From the NCBI GenBank assembly GCA_902802115.1, contig CADCKW010000001.1, forward strand, positions 278,700-342,699: a stretch of DNA of 64,000 nt. The letters are read 5' to 3'. Below the pieces are notes generated by a model. It worked only from the letters and a program-made list of their open reading frames with translations, made no database searches and had not been told where the DNA came from. This DNA comes from an uncultured Pseudomonadota bacterium. GTDB lineage: Bacteria > Pseudomonadota > Alphaproteobacteria > Rs-D84. The position numbers and the translations under genes were made by a program. Shown here piece after piece: positions 1 through 64,000 of this stretch (position 1 is the stretch's first letter; the number at the start of each line of letters is the position of its first letter).

Positions 1-785
1 ACCGTTTGTTCATGTAATATTGGTGCAAACCCAGATTCAATAAAAATCCATGTTGTATTATTTGGACGCAATTTTGATTCTGCGGATTTTAAATCTGTTG
101 CAATATATGTGTTTTTTGGCGCCATGCCAACCGCGCGTTTCAGGTAAGTTTCTGCGTCCGTATAATCACCAGAATTCAAAAACCATATTCCCGATAAATA
201 CATTAACGCAGGATTCATTATGTCGGTATATGCACCCCATGTTGCATTTTCTTGTTGAATTTTATCAAATAAATCTTTGTTTTCATCTGTTATGCGCGAT
301 TGATTTTTTTCAACCATATCTGCATAGGCGCGTGACATTTCTTGTTGGCGTGCATACGATTGATTGATAATTACACGCACATCGTTTTTGTGTCCCAATC
401 CAATCGCGTCCCATATTTGATAATACGACACAAACAAAGAATCCATCATAGACGGTTTGTATTCAGCCGCCAATCCGCCGCCTAAAAACGTTTTTGCTTC
501 GCGAATAATACTGCCCCCGGTGGTGTCATAATTGCGCCGGTTAAATTCTTCAAATGCGTCATCGCTGACTTGATAATTTTTACCTTGAAAATTGGCAAGT
601 CCCGTCATCATTAATTGCAAACTATCTTGGGATTGAATATCGGTGCCATTTGAATATTTATCAGCCGCCACAACAAAATTGTCGTTTGCAAAACCATTGC
701 GCAATTCGGTTAATTCGCTGGTGGCGATTGTTGCGCATCCGTTTAACATTATTACAGCAATAAAAGCAGACACAAAATTTTTCAT
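1..785 (-). CDS. Exported lipoprotein with TPR-like repeats (3' end outside window)
   Basis: Read on the minus strand from an ATG at 785, this gives at least 261 residues and runs off the left edge, so the C-terminus is missing. The N-terminus is a lipoprotein signal: MKNF, a hydrophobic stretch, then the lipobox LNGC with Cys17 as the lipidation site. The body is helical. Near the cut end, a stretch containing YLSGIWFLNSGDYTDAETYL looks like a tetratricopeptide repeat. It lies 3 bases downstream of virD4 on the same strand, so the two are probably co-transcribed and it may be an envelope partner of the coupling protein. It resembles uncharacterised lipoproteins of the COG3014 kind, but I am not sure of that assignment. 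Confidence 0.75.
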   Translation of the reverse strand, partial: MKNFVSAFIAVIMLNGCATIATSELTELRNGFANDNFVVAADKYSNGTDIQSQDSLQLMMTGLANFQGKNYQVSDDAFEEFNRRNYDTTGGSIIREAKTFLGGGLAAEYKPSMMDSLFVSYYQIWDAIGLGHKNDVRVIINQSYARQQEMSRAYADMVEKNQSRITDENKDLFDKIQQENATWGAYTDIMNPALMYLSGIWFLNSGDYTDAETYLKRAVGMAPKNTYIATDLKSAESKLRPNNTTWIFIESGFAPILHEQT

Positions 786-788
786 AAA

Positions 789-3062
789 TTATTCAGCCAA
801 AACTTTAATTGTCTTTGTGGTTGGGTCCATAAATTTAATTGGCCCATTATATCCCATCGCACGATAGTGCGCCGGCACCAAGAATTCAGGCATAGGCGCA
901 GATTCGCCCATTAACACTTTGGCATGCAACTTCTTTTGAATATCGTTTTTTTCCAAAAAGTGTCTTTCTTGGTCGGCCTCAATCGGTCTGTGATACCAAC
1001 CTTGGAACAAAACAATCTGCTTGCCTTCGGGCAGGGTCATAATATCCATTGGCGAGTATAAATCTTTTGGTGCCTTGGTTTCAATGGTTTCTTTTCCGTC
1101 TTTGTCTTTCTTTTTTTCTTTTTTGATTTCTTTGCCAATCATGTCGGAAAAGCGTTTTGCGGTATCTGGGTCATTTTGGCGCATAATAATTTTTGCCGCG
1201 GTTGTTGAAATAATGGTTGCCGCCGCGTCTGCGCCGTATTTTTCTTGGATTTGGTGTAAATCCTGACCGATAATCAGGTATGAAATTTGTTGTCCGCGTC
1301 CCAAATCTGGACCTTGGATAACCGCGTCCAGTTTTTGCATTTTTGGCATTTCGTCCAACACAAATAACACCGGATATGGCCCCAGTTTTTTACCAGATGT
1401 GCTGATAACATCTGGGGTATTTACCAACAGATAATTAGACATCAATTCAATGAAAATTCCAGTAATTGGATTTAAAGCCTGGGCATCAACCATGTTAATT
1501 GATAAATATACCGATACAGGCTTGATTTTGCCATCGCGTGGGTCTTTTAAACCTCTTAAATCTTCGAAATGGAAATCGGAATGTGATGTTCTGTTGCGCA
1601 CCGCGGCATTACGGAAAATACCCAACCCCGCCATAATTGTTGATAAAATAGACCCACGTTCTTTATCAGGTGTATTTGCCAGTTGTGTTAATTCCAATAC
1701 CGCACGATGCGAATATGCAAACTCTACGGCCTCATTTACGGCATCTTCTAAAACATCTTTCATTGGGTCGGCCAATGCAACCATTTGATCGCCTTGTTTG
1801 CGACGTTCTTCCATTTGTGCGGCGTTTGCCAACTGTGATGCGTTTAACCAATCCAAAATCATGGACAAAGATGCCTCTTTGCCCAACCACGCATCTGGGA
1901 TATTACGCCAAGACCCGACATGTACATAATTCATAGTATTTAATTCGCCGCGTTGCAATAAACCCAAAGCCGCATACGCGTTTTGATTGGACGACATAGA
2001 TAAATAATAATCCATCAAAACATTTGCGTCTTCTTGGTTAAATTCGCCAGATTGCAAACGCGCATAGAAATAATCATCGGCCTTGGCGCGTTCTATTTTT
2101 GAAACGATATATTGAATAAATCCCGATAATCCTGCGCGTCCAGATATTGACCAGTGTGGGTCCGCACTTGACCCGGTTGCATCAGGTACCAACACTTTGC
2201 AGATTGTATCAACATACAAATCGCGTTGTTCGACTTCGGTTGGGACATGTTCTGGGGATAACGGATTCCAAGACGGATAAAATATTCCGCGTTCTGGGTC
2301 ATCTTGTCCTGCCCAATTCATAATAAACACCGGTCCAACAGTTGCGCGATATCCAGATGTTAATTGTTTCAATTCAGGTTTTGGGTCGTTGATAATCATG
2401 GAAACACTATCGCATTCAACAATCGTAGGAATCACAACCCCAGCAGTTTTACCGGTTCCCGGGGGTGCCACACACAACACAGATAATGTTTCGTCCATCA
2501 TCAAAGGTTTAGATACTTTTCCGTCTTTGAAATATCCCAAAACCATCATAAAGCCTTGGAACAAACCCATTTTTGTTTTCCATGCAAATTTTCCCATTTT
2601 TTTAATATCTGCGGCATTTGCCTTGCGTGAAGATTTTTCATCATACAAATCTTTGCCATGCGGATTAAATTCCTTGGTCAATGTATCATCTGCCATAAAA
2701 TAAAAAGCGATAATAGGTATAATTGGCACAATACATTCAAAATCCGGACTAAATATTGCGCGCATTATCCAGTTTGGAACCTCTGCAACCACAGACAGCC
2801 CAAAAGAATGTATTGCATGTCCCAAAAAAATACCAGACCAATGCAATGATGCGGGTGACCAACCATACCTGAAAACATGTTCGATGATAAATGCAAACCC
2901 AAACATCAGTGCGCAAATGCACCATATCATAGCATTCCAGCGGAATATCCAAAACATTTGGGCGAATTGACCAACCTCGTGCTCTTTATAAGCCGACGAT
3001 TTAAAAATGTTCAATCCTTTGGACGAACCGCCAACAGATAAAATCTTGAATTTTTCAACCAT
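789..3062 (-). CDS. virD4: Type IV secretion coupling protein, VirD4/TraG family
   Basis: A 757-residue inner-membrane ATPase that would deliver substrates to a type IV secretion channel. Two hydrophobic segments lie at about residues 43-61 and 109-123. The Walker A motif APPGTGKT is at 199-206, followed by the family signature INDPKPE, and a Walker B LFVLDEMPKM lies in the last third. I chose the ATG at 3062: the longer frame opens with GTG at 3104 and adds only 14 non-conserved residues. A TATAAT box ends 9 bases before this ATG, so the message may be leaderless. No other type IV secretion genes are visible nearby; the only same-strand neighbour is the lipoprotein downstream. At 757 residues it is larger than typical rickettsial VirD4 (about 590). 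Confidence 0.93.
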   Translation of the reverse strand: MVEKFKILSVGGSSKGLNIFKSSAYKEHEVGQFAQMFWIFRWNAMIWCICALMFGFAFIIEHVFRYGWSPASLHWSGIFLGHAIHSFGLSVVAEVPNWIMRAIFSPDFECIVPIIPIIAFYFMADDTLTKEFNPHGKDLYDEKSSRKANAADIKKMGKFAWKTKMGLFQGFMMVLGYFKDGKVSKPLMMDETLSVLCVAPPGTGKTAGVVIPTIVECDSVSMIINDPKPELKQLTSGYRATVGPVFIMNWAGQDDPERGIFYPSWNPLSPEHVPTEVEQRDLYVDTICKVLVPDATGSSADPHWSISGRAGLSGFIQYIVSKIERAKADDYFYARLQSGEFNQEDANVLMDYYLSMSSNQNAYAALGLLQRGELNTMNYVHVGSWRNIPDAWLGKEASLSMILDWLNASQLANAAQMEERRKQGDQMVALADPMKDVLEDAVNEAVEFAYSHRAVLELTQLANTPDKERGSILSTIMAGLGIFRNAAVRNRTSHSDFHFEDLRGLKDPRDGKIKPVSVYLSINMVDAQALNPITGIFIELMSNYLLVNTPDVISTSGKKLGPYPVLFVLDEMPKMQKLDAVIQGPDLGRGQQISYLIIGQDLHQIQEKYGADAAATIISTTAAKIIMRQNDPDTAKRFSDMIGKEIKKEKKKDKDGKETIETKAPKDLYSPMDIMTLPEGKQIVLFQGWYHRPIEADQERHFLEKNDIQKKLHAKVLMGESAPMPEFLVPAHYRAMGYNGPIKFMDPTTKTIKVLAE

Positions 3063-3071
3063 GGTGATAAC

Positions 3072-3077
3072 ATTATA
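3072..3077 (-). promoter_or_regulatory. -10 box for virD4, leaderless context
   Basis: On the minus strand a perfect TATAAT occurs 9 bases upstream of the virD4 ATG. No convincing -35 is seen 16-18 bases further up and no Shine-Dalgarno sequence lies between box and start. If used, the RNA would start 0-3 bases before the start codon. Confidence 0.4.
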
Positions 3078-3118
3078 ACATAAAAATCCAGATTGATAAA
3101 TCACGAAATAAAAAAAAT

Positions 3119-3775
3119 ATGAAAAATATACCCAGAATTTTTATAGGCGATAATATAAAAATCGGTAATATAATACCGGTTGATAAATCTGTGTCACACT
3201 ATTTGTCGCATGTTATGCGCCGAAACGATTGTTTGGTTTTTGGTGATGGTTATGAATACAGGGCAAATTTAACCCCTGATGGTCATGCTTTGATTATTGG
3301 TGAAAAAACCGACCATATTGACCCATCAAACGATATTACTTTGTATTTTGCACCGATTAAAAGATTGGACGATATGTTAAATATGGCGACGCAAATGGGT
3401 GTTAAAACATTTGTGCCTGTGATAACAGAACGCACCGTTGCAAACCATATAAATTGGGAACGTATGAAAAAAATAGTAATAGAGGCCGCCGAACAATCAA
3501 ATCGAAATTCTGTGCCGAATATTTCTGCGCCAATTAAATTTAATGAATTGCCATTTACAGAATTGGTTTTTGCAGACGAACGCGCGGCATATGGTGCCGA
3601 TATACCGACCAAATACCAAGGTGTAAAAAACATATTGGTTGGTCCCGAAGGTGGCTTTGCAGACACCGAATTTGAAATATTGGATAAAAATGGTGCGGCT
3701 GGTTTGTCATTGGGAAAAACAATTTTGCGTGCAGAAATTGCTGCGCCTATTGCAATATCCAAGGTGTTGCCATGA
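3119..3775 (+). CDS. rsmE: 16S rRNA (uracil(1498)-N(3))-methyltransferase
   Basis: RsmE, a SPOUT-class methyltransferase that uses S-adenosylmethionine to methylate U1498 of 16S rRNA. The 218-residue product has the N-terminal PUA-like part (IPRIFIGD, then YLSHVMRR) and the trefoil-knot cofactor loop VGPEGGF at residues 174-180, followed by the LSLGKTILRAEIA segment typical of the C-terminus. It is somewhat shorter than the usual 235-245 residues. Its stop overlaps the start of the downstream rRNA pseudouridine synthase (ATGA overlap at 3772), so both rRNA-modification genes form one transcription unit. It diverges from virD4, sharing a gap of under 60 bases. Confidence 0.93.
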   Translation: MKNIPRIFIGDNIKIGNIIPVDKSVSHYLSHVMRRNDCLVFGDGYEYRANLTPDGHALIIGEKTDHIDPSNDITLYFAPIKRLDDMLNMATQMGVKTFVPVITERTVANHINWERMKKIVIEAAEQSNRNSVPNISAPIKFNELPFTELVFADERAAYGADIPTKYQGVKNILVGPEGGFADTEFEILDKNGAAGLSLGKTILRAEIAAPIAISKVLP

Positions 3776-4467
3776 CGACACGAATTGCAAAATTTATCGC
3801 ACATTCTGGGATTGCATCACGCAGGGACGCAGAAAAATTGATATCGTCTGGCGCGGTTGCGGTAAATGGTATAACAATAGATTCGCCGGCAATAAATGTT
3901 GCCGATACAGATGTTGTCACCGTCAATGGCAATGTTGTTGCGCCACAAAAAGCACCAGAACTGTATATGTTTCATAAACCATTAAATGTGATGACAACAT
4001 CACACGACCCAATGCAACGCAAAACTATTTATGATGTGTTGGGTGATGAATATAAACATTTGCGTTATGTTGGGCGATTGGATTATAAAACCACAGGATT
4101 ATTGTTAATGACAAACGATGGCGATTTGGCGCGTCGATTGACATTACCAACTAATAAAATTCCGCGTACATATATTGCGCGTGTTGGTGGAACAAAACCG
4201 AATTTTGAAATTGCGCGTATGGGTGCGACTGTTGATGGTGTGCATTATCGACCAATGGTGATTGATGAAATTGCGCCTGGTAAAATTCGTGTGACAATAA
4301 CCGAGGGTAAAAAGAACGAAATTCGAATTGTTATGCGTGCGTGTGGTGCGCCTGTTCAAAAATTGCATCGTGAATCATTTGGAAATTTGCGGTTGGGAAA
4401 TTTGGCACCTGGAAAAATTATCAAAGTATCACAGAAAGGTATTGACGAACTCTTGAAAACTCTTTAA
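3772..4467 (+). CDS. rluB: Ribosomal large-subunit pseudouridine synthase, RluB/RsuA family
   Basis: A 231-residue pseudouridine synthase. An N-terminal S4 RNA-binding domain (RIAKFIAHSGIASRRDAEKL, then AVAVNG) is followed by the RsuA-type catalytic domain. The catalytic aspartate is D104 within GRLDYKTTG. The C-terminal GKKNEIRIVMRACG segment is the conserved motif of this family. RluB, RluE, RluF and RsuA share this architecture; RluB (23S U2605) is the commonest single copy in alphaproteobacteria, so the symbol is an inference. It overlaps rsmE by four bases, indicating coupled translation. Confidence 0.88.
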   Translation: MTTRIAKFIAHSGIASRRDAEKLISSGAVAVNGITIDSPAINVADTDVVTVNGNVVAPQKAPELYMFHKPLNVMTTSHDPMQRKTIYDVLGDEYKHLRYVGRLDYKTTGLLLMTNDGDLARRLTLPTNKIPRTYIARVGGTKPNFEIARMGATVDGVHYRPMVIDEIAPGKIRVTITEGKKNEIRIVMRACGAPVQKLHRESFGNLRLGNLAPGKIIKVSQKGIDELLKTL

Positions 4468-4504
4468 TATTTAATTGTAAAGAGAATACAAAGGGGGGAA
4501 TTAA

Positions 4505-5545
4505 ATGCCTAAAATCACCACAAAGAACACTGATAAACCGCGTACTGCAACTGTTAAGACAAACGGTTGGACGACGCCAATTTATGTTTATTGGGTAATT
4601 ATTTTATTTTTCATTGCTGCAACTTTTTATATATTGGGACGCAGTCATGGAATGATTCATAATCCTGCAACATTAAATGAAGAAATTTTGATGCAGGCAA
4701 CGGATTATTACAATGCAGGCCAGGCAAAATTAAAAGATGGCGATATCCAAGGCGCAATTGCCGATTTGACGGCGGTTGTGGATTCTGGTGTTGTATCTGG
4801 GACTGCATACATTGCGCGTGGCGAAGCATATTTGTTGTTGGGTGATTATAAAAAAGCGATGGCTGATTTTAATTCTGCGATTGAACACGATTCGACAAAT
4901 GTTTTGGCATTTTATGATAAAGCATTGTTGGAAATGCGTGTCGAAGATTATAATTCGGCAATGATTGATTTGAACAATGCGCTGGTTGTTGCCGCGTCCA
5001 GTCCAAATCCATCTGTTCCATTGCGTGATATTTACGCAAAACGTGGCCAGTTAAATTTGTGGCAAAAAAATTGGGACGGTGCGATTGCGGATTATACAAA
5101 TTCATTGGCACGCCCAGACGGCACAGTTAATCCTGATGTATATGCCGAACGTGCCGAGGCATACACCGCCAAAGGTAATTATGCCGATGCGATAACCGAT
5201 TACAATTCTGCAATGCAGGTTATCAAAGAACAATTGAGTGGTGTGACCGATGTTGCCGAAGGCGAAAAATTATCACGCGATGTAATGTTATACACTGAAA
5301 AAAGTGCGGCATTATATTTGAAAATGGATAATAAACAGGCGGCATTGAATAATTTACAAGGTGCGCGTCAAATTGCGGTTGCATTAAATGATACCGAAAG
5401 TGTATCGCGCCTGGATCAATTGATTGCAGATTTACAGGCATCGATTGATGGCGACCAAGGCAAAGTTGTCACCATTGACCAGGTTGAAATGGCAACCAGT
5501 GCCGATGCCGAACCTGAACCACAACCTGAATCTGTTGAACAATAA
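4505..5545 (+). CDS. Membrane-anchored TPR protein
   Basis: A 346-residue protein with one hydrophobic segment near residues 27-46 (YWVIILFFIAATFYILG), preceded by a basic N-terminus, so probably a type II membrane anchor with the rest in the periplasm. The remainder is a chain of tetratricopeptide repeats: the A-x-D-x(n)-A-I-x-D-Y/L-x-A pattern recurs at AIADLTAVVD, AMADFNSAIE, AMIDLNNALV, AIADYTNSLA and AITDYNSAMQ. The tail is acidic and proline-rich. TPRs mediate protein contacts, and the partner is not evident. A GGGG-type ribosome site lies upstream (aggggggaattaaATG). A strong intrinsic terminator follows. Confidence 0.85.
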   Translation: MPKITTKNTDKPRTATVKTNGWTTPIYVYWVIILFFIAATFYILGRSHGMIHNPATLNEEILMQATDYYNAGQAKLKDGDIQGAIADLTAVVDSGVVSGTAYIARGEAYLLLGDYKKAMADFNSAIEHDSTNVLAFYDKALLEMRVEDYNSAMIDLNNALVVAASSPNPSVPLRDIYAKRGQLNLWQKNWDGAIADYTNSLARPDGTVNPDVYAERAEAYTAKGNYADAITDYNSAMQVIKEQLSGVTDVAEGEKLSRDVMLYTEKSAALYLKMDNKQAALNNLQGARQIAVALNDTESVSRLDQLIADLQASIDGDQGKVVTIDQVEMATSADAEPEPQPESVEQ

Positions 5546-5566
5546 AGGTTGAAAAATCTTGTTAAA

Positions 5567-5597
5567 AACACCCGACAACATGTTGGGTGTTTTTTTA
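5567..5597 (+). terminator. Intrinsic terminator after the TPR gene
   Basis: Stem AACACCC...GGGTGTT, extended by ACA/TGT, is followed by seven Ts. It lies 22 bases after the stop codon of the TPR gene. Confidence 0.85.
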
Positions 5598-5642
5598 TAA
5601 CCAATTAAATATAGCCTGTTTTTGTTGCTTGACCCGGTCTAA

Positions 5643-5660
5643 AAAAAACCTAGGTTTAAA
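5643..5660. promoter_or_regulatory. CCTAGG-centred palindrome, copy 1
   Basis: A-rich run, CCTAGG at 5649-5654, then TTTAAA. The centre AAACCTAGGTTT is identical to copy 2, 109 bases downstream. It lies just after a TTGACC sequence at 5629. Role inferred: one of a pair of binding sites in the gap that serves the next gene. Confidence 0.4.
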
Positions 5661-5751
5661 AGCAACCATTTTTTTCAAAAATTTTAAAATTCACTTTTTT
5701 TGTAAAAACAATGCGTTATTCAAAATCGCGATTCACCAAATGTGGTGTCGA

Positions 5752-5776
5752 AAAAAACCTAGGTTTTTTGTATAAT
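5752..5776 (+). promoter_or_regulatory. CCTAGG palindrome copy 2 abutting a TATAAT box
   Basis: A perfect 18-base palindrome, AAAAAACCTAGGTTTTTT (5752-5769), is followed one base later by TATAAT (5771-5776). No better promoter exists upstream of the next gene. A protein bound to the palindrome would cover the space between -35 and -10, so an operator is the simplest reading. This is an inference. Confidence 0.5.
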
Positions 5777-5782
5777 CAAAAT

Positions 5783-5896
5783 ATGGCAAAAAGGTGCGGA
5801 TTTCCGCCAGTTTATAAAATCGAGAGAGTTGAAAAAATGTCTGCAAAACGTATGTTTTTTGCTGCGCAAAAAACATGGTTGGAGAGAACAAAGTGA
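5783..5896 (+). CDS. Possible leaderless 37-residue upstream ORF
   Basis: An ATG lies 6 bases after the TATAAT box, exactly where transcription would begin. The frame codes for 37 basic residues (begins MAKRCGFPPVY) and ends at TGA, overlapping the GTG of the next gene as GTGA. The geometry suggests a translated leader coupled to the downstream gene. There is no homology evidence and the peptide resembles nothing I know, so this is a low-confidence call. Confidence 0.25.
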   Translation: MAKRCGFPPVYKIERVEKMSAKRMFFAAQKTWLERTK

Positions 5897-6699
5897 AAAG
5901 ATTGTTTGTATTGGGATTATTGGTTGTGTTTGGGACGATTGCACCAATCGCGTCGCTATTTGCAGATAATACCCAAACATGTAATGGCACAATAAAAACC
6001 AGCCCGAATATTTATAATAATGATATCTGTGATGTTGTTGGTGTCACCAAGATTAATGTTCAAAAAAATGAATATGGTTTTATTGCAACCGCAGAGGAAG
6101 GAACAAAGGGCAGTTCAAGGGTTGCATTATATTTTCCTGCAAACATGTTTGCGGAATATACAAATTATGTTATCAGTGGTTTGCCATCGTCTGGAATTGG
6201 CGCAATATCAGTGGGTAAATCGCCAATAGGGACAACAACGGACTATGCTTTTTATAAAAATAACACTGCAAACAATTTTAGAATTACAGATATCGATGAA
6301 AATCAACAATGGATAAATATATTTATTTATTTGCCTAATGCACCAGCTGGTTCGGTATTTGATTTTTCAAATTTTCAAATTGAAAAAGGCTCTGTCGCAA
6401 CATCTTATCGTCCATACGGTGAATATTGCGTCCCAGATATCAAAATTGCGACGACGGCATATAATGCGGCGCGGTTTAATCCGGTGAAAACAGATTTAAA
6501 TAATGCGGTGGCAACCATACGCGAAATCGTCACAAAAACGATAAATCAAACCGCCGCAATCGCCAGTTTGCAAGCGGACAAGCAGACCCGCCCGGAAGAT
6601 GCTTGTCCTGCCGGCAAAAAATGTTTATTGGTTGAAACCGAAGAAAACGGTGTTATTGTCCCACACTGGTTCCCGATAATTGAGGCCCCCGAAGAATAA
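5893..6699 (+). CDS. Exported protein with phage-tail-like domain, unknown function
   Basis: 268 residues from GTG at 5893, chosen because GGAGAG lies 6 bases upstream and the product then begins with a clean signal peptide (KRLFVLGLLVVFG...SLFA, cleavage probably before DNTQ). The middle part looks like a beta-sandwich: IYLPNAPAGSVFDFSNFQIE followed by KGSVATSYRPYG is a pattern I associate with carbohydrate-binding-like modules in phage tail and surface proteins. The C-terminus contains a helical stretch (NAVATIREIVTKTINQTAAI) and then a short Cys-pair region ACPAGKKCLLVETEENG. Probably cell-surface or periplasmic. No enzyme motif is visible. It stands alone between two terminators. Confidence 0.7.
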   Translation: MKRLFVLGLLVVFGTIAPIASLFADNTQTCNGTIKTSPNIYNNDICDVVGVTKINVQKNEYGFIATAEEGTKGSSRVALYFPANMFAEYTNYVISGLPSSGIGAISVGKSPIGTTTDYAFYKNNTANNFRITDIDENQQWINIFIYLPNAPAGSVFDFSNFQIEKGSVATSYRPYGEYCVPDIKIATTAYNAARFNPVKTDLNNAVATIREIVTKTINQTAAIASLQADKQTRPEDACPAGKKCLLVETEENGVIVPHWFPIIEAPEE

Positions 6700-6763
6700 T
6701 TCCACACCAATCGGGCCCCGCAAAATTTGTAAAATTTTGTGGGTGACGCTTGGGGCGGGGGTT

Positions 6764-6793
6764 AAAAAAAACGCCCGATTGGGCGTTTTTTTT
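6764..6793. terminator. Bidirectional intrinsic terminator
   Basis: Eight As, stem ACGCCC/GGGCGT with loop GATT, eight Ts. It ends the exported-protein gene on the plus strand and rpsO on the minus strand, touching the rpsO stop codon. Confidence 0.85.
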
Positions 6794-7064
6794 ATTTACG
6801 CAAGCCTAATTTTTTAATCAGGGCTTCATAATCTTCTTCGTTACGGCGTTTGATATATGCCAATAACTTTTTACGACGATTAACCATCAACAACAAACCG
6901 CGCTTGCTGTGTTCGTCTTTGTGATTGTTTTTCATGTGTTCTGTTAAATTGCGAATGCGTTCGGTCAAAACTGCAACCTGGGTTGCCGCGCTGCCGCCGT
7001 TATCGTTTTCAGACACTTTGAATTCTTTAATTAATTCAGTTTTTTTTGTTTTTGTAATGGACAT
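6792..7064 (-). CDS. rpsO: 30S ribosomal protein S15
   Basis: A 90-residue S15 (uS15), a primary 16S rRNA-binding protein of the small-subunit platform. The sequence is full length and conserved: the N-terminal ELIKEF, the loop GSAATQVAVLTERIRNLTEH, the DEHSKRGLL motif, and the C-terminal RRKKLLAYIKR. It follows truB by 12 bases on the minus strand, giving the truB-rpsO order found in many bacteria. A bidirectional terminator ends the unit. Confidence 0.98.
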   Translation of the reverse strand: MSITKTKKTELIKEFKVSENDNGGSAATQVAVLTERIRNLTEHMKNNHKDEHSKRGLLLMVNRRKKLLAYIKRRNEEDYEALIKKLGLRK

Positions 7065-7076
7065 TACATTTCCTTT

Positions 7077-7946
7077 TTATATTGTGCGTTTTGGACGCAG
7101 TTGTTTATCTTGTACAAAACCGATTCCAACAAAGGTATTTGCGTTATATACGCGAACCAAACCGTCCGGTTTTGCGGTTTTGATAAATCCACCATGTTTA
7201 TAAAGTTCGGTGTTTTTATCGTCCAGATTTAAAACCGGAATGCCCCCCAGTCCTAAATCTATTGGCATCAAATATTTTTTGATGTCCGCACCATTATTAA
7301 CCAGATTTTCCAAAAAATCAAGTGTGACAGCATTTTTTAATTCAAAACCATTTGTGGAAATTCGGCGAATTGCGGTGACTGTCGCAATTGTTCCGCAATA
7401 ATTTGCAATGTCCCGCGCCAAAGACCGAACATATGTTCCGCGCCCACATTTTACATAAAAATTCCAATTTTCACCGTCAAAACCATCGTACCTTAAATCA
7501 AAAATATGAATTTTTCGTGGCGCAATATCCGCGTTTTCGCCACTGCGTGCGATTTTATATGCGCGCACCCCATCAATATGTACCGCACTGTAAATCGGTG
7601 GAACCTGCATAATATCACCAATAAAATGTGCCACAGAATCATTTATTTGCGCCTCTGTGGGTATTTTATTGTTTTGTTGTGTAATTTGTCCGGTTATGTC
7701 TAAACTGTCTGTGCTGATGCCAAATTTGCACGAAAACAGATATTCTTTTATGCCGTCGTTTGCCGATTCAACAAATGGAATCATTTTTGTGGCGTCACCA
7801 ATCGCGATTGGTAAAACCCCGGTCGCCATTGGGTCCAATGTTCCAATGTGTCCAGATTTTTTATACCCAAACAAACGCGCCACGCGTGACGAAGCACTGC
7901 GACTGAATAAACCTGATGATTTATCTAAAATAATCCAACCAGACAT
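7077..7946 (-). CDS. truB: tRNA pseudouridine(55) synthase
   Basis: TruB converts U55 of the T-loop of tRNAs to pseudouridine. The 289-residue product has the N-terminal GWIILDKSSG and the catalytic motif GTLDPMATGVLP with Asp38 as the likely nucleophile, then RKIHIFDLRYD and GTYVRSLARDI (KRTYVR-type). I chose ATG at 7946 because TTTGGGGAA lies just upstream and the longer reading needs TTG. The ATG lies one base after the mutS stop, implying coupling to mutS translation. Confidence 0.96.
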   Translation of the reverse strand: MSGWIILDKSSGLFSRSASSRVARLFGYKKSGHIGTLDPMATGVLPIAIGDATKMIPFVESANDGIKEYLFSCKFGISTDSLDITGQITQQNNKIPTEAQINDSVAHFIGDIMQVPPIYSAVHIDGVRAYKIARSGENADIAPRKIHIFDLRYDGFDGENWNFYVKCGRGTYVRSLARDIANYCGTIATVTAIRRISTNGFELKNAVTLDFLENLVNNGADIKKYLMPIDLGLGGIPVLNLDDKNTELYKHGGFIKTAKPDGLVRVYNANTFVGIGFVQDKQLRPKRTI

Positions 7947-7947
7947 T

Positions 7948-10473
7948 TTATTCCCCAAACAAATTCAGTTGAGGTGAATTTGATTCGTTTTTATGTTTTG
8001 GTGCGCTTTTGGCTTTTTCAATTTTGATTTCGTTTTTAACGGTTGTTTTTCCGCCATGTTCTAATTCATTTAACACAGATTCTGCGCGCGCGACAACAGA
8101 TTCAGGCATACCCGCCATTTTTGCAACATGAATTCCGTATGAACGATTCGCAACACCATTGACGATTTTATGCATAAATATAATTTCATTATTGTATTCG
8201 CGTACATCAATTGTCAGGCATGAAACCATATTTAAAACCCCACCATTATCACCCGACAAAGCGGTTAATTCATGATAATGTGTTGCAAATAAAGTGCGTG
8301 GTGCCATATTGTTTAAAAATTCTAATACCGATTGAGCAATTGCCATACCGTCATATGTTGCGGTTCCGCGACCGATTTCATCAAATATAATAAAAGACCG
8401 ATTTGTTGCCCGGCGCAAAATATTTGCGGTTTCACTCATTTCCACCATAAATGTCGATTGTCCTGCCGCCAAATTATCGGACGCGCCAACACGACTGAAT
8501 AACTGGTCACAAATTCCAATTTTTGCAGATTTTGCCGGTACAAAAGACCCCAGGTGCGCCAACACAACAATCAACGCATTTTGACGCAGGTATGTTGATT
8601 TTCCCGCCATGTTTGGACCGGTAATAAGGGCAATTTTTTTATTTGATAAATCGCAATCATTTTTAACAAAGTTATCACCATGTTTGCGTAATACGGCCTC
8701 TATTACTGGGTGGCGACCGCCAACGATGCAAAAATCTGGACCTGTTGTCATTTCTGGACACGCCCAATCGTATTCAATCGCGACAAATGCCAAAGCCGAC
8801 CAAACATCTAAATCTGCCAACAAATCAGCCGTTGCCAACAAATCGTCGGCAACATCACTGATTTTCGAAATAAATTTGTTAATAATATCTTCTTCTATGG
8901 CGGCGGCTTTATCGGACGCATTGCGAATATCGTTATCTAATTCAATCAGTTGTGATGTTGTAAAACGAACATTGCCCGCCAAAGTTTGACGATGTATAAA
9001 CCCAGATTCAGGTTTCATCATATCATCGGCGCGTGTTGCAGGAACCTCTATAAAATACCCCAGAATATTATTGAATTTTATTTTCAATGTATGAATACCG
9101 GTTTGTTCAATATATTGCGATTGCAGACCGGCAATGGTATTGCGTGCGCCATGTGATAATTCGCGCATTTTATCCAATGATAAATCAAATCCATCGCGAA
9201 TAACATTGCCATCGCGAAAGAAAGTTGGTAATTCGTCATTTAATGCGCGATTTAATTGCAATCCCAATTCGTCATGTGTTTTTATTTCATATAATTTTTT
9301 TGCGAAATCATCGTCTAATGCCTGGGACATCATTTTTAAATTTGGCAAATTTATAATAAAATCGCGAACATGTGACATATCGCGTGGTGTGCCGCGTCCC
9401 GCGGACAGCCGCGCCAAAGAACGTCCCACGTCCGGCATAGATGATAATTCGTGTGCGATATTTATTAAAGTATTACGATTAGAAATAAAATGATTTATGT
9501 GTTTTTGGCGCAATTTTATTTCATCAATACTGCCCGACAAAGCACGCATATACGCGCGTAATTTTCGCGCCCCCGCGGCAGTTTTTGTTTTGTCCAACAC
9601 ATCAATCAAACATGCACCACCGGCATTTATTGGTGCGTCTATTTCCAGACTTTTCCATGTTGCCGAATCGATTAATAATTGTGCATCAATTTTGAATTGT
9701 CGTGGCGCGCGAAAGTTTGTTGTCACACCGCGACCTGCATTAAATAAATACCCAGCCAACAAACAAATTGCGCTGTCTGCGGGGTCTGTTTTAATATCAC
9801 CGATAACACCGCCAAAAACATTTTCGACAATTTGTGAAATATCGGAACGAATATATAATTTTTCAAATACAGGTGTTGTTTTAAAAATTGTGCGCATGTG
9901 AAATATAGTGTCATTTTCTGCATGCGAAGATGGAAATATAACCTCTGCGGGATTTAATCGCACCAAGTCATCAATTAAATCATTTGTTGCGCCAACGAAA
10001 AATTCACCCGTTGAAATATCACAACCTGCGACATCAAATCCACCATTTTGCATTGGCACAATCGCAACCAAAAAATTTGCAGACTTTGGATTTAATAAAT
10101 TTTCATCGGTCAGTGTCCCAGGTGTTAAAACACGAACAATTTTGCGTTCGATATATTTATGTCCGCGTTCCTTTGCTTGTGCTGGGGTTTCCATTTGTTC
10201 AACCAAAGCAACTTTGAATCCAGATTTCACGAGTCTCCCAAAATAATTATCAGCCGCATGCCATGGAATACCGCACATTGGGATATTTGCGCCTGTTTCA
10301 TCGGTTCCGCGTTTGGTTAAAACCAGACTCAAAGCTTCGCTGATGGTTTTTGCATCATCAAAGAAAGCCTCGTAAAAATCGCCCAAACGAAACAGCAACA
10401 AAGCCTCTGGGTTTTCGGCCTTCATATCCATATATTGTTGCATAACCGGTGAAAGTTTTTCTTTTGCCGCCAC
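7948..10473 (-). CDS. mutS: DNA mismatch repair ATPase MutS
   Basis: 841 residues, normal for MutS, the mismatch-recognition ATPase. The N-terminal domain carries QQYMDMKAENPEALLLFRLG and the mismatch-wedge motif GDFYEAF (Phe-x-Glu). The C-terminal ATPase has Walker A GPNMAGKST at residues 619-627, then the signature region STFMVEMSETANILRRAT, Walker B IIFDEIGRGTATYDG and ATHYHEL. The lysine-rich linker after VLNELEHG leads to the conserved short tail SPQLNLFGE. It sits between xseB (14 bases upstream) and truB. Confidence 0.98.
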   Translation of the reverse strand: MAAKEKLSPVMQQYMDMKAENPEALLLFRLGDFYEAFFDDAKTISEALSLVLTKRGTDETGANIPMCGIPWHAADNYFGRLVKSGFKVALVEQMETPAQAKERGHKYIERKIVRVLTPGTLTDENLLNPKSANFLVAIVPMQNGGFDVAGCDISTGEFFVGATNDLIDDLVRLNPAEVIFPSSHAENDTIFHMRTIFKTTPVFEKLYIRSDISQIVENVFGGVIGDIKTDPADSAICLLAGYLFNAGRGVTTNFRAPRQFKIDAQLLIDSATWKSLEIDAPINAGGACLIDVLDKTKTAAGARKLRAYMRALSGSIDEIKLRQKHINHFISNRNTLINIAHELSSMPDVGRSLARLSAGRGTPRDMSHVRDFIINLPNLKMMSQALDDDFAKKLYEIKTHDELGLQLNRALNDELPTFFRDGNVIRDGFDLSLDKMRELSHGARNTIAGLQSQYIEQTGIHTLKIKFNNILGYFIEVPATRADDMMKPESGFIHRQTLAGNVRFTTSQLIELDNDIRNASDKAAAIEEDIINKFISKISDVADDLLATADLLADLDVWSALAFVAIEYDWACPEMTTGPDFCIVGGRHPVIEAVLRKHGDNFVKNDCDLSNKKIALITGPNMAGKSTYLRQNALIVVLAHLGSFVPAKSAKIGICDQLFSRVGASDNLAAGQSTFMVEMSETANILRRATNRSFIIFDEIGRGTATYDGMAIAQSVLEFLNNMAPRTLFATHYHELTALSGDNGGVLNMVSCLTIDVREYNNEIIFMHKIVNGVANRSYGIHVAKMAGMPESVVARAESVLNELEHGGKTTVKNEIKIEKAKSAPKHKNESNSPQLNLFGE

Positions 10474-10487
10474 GATTTTACGCCTAT

Positions 10488-10685
10488 TTATTCAGTAATT
10501 TTCAAAGTTTCGATTTTCAATTCGGCTTCTTTTAATAACTGTTCGCAATATGCTTTCAGTTTAATACCTTGTTCGTATGCGGCAACTGAATCAGCCAAAG
10601 GCAATTCGCCCGATTCCATTTTTTTAACCAATTCAGTTAATTGTTTGTATGCTTCTTCGAAAGTTAATTTTTTTTCTTCTTCCAT
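10488..10685 (-). CDS. xseB: Exodeoxyribonuclease VII small subunit
   Basis: 65 residues. XseB associates in several copies with XseA to form exonuclease VII, which degrades single-stranded DNA. The family signature is clear: LTFEEAYKQLTELVKKMESG, then ELPLADSVAAYEQGIKL and a leucine-rich helix. The large subunit xseA is not in this window. It lies 15 bases after cysS and 14 before mutS in one minus-strand unit. Confidence 0.95.
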   Translation of the reverse strand: MEEEKKLTFEEAYKQLTELVKKMESGELPLADSVAAYEQGIKLKAYCEQLLKEAELKIETLKITE

Positions 10686-10700
10686 GATTTTCGTTCCTTT

Positions 10701-12134
10701 TTATAAATTGATATCCCATGTTGTGCCATTGGGCGTATCTTTTAAAACGATACCTTTGTCCAACAACTTGGCGCGCACGCTGTCCGCCGTTGCCCAATCT
10801 TTGTTTTGCTTTGCCGTTGCGCGTTCATCAATATATTTTTCAATATCGCTAACAGTTAAATTAGCATCTTTTAATGTGTTTGATTTTATATCATTAATAT
10901 ATTCATTTGGATTTTTTTGTAATATATTCAGCACACCGAACAATTCAACGATTTTATTTCCAATGCGTTTTAAATCGTATTCTGTTGATTTTTTTGCCAA
11001 TTCAGTATTGATAAAATTAAACCAACCAAACGCAGATGCAATAACTTCCAAAGTATTAAAATTATCGTCCATTGCGCGTTCAAATTCGTTTTTAATTTCA
11101 TCGATTTTTGCGTTTGTTTTGTCGGCATCTGCACCTGAAAAATCGCGTTCGTTAATTGCCATCAACCCAGAATACATTTTGTAAATGTGTCGGCGTGATT
11201 CTGGCAACAAAGAATCTGTGATATCGATATCTGCCGAATAAGTATTTCGCAACAAAGCAAATCGTATTGTATCTGCATCGTATTTATCTAAAACATCTTT
11301 TAACAAAATACCGTTGCCCAGTGATTTACTCATTTTTTGACCATTGATTTTGACCAATCCACAATGAATCCAATATTTTGCAAACTGTTTCCCTGTGAGA
11401 GATTCTGTTTGTGCAATTTCGTTTTCATGGTGTGGAAAAACCAAATCACGACCGCCGCCATGAATATCAATCTGTTCTCCCAGATATTTTAAATTCATTG
11501 CACTGCATTCAATATGCCAACCTGGTCGTCCCATACCCCATGGTGATTTCCAAGCAATTTCCCCAGGTTTTGCAGATTTCCATAATGCAAAATCCAAATC
11601 ATTTTGTTTGCCTGGTTCTGTTTCTTTGCGAACACCAGTATCGTTTTTATCGACCTGGATATGAGATAACTTGCCGTATCCAGGAAAACTGGATAACTTA
11701 AAATATACATCGCCGAACTGTGAAACATAGGCATGTCCAGAATCAATCAATTTTTGCACAAAGTTTATAATATCATCAATGCAATGTGTTGCGCGTGCCA
11801 TAATGGTTGGTTTTTCATTACCCAATTTATCCATTTCTATATCTGTTTGTGCCATATATTTTTCAGCAAATTCCACAGGATTTTCACCTGCGCGTGCCGC
11901 ATTGGCGATAATTTTATCATCGACATCGGTATAGTTGCGAACATATTTAACATCATATCCCAAATAACGCAGGTATCGTGTAATAACATCAAACACAACG
12001 GATTGATATGCATGCCCAATATGTGCATCGCCCGATACAGTAATGCCACATGCGTACATATTAACGATTCCAGGGGTCAAAGGGACAAAATCTTGCTTGG
12101 TTCTGGATAAAACATTATAAACTTTCAATGCCAT
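10701..12134 (-). CDS. cysS: Cysteinyl-tRNA synthetase
   Basis: 477-residue class I aminoacyl-tRNA synthetase charging tRNA-Cys. Visible motifs: YACGITVSGDAHIGHAY with the HIGH element and the first zinc cysteine, WHIECSAMN and HHENEIAQTES with further zinc ligands, and KMSKSLGNG for the second active-site loop. One deviation: the usual GPTVYD before the HIGH motif reads GITVSG. The C-terminal anticodon-binding part is present. It is the second gene of a run nudix-cysS-xseB-mutS-truB-rpsO. Confidence 0.97.
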   Translation of the reverse strand: MALKVYNVLSRTKQDFVPLTPGIVNMYACGITVSGDAHIGHAYQSVVFDVITRYLRYLGYDVKYVRNYTDVDDKIIANAARAGENPVEFAEKYMAQTDIEMDKLGNEKPTIMARATHCIDDIINFVQKLIDSGHAYVSQFGDVYFKLSSFPGYGKLSHIQVDKNDTGVRKETEPGKQNDLDFALWKSAKPGEIAWKSPWGMGRPGWHIECSAMNLKYLGEQIDIHGGGRDLVFPHHENEIAQTESLTGKQFAKYWIHCGLVKINGQKMSKSLGNGILLKDVLDKYDADTIRFALLRNTYSADIDITDSLLPESRRHIYKMYSGLMAINERDFSGADADKTNAKIDEIKNEFERAMDDNFNTLEVIASAFGWFNFINTELAKKSTEYDLKRIGNKIVELFGVLNILQKNPNEYINDIKSNTLKDANLTVSDIEKYIDERATAKQNKDWATADSVRAKLLDKGIVLKDTPNGTTWDINL

Positions 12135-12194
12135 GACAAATTCCTTTATATGCAGGATTCAAAATACACAATAAAAACCGAACTTTCAACAAGT

Positions 12195-12611
12195 TTAATT
12201 AAATTTTTTATCAAAAAATTTGCAGATAATATCTTTGAAATCTTGGTGCATGTCTAATTGCTTTGCATCTTGACGATTTACCCATTTATAATCGGTGTGT
12301 TCAGGCGATAAAACAACATTTCCTGAAACATATTTTGCAATAAACAAATACCCAAAAAATTGAGTGTCTTTGTTGTATGCAATACCCGTCCAACCAAATA
12401 CGGGGTGGGGCATTGCATCTATGTTTAGTTTAACTTCTTCGTAAATTTCACGTGTAATAGCCGTTTGAAAATTTTCACCAAATTCAATTTTTCCACCGGG
12501 TAAATCCCACATACCTGGAAACACAGGTGTTTCTTTGTTTCGTTTTAACACCAAAATATTTCCCTGTGCATTATATATAATTACTTTTACGACACCCCGA
12601 AAATTTGCCAT
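12195..12611 (-). CDS. NUDIX hydrolase
   Basis: 138 residues. The Nudix box is nearly canonical: starting at GGKIEFGENFQ and ending REIYEEV, it supplies the G-x5-E-x7-RE-x2-EE metal and pyrophosphate site; the final Gly of the motif is Lys here. Such enzymes cleave nucleoside diphosphates linked to another group. The short size and leading KVIIYNAQGNILVLKR suggest a nucleotide pool-cleaning MutT-like enzyme, but substrate cannot be read from sequence. It starts just below the mreB terminator and lies 60 bases above cysS. Confidence 0.9.
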   Translation of the reverse strand: MANFRGVVKVIIYNAQGNILVLKRNKETPVFPGMWDLPGGKIEFGENFQTAITREIYEEVKLNIDAMPHPVFGWTGIAYNKDTQFFGYLFIAKYVSGNVVLSPEHTDYKWVNRQDAKQLDMHQDFKDIICKFFDKKFN

Positions 12612-12632
12612 TTTATAAATCCATTATTTACG

Positions 12633-12661
12633 AAAAAAACACCGACATTTGCCGGTGTTTT
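12633..12661. terminator. Intrinsic terminator between mreB and the NUDIX gene
   Basis: A run of seven As, stem AACACCG/CGGTGTT with a CATTTG-type loop, then Ts on the plus side. On the minus strand it lies 11 bases after the mreB stop. Confidence 0.75.
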
Positions 12662-12671
12662 AATAAAATTT

Positions 12672-13724
<1,053 letters not shown>

Positions 13725-13750
13725 TCAATCCTTATCTTTTTGTCGTGCAA

Positions 13751-13779
13751 ACTATAAAACGATATATGTGAAAAATCAA
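13751..13779 (-). promoter_or_regulatory. Promoter of mreB
   Basis: On the minus strand TTGATT and TATAGT are separated by 17 bases, about 30 bases upstream of the mreB start; AAGGATT serves as ribosome site. Confidence 0.6.
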
Positions 13780-13805
13780 GCGTCCTAAACAAAAAATGTT
13801 TTTAT

Positions 13806-13833
13806 TTGATTTCTTGGATTTTTGGGGCATAAT
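13806..13833 (+). promoter_or_regulatory. Promoter of rnpA, leaderless context
   Basis: TTGATT (13806-13811), 16-base spacer, CATAAT (13828-13833). The rnpA ATG follows after seven bases, at the expected transcription start, and there is no Shine-Dalgarno sequence. Confidence 0.5.
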
Positions 13834-13840
13834 ATCCGTC

Positions 13841-14275
13841 ATGAGAAATACGATAAAAAATCATAAAGATTTTATAACCCCGCGCGATTTTCCATATGCG
13901 GTAATGGATTGGTTTTCTGTGCATACCAAATTGGCAAAATATCCAGATGATGCGCGTTATGGACTGACTGCGGCAAAACGGAATTTTCGTTATGCGGTTC
14001 AACGCAATCGTGCAAAGCGTCTGTTGCGTGATTGGATTGCGTTTGCAAATCGTTATATGTGTCCAGATTTAGATTATATTTTCTTTGCGCGTCCTGGTAT
14101 ATTAAACGACGATGTCACGCGTGATGCCGGCCGTCAAGCGATGGTGCGCGCATTAAAAGATATTCGTCACAGAAACGATTTTCGTAAAAATGGATACCAA
14201 AAAAAACCAAAAACTAATTCTCAAAACAAATCTCAAAATGTGTGTGATAAAACAAAAAAATCCAACGAAAAGTAA
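13841..14275 (+). CDS. rnpA: Ribonuclease P protein component
   Basis: RnpA binds the catalytic RNA of RNase P, which matures the 5' ends of tRNAs. 144 residues from ATG 13841; the frame extends 15 codons further up but that part overlaps the promoter. The conserved core is [22 protein letters not shown] followed by LLRDWI, the RNR motif that contacts RNA. The C-terminal tail is long and Lys/Asn-rich. Its 3' end overlaps yidD by about 86 bases. The usual upstream partner rpmH is not here but about 36 kb away (50722-50874). Confidence 0.9.
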
Positions 14276-14498
14276 TTCGTTTTTAACCGGTGTTGGTGTG
14301 CGTTTGGTAAAAATGTATCAATCGTGTATATCGCCATTTATTGGCGGTCGATGTGCCTGCCGTTTTGTTCCCACATGCAGTGAATACACTAAAATTGCAA
14401 TTGAAAGATATGGATTGTTTCGTGGAATTTGGTTGGGTATAAACCGAATATCGCGTTGTCGTCCGGGTGGTGGGTTTGGATATGACCCGGTACCTTGA
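14190..14498 (+). CDS. yidD: Membrane protein insertion efficiency factor YidD
   Basis: Small membrane-associated protein that assists YidC-mediated insertion. The conserved core [20 protein letters not shown] followed by [19 protein letters not shown] is unmistakable, as is [13 protein letters not shown] at the end. The start is uncertain: ATG 14190 gives 102 residues and ATG 14238 gives 86; family members usually begin about 10 residues before the core, which favours an even later start. Either way it overlaps rnpA, and translation is probably coupled. yidC does not follow. Confidence 0.9.
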
Positions 14499-14522
14499 CT
14501 TTTTGCGTATGTGTGGTAAAAT
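14495..14522 (+). promoter_or_regulatory. Promoter of accB-accC
   Basis: TTGACT (14495-14500), 16-base spacer, TAAAAT (14517-14522). The leader would be about 50 bases; AAAGGA precedes the accB ATG. Confidence 0.65.
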
Positions 14523-14579
14523 TTAATTAAAACACTTGAAAAATATATTGGTGTAATAGAGTTTATAAAAGGATAAAAA

Positions 14580-15020
14580 ATGTCATTTCGTGCGACCGTT
14601 GAATCTATGTCAAAAATCATGGACGATATGGGAATAACAGAATTGGATTTGGAACGTCAATTTTTATTTGGCGTATATCGCAAACATATTCATTTGTCCA
14701 AAGGAACCGCTGTTGCGATGCCAACTTTTCCTGCGGATAAAACAATTAAAAATTCAACGACTTCTGCGGCATCTGCGCCTGAATATGCAAATGCGTTAAA
14801 ATCCCCAATGGTTGGTGTTGTATATTTGGCAACCGAACCGGGTGCAAAACCGTTTGTTCGTGTTGGCGATACGGTGCATGCCGGCGATACAGTCGCCTTG
14901 GTCGAGGCTATGAAAACATTTAATCCAATCAAGGCAACAACCGATGGCGTCGTCAAAGAAATTTTGGTGACTGATGCCCAGGCGGTTGAATTTGACCAGC
15001 CTTTGATTGTTATAGAGTAA
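14580..15020 (+). CDS. accB: Biotin carboxyl carrier protein of acetyl-CoA carboxylase
   Basis: 146 residues. AccB carries biotin between the biotin carboxylase and carboxyltransferase of acetyl-CoA carboxylase, the first step of fatty-acid synthesis. An N-terminal helical part and a linker lead to the C-terminal biotinyl domain with VEAMKTFNPIKA; Lys112 is the biotinylated residue (usual motif EAMKxMN). The thumb loop GAKPFVRVGD is typical of bacterial AccB. Six bases separate it from accC. Confidence 0.95.
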   Translation: MSFRATVESMSKIMDDMGITELDLERQFLFGVYRKHIHLSKGTAVAMPTFPADKTIKNSTTSAASAPEYANALKSPMVGVVYLATEPGAKPFVRVGDTVHAGDTVALVEAMKTFNPIKATTDGVVKEILVTDAQAVEFDQPLIVIE

Positions 15021-15026
15021 TTTAAT

Positions 15027-16421
15027 ATGTCACAAATAAAAAAAGTTTTAATCGCAAATCGTGGTGAAATTGCATTGCGTATAATTCGTGCGTGTCGTGA
15101 TATGGGTATTCGCACAGTTGCGGTTTATTCGACCGCTGATAAAAATGCGATGCACACACAATTGGCTGATGAAAGTGTATGTATTGGACCTGCGCCATCA
15201 CGTGATTCTTACCTTAATGAATCTGCAATTTTAACTGCGGCGTTGCTGACAAATGCGGACGCGATTCACCCAGGATATGGATTTTTATCGGAAAATGCCG
15301 GCTTTGCGCGCAAGGTTGAATCCCATGGTATGATTTGGATTGGGCCAAGCCCAGATATGATTGTTCGTATGGGGGACAAGGTTAATGCAAAAAAAACGGC
15401 TATTGCGTGTGGTTTGCCGGTTGTACCGGGGTCAAGTGGCGCGGTAAATTCTTTGGCTGATGCCAAAGCATGCGCGGAAAAAATCGGTTATCCTGTAATG
15501 TTAAAGGCTGCATCTGGTGGGGGTGGTCGCGGTATTCGTGCGGTTTTTAAACCCGAAGATTTAGCCGAGGCTTTTGCCACCACTCGTGCCGAGGCAAAAT
15601 CCAGTTTTGGTGATGAAACTTTATACATGGAAAAATTATTGTTGCACCCACGTCATATTGAATTTCAAATATTGGGTGATAAACATGGAAATGTTGTTGT
15701 ATTGGGCGAACGCGATTGTTCGTTGCAACGTAAAAATCAAAAGTTAATCGAAGAATGTCCTGCGGCGATTTTATCACAAAAACAACGCGATGATATGATT
15801 GAAATTTGTAAAACTGCCGCTAAAAAAATGGGGTATTTCAGTACAGGAACTTTTGAGTTTATGTATGAAGACGGCAAATTTTATTTCTTGGAAACAAATA
15901 CCAGACTCCAAGTTGAACACCCAGTCACAGAAATGGTTTATGGCATAGATTTGGTGCGCGAACAGATTCGTATTGCGGCGGGCGAAAGGTTGGGCTATTC
16001 CCAGGCGAATATCGTGCCACATGGACACGCGATTGAATTCCGTATCAATGCCGAAGACCCTGAAACCTTTATCCCGAATCCGGGGACAATATCATTGTAT
16101 GCGCCATCTGGTGGATTGGGGGTTCGTGTGGATTCCGCCGCCTATACAGGATATACAATTCCACCGACATACGATTCCATGATTGCGAAATTGATTGTGC
16201 ATAACACATCACGTGCAACATGTATAATGCGTGCAACGCGTGCATTGGAAGAATTTGTGATAGAAGGGGTTAAAACCACAATTCCGCTTCACAAAAGATT
16301 ATTAAACAATCGTGATTTTCGTCAGTTGAATTTTGATAATCATTGGTTGGAAAATTATTTGTCATCTGCGCCAAACCCAGACGATGAAATAACCCCAACC
16401 GAAGAAAACTCACAAGAATAA
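15027..16421 (+). CDS. accC: Biotin carboxylase subunit of acetyl-CoA carboxylase
   Basis: 464-residue ATP-grasp enzyme that carboxylates the biotin on AccB with bicarbonate and ATP. Motifs: KVLIANRGEIALRIIRACRD at the N-terminus, HPGYGFLSENAGFA, the glycine-rich ATP loop ASGGGGRGIR, ERDCSLQRKNQKLIEECPA, and the active-site ETNTRLQVEHPVTEM. The acidic C-terminal tail (last 15 residues) is unusual but minor. It is followed by a terminator, so accB-accC is a two-gene unit. Confidence 0.97.
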   Translation: MSQIKKVLIANRGEIALRIIRACRDMGIRTVAVYSTADKNAMHTQLADESVCIGPAPSRDSYLNESAILTAALLTNADAIHPGYGFLSENAGFARKVESHGMIWIGPSPDMIVRMGDKVNAKKTAIACGLPVVPGSSGAVNSLADAKACAEKIGYPVMLKAASGGGGRGIRAVFKPEDLAEAFATTRAEAKSSFGDETLYMEKLLLHPRHIEFQILGDKHGNVVVLGERDCSLQRKNQKLIEECPAAILSQKQRDDMIEICKTAAKKMGYFSTGTFEFMYEDGKFYFLETNTRLQVEHPVTEMVYGIDLVREQIRIAAGERLGYSQANIVPHGHAIEFRINAEDPETFIPNPGTISLYAPSGGLGVRVDSAAYTGYTIPPTYDSMIAKLIVHNTSRATCIMRATRALEEFVIEGVKTTIPLHKRLLNNRDFRQLNFDNHWLENYLSSAPNPDDEITPTEENSQE

Positions 16422-16428
16422 ATATAAC

Positions 16429-16462
16429 CCCGCAGACCCTTATAATTCTGCGGAATTTTTTT
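16429..16462 (+). terminator. Intrinsic terminator of accB-accC
   Basis: Stem CCGCAGA/TCTGCGG with a 10-base loop, followed by AA and seven Ts, nine bases after the accC stop. Confidence 0.8.
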
Positions 16463-16471
16463 GCGTGCTGC

Positions 16472-16499
16472 TTGACTATGGCGGATTTTGTGGTATTTT
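16472..16499 (+). promoter_or_regulatory. Promoter of the 125-residue gene
   Basis: TTGACT (16472-16477), 16-base spacer, TATTTT (16494-16499), then AGAGG ahead of the ATG at 16520. Confidence 0.6.
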
Positions 16500-16519
16500 A
16501 GGCATAAAAGAGGTATTAA

Positions 16520-16897
16520 ATGGCAGATTGGGCTACAGATATAATAAATAAAATCGAAAATGGCACATATAACACGGTATTGATTAAGGAAACAGCTCCT
16601 TATGCTGTTCATGGTGATCAATGTGTTGCATTTCCAACATTTCCAGATGCAAGGTTTAAGGGGGCTTGTTTAATCAGATTAGCAAGCGACTTTCGTAAAG
16701 TCCCTTATTCTATTTTTATACGGGATAACAGTCCTCGTGGTCTTTATCATGGTATTGATGCAAAACATATGCTGAAAAGCAGAATGTTATTGGATGTTAA
16801 TCCTAATGAATTGAGAGCAATTGATATAAACTTCCATGATTTACAACGTTTATGGAATGTAATTTCCGTAATAGAAAACAATAAAAGACAAAAATAA
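16520..16897 (+). CDS. Hypothetical protein, 125 residues
   Basis: I do not recognise this protein. It is soluble, with no signal peptide or membrane segment, and has a mixed alpha/beta composition (FPTFPDARFKGACLIRLA, FRKVPYSIFIRDNSPRGLY). It has its own promoter with a 16-base spacer, an AGAGG ribosome site and its own terminator, so it is a real single-gene unit. No catalytic signature is evident. The fold cannot be judged by eye. Confidence 0.75.
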   Translation: MADWATDIINKIENGTYNTVLIKETAPYAVHGDQCVAFPTFPDARFKGACLIRLASDFRKVPYSIFIRDNSPRGLYHGIDAKHMLKSRMLLDVNPNELRAIDINFHDLQRLWNVISVIENNKRQK

Positions 16898-16926
16898 AAA
16901 CACCGGCATTTGCCGGTGTTTTTTTA
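16896..16926. terminator. Bidirectional intrinsic terminator
   Basis: Perfect stem AACACCGGCA/TGCCGGTGTT with loop TT, flanked by A and T runs, between converging genes. The same stem family (CACCGGCATTTGCCGGTG) recurs at 12640, 18181 and 58775. Confidence 0.85.
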
Positions 16927-17271
16927 TTATCTTAGATGTTTATATTCGTCATGAATTTTTTTGAATGCACGTTCTGATTCTCTAGATTTTTTAATGCCTA
17001 AAACACCCATTCCAATTAAACCAGCACCCAAACCACCAAAATACAATGCGGTTCTGGCACTTTGTGTTTGTGATTTGGCATTAATTGTTGCGCACCATTG
17101 TGAGTGTCCTTGTTCTATCAATTTATTGTATTTTGTTTCATAGATTTTATCTTGGACAACGGGTAAAACAGATGCGACCTCTAAACCTAAACATAAAACT
17201 ATGGTTGTTATCAGTATGATATTATCTGTCGTTGAAAATAATTTGTCGCCTTTGGTAGTTTTTTTCATCAT
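16927..17271 (-). CDS. Small membrane protein with two hydrophobic segments
   Basis: 114 residues. Hydrophobic segments lie at about residues 17-36 (IILITTIVLCLGLEVASVLP) and 72-90 (ALYFGGLGAGLIGMGVLGI), joined by a polar loop with one Cys, so a two-helix inner-membrane hairpin is likely. The termini are basic. Function unknown. It converges on the 125-residue gene across a shared terminator. Confidence 0.65.
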   Translation of the reverse strand: MMKKTTKGDKLFSTTDNIILITTIVLCLGLEVASVLPVVQDKIYETKYNKLIEQGHSQWCATINAKSQTQSARTALYFGGLGAGLIGMGVLGIKKSRESERAFKKIHDEYKHLR

Positions 17272-17341
17272 TAAACCTTTTTATAACCATAGATTAATTG
17301 GTAGCATAAATTAGCGTAAAATCAAGTGGTATCATATACAT

Positions 17342-17404
17342 AAAAAAACACCGGCAAGCCTGTCGCGACGGAGCGAAAGCGCAGACGGACGCCGGTATTT
17401 TTTA
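17342..17404 (-). terminator. Terminator of the Skp-like gene with a repeat in its loop
   Basis: Outer stem ACACCGGC/GCCGGTAT with T-rich flanks would end transcription of the gene at 17420. The loop holds a 27-base sequence starting GTCGCGACGGAGCGAA (17362-17388) that recurs at 33605, so the terminator loop seems to have received a small mobile repeat. Confidence 0.65.
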
Positions 17405-17419
17405 TTTGTTGGTTCCTTA

Positions 17420-18076
17420 TTAAAAACCTTTTGGGGTTGTCATTTTTGATGAAGAAACTTTTTTATTTAATGCCTTTACAACTTCATCTGTAATATCTAA
17501 ATTGCCAACATTCGCGCCTGTGCGGGCAAAACGACCATCAATAACCAAAGACAAATTTTTCTTTGCAATAATGCCTTCGATAACTGGGTCCAGATGTTTT
17601 GTTTGCAATTCATTTAATGCTTTTTGATAAGATTCTTCGATGCTTTGTGCGCGTTCTGTCAAACTGCGTTGTAATTTTGCAACACGTGTTTGGTAATCAA
17701 CAACGCGGTGTTGCAATGCTTCCTGTGACAAAACACCTTGTGATTTTTCGATTTCAGTTTTTTCTTTTTCCAATGCTTTTTGTTCTTTGGTCAATTCGTC
17801 ACGCAATTTTTTTTCATAATTTTCTTTTTGTGCGCGCAAATCTTTCAAAGCCGCCGCATCAGCCTGGACTGTATCCATACGGATAACCGCGATACGCATA
17901 TCTGCGCCAGATGCCGCATCGGTTGAAACCTCTGCAATCGCATCATTTACAGACACTTCGTGATTCCACGACGCAACCGCCCAAATTCCCAATGCCGCAA
18001 CAACCAAAACGATGGCCGCGATAATGCCAGTTTTTTTATAGTTTTTAACAGTAATATTTGTATTTGATTTTACCAT
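17420..18076 (-). CDS. Skp/OmpH-like periplasmic chaperone, membrane anchored
   Basis: 218 residues from ATG 18076, which has GGAAGGA upstream. A single hydrophobic segment (about residues 16-34, GIIAAIVLVVAALGIWAVA) anchors the protein. The C-terminal two thirds match the OmpH/Skp fold: a strand region IAVIRMDTVQADAAALKDLR, a long Lys/Glu-rich coiled coil (EKKLRDELTKEQKALEKEK), and a closing strand NLSLVIDGRFARTG ahead of DITDEVVKALNKK. Skp guides outer-membrane proteins. This one keeps an uncleaved-looking anchor instead of a standard signal peptide. The usual neighbours bamA and lpxD are absent. Confidence 0.8.
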   Translation of the reverse strand: MVKSNTNITVKNYKKTGIIAAIVLVVAALGIWAVASWNHEVSVNDAIAEVSTDAASGADMRIAVIRMDTVQADAAALKDLRAQKENYEKKLRDELTKEQKALEKEKTEIEKSQGVLSQEALQHRVVDYQTRVAKLQRSLTERAQSIEESYQKALNELQTKHLDPVIEGIIAKKNLSLVIDGRFARTGANVGNLDITDEVVKALNKKVSSSKMTTPKGF

Positions 18077-18180
18077 ATTATCCTTCCTTTTTTTTGATTG
18101 GTTTAATTGTGTTCGCACCCAGTATAACAATAAAAAATTTAAAATAAAAGAAATAATTATTCATTAATTGAATTGAAATA

Positions 18181-18203
18181 AAAACCGGCATTTGCCAGTT
18201 TTT
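18181..18203. terminator. Intrinsic terminator after the small HTH gene
   Basis: Imperfect stem AAAACCGGCA/TGCCAGTTTT flanked by A/T runs, touching the stop of the helix-turn-helix gene on the minus strand. Confidence 0.6.
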
Positions 18204-18420
18204 ATTTACGTGTTTTGCATTGTGTTAATGCCAATCCGCGATGCAATAATGCGCATAATAAATCTGGCGGAATTGGCGCACGACCTAATTCGTATTTGCG
18301 CAAATCACGAATATTTATCTTTAATAATAGTGATGCAGTTGTTGTATTCATGTTTAATGCCCTGCGGGCGCGACGCAATTGTTCGCCATAATGGCGTGCA
18401 TCAATTAAAACAACAGACAT
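18202..18420 (-). CDS. Small helix-turn-helix protein, XRE-like
   Basis: 72 residues, essentially only a DNA-binding domain: YGEQLRRARRALNMNTTTAS then LLLKINIRDLRKYELGRAPI matches the XRE/Cro helix-turn-helix, where the second half is the recognition helix and Y-E-x-G-R/x-x-x-P is the usual ending. The strong ribosome site GGGAGGAGG lies upstream. Directly above is a structured RNA that ends in an intrinsic terminator 25 bases before the ATG, so this gene may be controlled by transcription attenuation. Targets unknown. Confidence 0.75.
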   Translation of the reverse strand: MSVVLIDARHYGEQLRRARRALNMNTTTASLLLKINIRDLRKYELGRAPIPPDLLCALLHRGLALTQCKTRK

Positions 18421-18444
18421 TTTCTTTCCTCCTCCCTTAATATT

Positions 18445-18600
18445 AAAAAAAATACCGCAAAAAAATGTGCGGTTGGAGGCGAAAAACTACTCACAGCAGT
18501 AGCGTCACTTATTCAATGTATTCGTGACCCTCCAACCAATAGGTGGAGTTCGCTGTGAAACAGGGTTTTTCGACCCCACATCGGCAACACGCCAATGCAC
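18445..18600 (-). ncRNA. Structured RNA: 6S-like or regulatory leader
   Basis: A minus-strand transcript of about 155 bases. A promoter (18605-18633) would start it at GTGCATTGG and an intrinsic terminator ends it at 18445. The two ends pair through GUGC/GCAC and UUGG/CCAA; an inner helix CGAAAAAC/GUUUUUCG and then CACAGC/GCUGUG extend the arm; two apical hairpins follow (CUCCA/UGGAG and GUCAC/GUGAC). The 5' arm of the terminator (ACCGCA) overlaps the closing stem, so the two structures exclude each other. A 6S RNA fits by size and long-hairpin shape; a leader that controls the HTH gene fits by position. I find no SRP, tmRNA or RNase P signature. Confidence 0.55.
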
Positions 18601-18604
18601 AAAT

Positions 18605-18633
18605 ATTTTAAATTAAATTAAAGAATTTTGCAA
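18605..18633 (-). promoter_or_regulatory. Promoter of the structured RNA
   Basis: On the minus strand TTGCAA and TAAAAT are separated by exactly 17 bases. The predicted start falls at 18598-18600, the outer edge of the RNA's closing stem. Confidence 0.65.
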
Positions 18634-18676
18634 ATTATTTATCAATTATTCATCAAATGCACTTTGAACTTTGTTT

Positions 18677-19351
18677 TTATCGTGCGGGTGCAATACGGAT
18701 TTCTATTCTGCGGTTGGTAAGCCTGCCGATGCTATCCTGGGCGGCGATTGGTCGTGCCGAACCGCGTCCAACAATAAACATGCGTGTTGGTTTAATTTCT
18801 TTGCGTGCCAAAAATACAGCCGCGCGTTCCGCCATATCCAAAGACATACGCTTTGCAGCCGTCGTATCTGTCATCGCATCGGTGTATCCGGCAATTTCCA
18901 AATATGTAGAATCATATTTGCGTAAAATTCGTGCGATTGTTCCTAACAGTTTTTCACCATTGCTGGAAATGTCCGCCACGTCCATACGCATAATCGCACC
19001 ACGAACCAAAATCACAACAACATCTGTGCCGGCGCGTTCCACCGATACACCTGCGGCGCGCAGGGCATCGTATAAATCGCGTTCTAATGCTGTCATATAT
19101 TGAACACTGACCATATTGTCATTTGTTGCCTTGTCGCCATATTCTAATTGTTTGGTATTATTTGTTGCGGTCAGTATTTTTCCACCGTTTCCCAGATATA
19201 TCGGTCTTTTTGCAATTTTAGATTCTTCGTTCATATCCATAAAACTGGCGCCGTTCAGGTAATAATCCCATGTATTGCGTTCTGGACTGGTGTATTGCAT
19301 ACAGCCAGTTAAACACAACATAACAAAGAAATATTTTAATTTATTCAACAT
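18677..19351 (-). CDS. OmpA-family peptidoglycan-binding lipoprotein
   Basis: 224 residues from ATG 19351, which overlaps the pilin gene's end by 11 bases. Lipobox LTGC with Cys17, so an outer-membrane lipoprotein is likely. The C-terminal half is an OmpA-like domain: DVVVILVRGAIMRMDVADIS, then YLEIAGYTDAMTDTTAAKRM (the usual NxGHTD region, here AGYTD) and MSLDMAERAAVFL, ending GRLTNRRIEIRI (the NRRVEI motif). It should tether the outer membrane to peptidoglycan. Coupled to the pilin gene and dnaX upstream. Confidence 0.87.
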   Translation of the reverse strand: MLNKLKYFFVMLCLTGCMQYTSPERNTWDYYLNGASFMDMNEESKIAKRPIYLGNGGKILTATNNTKQLEYGDKATNDNMVSVQYMTALERDLYDALRAAGVSVERAGTDVVVILVRGAIMRMDVADISSNGEKLLGTIARILRKYDSTYLEIAGYTDAMTDTTAAKRMSLDMAERAAVFLARKEIKPTRMFIVGRGSARPIAAQDSIGRLTNRRIEIRIAPAR

Positions 19352-19799
19352 TGATAGATATATAATTGCGTGGTGCCGATATACATGTTTCGCCACCGGC
19401 TTTTTCCAAACCATTTACAGATACAGATTTTGCCCAACTGATTTTCTTTGTCGCAAAATAAGAACAATCGCTGTGCGTTAAATTTGTTAAATTGATAGAA
19501 AAAGTTTTTCCATCAACCGATGATGTTATCGACCAATTTTCATCGCCAATTGGTGCGTCTGGATTTGTGATTGCCCCGGCCTTGATTAAATAATCAACCG
19601 ACACACCGTTATAATCGCCGCGCGTTTCCAATAATATTTTTGTATTGCGTGCAATTTGTTCCATTTCGTTTAATGCCAAATTGCGTGTTTGGTTTGTTCG
19701 CAACATTTTATATGTTCCGTATGCCGCCGCGGTCATAACCGCACCAATCGCCAACACCGCCAACATTTCAATCAAAGAACGTCCAGATTCGTCTGCCAT
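19341..19799 (-). CDS. Type IV pilin-like protein (PilS-like)
   Basis: 152 residues from ATG 19799, four bases after GGAGGG. The N-terminus is a class III (prepilin) signal: a short polar leader MADESG ending in Gly, then RSLIEMLAVLAIGAVMTAAA with Glu at position 5 of the mature protein. Prepilin peptidase would cleave after that Gly. A C-terminal cysteine pair (HSDCSYF and GETCISA) may form the pilin disulfide loop. The short leader and size suit a type IVb pilin such as PilS. The giant PilV-like genes at 21944-25879 may belong to the same pilus. It is sandwiched between dnaX and the OmpA-like lipoprotein. Confidence 0.75.
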   Translation of the reverse strand: MADESGRSLIEMLAVLAIGAVMTAAAYGTYKMLRTNQTRNLALNEMEQIARNTKILLETRGDYNGVSVDYLIKAGAITNPDAPIGDENWSITSSVDGKTFSINLTNLTHSDCSYFATKKISWAKSVSVNGLEKAGGETCISAPRNYISINVE

Positions 19800-19825
19800 A
19801 TAACCCTCCATAAAAAATTTTTTTG

Positions 19826-21361
19826 TTATTTCGAAACTTCGACTATTTCGGCACCTTCGAATAAACCCATCGCGCTTGCCATCATGGGGTCAGCTTCTAA
19901 TTCTTGTTTTTGATGTTCGACCGCCGTTGGCACATTACATGATGTCGCCGAATGTATTAAATCCCAATGTATGCCGGTATGTTTTTCCAACCATGTTGAT
20001 AATTTATTTGCAAAATCTTTATCGCCTTTGCGGTCAAAATAATTTAATTTTCCATTTTGGATTTCGCAAACCTCTACATTTTCGGAAAAATAAGTATATA
20101 ACAAAATTTCTTTATCGGCCTGCATCGCGCGTCCTAATTCATCGGCGGTATTTATTGTATTTGCAGGTTTTGTGGCTGCGACGGGTTCTGGCGATTTTTG
20201 TTGAACAGGTTGCGCGGCGGAATTTTGTTTTAAAATTTCTGTGACAGACGGCATATCGGCAATATGCACCAAACGCACAATCAACATATCAAAACATTGT
20301 TTTTGATTGCCAGACATCTGCATTTCGCTGACCGCCGCAACCATAACCTGCCAAATACGCGACAGGGTATTCAAAGAAATTCGAGAATTTATTTTTTTGG
20401 TTTTTTCGCGTTGGTCGGCGGTGTATGGCGATGACAGCCCATCGCCAGCATTGACCGACGGGTGCATACGTGTTGCCCAATGTGTCCATTCCATCATATC
20501 GTTCAACAGCATAACCAAATCTGCGCCATTTGTGTAAATAGAATCAGCCATTTCCAAAGCACGCGCCGTATCCCCAGACAAAAGTGTATCCATAAAATCG
20601 ACAACAAGATTCCTGTCTGCGCGTTTTAACATATCCATAACGGCCTGTTCATCGACATGACCACCGGTTTGTGCAATTGCCTGGTCCAGTAAAGATAACC
20701 CATCGCGCACAGAACCGTCCGCCGCACGTGCCAACATTTCGTTTGCCGCATCTGTCAGTTCGATTTTTTCTTGTGTTGCAATCCAAGCGAAATGTTTTTT
20801 TAATGTATCAATTGGCACGCGCACCAAATCAAAGCGTTGGCAACGCGATAATATTGTGACTGGTACTTTGCGAATTTCTGTCGTTGCCAAAATAAATATA
20901 ACATGTGCAGGTGGTTCTTCCAGTGTTTTCAACAACGCATTAAAAGCAGCCGTTGATAACATATGAACTTCGTCAATGATATAAACTTTGTATCGTCCAT
21001 TTGTTGGTCTGTATTGTGCCGCGTCTAAAATATCGCGGATATTATCAACGCCGGTATGTGATGCCGCGTCGATTTCCATAACATCGATATGTTGGCCCGC
21101 CGCAATTGCACGACAATTTTCGCATACACCACATGGGGTTGCGGTTGGTCCGTCTGACGATAAACAATTTAATGCCTTGGCCAAAATACGTGCGGTACTG
21201 GTTTTTCCAGTTCCACGAATTCCTGTGAAAATATATGCATGTGCAATACGACCGGTATTGATAGCGGTTGTTAATGTTTTAACCAAAACATCTTGGCCAA
21301 TCAAAGAATTGAAATCTTGACTGCGATACTTGCGCGCCAAAACAGTATAATTATTATCCAT
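19826..21361 (-). CDS. dnaX: DNA polymerase III subunits gamma and tau
   Basis: 511 residues. DnaX forms the clamp-loader ATPase. N-terminal YTVLARKYRSQDFNSLIGQD, Walker A GIRGTGKTSTARILAK, the four-cysteine zinc module (CLSSDG, CGVCENC), Walker B YIIDEVHMLS and the sensor region TTEIRKVPVTILSRCQRFD are all present. The tau-specific C-terminal part is short compared with the 550-650 residues usual in the class. I see no obvious programmed-frameshift slippery run that would produce gamma. A 14-base gap separates its stop from the ribosome site of the pilin gene. Confidence 0.96.
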   Translation of the reverse strand: MDNNYTVLARKYRSQDFNSLIGQDVLVKTLTTAINTGRIAHAYIFTGIRGTGKTSTARILAKALNCLSSDGPTATPCGVCENCRAIAAGQHIDVMEIDAASHTGVDNIRDILDAAQYRPTNGRYKVYIIDEVHMLSTAAFNALLKTLEEPPAHVIFILATTEIRKVPVTILSRCQRFDLVRVPIDTLKKHFAWIATQEKIELTDAANEMLARAADGSVRDGLSLLDQAIAQTGGHVDEQAVMDMLKRADRNLVVDFMDTLLSGDTARALEMADSIYTNGADLVMLLNDMMEWTHWATRMHPSVNAGDGLSSPYTADQREKTKKINSRISLNTLSRIWQVMVAAVSEMQMSGNQKQCFDMLIVRLVHIADMPSVTEILKQNSAAQPVQQKSPEPVAATKPANTINTADELGRAMQADKEILLYTYFSENVEVCEIQNGKLNYFDRKGDKDFANKLSTWLEKHTGIHWDLIHSATSCNVPTAVEHQKQELEADPMMASAMGLFEGAEIVEVSK

Positions 21362-21430
21362 GTTGAACTTTCCTTATGGGGTTCAGCATACCAAAGAAAA
21401 GTAAAATTTCAACAACAAAGTAAAACGATT

Positions 21431-21775
21431 TTAATTCAATCCGGTGATGAAATCAGGAAATCCCATTTCTTCGTCGCCGTCAGTTTTTTCTGTATCGGTA
21501 TTTTCGTCTTTTGCCGCCGCCTCTGCCGCCTTCATTTCGGCCTCGGCTGCCGCGACAGCCGCCGCTTTTTCTTTGGAATCGCGTATGGAATCAATTTTTT
21601 CCTGTTCGGCATTTGTCATACGGACACAGTGTTCCGCAGATTGCAATAAACGTTCGCGTTCAATTTCGTCAAACGTATTGCGTGCCTGGTCGATAAATTG
21701 TTTGCGACGCACACGCCATTTGTGACACCGTTGAATCATCAAACCAACATTAGACTGATTTTTTTTATTTTGCAT
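21431..21775 (-). CDS. Charged helical protein, 114 residues
   Basis: Soluble, predominantly helical. A basic N-terminal half (RCHKWRVRRKQFIDQARNTF) is followed by an Ala/Glu-rich helix (KEKAAAVAAAEAEMKAAEAA) and an acidic tail ending FPDFITGLN. The segment ERERLLQSAEHCVRM faintly recalls the alphaproteobacterial DUF4167 family, which occurs beside housekeeping genes, but this is weak. It sits 70 bases upstream of dnaX on the same strand and is probably co-transcribed. Confidence 0.6.
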   Translation of the reverse strand: MQNKKNQSNVGLMIQRCHKWRVRRKQFIDQARNTFDEIERERLLQSAEHCVRMTNAEQEKIDSIRDSKEKAAAVAAAEAEMKAAEAAAKDENTDTEKTDGDEEMGFPDFITGLN

Positions 21776-21943
21776 ATTTTTTTCTTTTTATAATTTTTTT
21801 ATTTTTGGAATTTTCAGTTGATATAAATTTCTAACAATAATCAACTAACAACTGCCTGTAATATAAAACATCTTAAAACTGATTGCAATATCTTTTTTCT
21901 GTTGCTAATCTATACTCATATAAAAAGGGAATAGGGGATTTTA

Positions 21944-23305
21944 TTGCATAACCAGAGGGGAAATTTTTTATTACAGGCATTATTGGCAATATCTTTGCTG
22001 TTTGTTTTTATGCCGGTTTTAACAAATCGTTTAATTGTAAATGATGTTGATGCAAAAATGTATTCTGCATCGCATCAAATCGATACTGCACAAACCGCAG
22101 CGCGAATTTTTATTCGTGAAAATGTTGATAGTTTGCCATACGGTCGCACAATTATTCGTGGTCCGGATTTTGCAGATACATTGGAACCATATGGATTACC
22201 TTTGGGTTATGTTCCGCGCACTGCATTTGGCCAAGATATTTATTTGATTGTTGATAAAGACGAAACAAGTGTTGGTGGAACATTGGTTGTGTCTGGGGGT
22301 AAAATTTCAAATATGCAAATTGCCGAAATGGTTCGTCGTGTTGGATTTTATGCTCAAAAAAGTAAAGATGGATTGATTGTCGGTATTCCTTTGAATACAT
22401 TATACCAAGATGTTGTTCGCCGTAATGAAACCGATATAAATAATTCTGGATTTTTAACAGATTTGAATATGAATGGTTTTGCAATAGAAAATACAAATAC
22501 GGTAATTGGACATAATTTGGAATCTGGGGTTGCAAATTTTGATACATTGGATATCGCCGGTAATGAAGGCGAAAGGAATTCAAAAAATAAAATAAAAAAT
22601 TTTGTTGCGGACAAAAGTATATTTCAATCAAAATCTGGTGGGTCTGCATTGGCATTAACGCGTGGTTCGTTGCGTGCAAAAAATGTGTTTGGAAAAACAA
22701 TTTCTCAATACGGTTCGACGGGAAATTTTGAATCAGATTCTGCATCGGTGTATTCATTTGATTTAACGGCGGGGCGTACCGGATTTACTGGGCCTGTCAC
22801 ATGGGACGTGCGCGGTAATTTGGAAACAGAACATATTGTGTTGAGTGCCGAAACACTAGATGTCGGTTCGTATTTAAATGTCAGCAGTGGTCAAGAAGTT
22901 TATGTGTCGGGTGATTCTGGATATTTATCGTATAATTCAACCAGTGGTATTTCAACCGGTTCCCTGATTGCATCGCATGTCACTTTGCGTGACCAAACGT
23001 CCAAGGCGTTAAATGCCGGCGACAGTGGTGCGGTTATTGTAGATATTCGTCCAGCCAGCACAACCGTATTACCCGATGTTCGTGTGTCTTATATTGATAA
23101 CGGTGGTTTTGCGATTTTGAAAAATCCAAAAAAAGATGATGCAGAAACTGTGACATGTAATTCAATCGTCGCAAGTCTAGGCGAAGTATATAATTCAAAT
23201 TCTTTGGCACAACATATACTGTGTGAATATTTGTTCTGGGAACGTTTGGAACAAAGAATAAATGCAAAACAATGTTTAATGGCGGGGCGCAGTGACTGTA
23301 TATAA
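21944..23305 (+). CDS. PilV-like large minor pilin, first of three
   Basis: 453 residues starting at TTG 21944; AGGGGA lies five bases upstream and no ATG is available near the signal. The N-terminus is prepilin-like: NQRG, then NFLLQALLAISLLFVFMPVL. Unlike true pilins the +5 residue is Gln, not Glu. The body resembles the constant region of PilV shufflon adhesins, including the LTDLNMNGFAIENTNTVIG segment, comparable with the LDMGGHDI motif of PilV. Repetitive beta-rich sequence follows, then a C-terminal pair of Cys residues. It overlaps the second gene by 14 bases. Confidence 0.7.
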   Translation: MHNQRGNFLLQALLAISLLFVFMPVLTNRLIVNDVDAKMYSASHQIDTAQTAARIFIRENVDSLPYGRTIIRGPDFADTLEPYGLPLGYVPRTAFGQDIYLIVDKDETSVGGTLVVSGGKISNMQIAEMVRRVGFYAQKSKDGLIVGIPLNTLYQDVVRRNETDINNSGFLTDLNMNGFAIENTNTVIGHNLESGVANFDTLDIAGNEGERNSKNKIKNFVADKSIFQSKSGGSALALTRGSLRAKNVFGKTISQYGSTGNFESDSASVYSFDLTAGRTGFTGPVTWDVRGNLETEHIVLSAETLDVGSYLNVSSGQEVYVSGDSGYLSYNSTSGISTGSLIASHVTLRDQTSKALNAGDSGAVIVDIRPASTTVLPDVRVSYIDNGGFAILKNPKKDDAETVTCNSIVASLGEVYNSNSLAQHILCEYLFWERLEQRINAKQCLMAGRSDCI

Positions 23306-24566
23306 AACAAAAATCTTTAACGATAATTCGCGTGGTGCCTCGTTGTTAGAGGTGATATTGGCGATATCAATTGCGGCGGTTGCGGCACCGTTTATGTATC
23401 GTCAAATGACAAACACATACGACGATTTGGAAAATATTTCTGTGGCACAACAGATTGTTGATTTGCAAGACGCAACATTAAATTTTGTTCGTACCCACCA
23501 AGAAGATTGGCCTGATGTTGCAGAAATACAAATGACCGCCACAGATTTACAAGAAATATCGCCAATTATATCCAGTGGTTTTATCGACAAGCGTCAATTT
23601 CGTGGCACAACAATAACAGATATTTATCTGGGGTTTGACATAACCGATTCGCGTGTTCGGGTAAATCAAATTGCGCGTCAAATTGGGGCCACCGCCGCGG
23701 TTGTTGATGATGATGGTATTGCCTATGGCACAGGTTGGGCTGTATCGGGTCCTGATTTTAAACCTGGTAATTTAATATACCGTATATCGCATAATTTTGC
23801 GACGATGGACCGGACGAATTTTTTGCATCGTGCGGCATCGGATTCAATCGTTGAAACAAAGCCTAAAAAACTAACAATAAAAAAAACAGAAGAAGAAATT
23901 GCCAAAGATGACGCAGAATTTAATTTAAATGCGATGTTGCGTAATTTAAATATGGGTGGCAAAGATTTGTTAAATGTTGGAACATTAAATGCCGAAACGG
24001 TGTCTGTAAAAAATATTGAAACAACATTTATTCGTGCTGATGATGTTATCGCGGATTCTGCATATTTTTCGTCCGGTGCAAATATCCAAGGCAACGATGC
24101 GGTTATTGATACGATACGTGCGTTGGGCGATATCAGTGGTTTTCGCACAATAACTGCAAATAACCTGAACGGAAATAATTTTAGTAATACTGGCGCGGTT
24201 ATTACTGACAGGGCAACAATTAAAAATTCTGTGCGTATTGGAAATTTGTTTAAATTAAAATCGTCCAGTAATCGAACAATCAATGCTTTTACTGCGATAT
24301 CATCGAATTCTGTTCATACACCATATATCAGTGCAAATGACATGGTGTTTTATGGTGATTTTGGATTAACGGTGTCTGGTGAATTGTTAATGTCTGGAAC
24401 CGCACCATTAAAGATTGGTAATTGGTCTTTTCCGTCAAATCAAATGCCCAGTTTTTCGACCTTTAAATTGGGACGAACAACAATATCCCAAACACCAAAC
24501 AAAGATGAATTCAGTGCGATTATGGCATCTGATTGGCAAACCAAAGAAAGTGTGCCTGAACAATGA
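23292..24566 (+). CDS. PilV-like large minor pilin, second of three
   Basis: 424 residues from GTG 23292, within the end of the previous gene. Prepilin-like N-terminus: NSRGA, then SLLEVILAISIAAVAAPFMY, with Glu at the expected position. The middle carries LRNLNMGGKDLLNVGTLNAE, the PilV-type L-N-M-G-G-x-D motif, followed by repeats of a beta-helix-like pattern (DVIADSAYFSSGANIQ). A minor pilin or tip adhesin is the likeliest role. It overlaps the third gene by four bases (ATGA). Confidence 0.7.
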   Translation: MTVYKTKIFNDNSRGASLLEVILAISIAAVAAPFMYRQMTNTYDDLENISVAQQIVDLQDATLNFVRTHQEDWPDVAEIQMTATDLQEISPIISSGFIDKRQFRGTTITDIYLGFDITDSRVRVNQIARQIGATAAVVDDDGIAYGTGWAVSGPDFKPGNLIYRISHNFATMDRTNFLHRAASDSIVETKPKKLTIKKTEEEIAKDDAEFNLNAMLRNLNMGGKDLLNVGTLNAETVSVKNIETTFIRADDVIADSAYFSSGANIQGNDAVIDTIRALGDISGFRTITANNLNGNNFSNTGAVITDRATIKNSVRIGNLFKLKSSSNRTINAFTAISSNSVHTPYISANDMVFYGDFGLTVSGELLMSGTAPLKIGNWSFPSNQMPSFSTFKLGRTTISQTPNKDEFSAIMASDWQTKESVPEQ

Positions 24567-25879
24567 AAAGAAACAATATAAAATTTTTTAATATGAATCA
24601 AAGCGGCAATATGCTGGTGGAATTGTTATTGTCGGTTGCGCTGGCTATGTTGATAATTCCGTTTGTGTTTAAATATCAACGTTCGGCGATTGAACGTCGT
24701 GAAAATATTGTCGTCACAAAACAGATGACAGAAATACAAAACGCATTGGAACGTTATATTATTGATAATCGTGAAATTATGTTAAAGCCTTATGGTCGTA
24801 ATATCACACGTGTTGAATTGGCTGATTTGGAAAAATATGGTTTAGACCCAGAAATTGCCGCAGATAAAAATGTTAAATATCAATTGCGTGTTTTAAAATC
24901 GCGTGATTTTAATGGCCAGGCCACTTTGCAAGGAATTGTTGTGTATCAATCGGATAAAATTACACCGTTTAGAACGCATCAAATTGTAAATATGTCTGGG
25001 GGGGCGGTTGGTTTTATTGATGGCAATAAAGCATATGGTGCAAATGATTCTTGGCGTGCATCTGTTGCAGATTTGGGTGTGACGGCGGCATCTGGGTTGG
25101 TTGGAACAACAACGGTAAATCGTGATAATGCGTTATACCTGTGGCGCGTTCCATCAAATGACCCAGACGATGCGACAATGCGTTCGTCATTAAACTTGGG
25201 CGGTCATGATATTATTGGTGTCAAAGATATGAGTTTTATTGATGGTTCTTTTGATGAATTTTTAACTATTGGCAAAATCACATCACGCAATATGATTTTT
25301 GATAATCGCACAACAATTGACAGTTTGTTTTCAACCAAGAGTGCGACTGTATCAGGTTCTTTGACATCGGATTCGCGCAATTTAGAAATATCTGGGCGTT
25401 TATCTTTGACCGATACAGGTAAATTTTCATCTTTTACAACGAACGATTTGCTGGTGACGAATTTGACTTTGCCGGCATTAACCATAGATAACGCAAATAA
25501 CAAACCTGTAATTTTAACTGTAAATGGTTCTGTAAAAATGCGCTATGGCAGTATCAGTGCAATGCATGTGACAGTTGGTTATGCGGGTTCGATTACCCCG
25601 AAATTAACTGTTTTATCAAAAATCAGTGACCCACAAAATCCAAATTATTACTGGGACGCCAGCAGTTCATCTGCAAATTTTAACGATTTATTTTTGGGTG
25701 ATTTGAACAGAATGATTGGTTATTTACCGCGTGCCGAATTTGATACGACAACAAATGCCGGTCGAATGTTTAAATCGATTACTGCCAATGCAAATGCGAC
25801 GGTTGCTGATTATCAAAATGCGTTGAATAAAATTGCCGCAGATGTGCGTGCAAAATATCGTTTGTTGAAATTACAATAA
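24563..25879 (+). CDS. PilV-like large minor pilin, third of three
   Basis: 438 residues. Prepilin-like N-terminus: NQSGN, then MLVELLLSVALAMLIIPFVF. The segment LYLWRVPSNDPDDATMRSSL followed by NLGGHDIIGVKDMSF is close to the conserved core of PilV shufflon proteins (LNLGGHDI). The last third is beta-rich and ends with a helical tail. Three such paralogs in a row are unusual: the classic system has one PilV with an invertible C-terminus. No recombinase or inverted recombination sites are visible nearby. Confidence 0.72.
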   Translation: MKRNNIKFFNMNQSGNMLVELLLSVALAMLIIPFVFKYQRSAIERRENIVVTKQMTEIQNALERYIIDNREIMLKPYGRNITRVELADLEKYGLDPEIAADKNVKYQLRVLKSRDFNGQATLQGIVVYQSDKITPFRTHQIVNMSGGAVGFIDGNKAYGANDSWRASVADLGVTAASGLVGTTTVNRDNALYLWRVPSNDPDDATMRSSLNLGGHDIIGVKDMSFIDGSFDEFLTIGKITSRNMIFDNRTTIDSLFSTKSATVSGSLTSDSRNLEISGRLSLTDTGKFSSFTTNDLLVTNLTLPALTIDNANNKPVILTVNGSVKMRYGSISAMHVTVGYAGSITPKLTVLSKISDPQNPNYYWDASSSSANFNDLFLGDLNRMIGYLPRAEFDTTTNAGRMFKSITANANATVADYQNALNKIAADVRAKYRLLKLQ

Positions 25880-25901
25880 TTTATGCTATAAAAGGTATGT
25901 T

Positions 25902-26414
25902 ATGAAAATAAAATGTGATTTTTGTAAAACAGAATATACGATACCCAAAATACCTGCGGTGCCGGTTAAATGTGCAATCTGTGGTCATTCATGGATGATT
26001 AAAACCCGGGCCAGAAAAAATCCATTGTTATTATTTTTGGCGGCATTATGCGCATTGATATCTGCGGTGATATTTTCGATTGTTGCGGTATCGACATATC
26101 GTTCGCATATGGAAGCAAAATCGCCATTGGCGGCATCAATCGTCAAAACAGAATTGGCACCTGACGGAAATGGTATAAATCATTTCATTGTATCTGGCAT
26201 AATTGAAAATCGCAGTGATGAATTTTACAGCCCACCAAACATAATTGTTTTATCGTATGATGAAAATGGAAAGCAAATTGGTTCTGGCGAACAATTTACC
26301 CCACCTGTTCCAATTTTGGAATCTGGGGCGCGTGCGGCATTTGTTTATACTTTGCGTGCGCCATCGGCGGGTGTAAAAAAGATTTCTGTAAAATTGGGGG
26401 CGTTTGAAAAATGA
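25902..26414 (+). CDS. Zinc-ribbon membrane protein (DUF3426-like)
   Basis: 170 residues. The N-terminus has CDFCKTEYTIP and CAICGHSW, a two-CxxC zinc ribbon of the MJ0042 type. A transmembrane helix follows at about residues 43-66 (PLLLFLAALCALISAVIFSI). The periplasmic part contains VSGIIENRSDEFYSPPNIIV, the beta-sandwich pattern of the DUF3426 family found in alpha- and betaproteobacteria. Function of the family is unknown. It is 22 bases after the PilV-like trio and overlaps the next gene by four bases, so all five are likely one operon. Confidence 0.8.
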   Translation: MKIKCDFCKTEYTIPKIPAVPVKCAICGHSWMIKTRARKNPLLLFLAALCALISAVIFSIVAVSTYRSHMEAKSPLAASIVKTELAPDGNGINHFIVSGIIENRSDEFYSPPNIIVLSYDENGKQIGSGEQFTPPVPILESGARAAFVYTLRAPSAGVKKISVKLGAFEK

Positions 26415-26887
26415 AGAAAATAATTGCATTTCTTGCGTGTTTGTTTTGTGTGCCTGCGTTTGCAGACACCTCCACACCACCACAACCGGCACCAATTGGT
26501 CCGCGTGTCAGTATTTTTTCAACGACTGTGGATTGGTCAGGTATAACTGGGTTGCCATTGGCGCAATATACGGGTAAATTTGTTGGGACAAATAAATCAT
26601 TATTAAAAAATGGTTTGATTTTGTATTACCTGGATTCTTTCCCTTGTTATGGCGAGGCTGATTCCGTTCGTGTTTGGTTGGATTCATTTGGCAAAACTGA
26701 AAATAAATTGCGCCTGGTGTGCATATATCCACCGCGTGAAATTAAATTTGCATGGCGCAATGCCGGGGCGGACGCAGAACAGGCCGAAACAACTGGGATT
26801 TTAACATGTGATGTATCGGGTGATTATGAATTAGAAATTGATTTGTCAAAATGTGATAAAGGGCCCGATTGGTCAAAGTATAAATAA
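26411..26887 (+). CDS. Small exported protein of unknown function
   Basis: 158 residues with a clear signal peptide, MKKIIAFLACLFCVPAFA, cleaved before DTST. A short Pro-rich linker leads to a compact domain with two or three cysteines (FPCYGEADS, LVCIYPP, LTCDVSG) that could form disulfides in the periplasm. No family recognised. Its ATGA start overlaps the DUF3426-like gene, and it is nine bases ahead of the pseudouridine synthase gene. Confidence 0.7.
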   Translation: MKKIIAFLACLFCVPAFADTSTPPQPAPIGPRVSIFSTTVDWSGITGLPLAQYTGKFVGTNKSLLKNGLILYYLDSFPCYGEADSVRVWLDSFGKTENKLRLVCIYPPREIKFAWRNAGADAEQAETTGILTCDVSGDYELEIDLSKCDKGPDWSKYK

Positions 26888-26896
26888 GGTTTAAAA

Positions 26897-27850
26897 ATGC
26901 AACGTGAATTTATTGTTGATGACGATAGTGTTGGCATACGGCTTGATAAATTTTTAGCGTCCAAAATGCCTGAATTTTCGCGCAGTGAAATTCAAAAATT
27001 TTCTGTATCACGTGGCGGAACATCTGTAAAGTTTTCTGACAAAGTCCGCGTTGGTGAATTGTATATTGTGATTGTTCCTGATGCACCGCGGACAACTGTG
27101 GCGGCTGATAATATTTCATGTGATTTTGACTTGGATATTTTATACCAAGACGATGATATTATTGTGATAAATAAACCGCGTGGTGTTGTGATGTATCCAT
27201 CGGCTGGGAATAAAACAGGGACATTGGTTCAAAATTTGTTGTGTTATACATCATTGGCATCAATTGGTGGCGATGTTCGTCCTGGGGTTGTTCATCGTTT
27301 GGACAAAGATACATCTGGGGTTATGGTGTTTGCGAAAACAGATGCCGCATATCGCGAATTGGTCAAGATATTTTCGACCCACGATTTAACGCGTAAATAT
27401 GACGCGTTTGTTTGGGGTGTGCCAAATTGGGAAAGTGCAACGATAACTGGCAATATTGCGCGTTCATCACGCAACAGACAAAAAATGACAATGGTGAAAT
27501 CCGGGGGCAAACCTGCCACAACCGAGGTTTTGGTGGTTGATGCGTGGGGGGCGGCTGGTATTTCACAGTTTAAATGTAATTTGCTAACTGGGCGCACTCA
27601 TCAAATCAGGGTTCATTTATCGGCGCATGGTTTTCCAGTTTTGTGCGACCCAATCTATGGTCGTGGTACAACCAGATTGGGCAGTGTTAAAAATCCAGAG
27701 TTGCTGGAATTTTTAAAGACGCACAACGGTCAAATGTTGCATGCATCATATTTGTCGTTTAAACACCCGATAAACCATAAACAAATGACTTTCAAGGCGC
27801 CATTGCCCGCCGATATGATGGAATTAAAAGAAATACTCGAAGAAATTTAA
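26897..27850 (+). CDS. RluA-family pseudouridine synthase (RluC/RluD type)
   Basis: 317 residues. N-terminal S4-like RNA-binding domain (IRLDKFLASKMPEFSRSEIQ) and RluA catalytic domain with VHRLDKDTSGVMV; Asp136 is the likely catalytic residue. LTGRTHQIRVHLSAHG and CDPIYG are the conserved C-terminal motifs. It modifies uridines of 23S rRNA (RluC: 955/2504/2580; RluD: 1911/1915/1917); which one cannot be decided by eye. It is the last gene of the plus-strand run begun at 21944 and is followed by a palindromic repeat. Confidence 0.92.
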   Translation: MQREFIVDDDSVGIRLDKFLASKMPEFSRSEIQKFSVSRGGTSVKFSDKVRVGELYIVIVPDAPRTTVAADNISCDFDLDILYQDDDIIVINKPRGVVMYPSAGNKTGTLVQNLLCYTSLASIGGDVRPGVVHRLDKDTSGVMVFAKTDAAYRELVKIFSTHDLTRKYDAFVWGVPNWESATITGNIARSSRNRQKMTMVKSGGKPATTEVLVVDAWGAAGISQFKCNLLTGRTHQIRVHLSAHGFPVLCDPIYGRGTTRLGSVKNPELLEFLKTHNGQMLHASYLSFKHPINHKQMTFKAPLPADMMELKEILEEI

Positions 27851-27871
27851 AATTTTTATTCAATAGCAGAA

Positions 27872-27984
27872 CGTCATCCCGGCGCATGCCGGGATCCAGT
27901 TTGTGCCATTGGCACAAACTTGCTCACTGATGACACAAGTTTTGCGGGTCGCAAAACTGGATACCGCACGTCTGCGGTATGACG
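27872..27984. repeat. Palindromic intergenic element, copy 1
   Basis: 113 bases bounded by CGTCAT and ATGACG. Four successive hairpins can be read: CCCGGCGCATGCCGGG, then TTTGTGCCATTGGCACAAA, then TTTTGCGGGTCGCAAAA, then ATACCGCACGTCTGCGGTAT. The shared skeleton with copies 2 and 3 is CGTCATCCCG..CGGGATCCAGTT..AACTGGATACCG..CGGTATGACG, while the hairpin bodies differ. It resembles the GTCATCCC-type dispersed palindromes known in several proteobacteria. It lies just after the pseudouridine synthase gene. Confidence 0.8.
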
Positions 27985-28100
27985 ACAATTGCAATTTGCC
28001 TGTGACCCACAGCCTTTGGTGATGTGTCAAAGTTTGAAAATAGCGCTTTATTTTTGTCTATAAATATGATAAAATAAATCGTAAATATAGGAGTCAGGAG

Positions 28101-31100
28101 ATGCATTTTTTCAAAAATTCTGTTAGTTTTATTGCGGTTATGTCCGTATGTGGCGTGGCTTTGGCGGCGGTTGCACCTGCGCGTGTTGGCGTTGTGGCAA
28201 ATGCGACGGCGATGCGTCGTTTGCCATCTTTGTCGAATGTCATGAAATCACCTGCGGCGACGACGACAACGACAACATCGTCATCGACAAGTGGGTCATC
28301 AACCGGAACCAGTTTGATTGACGATGCCGAATGCGTTGATAATTACCGCGATTGTATGAAGGGCGATAATGCCTGTGGTTCTGGATTTGAAGAATGCACG
28401 ACAAATGTTTTATTCCATGGACACATGTCTGAATGTGTCAGTACATTGTACCAATGCTCTCCGTCCGCGATTGAAAGATTATTGGGAACCAGTAATCTGG
28501 ACGCGTTATCCAATGTCGATTCCTATGTTGCTGGCACCAATAACAGCGAGGTTGCGCGTTATACATATCCAACTGATGGTTCTGTTATGGGTATGGATAT
28601 TATTGGCGCGGCAACACGCAACAAATTAAATACAGCGGATTGTGTCAAAAAATATAAAAGATGTTTGGCCAAAGATAATGTCTGTGGCGAAGATTTCGAA
28701 TTATGTACATCTGCTGACGAATTTAAACGCCAGGCGGCCATGTGCGATTCGACATTGGCGCGTTGCCAAAAAGAAGGTTTCCAACAATTATTTGGTGAAG
28801 GAATAATGACAAAACCATCTAATAAACAATTGGGACAATATACGGCTGATGGCGATGTTCATCAATGGGTCGAAGACGGTGCGGCTTTGGCGGCATCAAA
28901 TGCGGTAAATACATGCTACAAGGTTGTTGATACATGTTTTGCAAACGCATGTGCGAAAAACCCATACAGTTGTGTCGAAGATGTTGATTGGTCTGTTGTA
29001 AATGCAGCGCAATCGATTGTTGTTGGTGGTTTAAATGTTGATACGGTTGATACGACACGCACTGGCAAACAAATGGCTGGCGATGTTCGTAAATTCTTCC
29101 GCGCGGCATGTACCGACACGATTGGTTCAAACCAATATTGCTATATGACATTTAATGACGGTAAAAAACCAACCAAGGCTGATTTGCAAGACGAAGATTT
29201 ACGCGAAGATGTCTTTGGCGAAGCATACGCGTCACGCAAGACAATTTTGACCACCAAGGTAAATGAATTGGTGAAAAAATTTGACAGTGATGCCCGCAAC
29301 AAATGTATTGAAACATTTAAATCATGTGCGGTTCATTCATGCGGCGGTGGTTCTGGTGCGGCATGCTATTCACGTGTATTTGGTAATTCCAGCACAGAAA
29401 AATCTATCAATGGTGCAAACGCATATAGCGACATTGAAAATGGTTGCGCGGCAATCGTGAATACCGATGCAAATTGTCGTCACATGGCGGCTATGCAGGG
29501 TGCCGATACATACACATTTGAAATGGGTGGCACAATCGATACATTTGGCATATTGTTCCCGAAATTTGACGGTTCAAACAATAACGCACCAATTGTATCT
29601 GCGTTAAATGCCGATTTATCGACATCTTATAATGCGGCATCAATTGAACAGATGAAACGTCAATGCCAAAACGTTGTTTCGAACTGTGTAAAATCAATGT
29701 GCGGCAAAGATTACATGAATTGCTATCGCAACCGTAATGATATTAGTTTGGCCGTATATGACACTGGTGATGCAGGCTTTGATAAATCTATGAACCGCGT
29801 TGGTGGTGTTTTGGATTACACAATCGTCCAAGGTTTATGTGCATCGACTGTAAAAACGGCGGACGCATGTGGCGAAAGTTTGGCAATTGCAAAATTGGGT
29901 GTGAGTGACGGCAAATCATCTGTGACTGCGGGTTGGGGTACTGGGGTATCCACAATCGGCAACGCATGGAACAATTCTGCAAAAAGTGTCAAGATGAGTG
30001 CCGAACAGGTCCAAGAGAAAAACGCATCTGGTAAAAAGATTTGTGATTGTGAAAACGGTGGTACCGGTATTTGTGCCGATGAAGAGGGTGGAAATATCAA
30101 ATGTGCCAAGGCTCACATGATTTCAACAGGTATGTTGATTGAAAAACAGGCAATCAACACAGTGTTCCAAGATGTTTTGGCTGATGTCGAGGCCGAGGCC
30201 CAGGCACAGTATAAAGCCAAATTGACCAAAGAACAAAATGTATGTTTGGCACAAAATAGTGGTGCGAATCCAAACCCAACATTTGTTTGGGCAAAATTAA
30301 AGGGCAATAACGGTAAATTGCCAAAGGCGTATGCATCACATGGATTGGGCAACAACTCTGTCGAAAGTAATGATTTGTATAACTCTTTCTGTCGTGTCAA
30401 GGTCACATTACAAAGTGAAGATCGTGATTTGACAACATTGTTGTCCGGCGGTTCAATCAAGGCTCCAGAGGTTAAAAACCTTGGTTTCGCGGGTGTTGAT
30501 TGGTTGGCCAAAGACGATGATAGAACAATCAACGGCAGTGGCAATAACGAAAGCACAGTGTATTTCGCGGCGGGTGACGCATTTACATGCGGTTCCTGGG
30601 TCAGCGAAAAAACATTGGACGCAATATCTGCCAAGGTTGGCGCCCAGGCGCGTAAAGATGCCGGTCAAGGTTCCCAGGCTGATAAAAATGTCAAATTATG
30701 GACAACATTGGGTGTTGGCACATTGGGTGCCGGACTGTCCGCGTGGGGATATGATGCGTTGCAATCAAAATCCGGTTTGGGTGGATTCTTGAACAGTGAT
30801 TTGAACAAAGCCAATGCGGCGACCGAGGCGGCTGATTTGGTGTCCAAGGCACGTTCCAGTTATAACAGCGCATTAAATGACAAAAACCAGGCAACGATGG
30901 ACAGCGCCGTCAGTTATGCTCAACAGGCGAAATCAAAATTGGTTGCCGCCGGTTTGAGTGACGAAGTATCTAATATCACTATCCCATCTCGCGTGTCATT
31001 GAACACAACCAAGGGAACAGCGGAAGTGACAGAAATTAAAGAGGTTGCTGCAACATACGGTCCAGAAACCGATGATGTTCAAAATGTTCGTAATTTTATA

Positions 31101-31457
31101 AACGAAGTTTTGGGTTTGTGCAATCAATTCTATGATAAAAACGACGGCGATGGTCCTCAGTGTGTGAGCGCTGTCACTAATGCAACCGCTTCTTTAAATA
31201 CTGCTGTTGATAGAGCATATGCAAAAGATGCGGCCGTCAATTTGACTAATGTACAAAATTCATTAAAACAAGCGGTTGTGCGTTTGAAAGCATATTGCGG
31301 GTATAAAGCATGTACATCGCAAGCAGCAAACACATCTTTCAAAAGCACAGTTGATGGTTTAGATGCGCGCATTGATGCATTGACATTAACTGCAAGTCAT
31401 TTAGTTAAAGATGGTCAAAAAGGTCGCAATCACAGAATTGCAAAAGGCTTGCGATGA
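28101..31457 (+). CDS. Giant Cys-rich exported protein (frameshifted at 3' end)
   Basis: 1118 residues with a signal peptide (FFKNSVSFIAVMSVCGVALA) and a Thr/Ser-rich stretch near residues 55-72. The body contains at least five related cysteine modules: CVDNYRDCMKGDNACGSGFE, CVKKYKRCLAKDNVCGEDFE, then CYKVVDTCFANAC, CIETFKSCAVHSC and CQNVVSNCVKSMC. The first two modules recur with C-x6-C-x6-C-x6-C spacing. A C-terminal region is helical (SYNSALNDKNQATMDSAVSY). The reading frame ends at 31457, but an overlapping frame from 31411 continues in the same style, so the natural protein is probably about 1200 residues. Exported, probably disulfide-bonded; function unknown. Confidence 0.75.
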   Translation: MHFFKNSVSFIAVMSVCGVALAAVAPARVGVVANATAMRRLPSLSNVMKSPAATTTTTTSSSTSGSSTGTSLIDDAECVDNYRDCMKGDNACGSGFEECTTNVLFHGHMSECVSTLYQCSPSAIERLLGTSNLDALSNVDSYVAGTNNSEVARYTYPTDGSVMGMDIIGAATRNKLNTADCVKKYKRCLAKDNVCGEDFELCTSADEFKRQAAMCDSTLARCQKEGFQQLFGEGIMTKPSNKQLGQYTADGDVHQWVEDGAALAASNAVNTCYKVVDTCFANACAKNPYSCVEDVDWSVVNAAQSIVVGGLNVDTVDTTRTGKQMAGDVRKFFRAACTDTIGSNQYCYMTFNDGKKPTKADLQDEDLREDVFGEAYASRKTILTTKVNELVKKFDSDARNKCIETFKSCAVHSCGGGSGAACYSRVFGNSSTEKSINGANAYSDIENGCAAIVNTDANCRHMAAMQGADTYTFEMGGTIDTFGILFPKFDGSNNNAPIVSALNADLSTSYNAASIEQMKRQCQNVVSNCVKSMCGKDYMNCYRNRNDISLAVYDTGDAGFDKSMNRVGGVLDYTIVQGLCASTVKTADACGESLAIAKLGVSDGKSSVTAGWGTGVSTIGNAWNNSAKSVKMSAEQVQEKNASGKKICDCENGGTGICADEEGGNIKCAKAHMISTGMLIEKQAINTVFQDVLADVEAEAQAQYKAKLTKEQNVCLAQNSGANPNPTFVWAKLKGNNGKLPKAYASHGLGNNSVESNDLYNSFCRVKVTLQSEDRDLTTLLSGGSIKAPEVKNLGFAGVDWLAKDDDRTINGSGNNESTVYFAAGDAFTCGSWVSEKTLDAISAKVGAQARKDAGQGSQADKNVKLWTTLGVGTLGAGLSAWGYDALQSKSGLGGFLNSDLNKANAATEAADLVSKARSSYNSALNDKNQATMDSAVSYAQQAKSKLVAAGLSDEVSNITIPSRVSLNTTKGTAEVTEIKEVAATYGPETDDVQNVRNFINEVLGLCNQFYDKNDGDGPQCVSAVTNATASLNTAVDRAYAKDAAVNLTNVQNSLKQAVVRLKAYCGYKACTSQAANTSFKSTVDGLDARIDALTLTASHLVKDGQKGRNHRIAKGLR

Positions 31458-31725
31458 AGTATCATCTGATGCAGATACCAAAAATGCGGGTCAAAAGAAA
31501 CGTGTGATTGGCGATGTGGTTGCTGGTGCGGCTGGTGGTATTGCGACGGCGGCTTTGGCAAACGGTATTGTGTCATCTGCACAAAAGGCCAAATATGAAA
31601 ATGCCGAAAATGCGGCTGTCAAAGAATGGATGGAAAACATTGGTTCGAAAATCCATTGCTATATCAACGGCGAATTGGTTGGTGACTTTGGCGATATCGT
31701 CACCGTCAATATAACCGAAGATTAA
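31411..31725 (+). pseudogene. C-terminal continuation of the Cys-rich gene in the +1 frame
   Basis: The frame encodes 104 residues from ATG 31411: ITELQKACDEVSSDADTKNA, a Gly/Ala-rich membrane-like segment GDVVAGAAGGIATAALANGI, and a tail CYINGELVGDF. It overlaps the end of the 1118-residue ORF. Removing one A from the five-A run at 31417-31421 fuses the two into one continuous protein (DGQK joins directly to VAITELQK). The upstream 18-residue tail of the first frame (GRNHRIAKGLR) then disappears. A sequencing error, a real mutation or programmed +1 shifting are all possible. Confidence 0.6.
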
Positions 31726-31740
31726 TAATTGATATGAAAC

Positions 31741-31770
31741 AAAAAAACCGCCGTTATTGGCGGTTTTTTT
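31741..31770 (+). terminator. Intrinsic terminator after the Cys-rich gene
   Basis: Seven As, stem ACCGCC/GGCGGT with loop GTTATT, seven Ts, 15 bases after the stop codon. Confidence 0.85.
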
Positions 31771-31831
31771 ATTCCGCCCATTTGCCACAACTGCCCCGTC
31801 ACTCAACCACTCGTCATACCGCCACACAACT

Positions 31832-31946
31832 CGTCATCCCGCGGAAGCGCGGGATCCAGTTGATGCTCTGCATCAACTTGTGTCATTTGGCATTATTACA
31901 CAGGTTTGCTGTTGCAAACTGGATACCGGCCTACGCCGGTATGACG
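31832..31946. repeat. Palindromic element copy 2, left of GIY-YIG gene
   Basis: 115 bases bounded by CGTCAT and ATGACG. Hairpins: CCCGCGGAAGCGCGGG, GTTGATGCTCTGCATCAAC, TTTGCTGTTGCAAA and ATACCGGCCTACGCCGGTAT. A truncated CGTCAT start also lies at 31812. It is nearly identical to copy 3, which starts exactly 500 bases downstream. Confidence 0.85.
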
Positions 31947-31995
31947 ATAGTAAAAAATAATTGCAATAGTGATAAAAAACTATAAAATCCAGACT

Positions 31996-32313
31996 ATGAG
32001 ATCTGGTGGTTATGTTTATATTATGGCATCAAAACGTGTGGGGACTCTATATGTTGGTTCTACATCTGATTTGGTTGGGCGCGTATGGGAACATAAAAAT
32101 AAAATTTATCCCAAATCTTTTACCGCAAAATACAATTGTAATAAATTGGTATATTATGAATATCATGATTGCCTGGATATTATGGTAAAACGTGAACGGC
32201 AGTTAAAAGAGTGGAACAGAAATTGGAAAATAAAACTGATTGTTGAAAAAAATCCAGATTGGAAAGATTTATACCCAGAGTTTTTAATCGCCAATGGTTT
32301 TGTGCCAGAATAA
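31996..32313 (+). CDS. GIY-YIG nuclease family protein
   Basis: 105 residues from ATG 31996. The core reads GGYVYIMASKRVGTLYVGST, the two-strand GIY-YIG signature (YVYI and LYVG), followed by GRVWEHKN with the catalytic Arg and YYEYHDCLDIMVKRERQLKEW with the catalytic Glu region. It is a stand-alone domain of the YhbQ/UPF0213 size. These are usually DNA repair or unknown nucleases. It is bracketed by two near-identical palindromic elements (31832-31946 and 32332-32446) and has no obvious partner genes, which suggests mobility with those elements. Confidence 0.9.
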   Translation: MRSGGYVYIMASKRVGTLYVGSTSDLVGRVWEHKNKIYPKSFTAKYNCNKLVYYEYHDCLDIMVKRERQLKEWNRNWKIKLIVEKNPDWKDLYPEFLIANGFVPE

Positions 32314-32331
32314 TCGTCATATTCCTCCCAT

Positions 32332-32505
32332 CGTCATCCCGCGGAAGCGCGGGATCCAGTTGATGCTCTGCATCAACTTGTGTAATTTGGCATTATTACA
32401 CAGGTTTGCTGTCGCAAACTGGGTACCGGCCTGCGCCGGTATGACGATCGTAATTACGCAAGTTTGCCCAAGGCAACCTGGATACCGCGCGCCCGCGGTA
32501 TGACG
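32332..32505. repeat. Palindromic element copy 3, right of GIY-YIG gene
   Basis: The first 115 bases (32332-32446) are almost identical to copy 2 (few substitutions). A further unit follows to 32505 with its own hairpins (AGTTTGCCCAAGGCAACCT-like and ATACCGCGCGCCCGCGGTAT) ending ATGACG. It starts 19 bases after the stop of the GIY-YIG gene. Confidence 0.85.
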
Positions 32506-32609
32506 GCACTGCGTGCCGGGGTGGTGCGGCATGCCAAATAAAAACTTGCAATTCGAAAAATACAATGTATAATTTTTGGGCTTATATAAAAAATAAAAGG
32601 GTAAAAACA

Positions 32610-32822
32610 ATGAAACAAGGAATTCATCCAGAATATCACGAAATCAATGTCACAATGACAAATGGTGAAACTGTAAAAATGTATTCTTCGGTCAAAAAAG
32701 ACTTGGTTTTATCAACTGATAACTTGAACCATCCTGCATGGACTGGCCAACGCAATAATATGGAAACCAAGGGCCAACGTGCCGCCGATTTCAAAAGCAA
32801 ATTTGCTGGCTTTAAATTTTAA
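32610..32822 (+). CDS. rpmE: 50S ribosomal protein L31
   Basis: 70 residues from ATG 32610 with AAGGG ahead; the 15 extra upstream codons are not conserved. MKQGIHPEYHEINVTMTNGE, SSVKKDLVL and HPAWTG match L31 (bL31). The zinc cysteines (CxxC) of the C+ form are missing, so this is the zinc-free C- form. L31 bridges the subunits. A SuhB-like gene follows 36 bases later. Confidence 0.93.
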   Translation: MKQGIHPEYHEINVTMTNGETVKMYSSVKKDLVLSTDNLNHPAWTGQRNNMETKGQRAADFKSKFAGFKF

Positions 32823-32858
32823 TGATTTAACGGCTTTTTTGATTGGGGGGAATGCAAA

Positions 32859-33563
32859 ATGGATTTGTTAATCAAGGGTTCAACCGAATTAAACAAAATG
32901 TTTGCTGCGCTGGAAAAAACAGCCAGTAGCCTGCGTCACGATTTTGGCGAGGTTGAAAACCTGCAACAATCTTTGCGTGGTGCGCGCGATTTTGTGGCAC
33001 GTGCCGCCGCCCGTATCGAAGAAAGCATATTACAAGATTTGTTATTGGTGCGCCCGTCTGCGGGATTATTGACACCAAATATGACACGCGCTGGTGATGG
33101 CCGTGACGAGTTTGTTTTGGCAATGTCTGGGGCGGCAAATTTTGTGCGTGCAAATCCAAATTTTGCAATATCATTGGCACTACGTTCAAATAACGAAACA
33201 AAAATTGCATTGGTTTATGCACCGATATTGGATAAATTGTATTATGCGGAACTTGATGATGGTGCATATATGTTTTCTGCATATCACTCTAACAAGATTC
33301 ATGTGTCACAAATCGCCGATATTGATGACGCGATGATTGCATATAATACAAACGATAATTCCAAAAAATTGGGTGATGTTCGTGTATCCGGTTGTCCGGC
33401 TTTGGATTTGGCATCTGTTGCATCTGGTAAATTGGACGCTTATTGTTCTGTGCCATTGGATTATGCAGAAATCGCCGCCGGTGAATTGATGGTTCGCGAA
33501 TCCGGTGGAAAAATAAGCCAAGGTGCCGAATTAATCGCGACCAACGGTCATATTGAATTATAA
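32859..33563 (+). CDS. SuhB/inositol monophosphatase-like protein lacking catalytic acids
   Basis: 234 residues that align along their length with SuhB. The motif IDPLDGTTNF is VLAMSGAANF here (residues 86-95), removing both metal-binding aspartates (D84 and D87 in E. coli). The TEES loop with E67 is LTPN here (71-74). The PWDFAAG motif with D212 is DYAEIAAG. Other family landmarks remain: FAISLALR, ALVYAPILDKLYYAE, GCPALDLASVASGKLDAY and GELMVRESGG. It is therefore probably inactive as a phosphatase. E. coli SuhB also acts with Nus factors in rRNA transcription antitermination, and a non-enzymatic role like that fits. It is adjacent to rpmE. Confidence 0.85.
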   Translation: MDLLIKGSTELNKMFAALEKTASSLRHDFGEVENLQQSLRGARDFVARAAARIEESILQDLLLVRPSAGLLTPNMTRAGDGRDEFVLAMSGAANFVRANPNFAISLALRSNNETKIALVYAPILDKLYYAELDDGAYMFSAYHSNKIHVSQIADIDDAMIAYNTNDNSKKLGDVRVSGCPALDLASVASGKLDAYCSVPLDYAEIAAGELMVRESGGKISQGAELIATNGHIEL

Positions 33564-33571
33564 GATTTTAT

Positions 33572-33593
33572 TCGCCCAATCGGGCGATTTTTT
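33572..33593 (+). terminator. Intrinsic terminator after the SuhB-like gene
   Basis: Stem TCGCCC/GGGCGA with loop AATC-like, then six Ts, eight bases after the stop. Confidence 0.75.
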
Positions 33594-33604
33594 ATTCCGC
33601 CCCA

Positions 33605-33630
33605 GTCGCGACGGAGCGAAGCGAAGACGG
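33605..33630. repeat. Short dispersed repeat, second copy
   Basis: 26 bases beginning GTCGCGACGGAGCGAAGCG and ending GACGG, matching 17362-17388 apart from three or four positions. It begins with the self-complementary octamer GTCGCGAC. CCCCA/TGGGG and ATTCCGC/GCGGAAT flank it here, extending the palindrome. Confidence 0.7.
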
Positions 33631-33693
33631 TGGGGGGTATAAAAAGCGGAATTAAAAATTGCAAATTGTAAAATCATATAATATAATAGATTT

Positions 33694-35769
33694 ATGCGGT
33701 TCAAAAAAATTTTAAAGATTTTTTTAAATATAATATTTTGGTGCATAACCTTTGGAATTGCGGCATTGGCTGCGATGATTTTTATTTATGGAAATGATTT
33801 GCCTGATTATAAAAAATTGGCGACATATGCGCCCCCCGTTGCGACACGTTTGTATGCGGCGGACGGTTCGTTATTGATTGAATACGCGGCGGAACGTCGT
33901 GTGTTTATCGATTTTGCCGATATGCCACCACAATTGGTTAATGCATTTGTTGCCGCCGAAGACCAAAATTTCTGGACTCACCCCGGCATAGATATCCAGG
34001 GCATAGTTCGTGCGTCATTAAATAATATTATGCGCGCTATGGGTTTTGATGCTAAATTTTCTGGCGCATCAACCATCACCCAACAGGTTGCAAAAAATTT
34101 CTTTTTAACATCTGACCGAACAATTTCGCGCAAGGTCAAAGAGGCTATCCTTGCACTGCGTTTGGAACGGTCTTTTTCCAAACAACATATAATGACATTG
34201 TATTTGAATCAAATATTCCTGGGTGCGCGTGCATATGGTGTTGGTTCGGCGGCATTAATGTATTTCAATAAACCTGTCAAAGATTTGTCTTTGGCGGAAT
34301 GTGCGTTTTTGGCGTCTTTGCCCAAGGCACCAAACAATCGTGATGCCGCAATTGAACGCAGAAACTATGTTTTGCGTCGCATGGCAGAGGAAGGATATAT
34401 TACCAAAGAAGAGGCGACCGCCGCCGCGGCCGAGGCTTTGAATATCAACAGTGGTTTTACCGAACAAATGGAAGACACTTTCCAATATTTTGCCGAAGAA
34501 GTTCGCCGTCAATTATTGGACACAATTGGTCGTGACGAGTTGTATAATAATGGTTTGTATATCAAAACAACAATTCAACCTGATTTGCAACGCGCGGCGT
34601 CCAACGCGTTAAATAAGGTTTTGGATAATTACAATGCTGGCCGCAGTGGAAACGAAAAATTACAGGGCGCAATTATTGTCATGAATCCATATACAGGACG
34701 TGTTTTGGCAATGTCTGGGGGACGCAGTTTTGCACAAAGTTCGTTTAATCGTGCAACCCAGGCTATGCGTCAAATTGGCAGTACAATAAAACCTTTCGTT
34801 TATCTGGCGGCATTGGAAAAAGGTATGTCACCCGAAGCCATATTGCTGGACGCGCCTATTGTCGGTTGGAAAGATGCTTTTACAGAATGGAAACCTGAAA
34901 ATAACGATAAAAAATTCTTGGGTGATGTGCCATTGCGTTTGGCATTGGAAACATCGCGTAATGTGCCAACTGTGCGTTTGGTGGAACAAATTGGTGTTCG
35001 TGATGCGATTGATGTTGCAAAACGGTTTGGTGTATATCCAGAAAATATGCGCGATGTAAATTTGTCTTTTGCATTGGGGTCTGGCGAAACAACATTGCAA
35101 AATTTGGTGACAGGATATTCGGCATTTGTAAATGGCGGGCATGTGATTAAACCTCGTTTGGTCGATTATGTCCAAGACCGCTATGGCCGAACAATCGATG
35201 GTGTTGCACCAAAAATTGAAAAATGGGGCGACGGCATGTTGCCGCCTGATGATGATGATATGGGACCGGCTTTGTCAGACCCACAAAGTTTATATCAATT
35301 GGTTTCTATTTTACAGGGTGCCGTTGAACGTGGGACTGGTCGTCAGGCTATGGTTCCAGGACACACAATTGCGGGTAAAACAGGAACCACGAATGATGTC
35401 AAAGATGCCTGGTTTATTGGATTTTCTAAAAATTTAATTGCTGGTGTTTATTTGGGATACGATACACCGCGTCCATTGGGCAAGGGAACCGGTTCATATA
35501 CCGCTGCACGCGTGTTTTCGGACTTTATGACACCGGCATTGGCAAACCAGAAAAATCAACCGTTTTCTGTGCCGGACGGATTGCATTTTGTGCGTGTAAA
35601 TCGTGCAACTGGTGTTGCCGCCACACGTGACCCAAATGGTGTTATTATTACCGAAGCATTCAAGGCTAACCAAGGTCCAAACGAACCTGCGGAAACCCCA
35701 ACGGTGGTTATAACTGTTGATGGTGAAACTATGGAACAGGTCGCGCCCCAGGTTGGCGGTGTGTTTTAA
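33694..35769 (+). CDS. mrcA: Penicillin-binding protein 1A, bifunctional
   Basis: 691 residues. An N-terminal anchor helix (about 9-31) precedes the glycosyltransferase domain: FVAAEDQNFWTHPGID with catalytic Glu89, GASTITQQVAKNFFL, and ALRLERSFSKQHIMTLYLNQ. The transpeptidase domain has the SxxK motif GSTIKPF (Ser363, Lys366) and KTGTTNDVKDAWF (Lys562). It polymerises and cross-links peptidoglycan in the periplasm. It is about 100 residues shorter than typical PBP1A, apparently for lack of most of the OB-like insert. It is followed by mraY, ftsW and murG. Confidence 0.94.
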   Translation: MRFKKILKIFLNIIFWCITFGIAALAAMIFIYGNDLPDYKKLATYAPPVATRLYAADGSLLIEYAAERRVFIDFADMPPQLVNAFVAAEDQNFWTHPGIDIQGIVRASLNNIMRAMGFDAKFSGASTITQQVAKNFFLTSDRTISRKVKEAILALRLERSFSKQHIMTLYLNQIFLGARAYGVGSAALMYFNKPVKDLSLAECAFLASLPKAPNNRDAAIERRNYVLRRMAEEGYITKEEATAAAAEALNINSGFTEQMEDTFQYFAEEVRRQLLDTIGRDELYNNGLYIKTTIQPDLQRAASNALNKVLDNYNAGRSGNEKLQGAIIVMNPYTGRVLAMSGGRSFAQSSFNRATQAMRQIGSTIKPFVYLAALEKGMSPEAILLDAPIVGWKDAFTEWKPENNDKKFLGDVPLRLALETSRNVPTVRLVEQIGVRDAIDVAKRFGVYPENMRDVNLSFALGSGETTLQNLVTGYSAFVNGGHVIKPRLVDYVQDRYGRTIDGVAPKIEKWGDGMLPPDDDDMGPALSDPQSLYQLVSILQGAVERGTGRQAMVPGHTIAGKTGTTNDVKDAWFIGFSKNLIAGVYLGYDTPRPLGKGTGSYTAARVFSDFMTPALANQKNQPFSVPDGLHFVRVNRATGVAATRDPNGVIITEAFKANQGPNEPAETPTVVITVDGETMEQVAPQVGGVF

Positions 35770-35786
35770 TTTATTTTTAATTAAAT

Positions 35787-35814
35787 TTGTATTGCTGTTA
35801 TTTTATGGTAAAAT
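35787..35814 (+). promoter_or_regulatory. Promoter of mraY-ftsW-murG
   Basis: TTGTAT (35787-35792), 16-base spacer, TAAAAT (35809-35814). The AAGGAG ribosome site follows and ATG lies at 35840. Confidence 0.55.
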
Positions 35815-35839
35815 GTGAGTATAAAAGGAGAAAAATTTT

Positions 35840-36973
35840 ATGCTTCACGATTATCTTTTGGCAAATGGTGCGTATTTTTTTGCAAGTGGTTGGGCGCAGT
35901 TTGCGGCGGCTTTTGGGTTGTCTTTTTTGGTGGTTTTGTTGTGTGGTCGCGGTTTTGTGCGCTGGATGCATGCTTTACAGAAAAAGGGTCAGCCAATCAG
36001 TGAAAATGTTCCAGAATCGCATAAAATCAAGGCTGGCACCCCAACAATGGGTGGTATTTTAATAGTGTTTGCGATTTTATTGGCGTCTGTATTGTTTATG
36101 CCAATGTCTAACCAAGATGGTTGGATTGCTTTATCGGCATTGGTTATGTTCGCAGTATTAGGTTTTATTGATGATTATAAAAAGGTCACATCTCAATCGA
36201 AAAAGGCTGCAAATGGTCTGTCCCCCCGCACCAGATTATTGGCCGAGGCTGTATTTGTTGCAATTTTGGTGTATATGATAAACAAAACAATGCCGCCGTA
36301 TGTCCCAGATTTATCAATAGTTGTGGGTTCTACGATTTTATGGCCATTAAATGCGTGGGTCATTGATTTGCCGGGCTCAATATCAATAACATTGGGATTT
36401 TTATATTATATATTTGGTTATTTTGTTATTTGTGGTTCTGCAAATGCGACAAATATCACAGACGGCTTGGACGGCATGTTATCCAAATTATATTTGCCGG
36501 TGTTGATTGTTTTGGTTGTTGCATTATATGGTGCAACCAGAATCGGTTTTATGGACAGTGTTTTATTCTTGCCAGATGCCAGTGCCCTGTATGCGCCATT
36601 GGGTGCAACCGCCGGCGCGGTCCTTGGATTTTTATGGTATAATTCAAAACCTGCATCTATTTTTATGGGTGATGTTGGGTCACTGGCACTGGGTGGATTT
36701 ATGGGAACAGTTGCGATGTTATTAAAATCGGAAATCATTATGGGTATTGCTGCCGGCATGATGGTTTTGATTTTGTTGTCGTCTTTTATGCAAACAATGT
36801 ATTTCAAAATTACTCGCAAAATGACGGGTACAGGCAAACGCATATTCTTGCGCGCACCATTGCATCATCATTTTGAAGAACTGGGTTGGCCAGAAACAAA
36901 GATTGTAGAACGATTTTTCATTATGTCGATATTGTTTTCTGGGCTTGCATTGATTTTATTAAAATTCGCATAA
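35840..36973 (+). CDS. mraY: Phospho-N-acetylmuramoyl-pentapeptide-transferase
   Basis: 377-residue polytopic inner-membrane enzyme that transfers phospho-MurNAc-pentapeptide to undecaprenyl phosphate, forming lipid I. Visible motifs: the first catalytic Asp pair FIDDYKKV, NATNITDGLDGM, and FMGDVGSLALGG. HKIKAGTPTMGGILIV is the N-terminal signature. It starts after a good ribosome site AAAAGGAG. Neighbours ftsW and murG are in the same operon, but murD and murF, normally adjacent, are absent. Confidence 0.96.
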   Translation: MLHDYLLANGAYFFASGWAQFAAAFGLSFLVVLLCGRGFVRWMHALQKKGQPISENVPESHKIKAGTPTMGGILIVFAILLASVLFMPMSNQDGWIALSALVMFAVLGFIDDYKKVTSQSKKAANGLSPRTRLLAEAVFVAILVYMINKTMPPYVPDLSIVVGSTILWPLNAWVIDLPGSISITLGFLYYIFGYFVICGSANATNITDGLDGMLSKLYLPVLIVLVVALYGATRIGFMDSVLFLPDASALYAPLGATAGAVLGFLWYNSKPASIFMGDVGSLALGGFMGTVAMLLKSEIIMGIAAGMMVLILLSSFMQTMYFKITRKMTGTGKRIFLRAPLHHHFEELGWPETKIVERFFIMSILFSGLALILLKFA

Positions 36974-37004
36974 ATTTATAAATTGGGGGCAAGGGGACGG
37001 ATAG

Positions 37005-38171
37005 ATGAAAGTTATAAGTGAAGTTGCACGCAGAACCGATGACAGCAAACTGACAGATTGGTATTTTGGTATCGACCGTTGGTTAATAATTTATATTGCT
37101 ATAATGATATTTATTGGTGTTATGGCAACTTTTTTCACCGGCAGTGCAAATATTATTCGCACACATGGTCGTATGCCTTGGTATCATTTTTTTGTAAATA
37201 TGTTGCCGTTTTATATTTTGGGCATTGGAACATTATTCGCCGCCAGTATGCTTAATAAAAAATGGGTTATAAAAATATCTTGGTTAAATGTTTTGGTTTG
37301 TTTGCCATTACTGGTTATGACATTATTTCATGCCAGTATTATAAATGGATCGGCGCGTTGGGTATCTGTGGCGGGTCAAAATTTGATGCCATCGGACATT
37401 ATGAAGCCTGGGTTTATAATAATCACAGCATGGTTTTTAACGCGCATGAAAAAAATGTATGGCGAAGATATTTTTACCAATCGTGATGCGTGGAAATTTA
37501 ATATAAATTCTTGGTGGCCATATGTTATTGTGTTTTTGATGGTCTTGGGTATTTTGTTTAAACAACCAGACATTGGAACAACGATATTGTATTTTTCGGT
37601 TTTTGCAGCGATGTTATTTGTTGCCGGATTGCCAAAAAAATGGCTGGCAATATTGGGTGGCGTGGTTGTTGGTGGTGGTATTTGTGCATTTTTATTTTGG
37701 CATCACGTGCATGAACGTATTATGGACTTTTTATTCAAACCATTGGACCCCACCAGTCAGGTTGGTTATGCGGTAAATGCAATTCGCCAAGGTGGTTTGT
37801 TTGGTATGGGCGAAGAAGCTTTTGCAATTGAAAGATTACCAATGGCGGAAAACGATTTTGTGTTTGCGGCATTGGTTGAAGAATTTGGTGCATTGGTTGG
37901 TTGTTTGTTATTATGGTTGTTTGTCAAAGTTATAAAACATTTAATATCGGCGGCGGAAAATGCGCGTGATAAATTTGTGTTGTATGCGATAACTGGGGCA
38001 ACATCATTATTTGCGTTCCAGATTTGTTTGAATTTGGCAACAACATTACATATAATGCCACCCAAAGGCATGACATTACCATTTATATCATTTGGTGGCA
38101 GTTCATTTTTGGGTTTTTGCCTGTTGTTTGGGTTTATATTGGCGCTAATCCGCGAAGACAAATGGAAATAA
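37005..38171 (+). CDS. ftsW: Lipid II flippase/polymerase FtsW (SEDS family)
   Basis: 388-residue SEDS protein with about ten transmembrane segments. It polymerises lipid II into glycan strands at the septum. Motifs: GSARWVSVAGQNLMPSDIMKP, LLFKQPDIGTTI-type KQPDIGTTILYF, QGGLFGMGEEAFAIERLPMA followed by ENDFVFAALVEEFG, and LPFISFGGSSFLGF at the end. RodA is the sister family; position between mraY and murG supports FtsW. GGGGCA-type site precedes the ATG. Confidence 0.93.
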   Translation: MKVISEVARRTDDSKLTDWYFGIDRWLIIYIAIMIFIGVMATFFTGSANIIRTHGRMPWYHFFVNMLPFYILGIGTLFAASMLNKKWVIKISWLNVLVCLPLLVMTLFHASIINGSARWVSVAGQNLMPSDIMKPGFIIITAWFLTRMKKMYGEDIFTNRDAWKFNINSWWPYVIVFLMVLGILFKQPDIGTTILYFSVFAAMLFVAGLPKKWLAILGGVVVGGGICAFLFWHHVHERIMDFLFKPLDPTSQVGYAVNAIRQGGLFGMGEEAFAIERLPMAENDFVFAALVEEFGALVGCLLLWLFVKVIKHLISAAENARDKFVLYAITGATSLFAFQICLNLATTLHIMPPKGMTLPFISFGGSSFLGFCLLFGFILALIREDKWK

Positions 38172-38187
38172 AACAAAGGGGACGGAT

Positions 38188-39234
38188 ATGAAAATATGGA
38201 TTGCAACCGGGGGTACAGGTGGTCATGTGTTTCCTGCAATGGCTGTGGCGACTGAATTGGCATCACGTGGTCATAAAATAACAATTTCTTGTGATGGTCG
38301 AACCGACAAAATGGTGCGTGAATCCAAACCAGATGGCGCAAGTGTTGTGCATATTTGGGCATCTGGGGTTGGTGCAAAAAGTAAAATAAAACAAATGTAT
38401 GCTTTGTTTAAAATTGGGGTTTCGGCATGTGGATTAATATTACGATTTTTATTTTCGCGCCCAAACAGAGTTGTCGCGTTTGGTGGTTATGCGTCTGTGC
38501 CGGCGGTATTTGCAGCACATGTTTGGCATATACCAACATTTTTGCATGAACAAAATGCGGCAATCGGTCGCGCAAATAAATTTTCTATGCGGTGGGTAAA
38601 AACTTTGATGACCAGTTTTCCAACTGTCGATGGCATGCCAAAAAATACAAATACAAAAATTGTTTATACCGGATTGCCTGTGCGTGCAGATTTTTTGAAT
38701 ATTGCAGGCTCTAAAATTCCAAATAAATCGCATTTGTTGGTGACAGGTGGTTCATTAGGGGCGCAAATTTTGGACGATGTTGTCCCATTGGCGATTGCGG
38801 GTATGAAAAACAAAAAGATTTTCGTCACACATCAAACCCGTCCAGAAAATGTTGAAAAATTGCAACGCTTTTATGCCGAACATAAAATTCACGCAAATGT
38901 ATTGTCTTTTATTCGTGATATGGCATCGGCAATCCAGGACGCAGATTTGGTAATTGGGCGCAGTGGTGCCAGCACAGTTATAGAATTGGAAACGGTCGGT
39001 CGTGCGGCGATTTTGGTCCCGTTAAATATCAATCCGGACCAGGCGGCCAACGCGGCATCTTTTGCGAAATTGGGTGGCGGTTTTGCAATTGAACAATCTA
39101 AATTTACAGAAAAATGGTTGTCATCTACATTGACCGAATTGTTTGATAATCCATCGCGTTTGGAAAAAATGGCTGAAAAATCACGTGTTGAAAATCGTGC
39201 GGCACAAAAAATCGCCGACACAGTGACAAAATAA
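38188..39234 (+). CDS. murG: UDP-GlcNAc:lipid I transferase MurG
   Basis: 348-residue peripheral membrane glycosyltransferase converting lipid I to lipid II. IATGGTGGHVFPAMAVATEL is the N-terminal glycine-rich motif, FGGYASVPAVFAA the second, and the C-terminal domain has RSGASTVIELETVGRAAILVP and NPDQAANAASF (UDP-GlcNAc site). It ends the mraY-ftsW-murG operon; a terminator lies directly after. Confidence 0.96.
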   Translation: MKIWIATGGTGGHVFPAMAVATELASRGHKITISCDGRTDKMVRESKPDGASVVHIWASGVGAKSKIKQMYALFKIGVSACGLILRFLFSRPNRVVAFGGYASVPAVFAAHVWHIPTFLHEQNAAIGRANKFSMRWVKTLMTSFPTVDGMPKNTNTKIVYTGLPVRADFLNIAGSKIPNKSHLLVTGGSLGAQILDDVVPLAIAGMKNKKIFVTHQTRPENVEKLQRFYAEHKIHANVLSFIRDMASAIQDADLVIGRSGASTVIELETVGRAAILVPLNINPDQAANAASFAKLGGGFAIEQSKFTEKWLSSTLTELFDNPSRLEKMAEKSRVENRAAQKIADTVTK

Positions 39235-39262
39235 AAACACCGCCCATTTGGGCGGTGTTTTT
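39233..39262 (+). terminator. Intrinsic terminator of the mraY-ftsW-murG operon
   Basis: Perfect stem AACACCGCCC/GGGCGGTGTT with loop ATTT, and five Ts. Confidence 0.85.
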
Positions 39263-39403
39263 AAAAGAATATAACATAAATTAAAAATGCGACAAGACAA
39301 ACAACTGAGGAGCCATTACATATTCCTTTTTATACAAATTTAACAAAACGCATAACATATGCAATAAAAAATAAATCGCGGCTTTGCCATCGGCAAAGAC
39401 GGA

Positions 39404-39530
39404 TGGCACTCCCAATGGGTAATGCTTCGCCACCTTGCAAAATTTTGTGATACAAAATCGGCATACTTGCGTCTGCCTTTTTGCTGCGGTTCGAACCCAT
39501 GTCTCATGTGTTCGATTCCCGGTATAACCA
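39404..39530. pseudogene. tRNA fragments next to tRNA-Glu
   Basis: The 16 bases TGGCACTCCCAATGGG at 39404-39419 repeat the 3' end of the tRNA-Glu gene (39571-39586). About 75 bases further, the minus strand reads ACATGGGTTCGA, the same as the tRNA-Glu T-arm but truncated, so a second tRNA-Glu 3' end seems split by an insert. On the plus strand GTTCGATTCCCGGTATAACCA at 39510-39530 is a tRNA 3' end with CCA, but its T-stem partner does not pair. No functional tRNA can be drawn here. I infer past recombination at tRNA 3' ends. Confidence 0.55.
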
Positions 39531-39570
39531 GAAAAAATAAATTGCACCAAAAATGGTGCAATATATTTCC

Positions 39571-39646
39571 TGGCACTCCCAATGGGAATCGAACCCATGT
39601 TGCCGGAATGAGAATCCGATGTCCTGGACCGCTAGACGATGGGAGC
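39571..39646 (-). tRNA. tRNA-Glu (anticodon CUC)
   Basis: 76-base tRNA with encoded CCA. On the minus strand the acceptor GCTCCCA pairs with TGGGAGT (one G-U), D-arm TCGTCTAGCGGTCCAGGAC, anticodon stem TCGGA/TCCGG with loop TTCTCAT (anticodon CTC), and T-arm ATGGG-TTCGATT-CCCAT. CUC reads GAG only; another tRNA-Glu for GAA should exist elsewhere. Confidence 0.95.
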
Positions 39647-39782
39647 TTTCAAACTGCCTTGGACCCAAATACAATATACAAACTTTATCAAAAAGTCAAA
39701 TTTTTTGCCGGCGGTTTTTATGTCCTGCCAGATTATTTTTGAATATCAAGTAATAAAATAAAAAAATTTTATTTAAATATAC

Positions 39783-39830
39783 TTGCAAATAAAAACTTTA
39801 TATATATAATCATTAAAGTTTTTAATGATT
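39783..39830 (+). promoter_or_regulatory. Promoter with palindromic operator for the MarR/efflux operon
   Basis: TTGCAA (39783-39788), 16-base spacer, TATAAT (39805-39810). A perfect inverted repeat overlaps the -10 and start point: AATCATTAAA (39808-39817), GTT, TTTAATGATT (39821-39830). Arms of 10 bases and 23-base length suit a MarR dimer. Binding there would block the promoter, so autorepression by the adjacent marR gene is likely. Confidence 0.7.
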
Positions 39831-39842
39831 TTTTAAACAAAG

Positions 39843-40301
39843 GTGTTTGTCGTGACACGTAAAAGATTTATAGAATTGATTGAACAACATGGAATGATTT
39901 TGGAACGTTTATTGGCGCGCGTTCAACAGTTTCCATCGCAAAAATTGGGGTATAATCGCCAACAGTTATTTATATTATGTGATTTGGCTGTGTCTGGTCG
40001 TTCGAAATTAAAAGAAATTGCACATCGCCAATGTATCCCAACACCAAACCTGTGCATTATGTTTCGCAAGTTAGAGGCCGAAGGTCTGGTCGCGCGCAGT
40101 GTTGATGAAAACGACCGTCGCAATACCTGGTATTCTGTGACGGGCAAAGGACAAAAAATCGCTATAAAATTCAAAGATTCTGCGATGGATATGATTGAAC
40201 ATTTTTGTCGTAATTTATCAACACCCGAAGAGGTTAAACTGACAGAAAGTTTGGAATGTATAAACAAAATATTAACACGTGTGGAGGAACAAAATGCGTA
40301 A
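39843..40301 (+). CDS. MarR-family transcriptional regulator
   Basis: 152 residues from GTG 39843; an internal GTG at 39852 has a better-placed AAAGG site and may be the true start. The fold is MarR-type: an N-terminal dimer helix, then YNRQQLFILCDLAVSGRSKL, the winged helix-turn-helix KEIAHRQCIPTPNLCIMFRK followed by LEAEGLVARSVDENDRRNTW (wing, with the DxRxxW-like end). Its stop overlaps the tolC-like ATG. It likely represses the efflux operon it heads, through the 23-base palindrome upstream, with release by a ligand. Confidence 0.88.
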   Translation: MFVVTRKRFIELIEQHGMILERLLARVQQFPSQKLGYNRQQLFILCDLAVSGRSKLKEIAHRQCIPTPNLCIMFRKLEAEGLVARSVDENDRRNTWYSVTGKGQKIAIKFKDSAMDMIEHFCRNLSTPEEVKLTESLECINKILTRVEEQNA

Positions 40302-41619
40302 ATATAAAAAAATGATATTGTGTTTTTTATGTGGTATCATGGCGACCAATTACGGTTATGCACTTGATTTATCATTGAATGATGCAATATCAAAAATAAC
40401 GACGGAATCAAATGATTTAAAAAAGGCTGATGCAAATGTTAAAAAGGCCCAGGCTCAATTAGATTCTGTAAATGCGAATCGTTGGGTAAATATAAATGCA
40501 AATGCATCGTATATGAATATGGTAAATGTTGCCCATCCGTCCAGTGATAACGGCATTGATTTGCCACCTGAATTGGGTGGAATTTTACAGGGTTTTGGTC
40601 AAGACGTATCTAAAATTGTAATACCTGATAATTTGATGATGGTTGGTGTGACGGCGACACAACCGATTTATACATTTGGAAAAATCGGTAATGCGGTTGA
40701 TTCTGTCCGCAGTGCGATTAAGATTTCACAGTCCAGTCAAGAAATGACTCGTCGCGAGGTTGCATACAGTGCGGCTGATTTATATTGGACGGCGAAAATG
40801 ACCGATGAAATTGTAAAATTGGCACAACAAGATTTAAATAATGCCAAGGTTTCAAAATCTAAAATAACCGCTGCGGGACGTGCATCGCGTGGTAATTTGG
40901 TGAAAATTGAAACAGATATCGCATCAAAAGAAATTAATTTGTCTGACGCAGAATTTAATCGTGAAACGGCGCACAGAATGTTAAAAATTTTTGCCGGTAT
41001 TGATGCCGATGAAGAGTTGGTTTTGACTGACGAATTTCCAACAGAATTTGATGCAATGGAACCTAAAAAACTTACATCTTCGCCACAGTGGGACGTTTTA
41101 AATGAACAGGTTAAATTATATGAGTCCAAGGCGTCCAGCGAACGTGCCAATGGTTATCCAACATTGGCGGCGGTTGGCGCATACGATTATGTGACGATGG
41201 GCAATGACGTTGGACATATGTTTGAAAAATCTGGTTCGCAATCGGCATATTGGGGTGTGTCTTTACAAGTTCCAATATTTACCGGTGGCCTGAATCGTGC
41301 AAACGCAACGGTTGATGCCATGAATGCCGAGGCTGCACGTCAAGATTTAGACAAGGCAAAAAAATTAACCACAGAACAATATAACACCGCTATTCGTCAA
41401 TATAATCATTTGCGCGATAATTTGGCAAATATGCAAAACGCGCGTGATTTGGCGGCCAAAGCATACCAATTTTCGCAACAAAGATTTGGTGCGGGTCAAA
41501 CATCTGCGGTTGAACTGGCCGAGGTTGCATCTGGCCTGTATCAATTAGATATGGCATTGTTAAATGCAAAATACAAATTGTTGATGGCGCAAGAATCTGT
41601 TAAAAAGTTAGGTGAATAA
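40294..41619 (+). CDS. TolC-family outer-membrane efflux protein
   Basis: 441 residues from ATG 40294, overlapping marR by eight bases. Signal peptide KKMILCFLCGIMATNYGYA, then two TolC-type repeats of long helices: LSLNDAISKITTESNDLKKA and ADANVKKAQAQLDSVNANRW, and later FSQQRFGAGQTSAVELAEVA. Trimers of such proteins form the outer-membrane tunnel. Next come a small adaptor and an RND pump, so this is the exit duct of a tripartite efflux system. Confidence 0.92.
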   Translation: MRKYKKMILCFLCGIMATNYGYALDLSLNDAISKITTESNDLKKADANVKKAQAQLDSVNANRWVNINANASYMNMVNVAHPSSDNGIDLPPELGGILQGFGQDVSKIVIPDNLMMVGVTATQPIYTFGKIGNAVDSVRSAIKISQSSQEMTRREVAYSAADLYWTAKMTDEIVKLAQQDLNNAKVSKSKITAAGRASRGNLVKIETDIASKEINLSDAEFNRETAHRMLKIFAGIDADEELVLTDEFPTEFDAMEPKKLTSSPQWDVLNEQVKLYESKASSERANGYPTLAAVGAYDYVTMGNDVGHMFEKSGSQSAYWGVSLQVPIFTGGLNRANATVDAMNAEAARQDLDKAKKLTTEQYNTAIRQYNHLRDNLANMQNARDLAAKAYQFSQQRFGAGQTSAVELAEVASGLYQLDMALLNAKYKLLMAQESVKKLGE

Positions 41620-41620
41620 A

Positions 41621-42238
41621 ATGGAACGTATAATAAAGTCTTTTAAAATCAAAAACCCAACGCGTGTTAAAAAATGGATTTACATTTTAACGGTGTCTGC
41701 ACTTGCGTTTTGGGTTGTTTTTCGAATTGTTATGTTAATAATTCAGCACAATCAAAATGTGTATAATTTGTCACGTGATGTTATGGAAAATGGAACCCCG
41801 GTGATAACAATTACCGCACAAAATTCATCTGGCACATTGCACGAACCGATTACAGTTGAAAAAAACAAGGCTTATGTGACCGGGGCGCGTGTTGGATTAT
41901 TTCGCGCCGGTCAAAAGGTCGGTGGTGGAAAAATAGTATCTGTATCTCAAAATATAAATTTGGATACAGGTATGTACGTTATTAAAACAACAAATGTTAG
42001 TGACGGTTTGCAATACGTCGAATACACTCGTAATGGTTATTTTGTTCCGGTCTATGCGGTTGTAGATTCTGGGGTTTATGTTTATGAAAACGGTGTTGCC
42101 GAATTACGCAAAGTTATTGTCGCGCACAGTGATGCCGATGTTGCGTTGATAACCCAAGGTTTGCATGATGGCGATATTGTTATATTGTCCAAGGTTTCAA
42201 CGGGTGAAAAAGTTCGTTTAATTGAATCAAATAAATAG
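41621..42238 (+). CDS. Minimal periplasmic adaptor-like protein
   Basis: 205 residues from ATG 41621, placed between a TolC-like and an RND gene. A transmembrane anchor lies at about 19-41 (WIYILTVSALAFWVVFRIVM). The remainder is beta-rich: NGTPVITITAQNSSGTLHEP, VGLFRAGQKVGGGKIVSVSQ, and VIVAHSDADVALITQGLHDG followed by DIVILSKVSTGEKVRL, the last matching the membrane-proximal domain end of RND adaptors (xGLxxGDxVV). There is no long helical hairpin or full lipoyl domain; normal adaptors have 350-400 residues. It is either a stripped-down adaptor or a new subunit that replaces one. Confidence 0.75.
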   Translation: MERIIKSFKIKNPTRVKKWIYILTVSALAFWVVFRIVMLIIQHNQNVYNLSRDVMENGTPVITITAQNSSGTLHEPITVEKNKAYVTGARVGLFRAGQKVGGGKIVSVSQNINLDTGMYVIKTTNVSDGLQYVEYTRNGYFVPVYAVVDSGVYVYENGVAELRKVIVAHSDADVALITQGLHDGDIVILSKVSTGEKVRLIESNK

Positions 42239-42252
42239 TGAGGGAATTGATT

Positions 42253-45200
42253 ATGTTAAAGTTTTTTGTTCGTCGTCCAATTACAACAATTATGTTCGTT
42301 TTGTTTTGGGTTGTATTGGGATTTTATTCTTTTAATGGCATGAATATAGAACGCACACCGTCTTTGGATTTTCCATATGTGACGGCATCGTTTATATATC
42401 CTGGTGCCACACCCGAAGAAATCGAAACCCAGATTTTAAAAAAGGCCGAAGATGCAATGTCCGAAGTTGCAGGTTTGAAAAAAATCACATCATCTGCGTA
42501 TGAAAATGGTGGTTATGTGATGGCTGAATTTAATTTGGGTGTAAATGTAAATGATAAATCTGCCGAGGTTAAATCAAAACTAGATGCACTTTCCACAGAA
42601 TTTCCAGATGATATGAAACAACCGGTTGTGGAAAAATTAAATCCGTTGCAACAATCTGTGATTGATATTGCAATTTATGGTGACGATACGCGTGAATTGT
42701 ATGAATATACCACAGACACATTGGCGAATAAAATTACTGCAATCAAAGGTGTTGCAAATGTAAATGTTTTTGGTGGTTTAAAACGTGCGATTCGTATAGA
42801 AATGTCGCCAGACGAAATGGCGGCGCGTGGAGTGACCATTGTTGATATTGTGTCCGCATTGGGAAACAAGAATTTAAATGTGCCTGGGGGAAAAATTGAA
42901 ACAGGTACCGGTTCGTCAAATGTGCGTTTCGTGGGTGAATTTGCCAGTGTTGATGAAATTGAAAATTTGCAAATCGTGACCAGCGAAGGACAAAATTTTA
43001 AATTAAGTGATGTTGCGAGTGTGCATGATTCTGCGCGTGATATAGACAAAGGTGCAACATACAATGGTCGTGATGTTATTGTTGCATCTGTAATTAAGGC
43101 ATCTGACGGTAATGCAATCAAAATATCAAAAGCTTTGCACAAAGTTTTGCCAGAATTACAGGCACAAATTCAAGATAAATTTGCCAATGCACAAATTGAA
43201 ATAGTGGCGGATTCTTCGACCAAGGTTGCCGAAGATACATTTGACACAATCAACGGAATTATTCTGGGTATTATTTTAACGGTTATTATATTGTTGGTAT
43301 TTACACAAAATTGGCGTTCAACAATTATTGCCGGTGTCGTGATTCCTGCGTGTTTGGTTGCCGGATTATTCTTTGTCAGCCTCAGTGGATTTACAATCAA
43401 TGCAATGACATTGTTGGCATATTCATCGGCATTGGGAACATTGGTGTCAAACGCAATTATTTTGATTGAATCTGCATTGCAAGAAATGCGTGGTGGTAAA
43501 AATCCCGAAGATGCCGCTGTCGATGGAACTAAAAAAGTTGCTGTGTCTGTGTTGGCGGGTGTTGGCACCAACGTAGTGGTGTTTTTACCGTTGGCATTTA
43601 TGGGCGGTATTGTTGGTGAATTCATGGTGCAATTTGGTATGACGGTTGTGTATTTAACTTTGTTGTCATTACTGTTTTCATTTACATTGACGCCTATGAT
43701 GATTGCGCGTATTTTGCGATTAACAAATCGTCGTGAATCTGTTGCACAACAACGCACAGAAAAACGCGAAGAAAAACATACGCGTTTGCGCCGGTGGTAT
43801 GATTATCAATTTGCACATGCGGGTCGCGTTGTTTTATTGGCGGTGGCGGTGTTGTTTGGTTCGGCGATGTTGATGAATTTTGTCGGTAATGAATTCCAAC
43901 CATCAACCGATGCAAATAAAATAACATTGACGGTTCGTGCGCCAATGGGTGCGACATATGAAAAATCGCAAGAAATTGCTGCAAACATAGATTCTGTGTT
44001 GCGCGAATTTCCCGAGGTCGAATCGACAGTTGTAAAAATTGGCGAACGCGGATTGCAAAACATTTCAATATCTACCAATTTAGTGGATAGAAGCAAACGC
44101 AACATTTCTGATAAAAAATTGGCGCAAAAAATGTTACGCAAATTAACAAATGTTGCCGATGCAGAAATTCAAATTCGTGCCGGCGAGGCACTGTCAGGCG
44201 CGATATCATCGGATATGGTTTTGAATATTTATGGTGATGATGATGCAACGCGTGAAGAATATGCAAACAAATTGGTTGCGCGTATAAATACTATACCCGA
44301 AGTTCAAAGTGCGGTTTTGGCACAACAAAAACCAAACAATGAAATTCGCTTTGTTCCTGACCAAGAACAAATGAGTGCGTGGGGTATTAAAAATTCATAC
44401 GCGGGTTCTGTATTGCGTACGGCTATTTACGGAAATGACACATATAAATATAAAGAAAACGGCAAAGAATACCCAATTGTTTTGGAATTTGCGCGTCCGT
44501 TTAAAACTAATTTTATGTTCAACAGTGTGTTCGTAAATTCGCCGCGCGGCATGGTTGCTTTGTCGGAATTGGGTGAAATACAAAATGTCCCATCGACACC
44601 AAATATATCGCGTTTGGATAAATCACGTGTGACTGAAATTGATATTAATATTGGTAAATCAACTGTTGGTCCAGTCCAGAAAAAAATAGAGGCAGAAATT
44701 GCAAGTTTGGATTGGAAGCCTGGATATCACGCATCGTTTGCGGGTATGTCTGAAATACAAAGCGAAACCACAGGCGAAATAGGTATGGCATTTATATTGG
44801 CATCTGTTTTGACATTTATGTTGTTGGCGGCTATCTTGAATTCACTGACGCACCCATTAACAATTGCGACATCTATTATTACCAGTTTTATTGGGGTGTT
44901 TGTGTTGTTATTCTTGTCTGGGGCATCTATGAATGTTGGGGCGATGTTGGCATTTGTTATGTTGGTTGGTTTGGTTGTTAATAACAATATTTTGGTGTTG
45001 GAACCAACGGTTAAACGCGTGCGTGGTGGTGAAAAACCGTATAACGCATTATGGACAGAATTAATGGCAAAACGCAATATGGTATTGATGACATCTATTG
45101 CGGTTATGGCGGGTATGTTGCCACAATTATGGTCGGCTGATGGTATGAAAACCGGTATGGCGGCGGTTATGATTGGTGGTATGTTGGCGAGTCTTATTTT

Positions 45201-45315
45201 GACATTTGTGCTGACGCCTGCGCTGTTCTTTGCAATGGAAAATATGCGGAATAATGTTCGCAGAAAAATGAATATGCGGATACAATTTCCACGATTAATA
45301 AAACGGAAAAAATAA
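42253..45315 (+). CDS. RND efflux transporter (AcrB-like) without the proton-relay residues
   Basis: 1020 residues from ATG 42253, preceded by GAGGGA. Family features are clear: VRRPITTIMFVLFWVVLGFY at the start, YPGATPEEIETQI, the porter and funnel domains, and two halves with twelve predicted helices. Aligned to E. coli AcrB helix 4, GLLVDDAIVVVE becomes GTLVSNAIILIE, so D407-D408 are Ser399-Asn400 here. In helix 10, K940 is Asn910 (GLVVNNNILVLE). Those three residues carry the proton in all well-studied RND drug pumps. The gene is intact and in-frame, so the change is unlikely to be decay. It forms an operon with marR, tolC-like and the small adaptor. Confidence 0.9.
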   Translation: MLKFFVRRPITTIMFVLFWVVLGFYSFNGMNIERTPSLDFPYVTASFIYPGATPEEIETQILKKAEDAMSEVAGLKKITSSAYENGGYVMAEFNLGVNVNDKSAEVKSKLDALSTEFPDDMKQPVVEKLNPLQQSVIDIAIYGDDTRELYEYTTDTLANKITAIKGVANVNVFGGLKRAIRIEMSPDEMAARGVTIVDIVSALGNKNLNVPGGKIETGTGSSNVRFVGEFASVDEIENLQIVTSEGQNFKLSDVASVHDSARDIDKGATYNGRDVIVASVIKASDGNAIKISKALHKVLPELQAQIQDKFANAQIEIVADSSTKVAEDTFDTINGIILGIILTVIILLVFTQNWRSTIIAGVVIPACLVAGLFFVSLSGFTINAMTLLAYSSALGTLVSNAIILIESALQEMRGGKNPEDAAVDGTKKVAVSVLAGVGTNVVVFLPLAFMGGIVGEFMVQFGMTVVYLTLLSLLFSFTLTPMMIARILRLTNRRESVAQQRTEKREEKHTRLRRWYDYQFAHAGRVVLLAVAVLFGSAMLMNFVGNEFQPSTDANKITLTVRAPMGATYEKSQEIAANIDSVLREFPEVESTVVKIGERGLQNISISTNLVDRSKRNISDKKLAQKMLRKLTNVADAEIQIRAGEALSGAISSDMVLNIYGDDDATREEYANKLVARINTIPEVQSAVLAQQKPNNEIRFVPDQEQMSAWGIKNSYAGSVLRTAIYGNDTYKYKENGKEYPIVLEFARPFKTNFMFNSVFVNSPRGMVALSELGEIQNVPSTPNISRLDKSRVTEIDINIGKSTVGPVQKKIEAEIASLDWKPGYHASFAGMSEIQSETTGEIGMAFILASVLTFMLLAAILNSLTHPLTIATSIITSFIGVFVLLFLSGASMNVGAMLAFVMLVGLVVNNNILVLEPTVKRVRGGEKPYNALWTELMAKRNMVLMTSIAVMAGMLPQLWSADGMKTGMAAVMIGGMLASLILTFVLTPALFFAMENMRNNVRRKMNMRIQFPRLIKRKK

Positions 45316-45316
45316 T

Positions 45317-45351
45317 AAAAAATCCCCAATATGACATTGGGGATTTTTTAA
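45317..45351 (+). terminator. Intrinsic terminator of the efflux operon
   Basis: Stem AATCCCCAAT/ATTGGGGATT with loop ATGAC, flanked by A and T runs, directly after the pump gene. Confidence 0.85.
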
Positions 45352-45416
45352 TAACATTTTATACTTGCGTGAATTTTACAAATTGTTTTATGATTTATCT
45401 AAGGAAGGAAAGGATT

Positions 45417-46676
45417 ATGCGTTTAAAAATTGTGTCATTACTTGTTTTTTTGGCGGTTTTGCCTGCGTTTGGTGCGGCAAGGTTGCCGGCGGTAAATGTC
45501 AATGGTGATGGTGTTTCTGCGCGTTCGGCATTTGGGGATAACGAATATTCGCGTGGAAATGTTTCGTATGCACCAACGCGTCGCGTTGTGTCGCGTGCAA
45601 AAACACAAAATCCTGGTATAACATACAGTGCGAAAAAAACAGACTATGATATTTTGTCGCCTAATTTGCCCAGTTCGAATTTGTGGGCGGAAAATTCTGT
45701 GATGGGGGACGAACCTTTGCGTATGCCCCGCGCGGACGAGGTTGCGGTTTTCAACGCTGCGGATTTTGATTTGCCTGACGAAAACATAGATGTTAATTAT
45801 ACAGCTGATGCAACACCTGTTTCGCGTGGTGATGTTGCGGCTGAAATGCAAGACACGATGAATCGTATGGCGCAAATTGATGCGAAAATTGCAAAATTGG
45901 AAGAATTACAACGTCGCGCAAATAACAGTGTTAAACAAAATCCTGTGCGTTCGCAAATTGCAAAAAATAATATTCCTGGCGAATCGACTGTTCATGTGTC
46001 GCGCACAGTTGTTCCAATGGACGATGAACCTGATATTTTAATTCGCAGTGTTGAAAAACATACGGCGAATAATGGCGCACGTGTTGCAAAAACAGCACCA
46101 CACATAAATGATAATTTGGCGGATTTGTCGCCAACAGAATTGCGCAAGGCTTTCCGTAAAACATTTTTATCGGAAAACAAACATTTGTCTGCTATGCGTG
46201 ATACATATGCCGATGAATATGATACGCGTGAAAGTTTTTCAAAATCTGCGGCTGGATTTACGGCTGAAACAAATTTGTCGGAAATGGGTGGTGGAATTCG
46301 TCCATTTGAAATAAAAATCAGTTTCCGTAATTTTGATTCTGCATTGTCGCGTGAAAATTATACATTACTGACAACTTTTGCGGGGATTGTTGTCAATGAC
46401 CCAAAACGCGCGGTCCAGGTTTTAATTCCAAATGATGCAACAACAGATAGCGATAACCGCAAATTGACGGCGCGTCGTTTGGCTATAGTGGAACAGGTTT
46501 TGCGTGATACGGGTGTTCCAGAACAACGTATTTTACCTGTGTTGTCTAATCGCGAAGATGATGGCGGTTTGGTTTTGCGTAATATAGACAGCACACAATA
46601 TGAAACACTGACGAAACAACAACGCAGTCAGTTTGGTAAAACGATTAACAAAACATACAAAAGTATGTCATGGTAA
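45417..46676 (+). CDS. Exported OmpA-like C-terminal domain protein
   Basis: 419 residues from ATG 45417, following AGGAAGG; the longer frame from 45369 has no such site. Signal peptide RLKIVSLLVFLAVLPAFGAA. A long low-complexity middle part has many Asn, Asp and Ala residues. The C-terminal 120 residues, from FEIKISFRNFDSALSRENYT to LTARRLAIVEQVLRDTGVPE then RILPVLSNRED, resemble an OmpA-type peptidoglycan-binding fold (RRAxxVxxxLxxxGVxxxRI). A short coiled coil with NRMAQIDAKIAKLEELQRRA sits near residue 160. It overlaps comF by seven bases. Function otherwise unknown. Confidence 0.65.
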   Translation: MRLKIVSLLVFLAVLPAFGAARLPAVNVNGDGVSARSAFGDNEYSRGNVSYAPTRRVVSRAKTQNPGITYSAKKTDYDILSPNLPSSNLWAENSVMGDEPLRMPRADEVAVFNAADFDLPDENIDVNYTADATPVSRGDVAAEMQDTMNRMAQIDAKIAKLEELQRRANNSVKQNPVRSQIAKNNIPGESTVHVSRTVVPMDDEPDILIRSVEKHTANNGARVAKTAPHINDNLADLSPTELRKAFRKTFLSENKHLSAMRDTYADEYDTRESFSKSAAGFTAETNLSEMGGGIRPFEIKISFRNFDSALSRENYTLLTTFAGIVVNDPKRAVQVLIPNDATTDSDNRKLTARRLAIVEQVLRDTGVPEQRILPVLSNREDDGGLVLRNIDSTQYETLTKQQRSQFGKTINKTYKSMSW

Positions 46677-47404
46677 AATATCGTCAAATATTTCAAAAAA
46701 TTATAGATTTTATTTATCCGCCTGTGTGTCCGTTGTGTCACACAGGTGTTTCAATTCATGGCGAATTTTGTGCTGATTGTTGGACGGCGATAAATTGGAT
46801 TGATGGACCGCATTGCGCGCGTTGTGGTTATCCATTTATATCGGGATATGATTTTGACGATGATGTTTTATGCCCTGTATGTGCGGCGGGTAAAAATGAA
46901 TTGGATTGGATAAGGTCTGCGTGTGTTTATGACGATGCGTCAAAGCAAATAATGTTGCCATTTAAACATGTTGGAAAAATAAAATATGCACGTGCCATGG
47001 CAAATGCAATGATTTGGGCTTTGCGTGATGTTGATGTGTCGAACATAGATATTGTAATGCCTGTTCCACTTGCTTGGCGACGATTGTTTCATCGTGGTTA
47101 TAACCAGGCGACTTTATTGGCGCGCCCAATTGCGCATGCCATGGGTGTAAATATTGATTATGATTCTGTGCGGCGCAAATATCGTGCAAATATGGGACAT
47201 AAAACCGCCGCCCAACGTGCCAAGAATATCCAAGGTGTTTTTCGTGTTGTTCGTCCAGATAAAATACGCGGAAAACATATATTGCTGGTTGATGATGTTA
47301 TGACATCTGGGGCGACATTTGCTGAACTGCGACGTGTTTTAATGAAGGCGGGTGCCGCATCTGTATCTGGGGTGTCGTTTTGTCGTGTTGTGCATGCTTT
47401 ATAA
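46670..47404 (+). CDS. comF: ComF-family phosphoribosyltransferase-like protein
   Basis: 244 residues. The N-terminus has a zinc-binding double CxxC (CPLCHTG, CADCW, CARCGYPF, CPVCAAGKN). The C-terminal half is a type I phosphoribosyltransferase domain with PVPLAWRRLFHRGYNQATLL, and the PRPP motif ILLVDDVMTSGATFAEL. ComF assists DNA uptake in naturally competent bacteria and appears widely in others, where its substrate is unknown. The start ATG lies within the end of the preceding gene, so they may be co-translated. Confidence 0.93.
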   Translation: MVKYRQIFQKIIDFIYPPVCPLCHTGVSIHGEFCADCWTAINWIDGPHCARCGYPFISGYDFDDDVLCPVCAAGKNELDWIRSACVYDDASKQIMLPFKHVGKIKYARAMANAMIWALRDVDVSNIDIVMPVPLAWRRLFHRGYNQATLLARPIAHAMGVNIDYDSVRRKYRANMGHKTAAQRAKNIQGVFRVVRPDKIRGKHILLVDDVMTSGATFAELRRVLMKAGAASVSGVSFCRVVHAL

Positions 47405-47418
47405 AAAAATCGAAATAC

Positions 47419-47446
47419 TTGATTTTGCGATTATTTGTTGTAAAAT
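47419..47446 (+). promoter_or_regulatory. Promoter of valS
   Basis: TTGATT (47419-47424), 16-base spacer, TAAAAT (47441-47446), 37 bases ahead of the valS ATG. Confidence 0.65.
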
Positions 47447-47483
47447 TACCTCGCAATGATTTTATAAAATATAAGGCACAGAA

Positions 47484-49889
47484 ATGAATATAGAACTTGG
47501 TAAAAATGCAACGCGTGAATTGGAAACCAGAATCCAAGAATTTTGGGATAAAAATAATTTCTGGGACAATGATGTCAATTCCAATAAGAAATCATTTTGT
47601 ACAATGATGCCACCACCAAATGTGACGGGTAATTTGCACATGGGACACGCGTTGGATAATGTTTTGACTGATATTATTTGTCGTTATAAACGCATGTGTG
47701 GTTTTGATGTATTGTGGCAACCGGGAACCGACCACGCGTCTATTGCAACACAATTATTGGTGGAACGCGATTTGTCAAAACGTGGAATAAATCCGCACTC
47801 TTTATCATTGAATGAAAAATTAGATGCTGCATGGAAATGGAAAAATGATAAAGGTGGTCAAATATTAAATCAATTGCATATATTGGGTGTGACACCGGTG
47901 TGGAAACGCGAAAGATTCACAATGGACGATGGTTTGTCGCGTGCTGTCACCAGGTTATTTGTGAAAATGTATAACGAGGGTTTAATTTATCGTGAAAAAC
48001 GTCTGGTGAATTGGTGCCCAAAACAACAAACATCTGTTTCGGATTTAGAGGTTGAACCACGCGAAGAAAATGGAAAATTCTATTACTTTAATTACCCAAT
48101 TGTTGGTGGGGGTTTTGTTGAAATTGCAACGACTCGTCCTGAAACATTATTCGGTGACAAGGCAATTGCAATTCACCCAGATAATGAAAAATTAAAACAT
48201 TTAATTGGCAAACGTGCAATTATTCCATTAACAGATATTGAAATTCCAATTATTGCCGATGTTCATGCCGATCCAGAAAAAGGAACAGGTGCGGTGAAAA
48301 TTACACCTGCGCACGACTATGATGACTGGGAGGTTGGCTTACGTCATAATTTGGAGCCTTTGTGTATTTTGACCAAGGACGCAAAATTAAATGATGTGGC
48401 GGAAGTCCCTGAAAAATATCGCGGTATGGACAGATATGTTGCGCGCAAAGAAATTATTGCGGATATCGAAGCAGCAGGTTTGTTGGTTAAAATCGAAGAT
48501 AAAATTATGCAAATTCCATATTCGCAACGCGGTGGTGTGCCTGTTGAACCAATGCTGACAACACAATGGTTTGTTGATGCGGCGCGTTTGGCGGAACCTG
48601 TGATAGCGGCGGTTGAGGCTGGTCGTGTTAAATTTATACCTGAACACAGATACAATTTGTTTATGGCATGGATGCGTGAAATTCGCCCATGGACAATTTC
48701 TCGTCAATTATGGTGGGGACATCATATTCCTGCATGGTATGATACAGACGGCAATGTATATGTTGCAGAAACCGAAGAAGAGGCGATAAAACAATCTGGT
48801 GGTAAAAAATTAACACGTGACCCAGATGTTTTGGATACATGGTTTTCGTCTGGTCTGTGGCCATTTTCAACATTGGGCTGGCCCGATGATACGCCGGAAT
48901 TAAAAAAATATTATCCAACAGATTTATTATATACCGCTGCGGATATTATTTTCTTTTGGGTTGCGCGTATGATGATGATGGGTATGTATGTCATGGGCGA
49001 TATTCCAATCAAGACAGTGAATTTTCATGGGCTTGTTCGCGATGCCAAGGGGCAAAAAATGTCAAAAACCAAAGGCAATGGTGTTGATCCATTGGACGCG
49101 GTGAATAAATTTGGTGTTGATGCGTTGCGTTATTGGATTGCGACTGCGCCAATTGGCACAGATTTGCGATACAGCGATGACGAGGTTAAACGCGGTTCAA
49201 AATTATTAACAAAATTGTGGAACGCATCAAAATATGTTTTGATGAATTTGACAGATTTTGACCCGAAAACCGCAAAACAAATTCCGGTCGCAGACCGCTT
49301 TATCGAAGATAGATGGGTGTTAAACGAATTAAACAAAGCAATTGCAGATACGCGTCGTAATTTGGATAAATACGATAACTTTAATGCGCGTAGTGCGATT
49401 GATACATTTTTCTGGGAAATATTCTGTGATAAATATCTGGAATTTATCAAAGACCGTTTTTGGTCGCCTGAAAAATATAGTGCGGAATCGAAACTTTCTG
49501 CACAATGGACATTATATACGGTTTTGCGTGCGATAATTGGTTTGTATGCGCCGTTTATACCATTTGTCACCGAAGAATTATGGCAAAAAATCTATAAAGA
49601 ATACGAAGGTGGCAAAACATTGCACCTGACCCAATACCCAGAGGTGCGCGCAGAATATGATACCGATGTATCACAAATGCAGGTTGCGTTGGACATATTG
49701 AAGAATGTTCGTGGCCTGCGCACAGACAGAAAAATCGGTAATGGTGCAAAATTGGAAACACTGACAATTCCGGCGGATACAAATCCTGATTTGCATGGGT
49801 TGATAAAATCTGCGGCACGTGCCAATAATATCGTGCTGGGTGACGGTATAGATTTTGTTGTTGCAGAAAATAATACAGAGGGAAAATAA
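47484..49889 (+). CDS. valS: Valyl-tRNA synthetase
   Basis: 801 residues. Class I synthetase with editing domain. The HIGH element is HMGH at residues 52-55 within MMPPPNVTGNLHMGHAL; the KMSKS loop reads KMSKT (525-529), and is followed by KGNGVDPLD. The editing region has TTRPETLFGD. WFVDAARLAEP and WDNTLxxWP-type LDTWFSSGLWPFST are typical of ValS. It is shorter than E. coli ValS (951); the C-terminal coiled-coil arm is absent or reduced, as the protein ends shortly after the anticodon domain. It overlaps the thioesterase gene by one base. Confidence 0.95.
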   Translation: MNIELGKNATRELETRIQEFWDKNNFWDNDVNSNKKSFCTMMPPPNVTGNLHMGHALDNVLTDIICRYKRMCGFDVLWQPGTDHASIATQLLVERDLSKRGINPHSLSLNEKLDAAWKWKNDKGGQILNQLHILGVTPVWKRERFTMDDGLSRAVTRLFVKMYNEGLIYREKRLVNWCPKQQTSVSDLEVEPREENGKFYYFNYPIVGGGFVEIATTRPETLFGDKAIAIHPDNEKLKHLIGKRAIIPLTDIEIPIIADVHADPEKGTGAVKITPAHDYDDWEVGLRHNLEPLCILTKDAKLNDVAEVPEKYRGMDRYVARKEIIADIEAAGLLVKIEDKIMQIPYSQRGGVPVEPMLTTQWFVDAARLAEPVIAAVEAGRVKFIPEHRYNLFMAWMREIRPWTISRQLWWGHHIPAWYDTDGNVYVAETEEEAIKQSGGKKLTRDPDVLDTWFSSGLWPFSTLGWPDDTPELKKYYPTDLLYTAADIIFFWVARMMMMGMYVMGDIPIKTVNFHGLVRDAKGQKMSKTKGNGVDPLDAVNKFGVDALRYWIATAPIGTDLRYSDDEVKRGSKLLTKLWNASKYVLMNLTDFDPKTAKQIPVADRFIEDRWVLNELNKAIADTRRNLDKYDNFNARSAIDTFFWEIFCDKYLEFIKDRFWSPEKYSAESKLSAQWTLYTVLRAIIGLYAPFIPFVTEELWQKIYKEYEGGKTLHLTQYPEVRAEYDTDVSQMQVALDILKNVRGLRTDRKIGNGAKLETLTIPADTNPDLHGLIKSAARANNIVLGDGIDFVVAENNTEGK

Positions 49890-50623
49890 TGGAGATTAAA
49901 AAGCATGTTGAACATCATTTAATTGATGCGTACCAGGTTGATAGATATGGTTTTTTGCGTCCAATTATGTTGATGAATTTATTGCAAGGTGCCGCGGGTG
50001 CGCATGCTGACGAATTGGGGGCTGGGCGCACATATTGTGAAAATCGTGGAATTGCATGGGTTGTCACACATAATATGGTTGATATAATTGAATTACCAAA
50101 ATTCAAAGAAGAAATCACACTTATTACATGGCCATCATATCATAATGGATTGCGTGCATATCGTGATTTTGAAATCAGGGGTGCCGATGGTCGTTTAATG
50201 ATTCGTGCGACATCACAATGGGTGTTGATAAATTTAAATACGCGTCGCCTGTTGCGTTTAAATGATGAATTACAAGATTGGGGCAGTATCAATGAACGCG
50301 TTTGGGATATTGATTTTCAAAAGGCGCCACAATTTGACCCAGAAATCACGCATAATATGAAATGTCGTTTTGATGATATTGATGTAAATCAACACATAAA
50401 TAATGCGGTGTATGCTGTATGGGCAACCGAAAGTGTTGGTTTCGAATTTCGTAATACCCATAAATTGTCTGGAATTGAAATTTATTTTGAACATGAAATA
50501 AATGCTGATACACCCGATGTTCAAATTCATGTAAAATTGGAACCAGATATATCATATCATCGTATTATGACCGGTGATACACAACATGCAACGGTTGTAT
50601 GTCATTGGAAAACAAATGATTAA
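49889..50623 (+). CDS. Acyl-ACP thioesterase-like double hotdog protein
   Basis: 244 residues with two hotdog halves. The first half has YQVDRYGFLRPIMLMNLLQG and IAWVVTHNMVDI; the second has RFDDIDVNQHINNAVYAVWA with the conserved Asn-x-His-x-Asn-Asn of FatA/FatB-type acyl-ACP thioesterases (Asn and His catalytic). It would hydrolyse acyl-ACP, releasing free fatty acids, in the cytoplasm. In bacteria these genes are uncommon in alphaproteobacteria. It overlaps valS and ends at a terminator. Confidence 0.85.
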   Translation: MEIKKHVEHHLIDAYQVDRYGFLRPIMLMNLLQGAAGAHADELGAGRTYCENRGIAWVVTHNMVDIIELPKFKEEITLITWPSYHNGLRAYRDFEIRGADGRLMIRATSQWVLINLNTRRLLRLNDELQDWGSINERVWDIDFQKAPQFDPEITHNMKCRFDDIDVNQHINNAVYAVWATESVGFEFRNTHKLSGIEIYFEHEINADTPDVQIHVKLEPDISYHRIMTGDTQHATVVCHWKTND

Positions 50624-50624
50624 A

Positions 50625-50656
50625 TAAAAAAACGCAATCTGTTTGATTGCGTTTTT
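50625..50656 (+). terminator. Intrinsic terminator after the thioesterase
   Basis: Stem ACGCAATC/GATTGCGT with loop TGTTT and flanking A and T runs. Confidence 0.85.
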
Positions 50657-50695
50657 ATCATTAACTGAAATTTGAACTCTGCAAACTGAACACTG

Positions 50696-50723
50696 AAAAA
50701 ATCGCCAGATGGCGATTTTTTTT
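50696..50723. terminator. Intrinsic terminator after rpmH
   Basis: A-run, stem AATCGCCA/TGGCGATT, T-run; on the minus strand it follows the rpmH stop directly. Confidence 0.8.
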
Positions 50724-50874
50724 AATTAATTGCAGAAACCGCCAAACGGGCGCGTCCCTTGGCACGACGACGATTTAAAACATCGCGTCCGCTTTTTGTT
50801 GCCATTTTTTCACGAAAACCATGTGTTTTGACACGACGTGTTTTCGATGGTTGATAAGTTCTTTTTGTTGCCAT
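50722..50874 (-). CDS. rpmH: 50S ribosomal protein L34
   Basis: 50 residues. [20 protein letters not shown] and [12 protein letters not shown] are typical of L34 (bL34), with the internal [18 protein letters not shown]. The N-terminus [10 protein letters not shown] is the alphaproteobacterial form MKRTYQPS with two additional residues. Most bacteria keep rpmH next to rnpA and yidD; here it is about 36 kb from them and inverted relative to them. A ribosome site AAAGG lies upstream and a terminator follows. Confidence 0.97.
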
Positions 50875-50938
50875 AATTAAATCCTTTTGCCACTCTATTA
50901 AAACATATTTTTATAAAAACGCAACCTTTTTATTAAAT

Positions 50939-51076
50939 TTATTTCTTTTTTTCACCAAGGCCCAAAAATTTGCCCAGGATTTCATTTACCAAATACAGAA
51001 CGAATAACCCCAAAAATAAATTTAATATGGGTGGAAAAAATCCAGTTGCTGCGGCTGCTGGTGCTGTTTTTGTCAT
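50939..51076 (-). CDS. Small membrane protein, 45 residues
   Basis: A short open frame with AAAGGA seven bases before its ATG at 51076. An Ala-rich N-terminus (MTKTAPAAAATG) is followed by FFPPILNLFLGLFVLYLVNE, a single membrane-spanning helix, and a basic tail (GLGEKKK). Composition and the ribosome site support a real protein. No family recognised. It lies upstream of rpmH on the same strand, 65 bases away, and diverges from gyrA. Confidence 0.6.
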   Translation of the reverse strand: MTKTAPAAAATGFFPPILNLFLGLFVLYLVNEILGKFLGLGEKKK

Positions 51077-51153
51077 TTTTTAATCCTTTTATCTTATAAT
51101 TTTATCATAACACGAATTGATTGTTTGTCAATATAAAAATATGGCTTTATTTC

Positions 51154-51183
51154 TTGACCTTTTTGGCAAAAATTTGCTATTGT
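51154..51183 (+). promoter_or_regulatory. Promoter of gyrA
   Basis: TTGACC (51154-51159), 18-base spacer, TATTGT (51178-51183), then GGGGA before the ATG at 51214. Confidence 0.5.
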
Positions 51184-51213
51184 TCATATACAATAAATAG
51201 GGGAAAATAAAGC

Positions 51214-53973
51214 ATGTCAGAAAATAATGAAGTAAAAGAAATGAAAATCCCACAATCATCATTGGAACATGAAATGCGGACGTCCTTTTTGGACTATGCG
51301 ATGTCTGTTATTGTGGATAGGGCTTTGCCTGATGTTCGTGACGGTTGCAAACCTGTGCATCGTCGTATTTTGTATGTTATGAACGATGTTGCGCCGGCGA
51401 CGAAATCAACGGTGAAATCTGCGCGTATTGTTGGTGATGTTATGGGTAAATATCACCCACATGGTGATTCATCTATTTACGAGGCTATGGCCCGTATGGC
51501 ACAAGATTTTTCTATGGGTGAAACATTGGTCCAAGGCCAAGGTAATTTTGGTTCGCGTGATGGTGATAAACCGGCGGCTATGCGTTATACCGAGGCGCGC
51601 CTGTCCAAACTGGGTGCTTCGTTAATGGAAGATATGGACAAAGATACGGTTGATTGGCAACCGAACTTTGATGGAACTTTGCAAGAACCTGTGGTTTTGC
51701 CAACAAAGTTTCCAAACTTTTTGGTAAATGGTGGTTCTGGTATTGCGGTTGGTATGGCGACAAATGTTCCAACATATAACTTGGGCGAGGTTTGCAACGG
51801 TATATTGGCGATATTGGATAATGCAAATATCACAGATGATGAATTATTTGATATTATACCTGGACCTGATTTTCCAACTGGTGCGGTTATTATGGGTCGC
51901 GCGGGTGCATATCGTGCGCATACAACTGGACGTGGTTCGATAATTGTTCGTGCCAAAACTCATAACGAGAAAATTCATGACCACGATGCAATTGTTGTTG
52001 ATGAAATACCTTACCAGGTTAATAAGGCGCAAATGATTGTGAAAATCGCCGAACTTTCCAAAGATAAAAAAATAGAAGGTATTGCAGAAATTCGCGACGA
52101 ATCGTCCAAGGAAGGTTTGCGTATAGTTATTGAATTAAAGCGTGATGCGATACCTGATGTGGTATTGAATCATTTGTTTCAATATACAGAAATGCAATCT
52201 AATTTTCCTGTGAATATGATGGCGTTAAATCGCGGTCGTCCAATGTTATTTACGATTCGTGGTGTGTTGGACGCATTTATTGAATTCAGGGAAGAGGTTA
52301 TTCGTCGCAGAACAATATTTGATTTGAACAAGGCACGCAATCGCGCACATACATTGTTGGGTTTGTCTGTGGCTGTGGGTAATTTGGACGCGGTTATTGA
52401 ATTGATTAAATCCAGTGCCAATCCTGACGATGCGCGCACCGCGTTAATTTCGCGTGGTTGGCCGGCGGCTGATATTCAAAATTATATTGAATTGATTGAT
52501 GATCCAAACACTGAATACAAAGACGGCATGTTTTATATGTCCGAAGATCAAGCGCGTGCAATTTTGGAATTGCAATTACATCGTTTGACCGGATTGGAAC
52601 GTGATAAATTGCATGCTGATTTGGTTGAATTGGGTGCGGTCATCAAAGATTTATTGGATATTTTGGGCAGTCACGAACGTATTATTCAAATTATTCGTGA
52701 TGAAACAACATCTGTGCGTGATAACTGGTCATCAAAACGCAGAACTGAAATATCTGACGCATCTGTTGATATCGATGTCGAAGATTTAATTGCCCGCGAA
52801 GATATGGTTGTGACGGTATCTAATACCGGATATATCAAACGTGTTGCGCTGGATACATATCGTGCGCAAAAACGTGGTGGCAAAGGTCGTAATGCAATGA
52901 CAACCAAAGATGATGATTATGTGGTTAATGTATTTGTTGCAAATACCCATACACCATTGTTGTTCTTTTCGTCCAAGGGGTTGTGTTATAAATTAAAAAC
53001 ATACAAATTGCCAGAGGCAACTGCCGCCGGCAAAGGTCGTCCATTGGTGAATTTGTTGCCATTGGAAAAAGACGAAACGATAACTGCAATTTTGCCAGTT
53101 CCCGAAGAAGATGTTAAACGCGTTCAAGAATCAGGCAAAGAACATTTCTTGATGTTCGTGACGAGTTCTGGAACCGTCCGTCGTAATCGCATTGCGGATT
53201 TTGATTCAATTCGCGCAAACGGAAAAATTGCAATGAAATTGGACGATGGCGACAGTTTGGTTTCTGTATTGCCATGCACAGAAGACCAAGACGTGTTCTT
53301 GACGACATATCGTGGTCGTTGCATCAGGTTCCCTGTGACCGAAATTCGTATATTTGCAGGTCGTAATTCAACCGGTGTTCGTGGATTAAATATTGCCAAT
53401 GATGATAAAGTTATCGGTATGGCAATGTTGAACCATGGCGAAAGTGACGCAACAGTTCGTGCGGCATATATTAAACAATCACGCGCGGCGCGTCGTGCCG
53501 CAACCGGTATCGAAGAAGATGCAGGTGATAGTGATATCGAGGCCACAGATTTGGTTTTGACACCTGAACAAATGGCAGATATGGCGAAAAACGAAGAATT
53601 TATTTTAACAATTTCTGAAAATGGATTTGGAAAACGTACATCTTCGTATGAATATCGCACAACACATCGTGGCGGAAATGGATTTACCAATATCAAATTG
53701 GGTGGTAAAAATACGGCTGTGGCTGGTTCGTTCCCTGTGACCGCTGACCAAGATATTATTATGGTGACCGATGGTGGAAAAATTATTCGCACACCGGTCA
53801 AAGACGTTCGTATTGCGGGTCGTTCAACCGCCGGTGTCACATTATTCCGCACCGCTGAAAATGAAAAGGTTGTGTCTGCAATCGCGATTGTCGCCGAAGG
53901 TGATAGCGACGATGCCGAATCTGGTGATGAAAATAATGTCACAGAATCTGCATCGGTTGAAAATAACGAATAA
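51214..53973 (+). CDS. gyrA: DNA gyrase subunit A
   Basis: 919 residues. N-terminal [20 protein letters not shown], then the catalytic region [20 protein letters not shown] followed by [11 protein letters not shown], and [10 protein letters not shown] containing the active-site Tyr (YTEA). The quinolone-resistance region keeps Ser at position 83 but has Glu at 87 (E. coli Asp87). The C-terminal domain carries the GyrA box as QKRGGKG, indicating gyrase rather than topoisomerase IV. An acidic insert ([17 protein letters not shown]) and acidic tail enlarge it. It introduces negative supercoils with GyrB. Confidence 0.97.
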
Positions 53974-53994
53974 TATATCAAAAAGGTGTGCCGC

Positions 53995-54381
53995 ATGGAT
54001 AACGAATACTTTGTTTCGATAAACGATGTTTCAAAACGGTTGGACGTGCCGGCACATACTTTGCGTTATTGGGAAAAGCAATTCCCAACGGCAATTCGGC
54101 CAATAACAGGAACCGGTGGTCGCAGATATTATCGTCCTGAAACGGTTGATAAATTGATAGTGATTCGTGATTTGTTATATAAAAACGGATTAACGATTGC
54201 CGGGGTTAAAAAATTGATACACGACGGAAAATTACCTCGCGCGGCGACTGATTTCCAGCCAACAAATATCGGTGCGTCTGTGGTGAATAATACGACAAAA
54301 TCCGGTGAAACAAATACTGATGCGATTGATACCGCGTTGGATTTGTTAAAAACGGCAAAACAATTATTGTTAAACCAATAA
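53995..54381 (+). CDS. MerR-family transcriptional regulator
   Basis: 128 residues from ATG 53995 with AAAAGG before it. The N-terminal MerR helix-turn-helix reads FVSINDVSKRLDVPAHTLRY followed by WEKQFPTAIRPITGTGGRRY and YRPETVDKLIVIRDLLYKNG. This HTLRYWEKQF form is the small MerR often placed beside ihfA or fabH. The C-terminal part is short, with little ligand-binding domain. It is close behind gyrA, 21 bases after its stop. Target unknown. Confidence 0.9.
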   Translation: MDNEYFVSINDVSKRLDVPAHTLRYWEKQFPTAIRPITGTGGRRYYRPETVDKLIVIRDLLYKNGLTIAGVKKLIHDGKLPRAATDFQPTNIGASVVNNTTKSGETNTDAIDTALDLLKTAKQLLLNQ

Positions 54382-54409
54382 AAAAAGCGATAAAATATCG
54401 CTTTTTTTA
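54380..54409. terminator. Bidirectional intrinsic terminator
   Basis: Stem AAGCGATA/TATCGCTT with loop AAA flanked by A and T runs, between merR (plus) and the next minus-strand gene. Confidence 0.8.
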
Positions 54410-55276
54410 TTTTTCTAATTTGTTGCGTTCGCGTATCAAAGAATCGCGCTGTCTTGTCAAAGTATTTTTGTATTTATGCAAACTGTCTTCGATGCTAATG
54501 GCGCGTTGCGCATATTCGTCATGTTTGCGCAATACGCTGTCATTATGTGTAAATGCAGAATTTTTATACATCGAATCAATTTCTGGAACAACGGTATTTG
54601 TATCTGGCTTGTTCCATGCTAAATTTAATAAATTTTGCTCGGTCATTAACGCATGGTTTATCTTTGCACCGTCTTTATATGTTGTATCAAAAGACAATAC
54701 AGGGGTTATCATAACTGTATTTGTATCGGTGCCAAAATAAGAATCAAAATTCCAAGATAATTTATTTTCTAATTCATGATTCACAGAATCATAATCAATT
54801 ATTTCCAAAAAATACGACAAATCATTTAAAGACCCGTTGTTATTTAAAATTCTTTTGCGCGCCTGTTCGTGTATGAAATCTGTGCTATCCAATTTTGCCA
54901 GATGTTTTTGAAATACCAAAATGTCATTTTGTGATAAAAATTGTGATATTTGAAAATCGCGCCCGATGCGCATCGCATATTTATTAAAAGCATCATTTAT
55001 TAAACTGTCATTATATGCGTAATAAAACTCAGTTGAATCAGCATTGTTCTGCACAGAATCTGTTATTTTGTGTTTTACATTATTCAAATTCTTTGGAATC
55101 GGTGCTTTTTTAACATCTGTGGTCTGTGTAATTTTTTTATCTAACTCTGCGATTTGATTATCTAATCGTTCAATTTTAGTTTGTTTATCAATGCCATGAC
55201 ATGTTGCGACCATCATAGATGTAAAAATAACAGATGTAAAAAGTGAATATTTTATATTGGTTTTGTTTTTTTTCAT
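54407..55276 (-). CDS. Exported protein of unknown function, coiled-coil ends
   Basis: 289 residues. N-terminal signal-like segment YSLFTSVIFTSMMVATCHGI; a Cys near the cleavage site (VATCHG) might make it a lipoprotein, but the lipobox is weak. Two coiled-coil stretches are visible: KIERLDNQIAELDKKITQ near the start and LHKYKNTLTRQRDSLIRERN at the end. The middle is Asp/Asn-rich with the pattern DSL/DTN repeated. No family recognised. It is a single-gene unit. Confidence 0.65.
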   Translation of the reverse strand: MKKNKTNIKYSLFTSVIFTSMMVATCHGIDKQTKIERLDNQIAELDKKITQTTDVKKAPIPKNLNNVKHKITDSVQNNADSTEFYYAYNDSLINDAFNKYAMRIGRDFQISQFLSQNDILVFQKHLAKLDSTDFIHEQARKRILNNNGSLNDLSYFLEIIDYDSVNHELENKLSWNFDSYFGTDTNTVMITPVLSFDTTYKDGAKINHALMTEQNLLNLAWNKPDTNTVVPEIDSMYKNSAFTHNDSVLRKHDEYAQRAISIEDSLHKYKNTLTRQRDSLIRERNKLEK

Positions 55277-55363
55277 GTATAAAAATCGCCTTTTTATAGT
55301 ATAATTCTAGCCTAAAAAAACAATGTGTCAATAAAATTCGGTTTTATACAGTGACTTGATTTT

Positions 55364-56095
55364 TTATTGTAAATCGGGTTTAAAATCCAAGAAATTGGTA
55401 TGCGTTGCCCCGGGGACTATACGCAGTTTGTTTTTTGGAACCCATTTTTTTGAAAGTTCAATCGGCACAATTAAATCATCTGTACCAGCATAATGGATTT
55501 GTGGTACATCTGGCAAATTTTTTATATTCAAAGATTTATCCAAATTTGAATCGCCGAAATATTCTGTCCAATCATGATGATTTAATACGCCGGCAATGGT
55601 CACCCATTTTTGTATTTTGATATCAGGATTATTTTGAATAACCAAAGCACTCGCCATTGCGCCACCTGAATACCCAATTAAAACGATAGGCTGATTTTGT
55701 GCAATTTGTTTAATTGCGTATGCAATCGAATCAATGTTGTTTTTTGAAAAACGTGCATCTGTCCAATCATGAAAATCACAATTTTCATCGCGGATAAATT
55801 GACATGGTCGTGCAATATATACAACATTAGAATACATATCGTGCGCAACCAAATCACGAACAAAATTGTCGCGCGGTGTTGGGTCTGGACTGACGGCGCC
55901 ATTTGCAAAAAAAGCGCGTCCATCACCTTCGATATAAATATGAATAGGTTGATTTTTATTTGTAATTTTTTGCCATGTTGCGATTGTATGTTGTGTTGTT
56001 TTCATAGGTTTAAATTCAAAACTGTCCAACATGATATCACGCGTTGCGCACCCAGTAATACCAAGGATTATAAAAACATAAAAAAATTTATTCAT
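55364..56095 (-). CDS. Alpha/beta hydrolase lipoprotein
   Basis: 243 residues from ATG 56095. Lipobox ITGC with Cys16 marks a lipoprotein. The hydrolase fold has IHIYIEGDGRAFF (oxyanion), the nucleophile elbow GYSGGA, then YAGTDDLIVP with the acid and PGATHTNF with the catalytic His. It may be an envelope esterase or lipase; substrate unknown. No ribosome site is evident. It diverges from the autotransporter gene. Confidence 0.85.
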   Translation of the reverse strand: MNKFFYVFIILGITGCATRDIMLDSFEFKPMKTTQHTIATWQKITNKNQPIHIYIEGDGRAFFANGAVSPDPTPRDNFVRDLVAHDMYSNVVYIARPCQFIRDENCDFHDWTDARFSKNNIDSIAYAIKQIAQNQPIVLIGYSGGAMASALVIQNNPDIKIQKWVTIAGVLNHHDWTEYFGDSNLDKSLNIKNLPDVPQIHYAGTDDLIVPIELSKKWVPKNKLRIVPGATHTNFLDFKPDLQ

Positions 56096-56197
56096 ACGAA
56101 AAATTGTAATTAAAATGATGTGTATATACAACAAAAAACTTGAATATAAAAAAATATGTTTTAACTTAAAATATAAATCATAGAAAGGAGCCACAAT

Positions 56198-58681
56198 ATG
56201 AAACAATCCAAAACAACATTAAAAGAATTATCTGCATGTTATCGTGCGGTGTTGCGTCATGGTATTTTGTGTAATGCAATTGCGCTGGGATTGGTTGCAA
56301 CACCATCGATGGCGGACGAATTGTATTATACATGGTGGCACCCAGAAAATATAAATTCATATGAAATAATAAACGATAACATAAATTCTGTTGTGACGGG
56401 TGGTGAATATAATTTTATCACTGGGACATCAATGCGTAATGTTGTAAATGGCGATGTGAATTTAACTTTGGACGGTGTTAGACAGGTTGCAAAAATTAAC
56501 CCCAGGGATTCTCAATGGGTTGAAACAAATGTGTTTGGGTCTATATTTTTACCAAGTTCTGGCGGGTATTTACATAATACAGAATTGGGTGTTGTGATTC
56601 CTGATGATGAATCCAGGGATTTACAACAGTGGATAAATGGCGATATTAATGTATTGGTAAAAAATAATTCTGTTATTGAAAATAGTGTTATTGGTGTAAA
56701 TTTTTATGCTGCAAATAATGAAATTACAGAATCTGGTTTGTCTGGCAAAACAACAGTGACGGTTGAAGATTCAACTGTTAATCAAAGTGTCCGCGGAACA
56801 AATTATCGTGATATAGATCAAAATAGTTCTAAAACATTGGTTGGTGATATTGAATTAAATGTTATAAATTCTTTAATCAAAGAAGAAATCGTTTCTGCTG
56901 GGTCTGCGGCATCTGCGGGTAATGTTGTTATAAATGTTGTTGGAAATTCTGTTATTGGTTATACAGATAAAACGGCAACAACAAAAACACATGAAAACAA
57001 AGATAATTGGATTATTGCGGGGGCAAACCGTAATGGTGCAACGATTGCCAGCACAACAATAAATCTAAATACCGATGGTGCTGATAACGCAATATGGATT
57101 GCAGGCGATGTTCATAGTGGCAGTCGCGACAGACGAATAATAACCACAGATGCAATTACAATTCCAAACAATAACCCTGATGAAAACAGTGTCAGTGGAA
57201 ATGCAACATTAAATATGTTGGGTGGTGGTGATATCAATATCGGTGGTAATTTGCGTGCGTATCATGTTGCCGGTGATAAAACATTAAACATAAATAATGT
57301 GACGGCAAATATTGGTGGCAATGTCCAAGAATTTCAAACAATTAACATGGACGAAAATGCAACATTAAATGTTAATGGAACATTGACTTTGGCGGCCGAT
57401 GATAATGTGAATATTGTTTTACAAGATTTAAACACATACAGCAAAATTAATGCAACGCAATTGGACGCAAATGGTGCAAAATTGAATTTCTTGGTATCCA
57501 AACAGGGAACATACAACATTGTTCATGCCAACCAAACAATCAGTGATTTTACATGGAATCCAGAAAACGCTTTGTTTGATTTTTCGCATAATAATGGGGT
57601 TTTAACGGCAACTGCGAAATCTGCAGATGAAATTGCTGAAACAACGAATATAAATTCAAATGCGGCAAATACGGTGTCTGCATTGGCGCACAGTGATAAT
57701 GCGGACGCAAATCGTCTGTCATTGATTGCCCAAGATGCATTAACGCATGGCGATACAAAATATGTTGAAAATGAATTGGAAAATTTAACACCATCAAAAT
57801 CGCCAGTTGCAACATCGGTCGCATTGGGTGTGCAAAGTCATGTTTTGTCTGCGGCAGGCGAACGTATGTCGCTGGCCTTGACCGGTCGAAACGGTGGTGA
57901 TGTTCATGCGGACTTTGGTGTCTGGGCCAAGGGTATGTATAACAAAACAAAGCACAGTGATTTATTAAATGCAAACACATGGGGGGCATCTGTTGGTTTC
58001 GATACAGATTTGAATCACAGTGTAATTTTAGGTGTGGGTTATTCATACGGCCAAACAGATGCGGATTTGAAAAATTCAAACATAGATATCGACAGCAACA
58101 CAGTCTTTGTTTATGGACAATACAGAAATGCGGATTGGTTTATCAATGGTACAATCGCATATATAATGTCTAAATACGATTGGAATAAATCTGCATTTGG
58201 CACAGATTTTAACACTGCGTATCATGTTAATTCTTTGTCGGAACAGGTTATGGGTGGATATCATTTTGCAAACGGTATAACACCAACATTGGGATTGCGT
58301 TATTTAAATGTTGATCAAGATTCGTATTTTGATGGTTTGACAACTGTTGGCAAGGTTAATTCAACATATTTAACCGGTGTTGCAGGTGTTGATTATAAAT
58401 ACACATGGATTGCGCCATATACATCATTGTTCTGGAATCCTGAATTACATGCGGCGGTGACATATGATATGGTGTCTGATTCCAATATGGCAATCGTGAT
58501 GATACCTGGTGCGGCGGCATATACCGTTGCAACAGACGAGTTGTCGCGACTGGGTGGCGAGTTTGGCATTGGTTTGTCGGCTGAATATTACTACCTGACC
58601 GTATCATTAAATTATGATTTAAATGTTCATCGTGATTTTACATCACAAACGGGTTCATTAAAAATCAAATATAAGTTCTAA
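56198..58681 (+). CDS. Autotransporter (type V secretion) protein
   Basis: 827 residues after AAAGGAG. Long signal peptide of about 39 residues ending LGLVATPSMA, of the extended type used by autotransporters. The passenger (about 40-550) is beta-helix-like: many Asn/Asp/Thr and short repeats such as NGDVNLTLDGV, NVVINVVGNSVIG, NINVTNIGGN. The C-terminal 270 residues form the autotransporter beta-barrel: DFGVWAKGMYNKTKHSD, GASVGFDTDLNHSVILGVGY, ending in LKIKYKF with a terminal Phe. It should display the passenger on the cell surface. No protease or lipase signature is evident in the passenger. Confidence 0.88.
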   Translation: MKQSKTTLKELSACYRAVLRHGILCNAIALGLVATPSMADELYYTWWHPENINSYEIINDNINSVVTGGEYNFITGTSMRNVVNGDVNLTLDGVRQVAKINPRDSQWVETNVFGSIFLPSSGGYLHNTELGVVIPDDESRDLQQWINGDINVLVKNNSVIENSVIGVNFYAANNEITESGLSGKTTVTVEDSTVNQSVRGTNYRDIDQNSSKTLVGDIELNVINSLIKEEIVSAGSAASAGNVVINVVGNSVIGYTDKTATTKTHENKDNWIIAGANRNGATIASTTINLNTDGADNAIWIAGDVHSGSRDRRIITTDAITIPNNNPDENSVSGNATLNMLGGGDINIGGNLRAYHVAGDKTLNINNVTANIGGNVQEFQTINMDENATLNVNGTLTLAADDNVNIVLQDLNTYSKINATQLDANGAKLNFLVSKQGTYNIVHANQTISDFTWNPENALFDFSHNNGVLTATAKSADEIAETTNINSNAANTVSALAHSDNADANRLSLIAQDALTHGDTKYVENELENLTPSKSPVATSVALGVQSHVLSAAGERMSLALTGRNGGDVHADFGVWAKGMYNKTKHSDLLNANTWGASVGFDTDLNHSVILGVGYSYGQTDADLKNSNIDIDSNTVFVYGQYRNADWFINGTIAYIMSKYDWNKSAFGTDFNTAYHVNSLSEQVMGGYHFANGITPTLGLRYLNVDQDSYFDGLTTVGKVNSTYLTGVAGVDYKYTWIAPYTSLFWNPELHAAVTYDMVSDSNMAIVMIPGAAAYTVATDELSRLGGEFGIGLSAEYYYLTVSLNYDLNVHRDFTSQTGSLKIKYKF

Positions 58682-58767
58682 ACTGAAAAAACAGGCTAAA
58701 AAATGCCGGCGAATGCCGGCAAAATTATTCAAACAAAATTCTTTTTGAAATTTTGCGAAACCACAAT

Positions 58768-58800
58768 AAAAAAATACCGGCATTTGCCGGTATTTTTTAT
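58768..58800. terminator. Bidirectional intrinsic terminator
   Basis: A-run, perfect stem ATACCGGCA/TGCCGGTAT, loop TT, T-run. An additional palindrome ATGCCGGCGAATGCCGGC lies at 58703. The two together fill the gap after the autotransporter. Confidence 0.85.
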
Positions 58801-59732
58801 CTAATTTTGCCCGGGTTTTGCATTGTTGCTATATCACGACGCGCACCATTAAATAATGCCGCCATATCTTTTAATGCACGTTTGCATACTGGCTTTGGTG
58901 CCACATAACGTTTCGGCATAGAACCACCTTTTAATACAAAAGTTTCGCGTTTGCCTTTTGGATTTTTTGTTTTTTTGGGTTGTTTTTTCTTTTTGGTTGG
59001 CAACATTCCATATGCTGTTAATGTATGGTTATATTGTTTTGTTTTTTGTTGTACAGATTTTTCATATTCTGCAACCGCTTTGTTTAATTCGTTAATCCAA
59101 TCTCTATCTTGCAACCACAAATCGTATAAATTTTCTTTTTCTGCATCGTCGGCGGCAATTTGACGCATAGTCCAAATTGTGCTAGCCCACATTCTATTAT
59201 CGTATTCTTGGCGTTCAATTTTCTTTTGTTCTTGTTGTTCGTATTCTGCGACCAACTGTTTCAAATTTTCTTCGCGTTCGAAATCAATATGTGATGCGAC
59301 CTCAATTATGCCCATACAGATTCCAATTACAAACAATGCTGCGATAATATCATCATCAGTAAATTCATCATTTGTGACAGGGATATTTTTTGATGATTCT
59401 TTATGTTTGCGTTTTGTATTAATGTTTTGTGATACCATACGTTTCTTGTGTTTTTGCGCAGATAATACTTTGCGAATTTCATCACTTGGTACATATGTTT
59501 CAGTCATTGCGCCGCTTTGTTTTTCTTTGTTTAAATTGTATGGTTGTTCAATCACAGTTTTTTGAATGTTTATGTGTGATGGAATTTTTTTTGAAGTCAC
59601 CAGATTTGTTGGTACAAAATTCATTGGTGTTTTTACTGTGTTTTTAACTGGTTGTTTTTTCTTGATATAACGCACAGGCAAACTCATCGCTTGAATATCA
59701 TTATATACGTTTTCTGTTCCCATATTATTCAT
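58797..59732 (-). CDS. Basic protein with one membrane segment, unknown
   Basis: 311 residues from ATG 59732, with AAGGAA before it. Very Lys-rich. One hydrophobic segment at about 129-147 (IIAALFVIGICMGIIEVASH) divides a basic, probably disordered N-terminal part from a Gln/Glu-rich coiled coil (EENLKQLVAEYEQQEQKKIE) and a basic tail ending MQNPGKIR. No family recognised; structural or scaffold role possible. Confidence 0.6.
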   Translation of the reverse strand: MNNMGTENVYNDIQAMSLPVRYIKKKQPVKNTVKTPMNFVPTNLVTSKKIPSHINIQKTVIEQPYNLNKEKQSGAMTETYVPSDEIRKVLSAQKHKKRMVSQNINTKRKHKESSKNIPVTNDEFTDDDIIAALFVIGICMGIIEVASHIDFEREENLKQLVAEYEQQEQKKIERQEYDNRMWASTIWTMRQIAADDAEKENLYDLWLQDRDWINELNKAVAEYEKSVQQKTKQYNHTLTAYGMLPTKKKKQPKKTKNPKGKRETFVLKGGSMPKRYVAPKPVCKRALKDMAALFNGARRDIATMQNPGKIR

Positions 59733-59837
59733 ATTTTTTCCTTTTTCATTATAATATAACAAAGTAAGACTCATACTATCACATAAATTGTTTTAGTCAA
59801 TGATAAAATGCCGGTTTTTTCGTTTTTTTTATAAAAT

Positions 59838-59868
59838 ATACCCCCTGATAAAAAATCACAGGGGGTAT
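59838..59868 (-). terminator. Hairpin after the FtsK-gamma-fusion gene
   Basis: A perfect 10-base stem ATACCCCCTG against CAGGGGGTAT with loop ATAAAAAATCA. On the minus strand it lies 45 bases after the gene's stop and is followed by A/T-rich sequence (ATTTTATAAAAAAAA). It probably ends transcription of the two-gene unit, although the U tract is weak. Confidence 0.6.
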
Positions 59869-59912
59869 CAGTCAAAAACAAAAGGAGTTTAAAATGTTTT
59901 TGTGAAATTATT

Positions 59913-60965
59913 TTAATCCAAACAAGATTTAAATATCTCGTGATATAAAATTTCCCCTGTTTTGGATGTCGGGGTCAGCCAGAATGTCTGGGAACCACCA
60001 GTATAGTGAACATTTGGCAAATCTTGTTTTAATTCAGGAATAAATTCCCGTAAAGTTTTTGCAATACTGCTGGATTCATATGAACCACGAATAAATATAT
60101 GCTTTGTTGGGTCATGAATAATTTGTTTAATAAATTCAATTGCCATTGTGCTGGACGGCAATTTACCAGATACAATCAAATCATTCAGTTTGTTATTCCA
60201 CGCATTAGAATGATAAGGACACAATTCAATATCGCAAAACAAATTTGCAATCATGCGTTTGACATATACGATTGGCAAATCCACACCATTGATTTGGATA
60301 CTTTGTCCGACATTTTGTAATCCAAACTTTTTTAACCACCATTTTGCGCCATCTGTATTTGCCAATTCAGGATCTAAATAATAAAAAGGATACGCCATAT
60401 TTTTTTGATTTATTACATCGTTTGTGATTTTTTGCAATTGCGCATCAGACCAATTTTTATATTCTTGGGCATATGGGATACCGGCGCGCGGATTCAAATT
60501 TATCATAAAACATTTTGCCGTCGCCAAATTTCCAACATATGGTTCGCATTGCAAGTTTGGGTGAATTTTGTTGCGCCCAGAATCTTTCTGTATTTCGGCA
60601 TTTGAAATAATTAAGTTTGCTTTTTCTAATTCTTGGTATTCACCATCCAAAATACTGGTTCCGTTGTAAAATTTCGCGTTGCGCCAGAATTTAACGATTG
60701 GTAATTTATCCAGAATTTTTTGGTCGTGTTTTGCGTATTCTGCACTGATTTTTTGCATTTCTGCGACGGTTGGCAAATCATGGCACAATACGGTTCTTTT
60801 GCGATTTTCGTCCAATGGTGAAACAATGCCGTCTTGTTCCATCATGTTTAATAAATCGACCGCATCTTCATAACTGATGTCTAAATTGCGTTGCAGATAA
60901 GAAACACTTGGTTTTTTATCTGTTATCACTAATTGCACTGCATCTTGATAAAGTTTGTTTTTCAT
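59913..60965 (-). CDS. FtsK-gamma-like winged helix fused to an unknown domain
   Basis: 350 residues; start after GGAGG, 19 bases downstream of the AAA+ gene. Residues 1-60 match the FtsK gamma domain: YQDAVQLVITDKKPSVSYLQ then RNLDISYEDAVDLLNMMEQD and GIVSPLDENR. In FtsK this winged helix reads KOPS sequences and activates XerCD. Here no motor domain follows. The remaining 290 residues have EPYVGNLATAKCFMINLNPR (141-160), PFYYLDP (193-199) and ELCPYHSNAW (247-256), a pattern I have seen in uncharacterised proteins that may have a uracil-DNA-glycosylase-like fold. That fold is a guess. The operon partner is a double AAA+ ATPase. Confidence 0.75.
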   Translation of the reverse strand: MKNKLYQDAVQLVITDKKPSVSYLQRNLDISYEDAVDLLNMMEQDGIVSPLDENRKRTVLCHDLPTVAEMQKISAEYAKHDQKILDKLPIVKFWRNAKFYNGTSILDGEYQELEKANLIISNAEIQKDSGRNKIHPNLQCEPYVGNLATAKCFMINLNPRAGIPYAQEYKNWSDAQLQKITNDVINQKNMAYPFYYLDPELANTDGAKWWLKKFGLQNVGQSIQINGVDLPIVYVKRMIANLFCDIELCPYHSNAWNNKLNDLIVSGKLPSSTMAIEFIKQIIHDPTKHIFIRGSYESSSIAKTLREFIPELKQDLPNVHYTGGSQTFWLTPTSKTGEILYHEIFKSCLD

Positions 60966-60983
60966 GTTTAGCCTCCATGTTGT

Positions 60984-63035
60984 TTAAAAACCAATTTTTT
61001 GCACGTTGTGTGATTTGACGGATTGTTCTTGTAATAACATGTCTAATAATTCGTCTGGATTTGTTATATCCAAAATTTCAGCCTTGTTTTTTACAACAAC
61101 AAAATCCCCAGGAGCCAAATTGACGCATTTTTTAATATCTGCATCATTAACAGTTTGACCAAAAAATTCGTTGAACGCAATTAAAACCTGTTTAGGTGTT
61201 AAAAAGTCATATTTAACCTTGAATGTAAATCTGCGCAAAGATGCAGTGTCCAAAGAATCCATTATGTTGGTTGTACAAATAAACGGGAAATCGGCTTGTT
61301 CCATCTGGGTCAGCATTTCATTGACAGAACTGACCTCCCATGAACGTTGGGCTTTGTTGCGGTCTTGCAAGAAAGAATCTGCTTCGTCAAAAACCAGAAT
61401 TGCTTTTTTTGAACGCGCCTCGGCAAAAGCATTTGCAATATTTTTTTCTGTTTCCCCAACATAAGAACCTTTTAAATCGCTGGCGCGTTTTTTGACGATT
61501 GGCATATTCAACACATGTGCCAGATGTGATGCAAATGCGGTTTTACCGGTCCCCGGTGCGCCGTATAAACATAACGAAAATTTATGAAGTTTTTTCTTGG
61601 CAATTCTGTCTGCCAACATGTTTAAATCTGTGTCGGTGTTTAATAATTCTGTATTAAAATTATCAGGCTTAACTGTGTCTTTTTTCTTGCGGCCATGTAA
61701 TGTTTCCAAAAAAGAATTCAAAGTATATGGAACCATGTCTAGATTTCCGGTGATTTCTGCATTTCTCACCGCGTTATCCAAAATACCCAATGGCACATCT
61801 GGTTCTTTGATTTCTTGGGACATTTTTTCATAGTCAAATTGAACATTGTGTTTTTTAAACACGCCTGCCCAAACATCTTTTCTGGTGTCATCATCAGGTG
61901 TTGAAATTTCTGCGGTCAAAGAAAATCTGCGCAAACAAGAATTTGGAATTTCGCGTATGCTATGTACAACCCAAATCACAGGTGTTGCATTGTTTTCCAA
62001 TAATCTGTGCAAAGTTAATTTTTCATTATTGCGCCCAGGAAATCTGTCTTGTTCTAAAATATCTTCGGCATCATCAAACAATAATACGGCATTTGAATCT
62101 GTTTTTAATAATTTTTGCATTTGTTTTAATTTGTTGCGTCTGGCATCGGTTCCTGTTTCGTCACCACAACCCGAATACAGACGCAAATTTGCATCGTTGC
62201 ACACCGCAACGGCAAAAGATGTTTTGCCAGAACCAACCGCGCCATGCAACAAAATATTTACACCGCGAATTTTTGATTGAACTGACTTTTGCAACAAAGT
62301 TTTAATATTTTTAAATGTATCTGCCATATGTAGAAAATTATCAATATGTAAATCGCTTGATAAAGATTTACCAATCAAAGCAACGCGAACTTCTTCGGTG
62401 GATTTAAAACGCGTGCGCAGTAATTTTATAAAACCGTCATGCAGACGTATTGAATCATATTTTTGTGTTAAAATATTCATTTCAAACAGGGTGGTGTTTG
62501 GTTCCAGCATTTGTTTAACATTGCCTAACGGTATGGCGCACATGGCGGCAAAGAAAGGGAAGTTTTCTTCGCAAATCATATCGTCCATTACTGGCAAATC
62601 GAACGATTCCAACATTTCTCGCAACATAGGATTTTTTTGTGCCATTAAAAAACATTGGACCAGTACGCGTTGTTTTTGTGGCAAATTCAAAGCATCAAAA
62701 ACCATAGATAATTTTGTATCGAATCCAGGATTTGTTATATCTGTGATTTTTACTTTTGATTTAATATCTTCGATTATTTTTTCTGTGTCTGGCGAAATAT
62801 TTTCCACAGAGCATTTTTCTTTGTTGTTTAAAATATCGCGCAACACAGATATTTTTTCGGCATCTGTCACAGATTCAGGCAAAGATGTTAATAAATTATG
62901 TATGTCCGCATTAAACAGGGCACCAAAATACCGTTCCAACCGTTCCAGAAAACAAAATTCTGTCAAAGGTTGCAAAGGACTATTTACCAAGTTTTTTAAA
63001 TAAAACGCATTTGCTTGCAATTGTTTATCCGTCAT
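60984..63035 (-). CDS. Double AAA+ ATPase, Cdc48-like architecture, unknown role
   Basis: 683 residues. An N-terminal helical domain (about 1-240) precedes two AAA+ modules. D1: Walker A GAVGSGKT (265-272), Walker B LLFDDAED (318-325), SCLRRFSL as arginine-finger region. D2: Walker A GAPGTGKT (492-499), the pore-loop-like KGSYVGETE, Walker B LVFDEADSF (547-555), and SLRRFTFKV. Two active sites suggest a hexameric unfoldase or remodelling machine. GGGAGG is the ribosome site. It shares a 19-base gap with the FtsK-gamma-fusion gene, so the two probably act together. No homologue with a known task is recognised. Confidence 0.85.
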   Translation of the reverse strand: MTDKQLQANAFYLKNLVNSPLQPLTEFCFLERLERYFGALFNADIHNLLTSLPESVTDAEKISVLRDILNNKEKCSVENISPDTEKIIEDIKSKVKITDITNPGFDTKLSMVFDALNLPQKQRVLVQCFLMAQKNPMLREMLESFDLPVMDDMICEENFPFFAAMCAIPLGNVKQMLEPNTTLFEMNILTQKYDSIRLHDGFIKLLRTRFKSTEEVRVALIGKSLSSDLHIDNFLHMADTFKNIKTLLQKSVQSKIRGVNILLHGAVGSGKTSFAVAVCNDANLRLYSGCGDETGTDARRNKLKQMQKLLKTDSNAVLLFDDAEDILEQDRFPGRNNEKLTLHRLLENNATPVIWVVHSIREIPNSCLRRFSLTAEISTPDDDTRKDVWAGVFKKHNVQFDYEKMSQEIKEPDVPLGILDNAVRNAEITGNLDMVPYTLNSFLETLHGRKKKDTVKPDNFNTELLNTDTDLNMLADRIAKKKLHKFSLCLYGAPGTGKTAFASHLAHVLNMPIVKKRASDLKGSYVGETEKNIANAFAEARSKKAILVFDEADSFLQDRNKAQRSWEVSSVNEMLTQMEQADFPFICTTNIMDSLDTASLRRFTFKVKYDFLTPKQVLIAFNEFFGQTVNDADIKKCVNLAPGDFVVVKNKAEILDITNPDELLDMLLQEQSVKSHNVQKIGF

Positions 63036-63108
63036 ACGCGCCTCCCTGTGTGTTTTTGATTAAAATTGTTCTTGAATCTTTCGATTCGATATGATTATAA
63101 GAACCCGG

Positions 63109-63127
63109 TTGGACAAAATTGGTCCAA
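63109..63127 (-). promoter_or_regulatory. Inverted repeat upstream of the AAA+ gene
   Basis: TTGGAC (63109-63114), six bases, GGTCCAA (63121-63127). On the minus strand a TATAAT lies 11 bases downstream (63097-63092). The repeat covers the -35 region, so an operator is plausible. A second small palindrome GAATC/GATTC lies in the leader at 63074-63087. Confidence 0.4.
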
Positions 63128-63148
63128 TTTTTTGTTTTTTTAATAAAA

Positions 63149-63180
63149 ATACCGTTAATGTAATGAAAATACGGTATTTT
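63149..63180 (-). terminator. Intrinsic terminator after the Cys-rich small gene
   Basis: Stem ATACCGT/ACGGTAT with a 17-base loop and flanking A and T runs; on the minus strand it follows the stop codon at 63190. Confidence 0.6.
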
Positions 63181-63189
63181 TTATTGTGA

Positions 63190-63585
63190 TTATTTTGATA
63201 ACATAAAAAATATGGCTTTCAGTTTTTTATATGCGGCGCGGGCATTGTCGTATTGTTCTTTGATTTCAAAATATTTGATGTTTGCCGCGCGATTGCAACA
63301 ATCGCAATTATATGTGCATGGCACTTCAAAAGAAAAATAAGGACATGTTTCACCAGCCGATACTGGAATAAAAGAATCAGGCACACAATTAACAATGCGA
63401 CAAAAATCTTTATTTGGACCGGCGGTATATGTGTTATTTTCCTCGCCTGGTTGGACTAAATTTTCATATCGAATTTTATTATATGCCTCGTCGCGTTGTT
63501 TTTTTAAATCTTTTACTTGTTTATGACTGAATTGAACATCACACCAACGAACCCGGCGTGATTTATTAAACAAATTTTTTCCCAT
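63190..63585 (-). CDS. Cys-rich protein of unknown function
   Basis: 131 residues from ATG 63585, preceded by AAAGG; the upstream 30 codons are less plausible. Cysteines cluster in two blocks: CRIVNCVPDSF and GETCPYFSFEVPCTYNCDCC. No signal peptide is visible, so they may bind metal in the cytoplasm rather than form disulfides. A charged helix precedes (HKQVKDLKKQRDEAYNKIRY) and another closes the protein. Not recognised. It is upstream of the AAA+ gene on the same strand, but a terminator lies between. Confidence 0.55.
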   Translation of the reverse strand: MGKNLFNKSRRVRWCDVQFSHKQVKDLKKQRDEAYNKIRYENLVQPGEENNTYTAGPNKDFCRIVNCVPDSFIPVSAGETCPYFSFEVPCTYNCDCCNRAANIKYFEIKEQYDNARAAYKKLKAIFFMLSK

Positions 63586-63743
63586 GGCACAAATCCTTTG
63601 GTTTTGGTTGATAGTAAAACACGAACATCGGCGACATTGCCAGCCTCTAATTGTCATCAATAACGATGGTATCATGAATTTTTATTATATCAAGAAAAGG
63701 TTAGTATGTACTTTTTAGATGACTTTATTTGACAAATAAATAT

Positions 63744-64000
63744 ATGTGTATTAGTATTTTCGATGTGTTGCAAGATTATAGTTCGTTTTTGCCGGATATC
63801 CAAAGTATAAATTCCACCAGACTTAATGGGCTTGTATTGTTTTGTGAATCTGCCCGGACTGCATCTTTGTTGCAACACAAATTACATAATGATTTTGGTA
63901 TTAATGCAATTACAGATGTTGATAATATGGGCACACACTACGCCATACCAATACATAAGGTTGAAAATGCCGTATTGGATAAGTTTATTCAAAAAGGTTG
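63744..64000 (+). CDS. Hypothetical protein, 5' part only
   Basis: An open frame from ATG 63744 continues to the right edge: at least 85 residues beginning MCISIFDVLQDYSSFLPDIQ and continuing LVLFCESARTASLLQHKLHN. Not recognised; it looks like a soluble alpha/beta protein. No ribosome site precedes the ATG. A TTGACA at 63729 lies too close to be the -35 for this start. Confidence 0.5.
   Translation, partial: MCISIFDVLQDYSSFLPDIQSINSTRLNGLVLFCESARTASLLQHKLHNDFGINAITDVDNMGTHYAIPIHKVENAVLDKFIQKG

What the first reader, a model, noticed from the sequence alone, without database searches (positions are those of the whole stretch)
59913..63035. Two-gene system: double AAA+ ATPase plus FtsK-gamma DNA reader fused to an unknown domain
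Seen: two adjacent minus-strand genes, 19 bases apart, sharing one promoter region. The first has two intact AAA+ sites (Walker A at 265-272 and 492-499, acidic Walker B in both). The second starts with a domain nearly identical in pattern to FtsK gamma (SVSYLQRNLDISYEDAV, MMEQDGIVSP), which in FtsK reads oriented KOPS DNA sites. Known: FtsK gamma normally sits at the C-terminus of a motor. Here it is N-terminal, has lost the motor and gained a 290-residue domain, while a different ATPase lies next door. I infer a DNA-directed remodelling or defence machine. I know of no named system like this.
Basis: partly seen in the sequence, partly recalled or inferred. Interest (0 to 1): 0.85.

Follow-up and report, generated by a model that had tools for sequence, protein, structure and literature searches.

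The report
FtsK-gamma fused to Brig-like DNA glycosylase
A tiny rumen bacterium carries a two-gene operon whose second protein joins a piece of the chromosome-segregation motor FtsK to what looks like a phage-fighting DNA base-removing enzyme, beside an ATP-driven partner; it is probably a rare, untested variant of a recently discovered antiviral strategy.

Summary
Gene A (60984-63035, -) is a 683-aa double AAA+ ATPase. Gene B (59913-60965, -) starts with a true FtsK gamma winged helix (Pfam 7.6e-19; model matches 2VE8, TM 0.94). Three corrections follow. [quoted passage not shown] B 5e-4), and four members place one Glu (E247 in B) on the same model column. Second, the gamma helix has lost all three KOPS-reading residues, so KOPS-directed action is unlikely. 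Third, AAA1 is degenerate; only AAA2 is canonical.

The exact A-B pair was found only in the window and in rumen MAG RUG13870. Two other MAGs encode gamma and the glycosylase-like domain as separate adjacent genes without A nearby. A-type ATPases occur in about 10% of sampled Pseudomonadota without a fixed partner, though one relative is followed by a second glycosylase-like protein. Between the two species A, gamma and half of the glycosylase domain are closely similar, while the other half looks swapped for a divergent allele. Best reading: an arms-race antiphage base-excision module, untested. New variant of a known kind.

The parts
60984..63035 (-). Gene A: 683-aa double AAA+ ATPase
   Evidence: ORF; Pfam AAA 2.6e-39, two stretches; PHROG phrog_10401 'ATPase' over residues 102-683, 5.9e-77; dN/dS 0.08 against the RUG13870 copy
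62304..63035 (-). A residues 1-244, N-terminal region without a recognised domain
   Evidence: no Pfam family among those shown has its best stretch here
62220..62243 (-). A Walker A of AAA1 (GAVGSGKT, 265-272)
   Evidence: family alignment
62061..62084 (-). A Walker B of AAA1, LLFDDAED: catalytic Glu replaced by Asp; sensor-1 Asn (residue 358) is His
   Evidence: 18-sequence alignment
61539..61562 (-). A Walker A of AAA2 (GAPGTGKT, 492-499), canonical
61374..61397 (-). A Walker B of AAA2 (LVFDEADS), canonical
60966..60983 (-). 18-nt A-B spacer with GGAGG ribosome-binding site for B
   Evidence: sequence
59913..60965 (-). Gene B: 350-aa FtsK-gamma / Brig-like glycosylase fusion
60783..60959 (-). 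B residues 3-61: FtsK gamma winged helix; KOPS-reading residues N/R/E replaced by E33/D37/N40
   Evidence: Pfam PF09397 7.6e-19; Foldseek TM 0.94 to 2VE8; residues
59916..60782 (-). B residues 62-350: Brig-like, UDG-superfamily domain
   Evidence: NCBIfam NF047634 antiviral_Brig1 E 5e-4 for B, 7 of 10 family members; profile links
60480..60500 (-). B motif 1, NLNPRAG (156-162); Asn158 invariant in the family
   Evidence: alignment A2
60207..60230 (-). B motif 2, IELCPYHS (246-253); E247 maps to Brig1 model position 143, beside essential Brig1 E147
   Evidence: PMC11078745
59949..60458 (-). Swapped block, about B residues 170-339: 55-80% DNA identity to RUG13870 inside about 90-95% identical surroundings, synonymous sites saturated
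59839..59868 (-). Stem-loop after B, likely transcription terminator
   Evidence: -18.9 kcal/mol, z -4.2
63036..63189 (-). Upstream leader, presumed shared promoter of A and B
   Evidence: position only; promoter scan not above chance

Best explanation
B is a DNA glycosylase of the Brig kind (UDG superfamily) carrying an FtsK gamma winged helix that was taken from FtsK and changed. It would flip out and excise a particular, probably modified, base in invading phage DNA, leaving abasic sites that stop replication. The exchanged half of the domain would set which base is recognised. The gamma domain is a docking module, more likely for a protein than for KOPS DNA because its recognition helix has become acidic. 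A is an AAA+ ring with a nucleotide-binding but probably weakly hydrolysing AAA1 and an active AAA2; it would load B onto DNA or remodel the glycosylase-DNA complex. Shown here: the domains, the operon layout, purifying selection on A and on gamma, and the exchanged half. Inferred: glycosylase activity, the antiphage role, and A acting with B.
For: NCBIfam Brig1 is the only recurrent family hit of B's C-terminal domain: B 8.1e-4 whole protein and 5e-4 domain alone, RUG13870 copy 3.5e-4, Rhizobium plasmid relative 4.4e-4, a third lineage 0.0018-0.0019, 7 of 10 members at best 2.2e-4. Four members place the Glu of IELxPYHS on the same model column, 143, close to the essential Brig1 E147; Photobacterium-type members have Asn there, as classical UDGs do (PMC11078745). 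Profile comparison: B's domain aligns with the N-terminal domain of the protein 68 bp downstream of the A homolog in genome G079 (score 36.5; best of about 37 decoys 23.2), and that family aligns with host UDGs (27.6, decoys up to 21.4), with one member hitting DNA-deoxyinosine glycosylase at 8.3e-4. So A-type ATPases precede two different glycosylase-like fusions. In other genomes A relatives lie near WYL regulators, McrBC and Cas4-like nucleases. Gamma, A and B 62-171 evolve under purifying selection (omega 0.06-0.13) while B 172-340 is replaced.
Against: All Brig1 hits are far below the curated cut-off (about 20 bits against 230). The direct profile comparison of B's domain with UDGs is not above decoys. 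AlphaFold of the domain is poor (pLDDT 54, pTM 0.57) and finds no fold match. No defence gene was recognised next to the window's pair. A-B adjacency is limited to two related species.
Confidence: 0.55

Rival explanations
1. A and B are neighbours with separate jobs: B is a self-sufficient Brig-like glycosylase, and A is a widespread stand-alone ATPase that happens to sit beside it.
For: A relatives occur in 31 of 299 sampled Pseudomonadota genomes without a fixed partner; gamma plus glycosylase-like domain occur without A nearby in RGIG6783 and RGIG9986; Brig1 acts alone (PMC11078745).
Against: 18-nt spacing in one apparent transcription unit, kept in RUG13870; a second A relative is followed by another glycosylase-like fusion.
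Confidence: 0.3
2. The gamma domain works on Xer recombination: it binds the host recombinase, activating it for a mobile element or tying B to dif.
For: FtsK gamma fused to Xer recombinases, or a 9-residue piece of it, activates XerCD (PMC5052618); B keeps Q1288 and R1289 equivalents; RGIG MAGs encode a free 58-residue gamma.
Against: R1292, G1294 and N1296 equivalents changed to D, S and E; the host recombinases lack the partner Glu183/184; no dif-like site in the window.
Confidence: 0.08
3. KOPS-guided DNA remodelling: gamma reads oriented sites and A provides the motor.
For: True gamma fold.
Against: All three KOPS residues substituted, two by acids; net charge of the domain -2 against +3 in host FtsK; A resembles AAA+ remodellers, not FtsK motors.
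Confidence: 0.05
4. B's second domain is a UDG-fold sensor or binder without glycosylase activity, for example a nucleotide or modified-base sensor that triggers A.
For: Only remote similarity to active glycosylases; some UDG-fold families may lack activity (general knowledge, not tested).
Against: Motif-1 Asn and the motif-2 acid are kept in all close relatives.
Confidence: 0.15

Closest known systems
Brig1 / Brig3 antiphage DNA glycosylases (PMC11078745, PMC13160076)
   Same: Remote profile match; motif-1 Asn and motif-2 acid in matching order; patchy, rare distribution; Brig3 also lies in a two-gene operon
   Different: B carries an FtsK gamma domain and lies after a double AAA+ ATPase; similarity far below the family cut-off; substrate unknown
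FtsK gamma domain (PF09397, 2VE8/2J5P)
   Same: Sequence and predicted fold
   Different: N-terminal, without the motor domain; KOPS-reading residues replaced; acidic recognition helix
IetAS (PADLOC; AAA+ ATPase IetA plus subtilase IetS)
   Same: A's AAA2 resembles the IetA AAA domain (4.9e-31)
   Different: A has two AAA modules and no subtilase beside it; NCBIfam IteA score 93 against a cut-off of 510. True IetAS pairs exist in G085 and G035
PHROG phrog_10401 ATPase
   Same: Match over residues 102-683 of A (5.9e-77)
   Different: No function assigned; viral-contig relatives did not show glycosylase-like neighbours by HMM

Membership tests
FtsK gamma domain | Profile match above Pfam gathering score | tested here: met
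   67.6 bits against 30.6
FtsK gamma domain | Winged-helix fold | tested here: met
   Foldseek 2VE8 TM 0.94
KOPS reader | N1296, R1300, E1303 (E. coli) | tested here: not met
   E33, D37, N40 in B
FtsK translocase | FtsK motor domain in the same protein | tested here: not met
   no motor domain match in B
Brig1 (NCBIfam NF047634) | Score above curated cut-off 230 bits | tested here: not met
   about 19-20 bits; superfamily-level relation only
UDG superfamily / Brig-like | Motif-1 loop with catalytic-site polar residue, then motif-2 acid or Asn | tested here: met
   N158 and E247; column 143 in four members
UDG superfamily / Brig-like | UDG-like alpha/beta fold | tested here: inconclusive
   low-confidence model, no fold match; strand order compatible
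UDG superfamily / Brig-like | Base excision activity | not testable with these tools
   needs purified protein
IetAS | IetA plus adjacent subtilase IetS | tested here: not met
   no subtilase found beside A; IteA score below cut-off
AAA+ ATPase | Walker A/B, sensor-1 and Arg finger in each module | tested here: inconclusive
   all in AAA2; AAA1 has DD Walker B and His at sensor-1

The most novel reading that the evidence does not exclude
An ATP-driven base-excision immune machine. A double AAA+ ATPase works with a DNA glycosylase tethered by a domesticated FtsK gamma domain, and the substrate-recognising half of the glycosylase is exchanged between species like the specificity subunit of a restriction system.
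Probability: 0.3. Interest if true: 0.78.

Novelty: new variant of a known kind. Interest (0 to 1): 0.57.

Why it matters
Glycosylase-based antiphage defence was first reported in 2024 (PMC11078745), with few members described. A remote branch with its own docking domain, a possible ATPase partner and an exchangeable recognition half would widen that family and give testable candidates for new modified-base specificities. It would also be an example of an FtsK gamma domain recruited away from chromosome segregation.

Tried and rejected
KOPS-directed motor (reading residues lost). Xer/dif activation (host recombinases lack the partner Glu pair, no dif-like site in the window). A as IetA. B as phage-borne: no relatives in the phage collection (searched with a distant relative) or in three viral-contig scans. 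Pfam and PHROGs show no family for B's second domain. PDB sequence search of the domain: no meaningful hit. AlphaFold with 4-5 sequences gave poor models of the domain, and Foldseek on it gave nothing. Direct profile comparison of the domain with host UDG, Mug and Ung failed. A search for Brig1-family members in 200 Pseudomonadota genomes, meant for a direct profile comparison, found none. A constant glycosylase partner for A across the phylum was not found. Adjacency to recognised defence genes in the window's own neighbourhood was not found.

Full report
What is there. The window lies in a 0.95-Mb genome; its closest named relatives among the hits are MAGs titled uncultured proteobacterium (RUG13870) and Alphaproteobacteria from sheep rumen and yak reticulum. 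Gene A (60984-63035, minus) and gene B (59913-60965, minus) are 18 nt apart, with a ribosome-binding site before B. A strong hairpin follows B (59839-59868, z -4.2). The layout is that of a two-gene transcription unit; the promoter was not demonstrated.

Gene B, first domain. Residues 3-61 are FtsK gamma: Pfam 7.6e-19, PDB FtsK gamma chains by sequence, and a confident winged helix matching 2VE8/2VE9. It resembles the gamma domain of the host clade's own FtsK (SYLQRRLGIGYNKAAGFMERMEQEGIVS against SYLQRNLDISYEDAVDLLNMMEQDGIVS), which suggests origin from FtsK. The residues shown to read KOPS in E. coli and Vibrio cholerae are N1296, R1300 and E1303 in E. coli numbering (PMC2533119). In B they are E33, D37 and N40, while the host FtsK has N, G and E. 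The XerD contacts (PMC5052618) are half kept: Q1288 and R1289 are retained, R1292, G1294 and N1296 are changed. The host recombinases themselves lack the E. coli partner Glu183/184, so that map cannot be transferred. Gamma in the window and in RUG13870 is under purifying selection (omega 0.10), so it is in use.

The fusion boundary is confirmed independently. In two other MAGs (RGIG6783, sheep; RGIG9986, yak) a 58-residue free gamma protein (Pfam 1.8e-19) is encoded directly upstream of a separate gene for the second domain, followed by a 47-residue gene that is identical in both.

Gene B, second domain. Pfam and PHROGs have no family for it. Distant relatives, all hypothetical proteins, occur in Rhizobium, Variovorax, Photobacterium and other genomes. 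Invariant features include FW, the Asn of an NP motif (N158 in B), PY.S and a C-terminal Arg. Among 18,950 NCBIfam models the only recurrent match is antiviral_Brig1 (7 of 10 members, best 2.2e-4, B 5e-4). In the four members whose match spans the region, the Glu of IELxPYHS falls on model position 143, assuming no gap between it and the match end. Brig1 needs E147, which takes the place of the Asn that contacts the base in classical UDGs (PMC11078745). Photobacterium-type members have Asn at this column. The small offset between model and protein numbering is assumed, not checked.

A second link comes from genome G079. Its A homolog is followed 68 bp later by a protein whose N-terminal part has the motifs GINPSGLEF and HLDIYPW. 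Profile comparison joins that family to B's domain (score 36.5, best decoy 23.2) and to host UDGs (27.6, decoys up to 21.4) in collinear order. Its Leptospira relative matches DNA-deoxyinosine glycosylase at 8.3e-4. The NPSxxE motif and the Asp resemble Brig3 N50, E55 and D127 (PMC13160076). These are remote matches, far below family cut-offs. The structure models of the domain are too poor to settle the fold.

Gene A. Two AAA modules follow a 244-residue N-terminal region. AAA2 is canonical. AAA1 keeps Walker A but has DD for DE in Walker B and His for Asn at sensor-1, in both B-bearing species and against nearly all relatives; it probably binds but poorly hydrolyses ATP (inference). A-like proteins are present at full length in about 18 of 142 family genomes and in 31 of 299 sampled Pseudomonadota at E <= 1e-40. 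In the family, 15 of 18 other A loci carry a member of one protein cluster in the stretch read, often divergent and next to A; a representative is a WYL-domain regulator. Nearby genes include McrBC, DUF2779/Cas4-like nuclease and HNH or GIY-YIG genes. Across the phylum A has no constant partner, and no glycosylase-like neighbours were seen.

Evolution of the pair. Against RUG13870, A (dS 0.33, omega 0.08), gamma and B 62-171 are closely similar, and so is the DNA downstream of B. B residues about 172-340 fall to 55-80% DNA identity with synonymous sites saturated (pS 0.77). Protein identity in that block is 62%, hardly above that to the RGIG6783 protein (56%), whereas upstream it is 93% against 61%. 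This is best explained by recombination that exchanged the C-terminal half of the glycosylase domain, the half holding motif 2. It is the pattern expected of an arms-race specificity region (inference).

Judgement. The KOPS and DNA-reading inference does not stand. The unknown domain now has a likely identity. The two-gene system remains a reasonable hypothesis on narrow phylogenetic support.

Noticed in passing
L061 7635-9082 (genome G041, contig 3): A second, broken copy of the A-type ATPase beside a DUF2779/Cas4-like nuclease gene and another conserved gene.
   Followed up: partly
L063 7374-11036 and L064 7307-10975: IetA-IetS antiphage pairs in two relatives (PADLOC 1.4e-144 and 3.2e-228 for the L064 pair).
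   Followed up: no
L108 3003-4792 (Leptospira plasmid NZ_CP043895): A gene for a UDG/deoxyinosine-glycosylase-like protein starts 23 bases after a thymidylate synthase gene, hinting at modified-thymine biology.
   Followed up: no
L069 8857-9000 and L070 4893-5036: A 47-residue gene, identical in both genomes, directly after the split gamma and glycosylase-like genes.
   Followed up: no
window 63190-63675: A 161-residue ORF of unknown family upstream of A whose region does not align with RUG13870 (about 57% identity).
   Followed up: no
L056 11545-12951, L058 4577-5983, L048 6664-7710: FtsK/SpoIIIE-type ATPases near A relatives; the one tested (L048) resembles SspH and mad8, and the L056 one appears to carry N-terminal ankyrin-like repeats.
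   Followed up: no
window 58797-59774: A 325-residue protein without Pfam match, with a hydrophobic stretch, conserved next to B in RUG13870.
   Followed up: no
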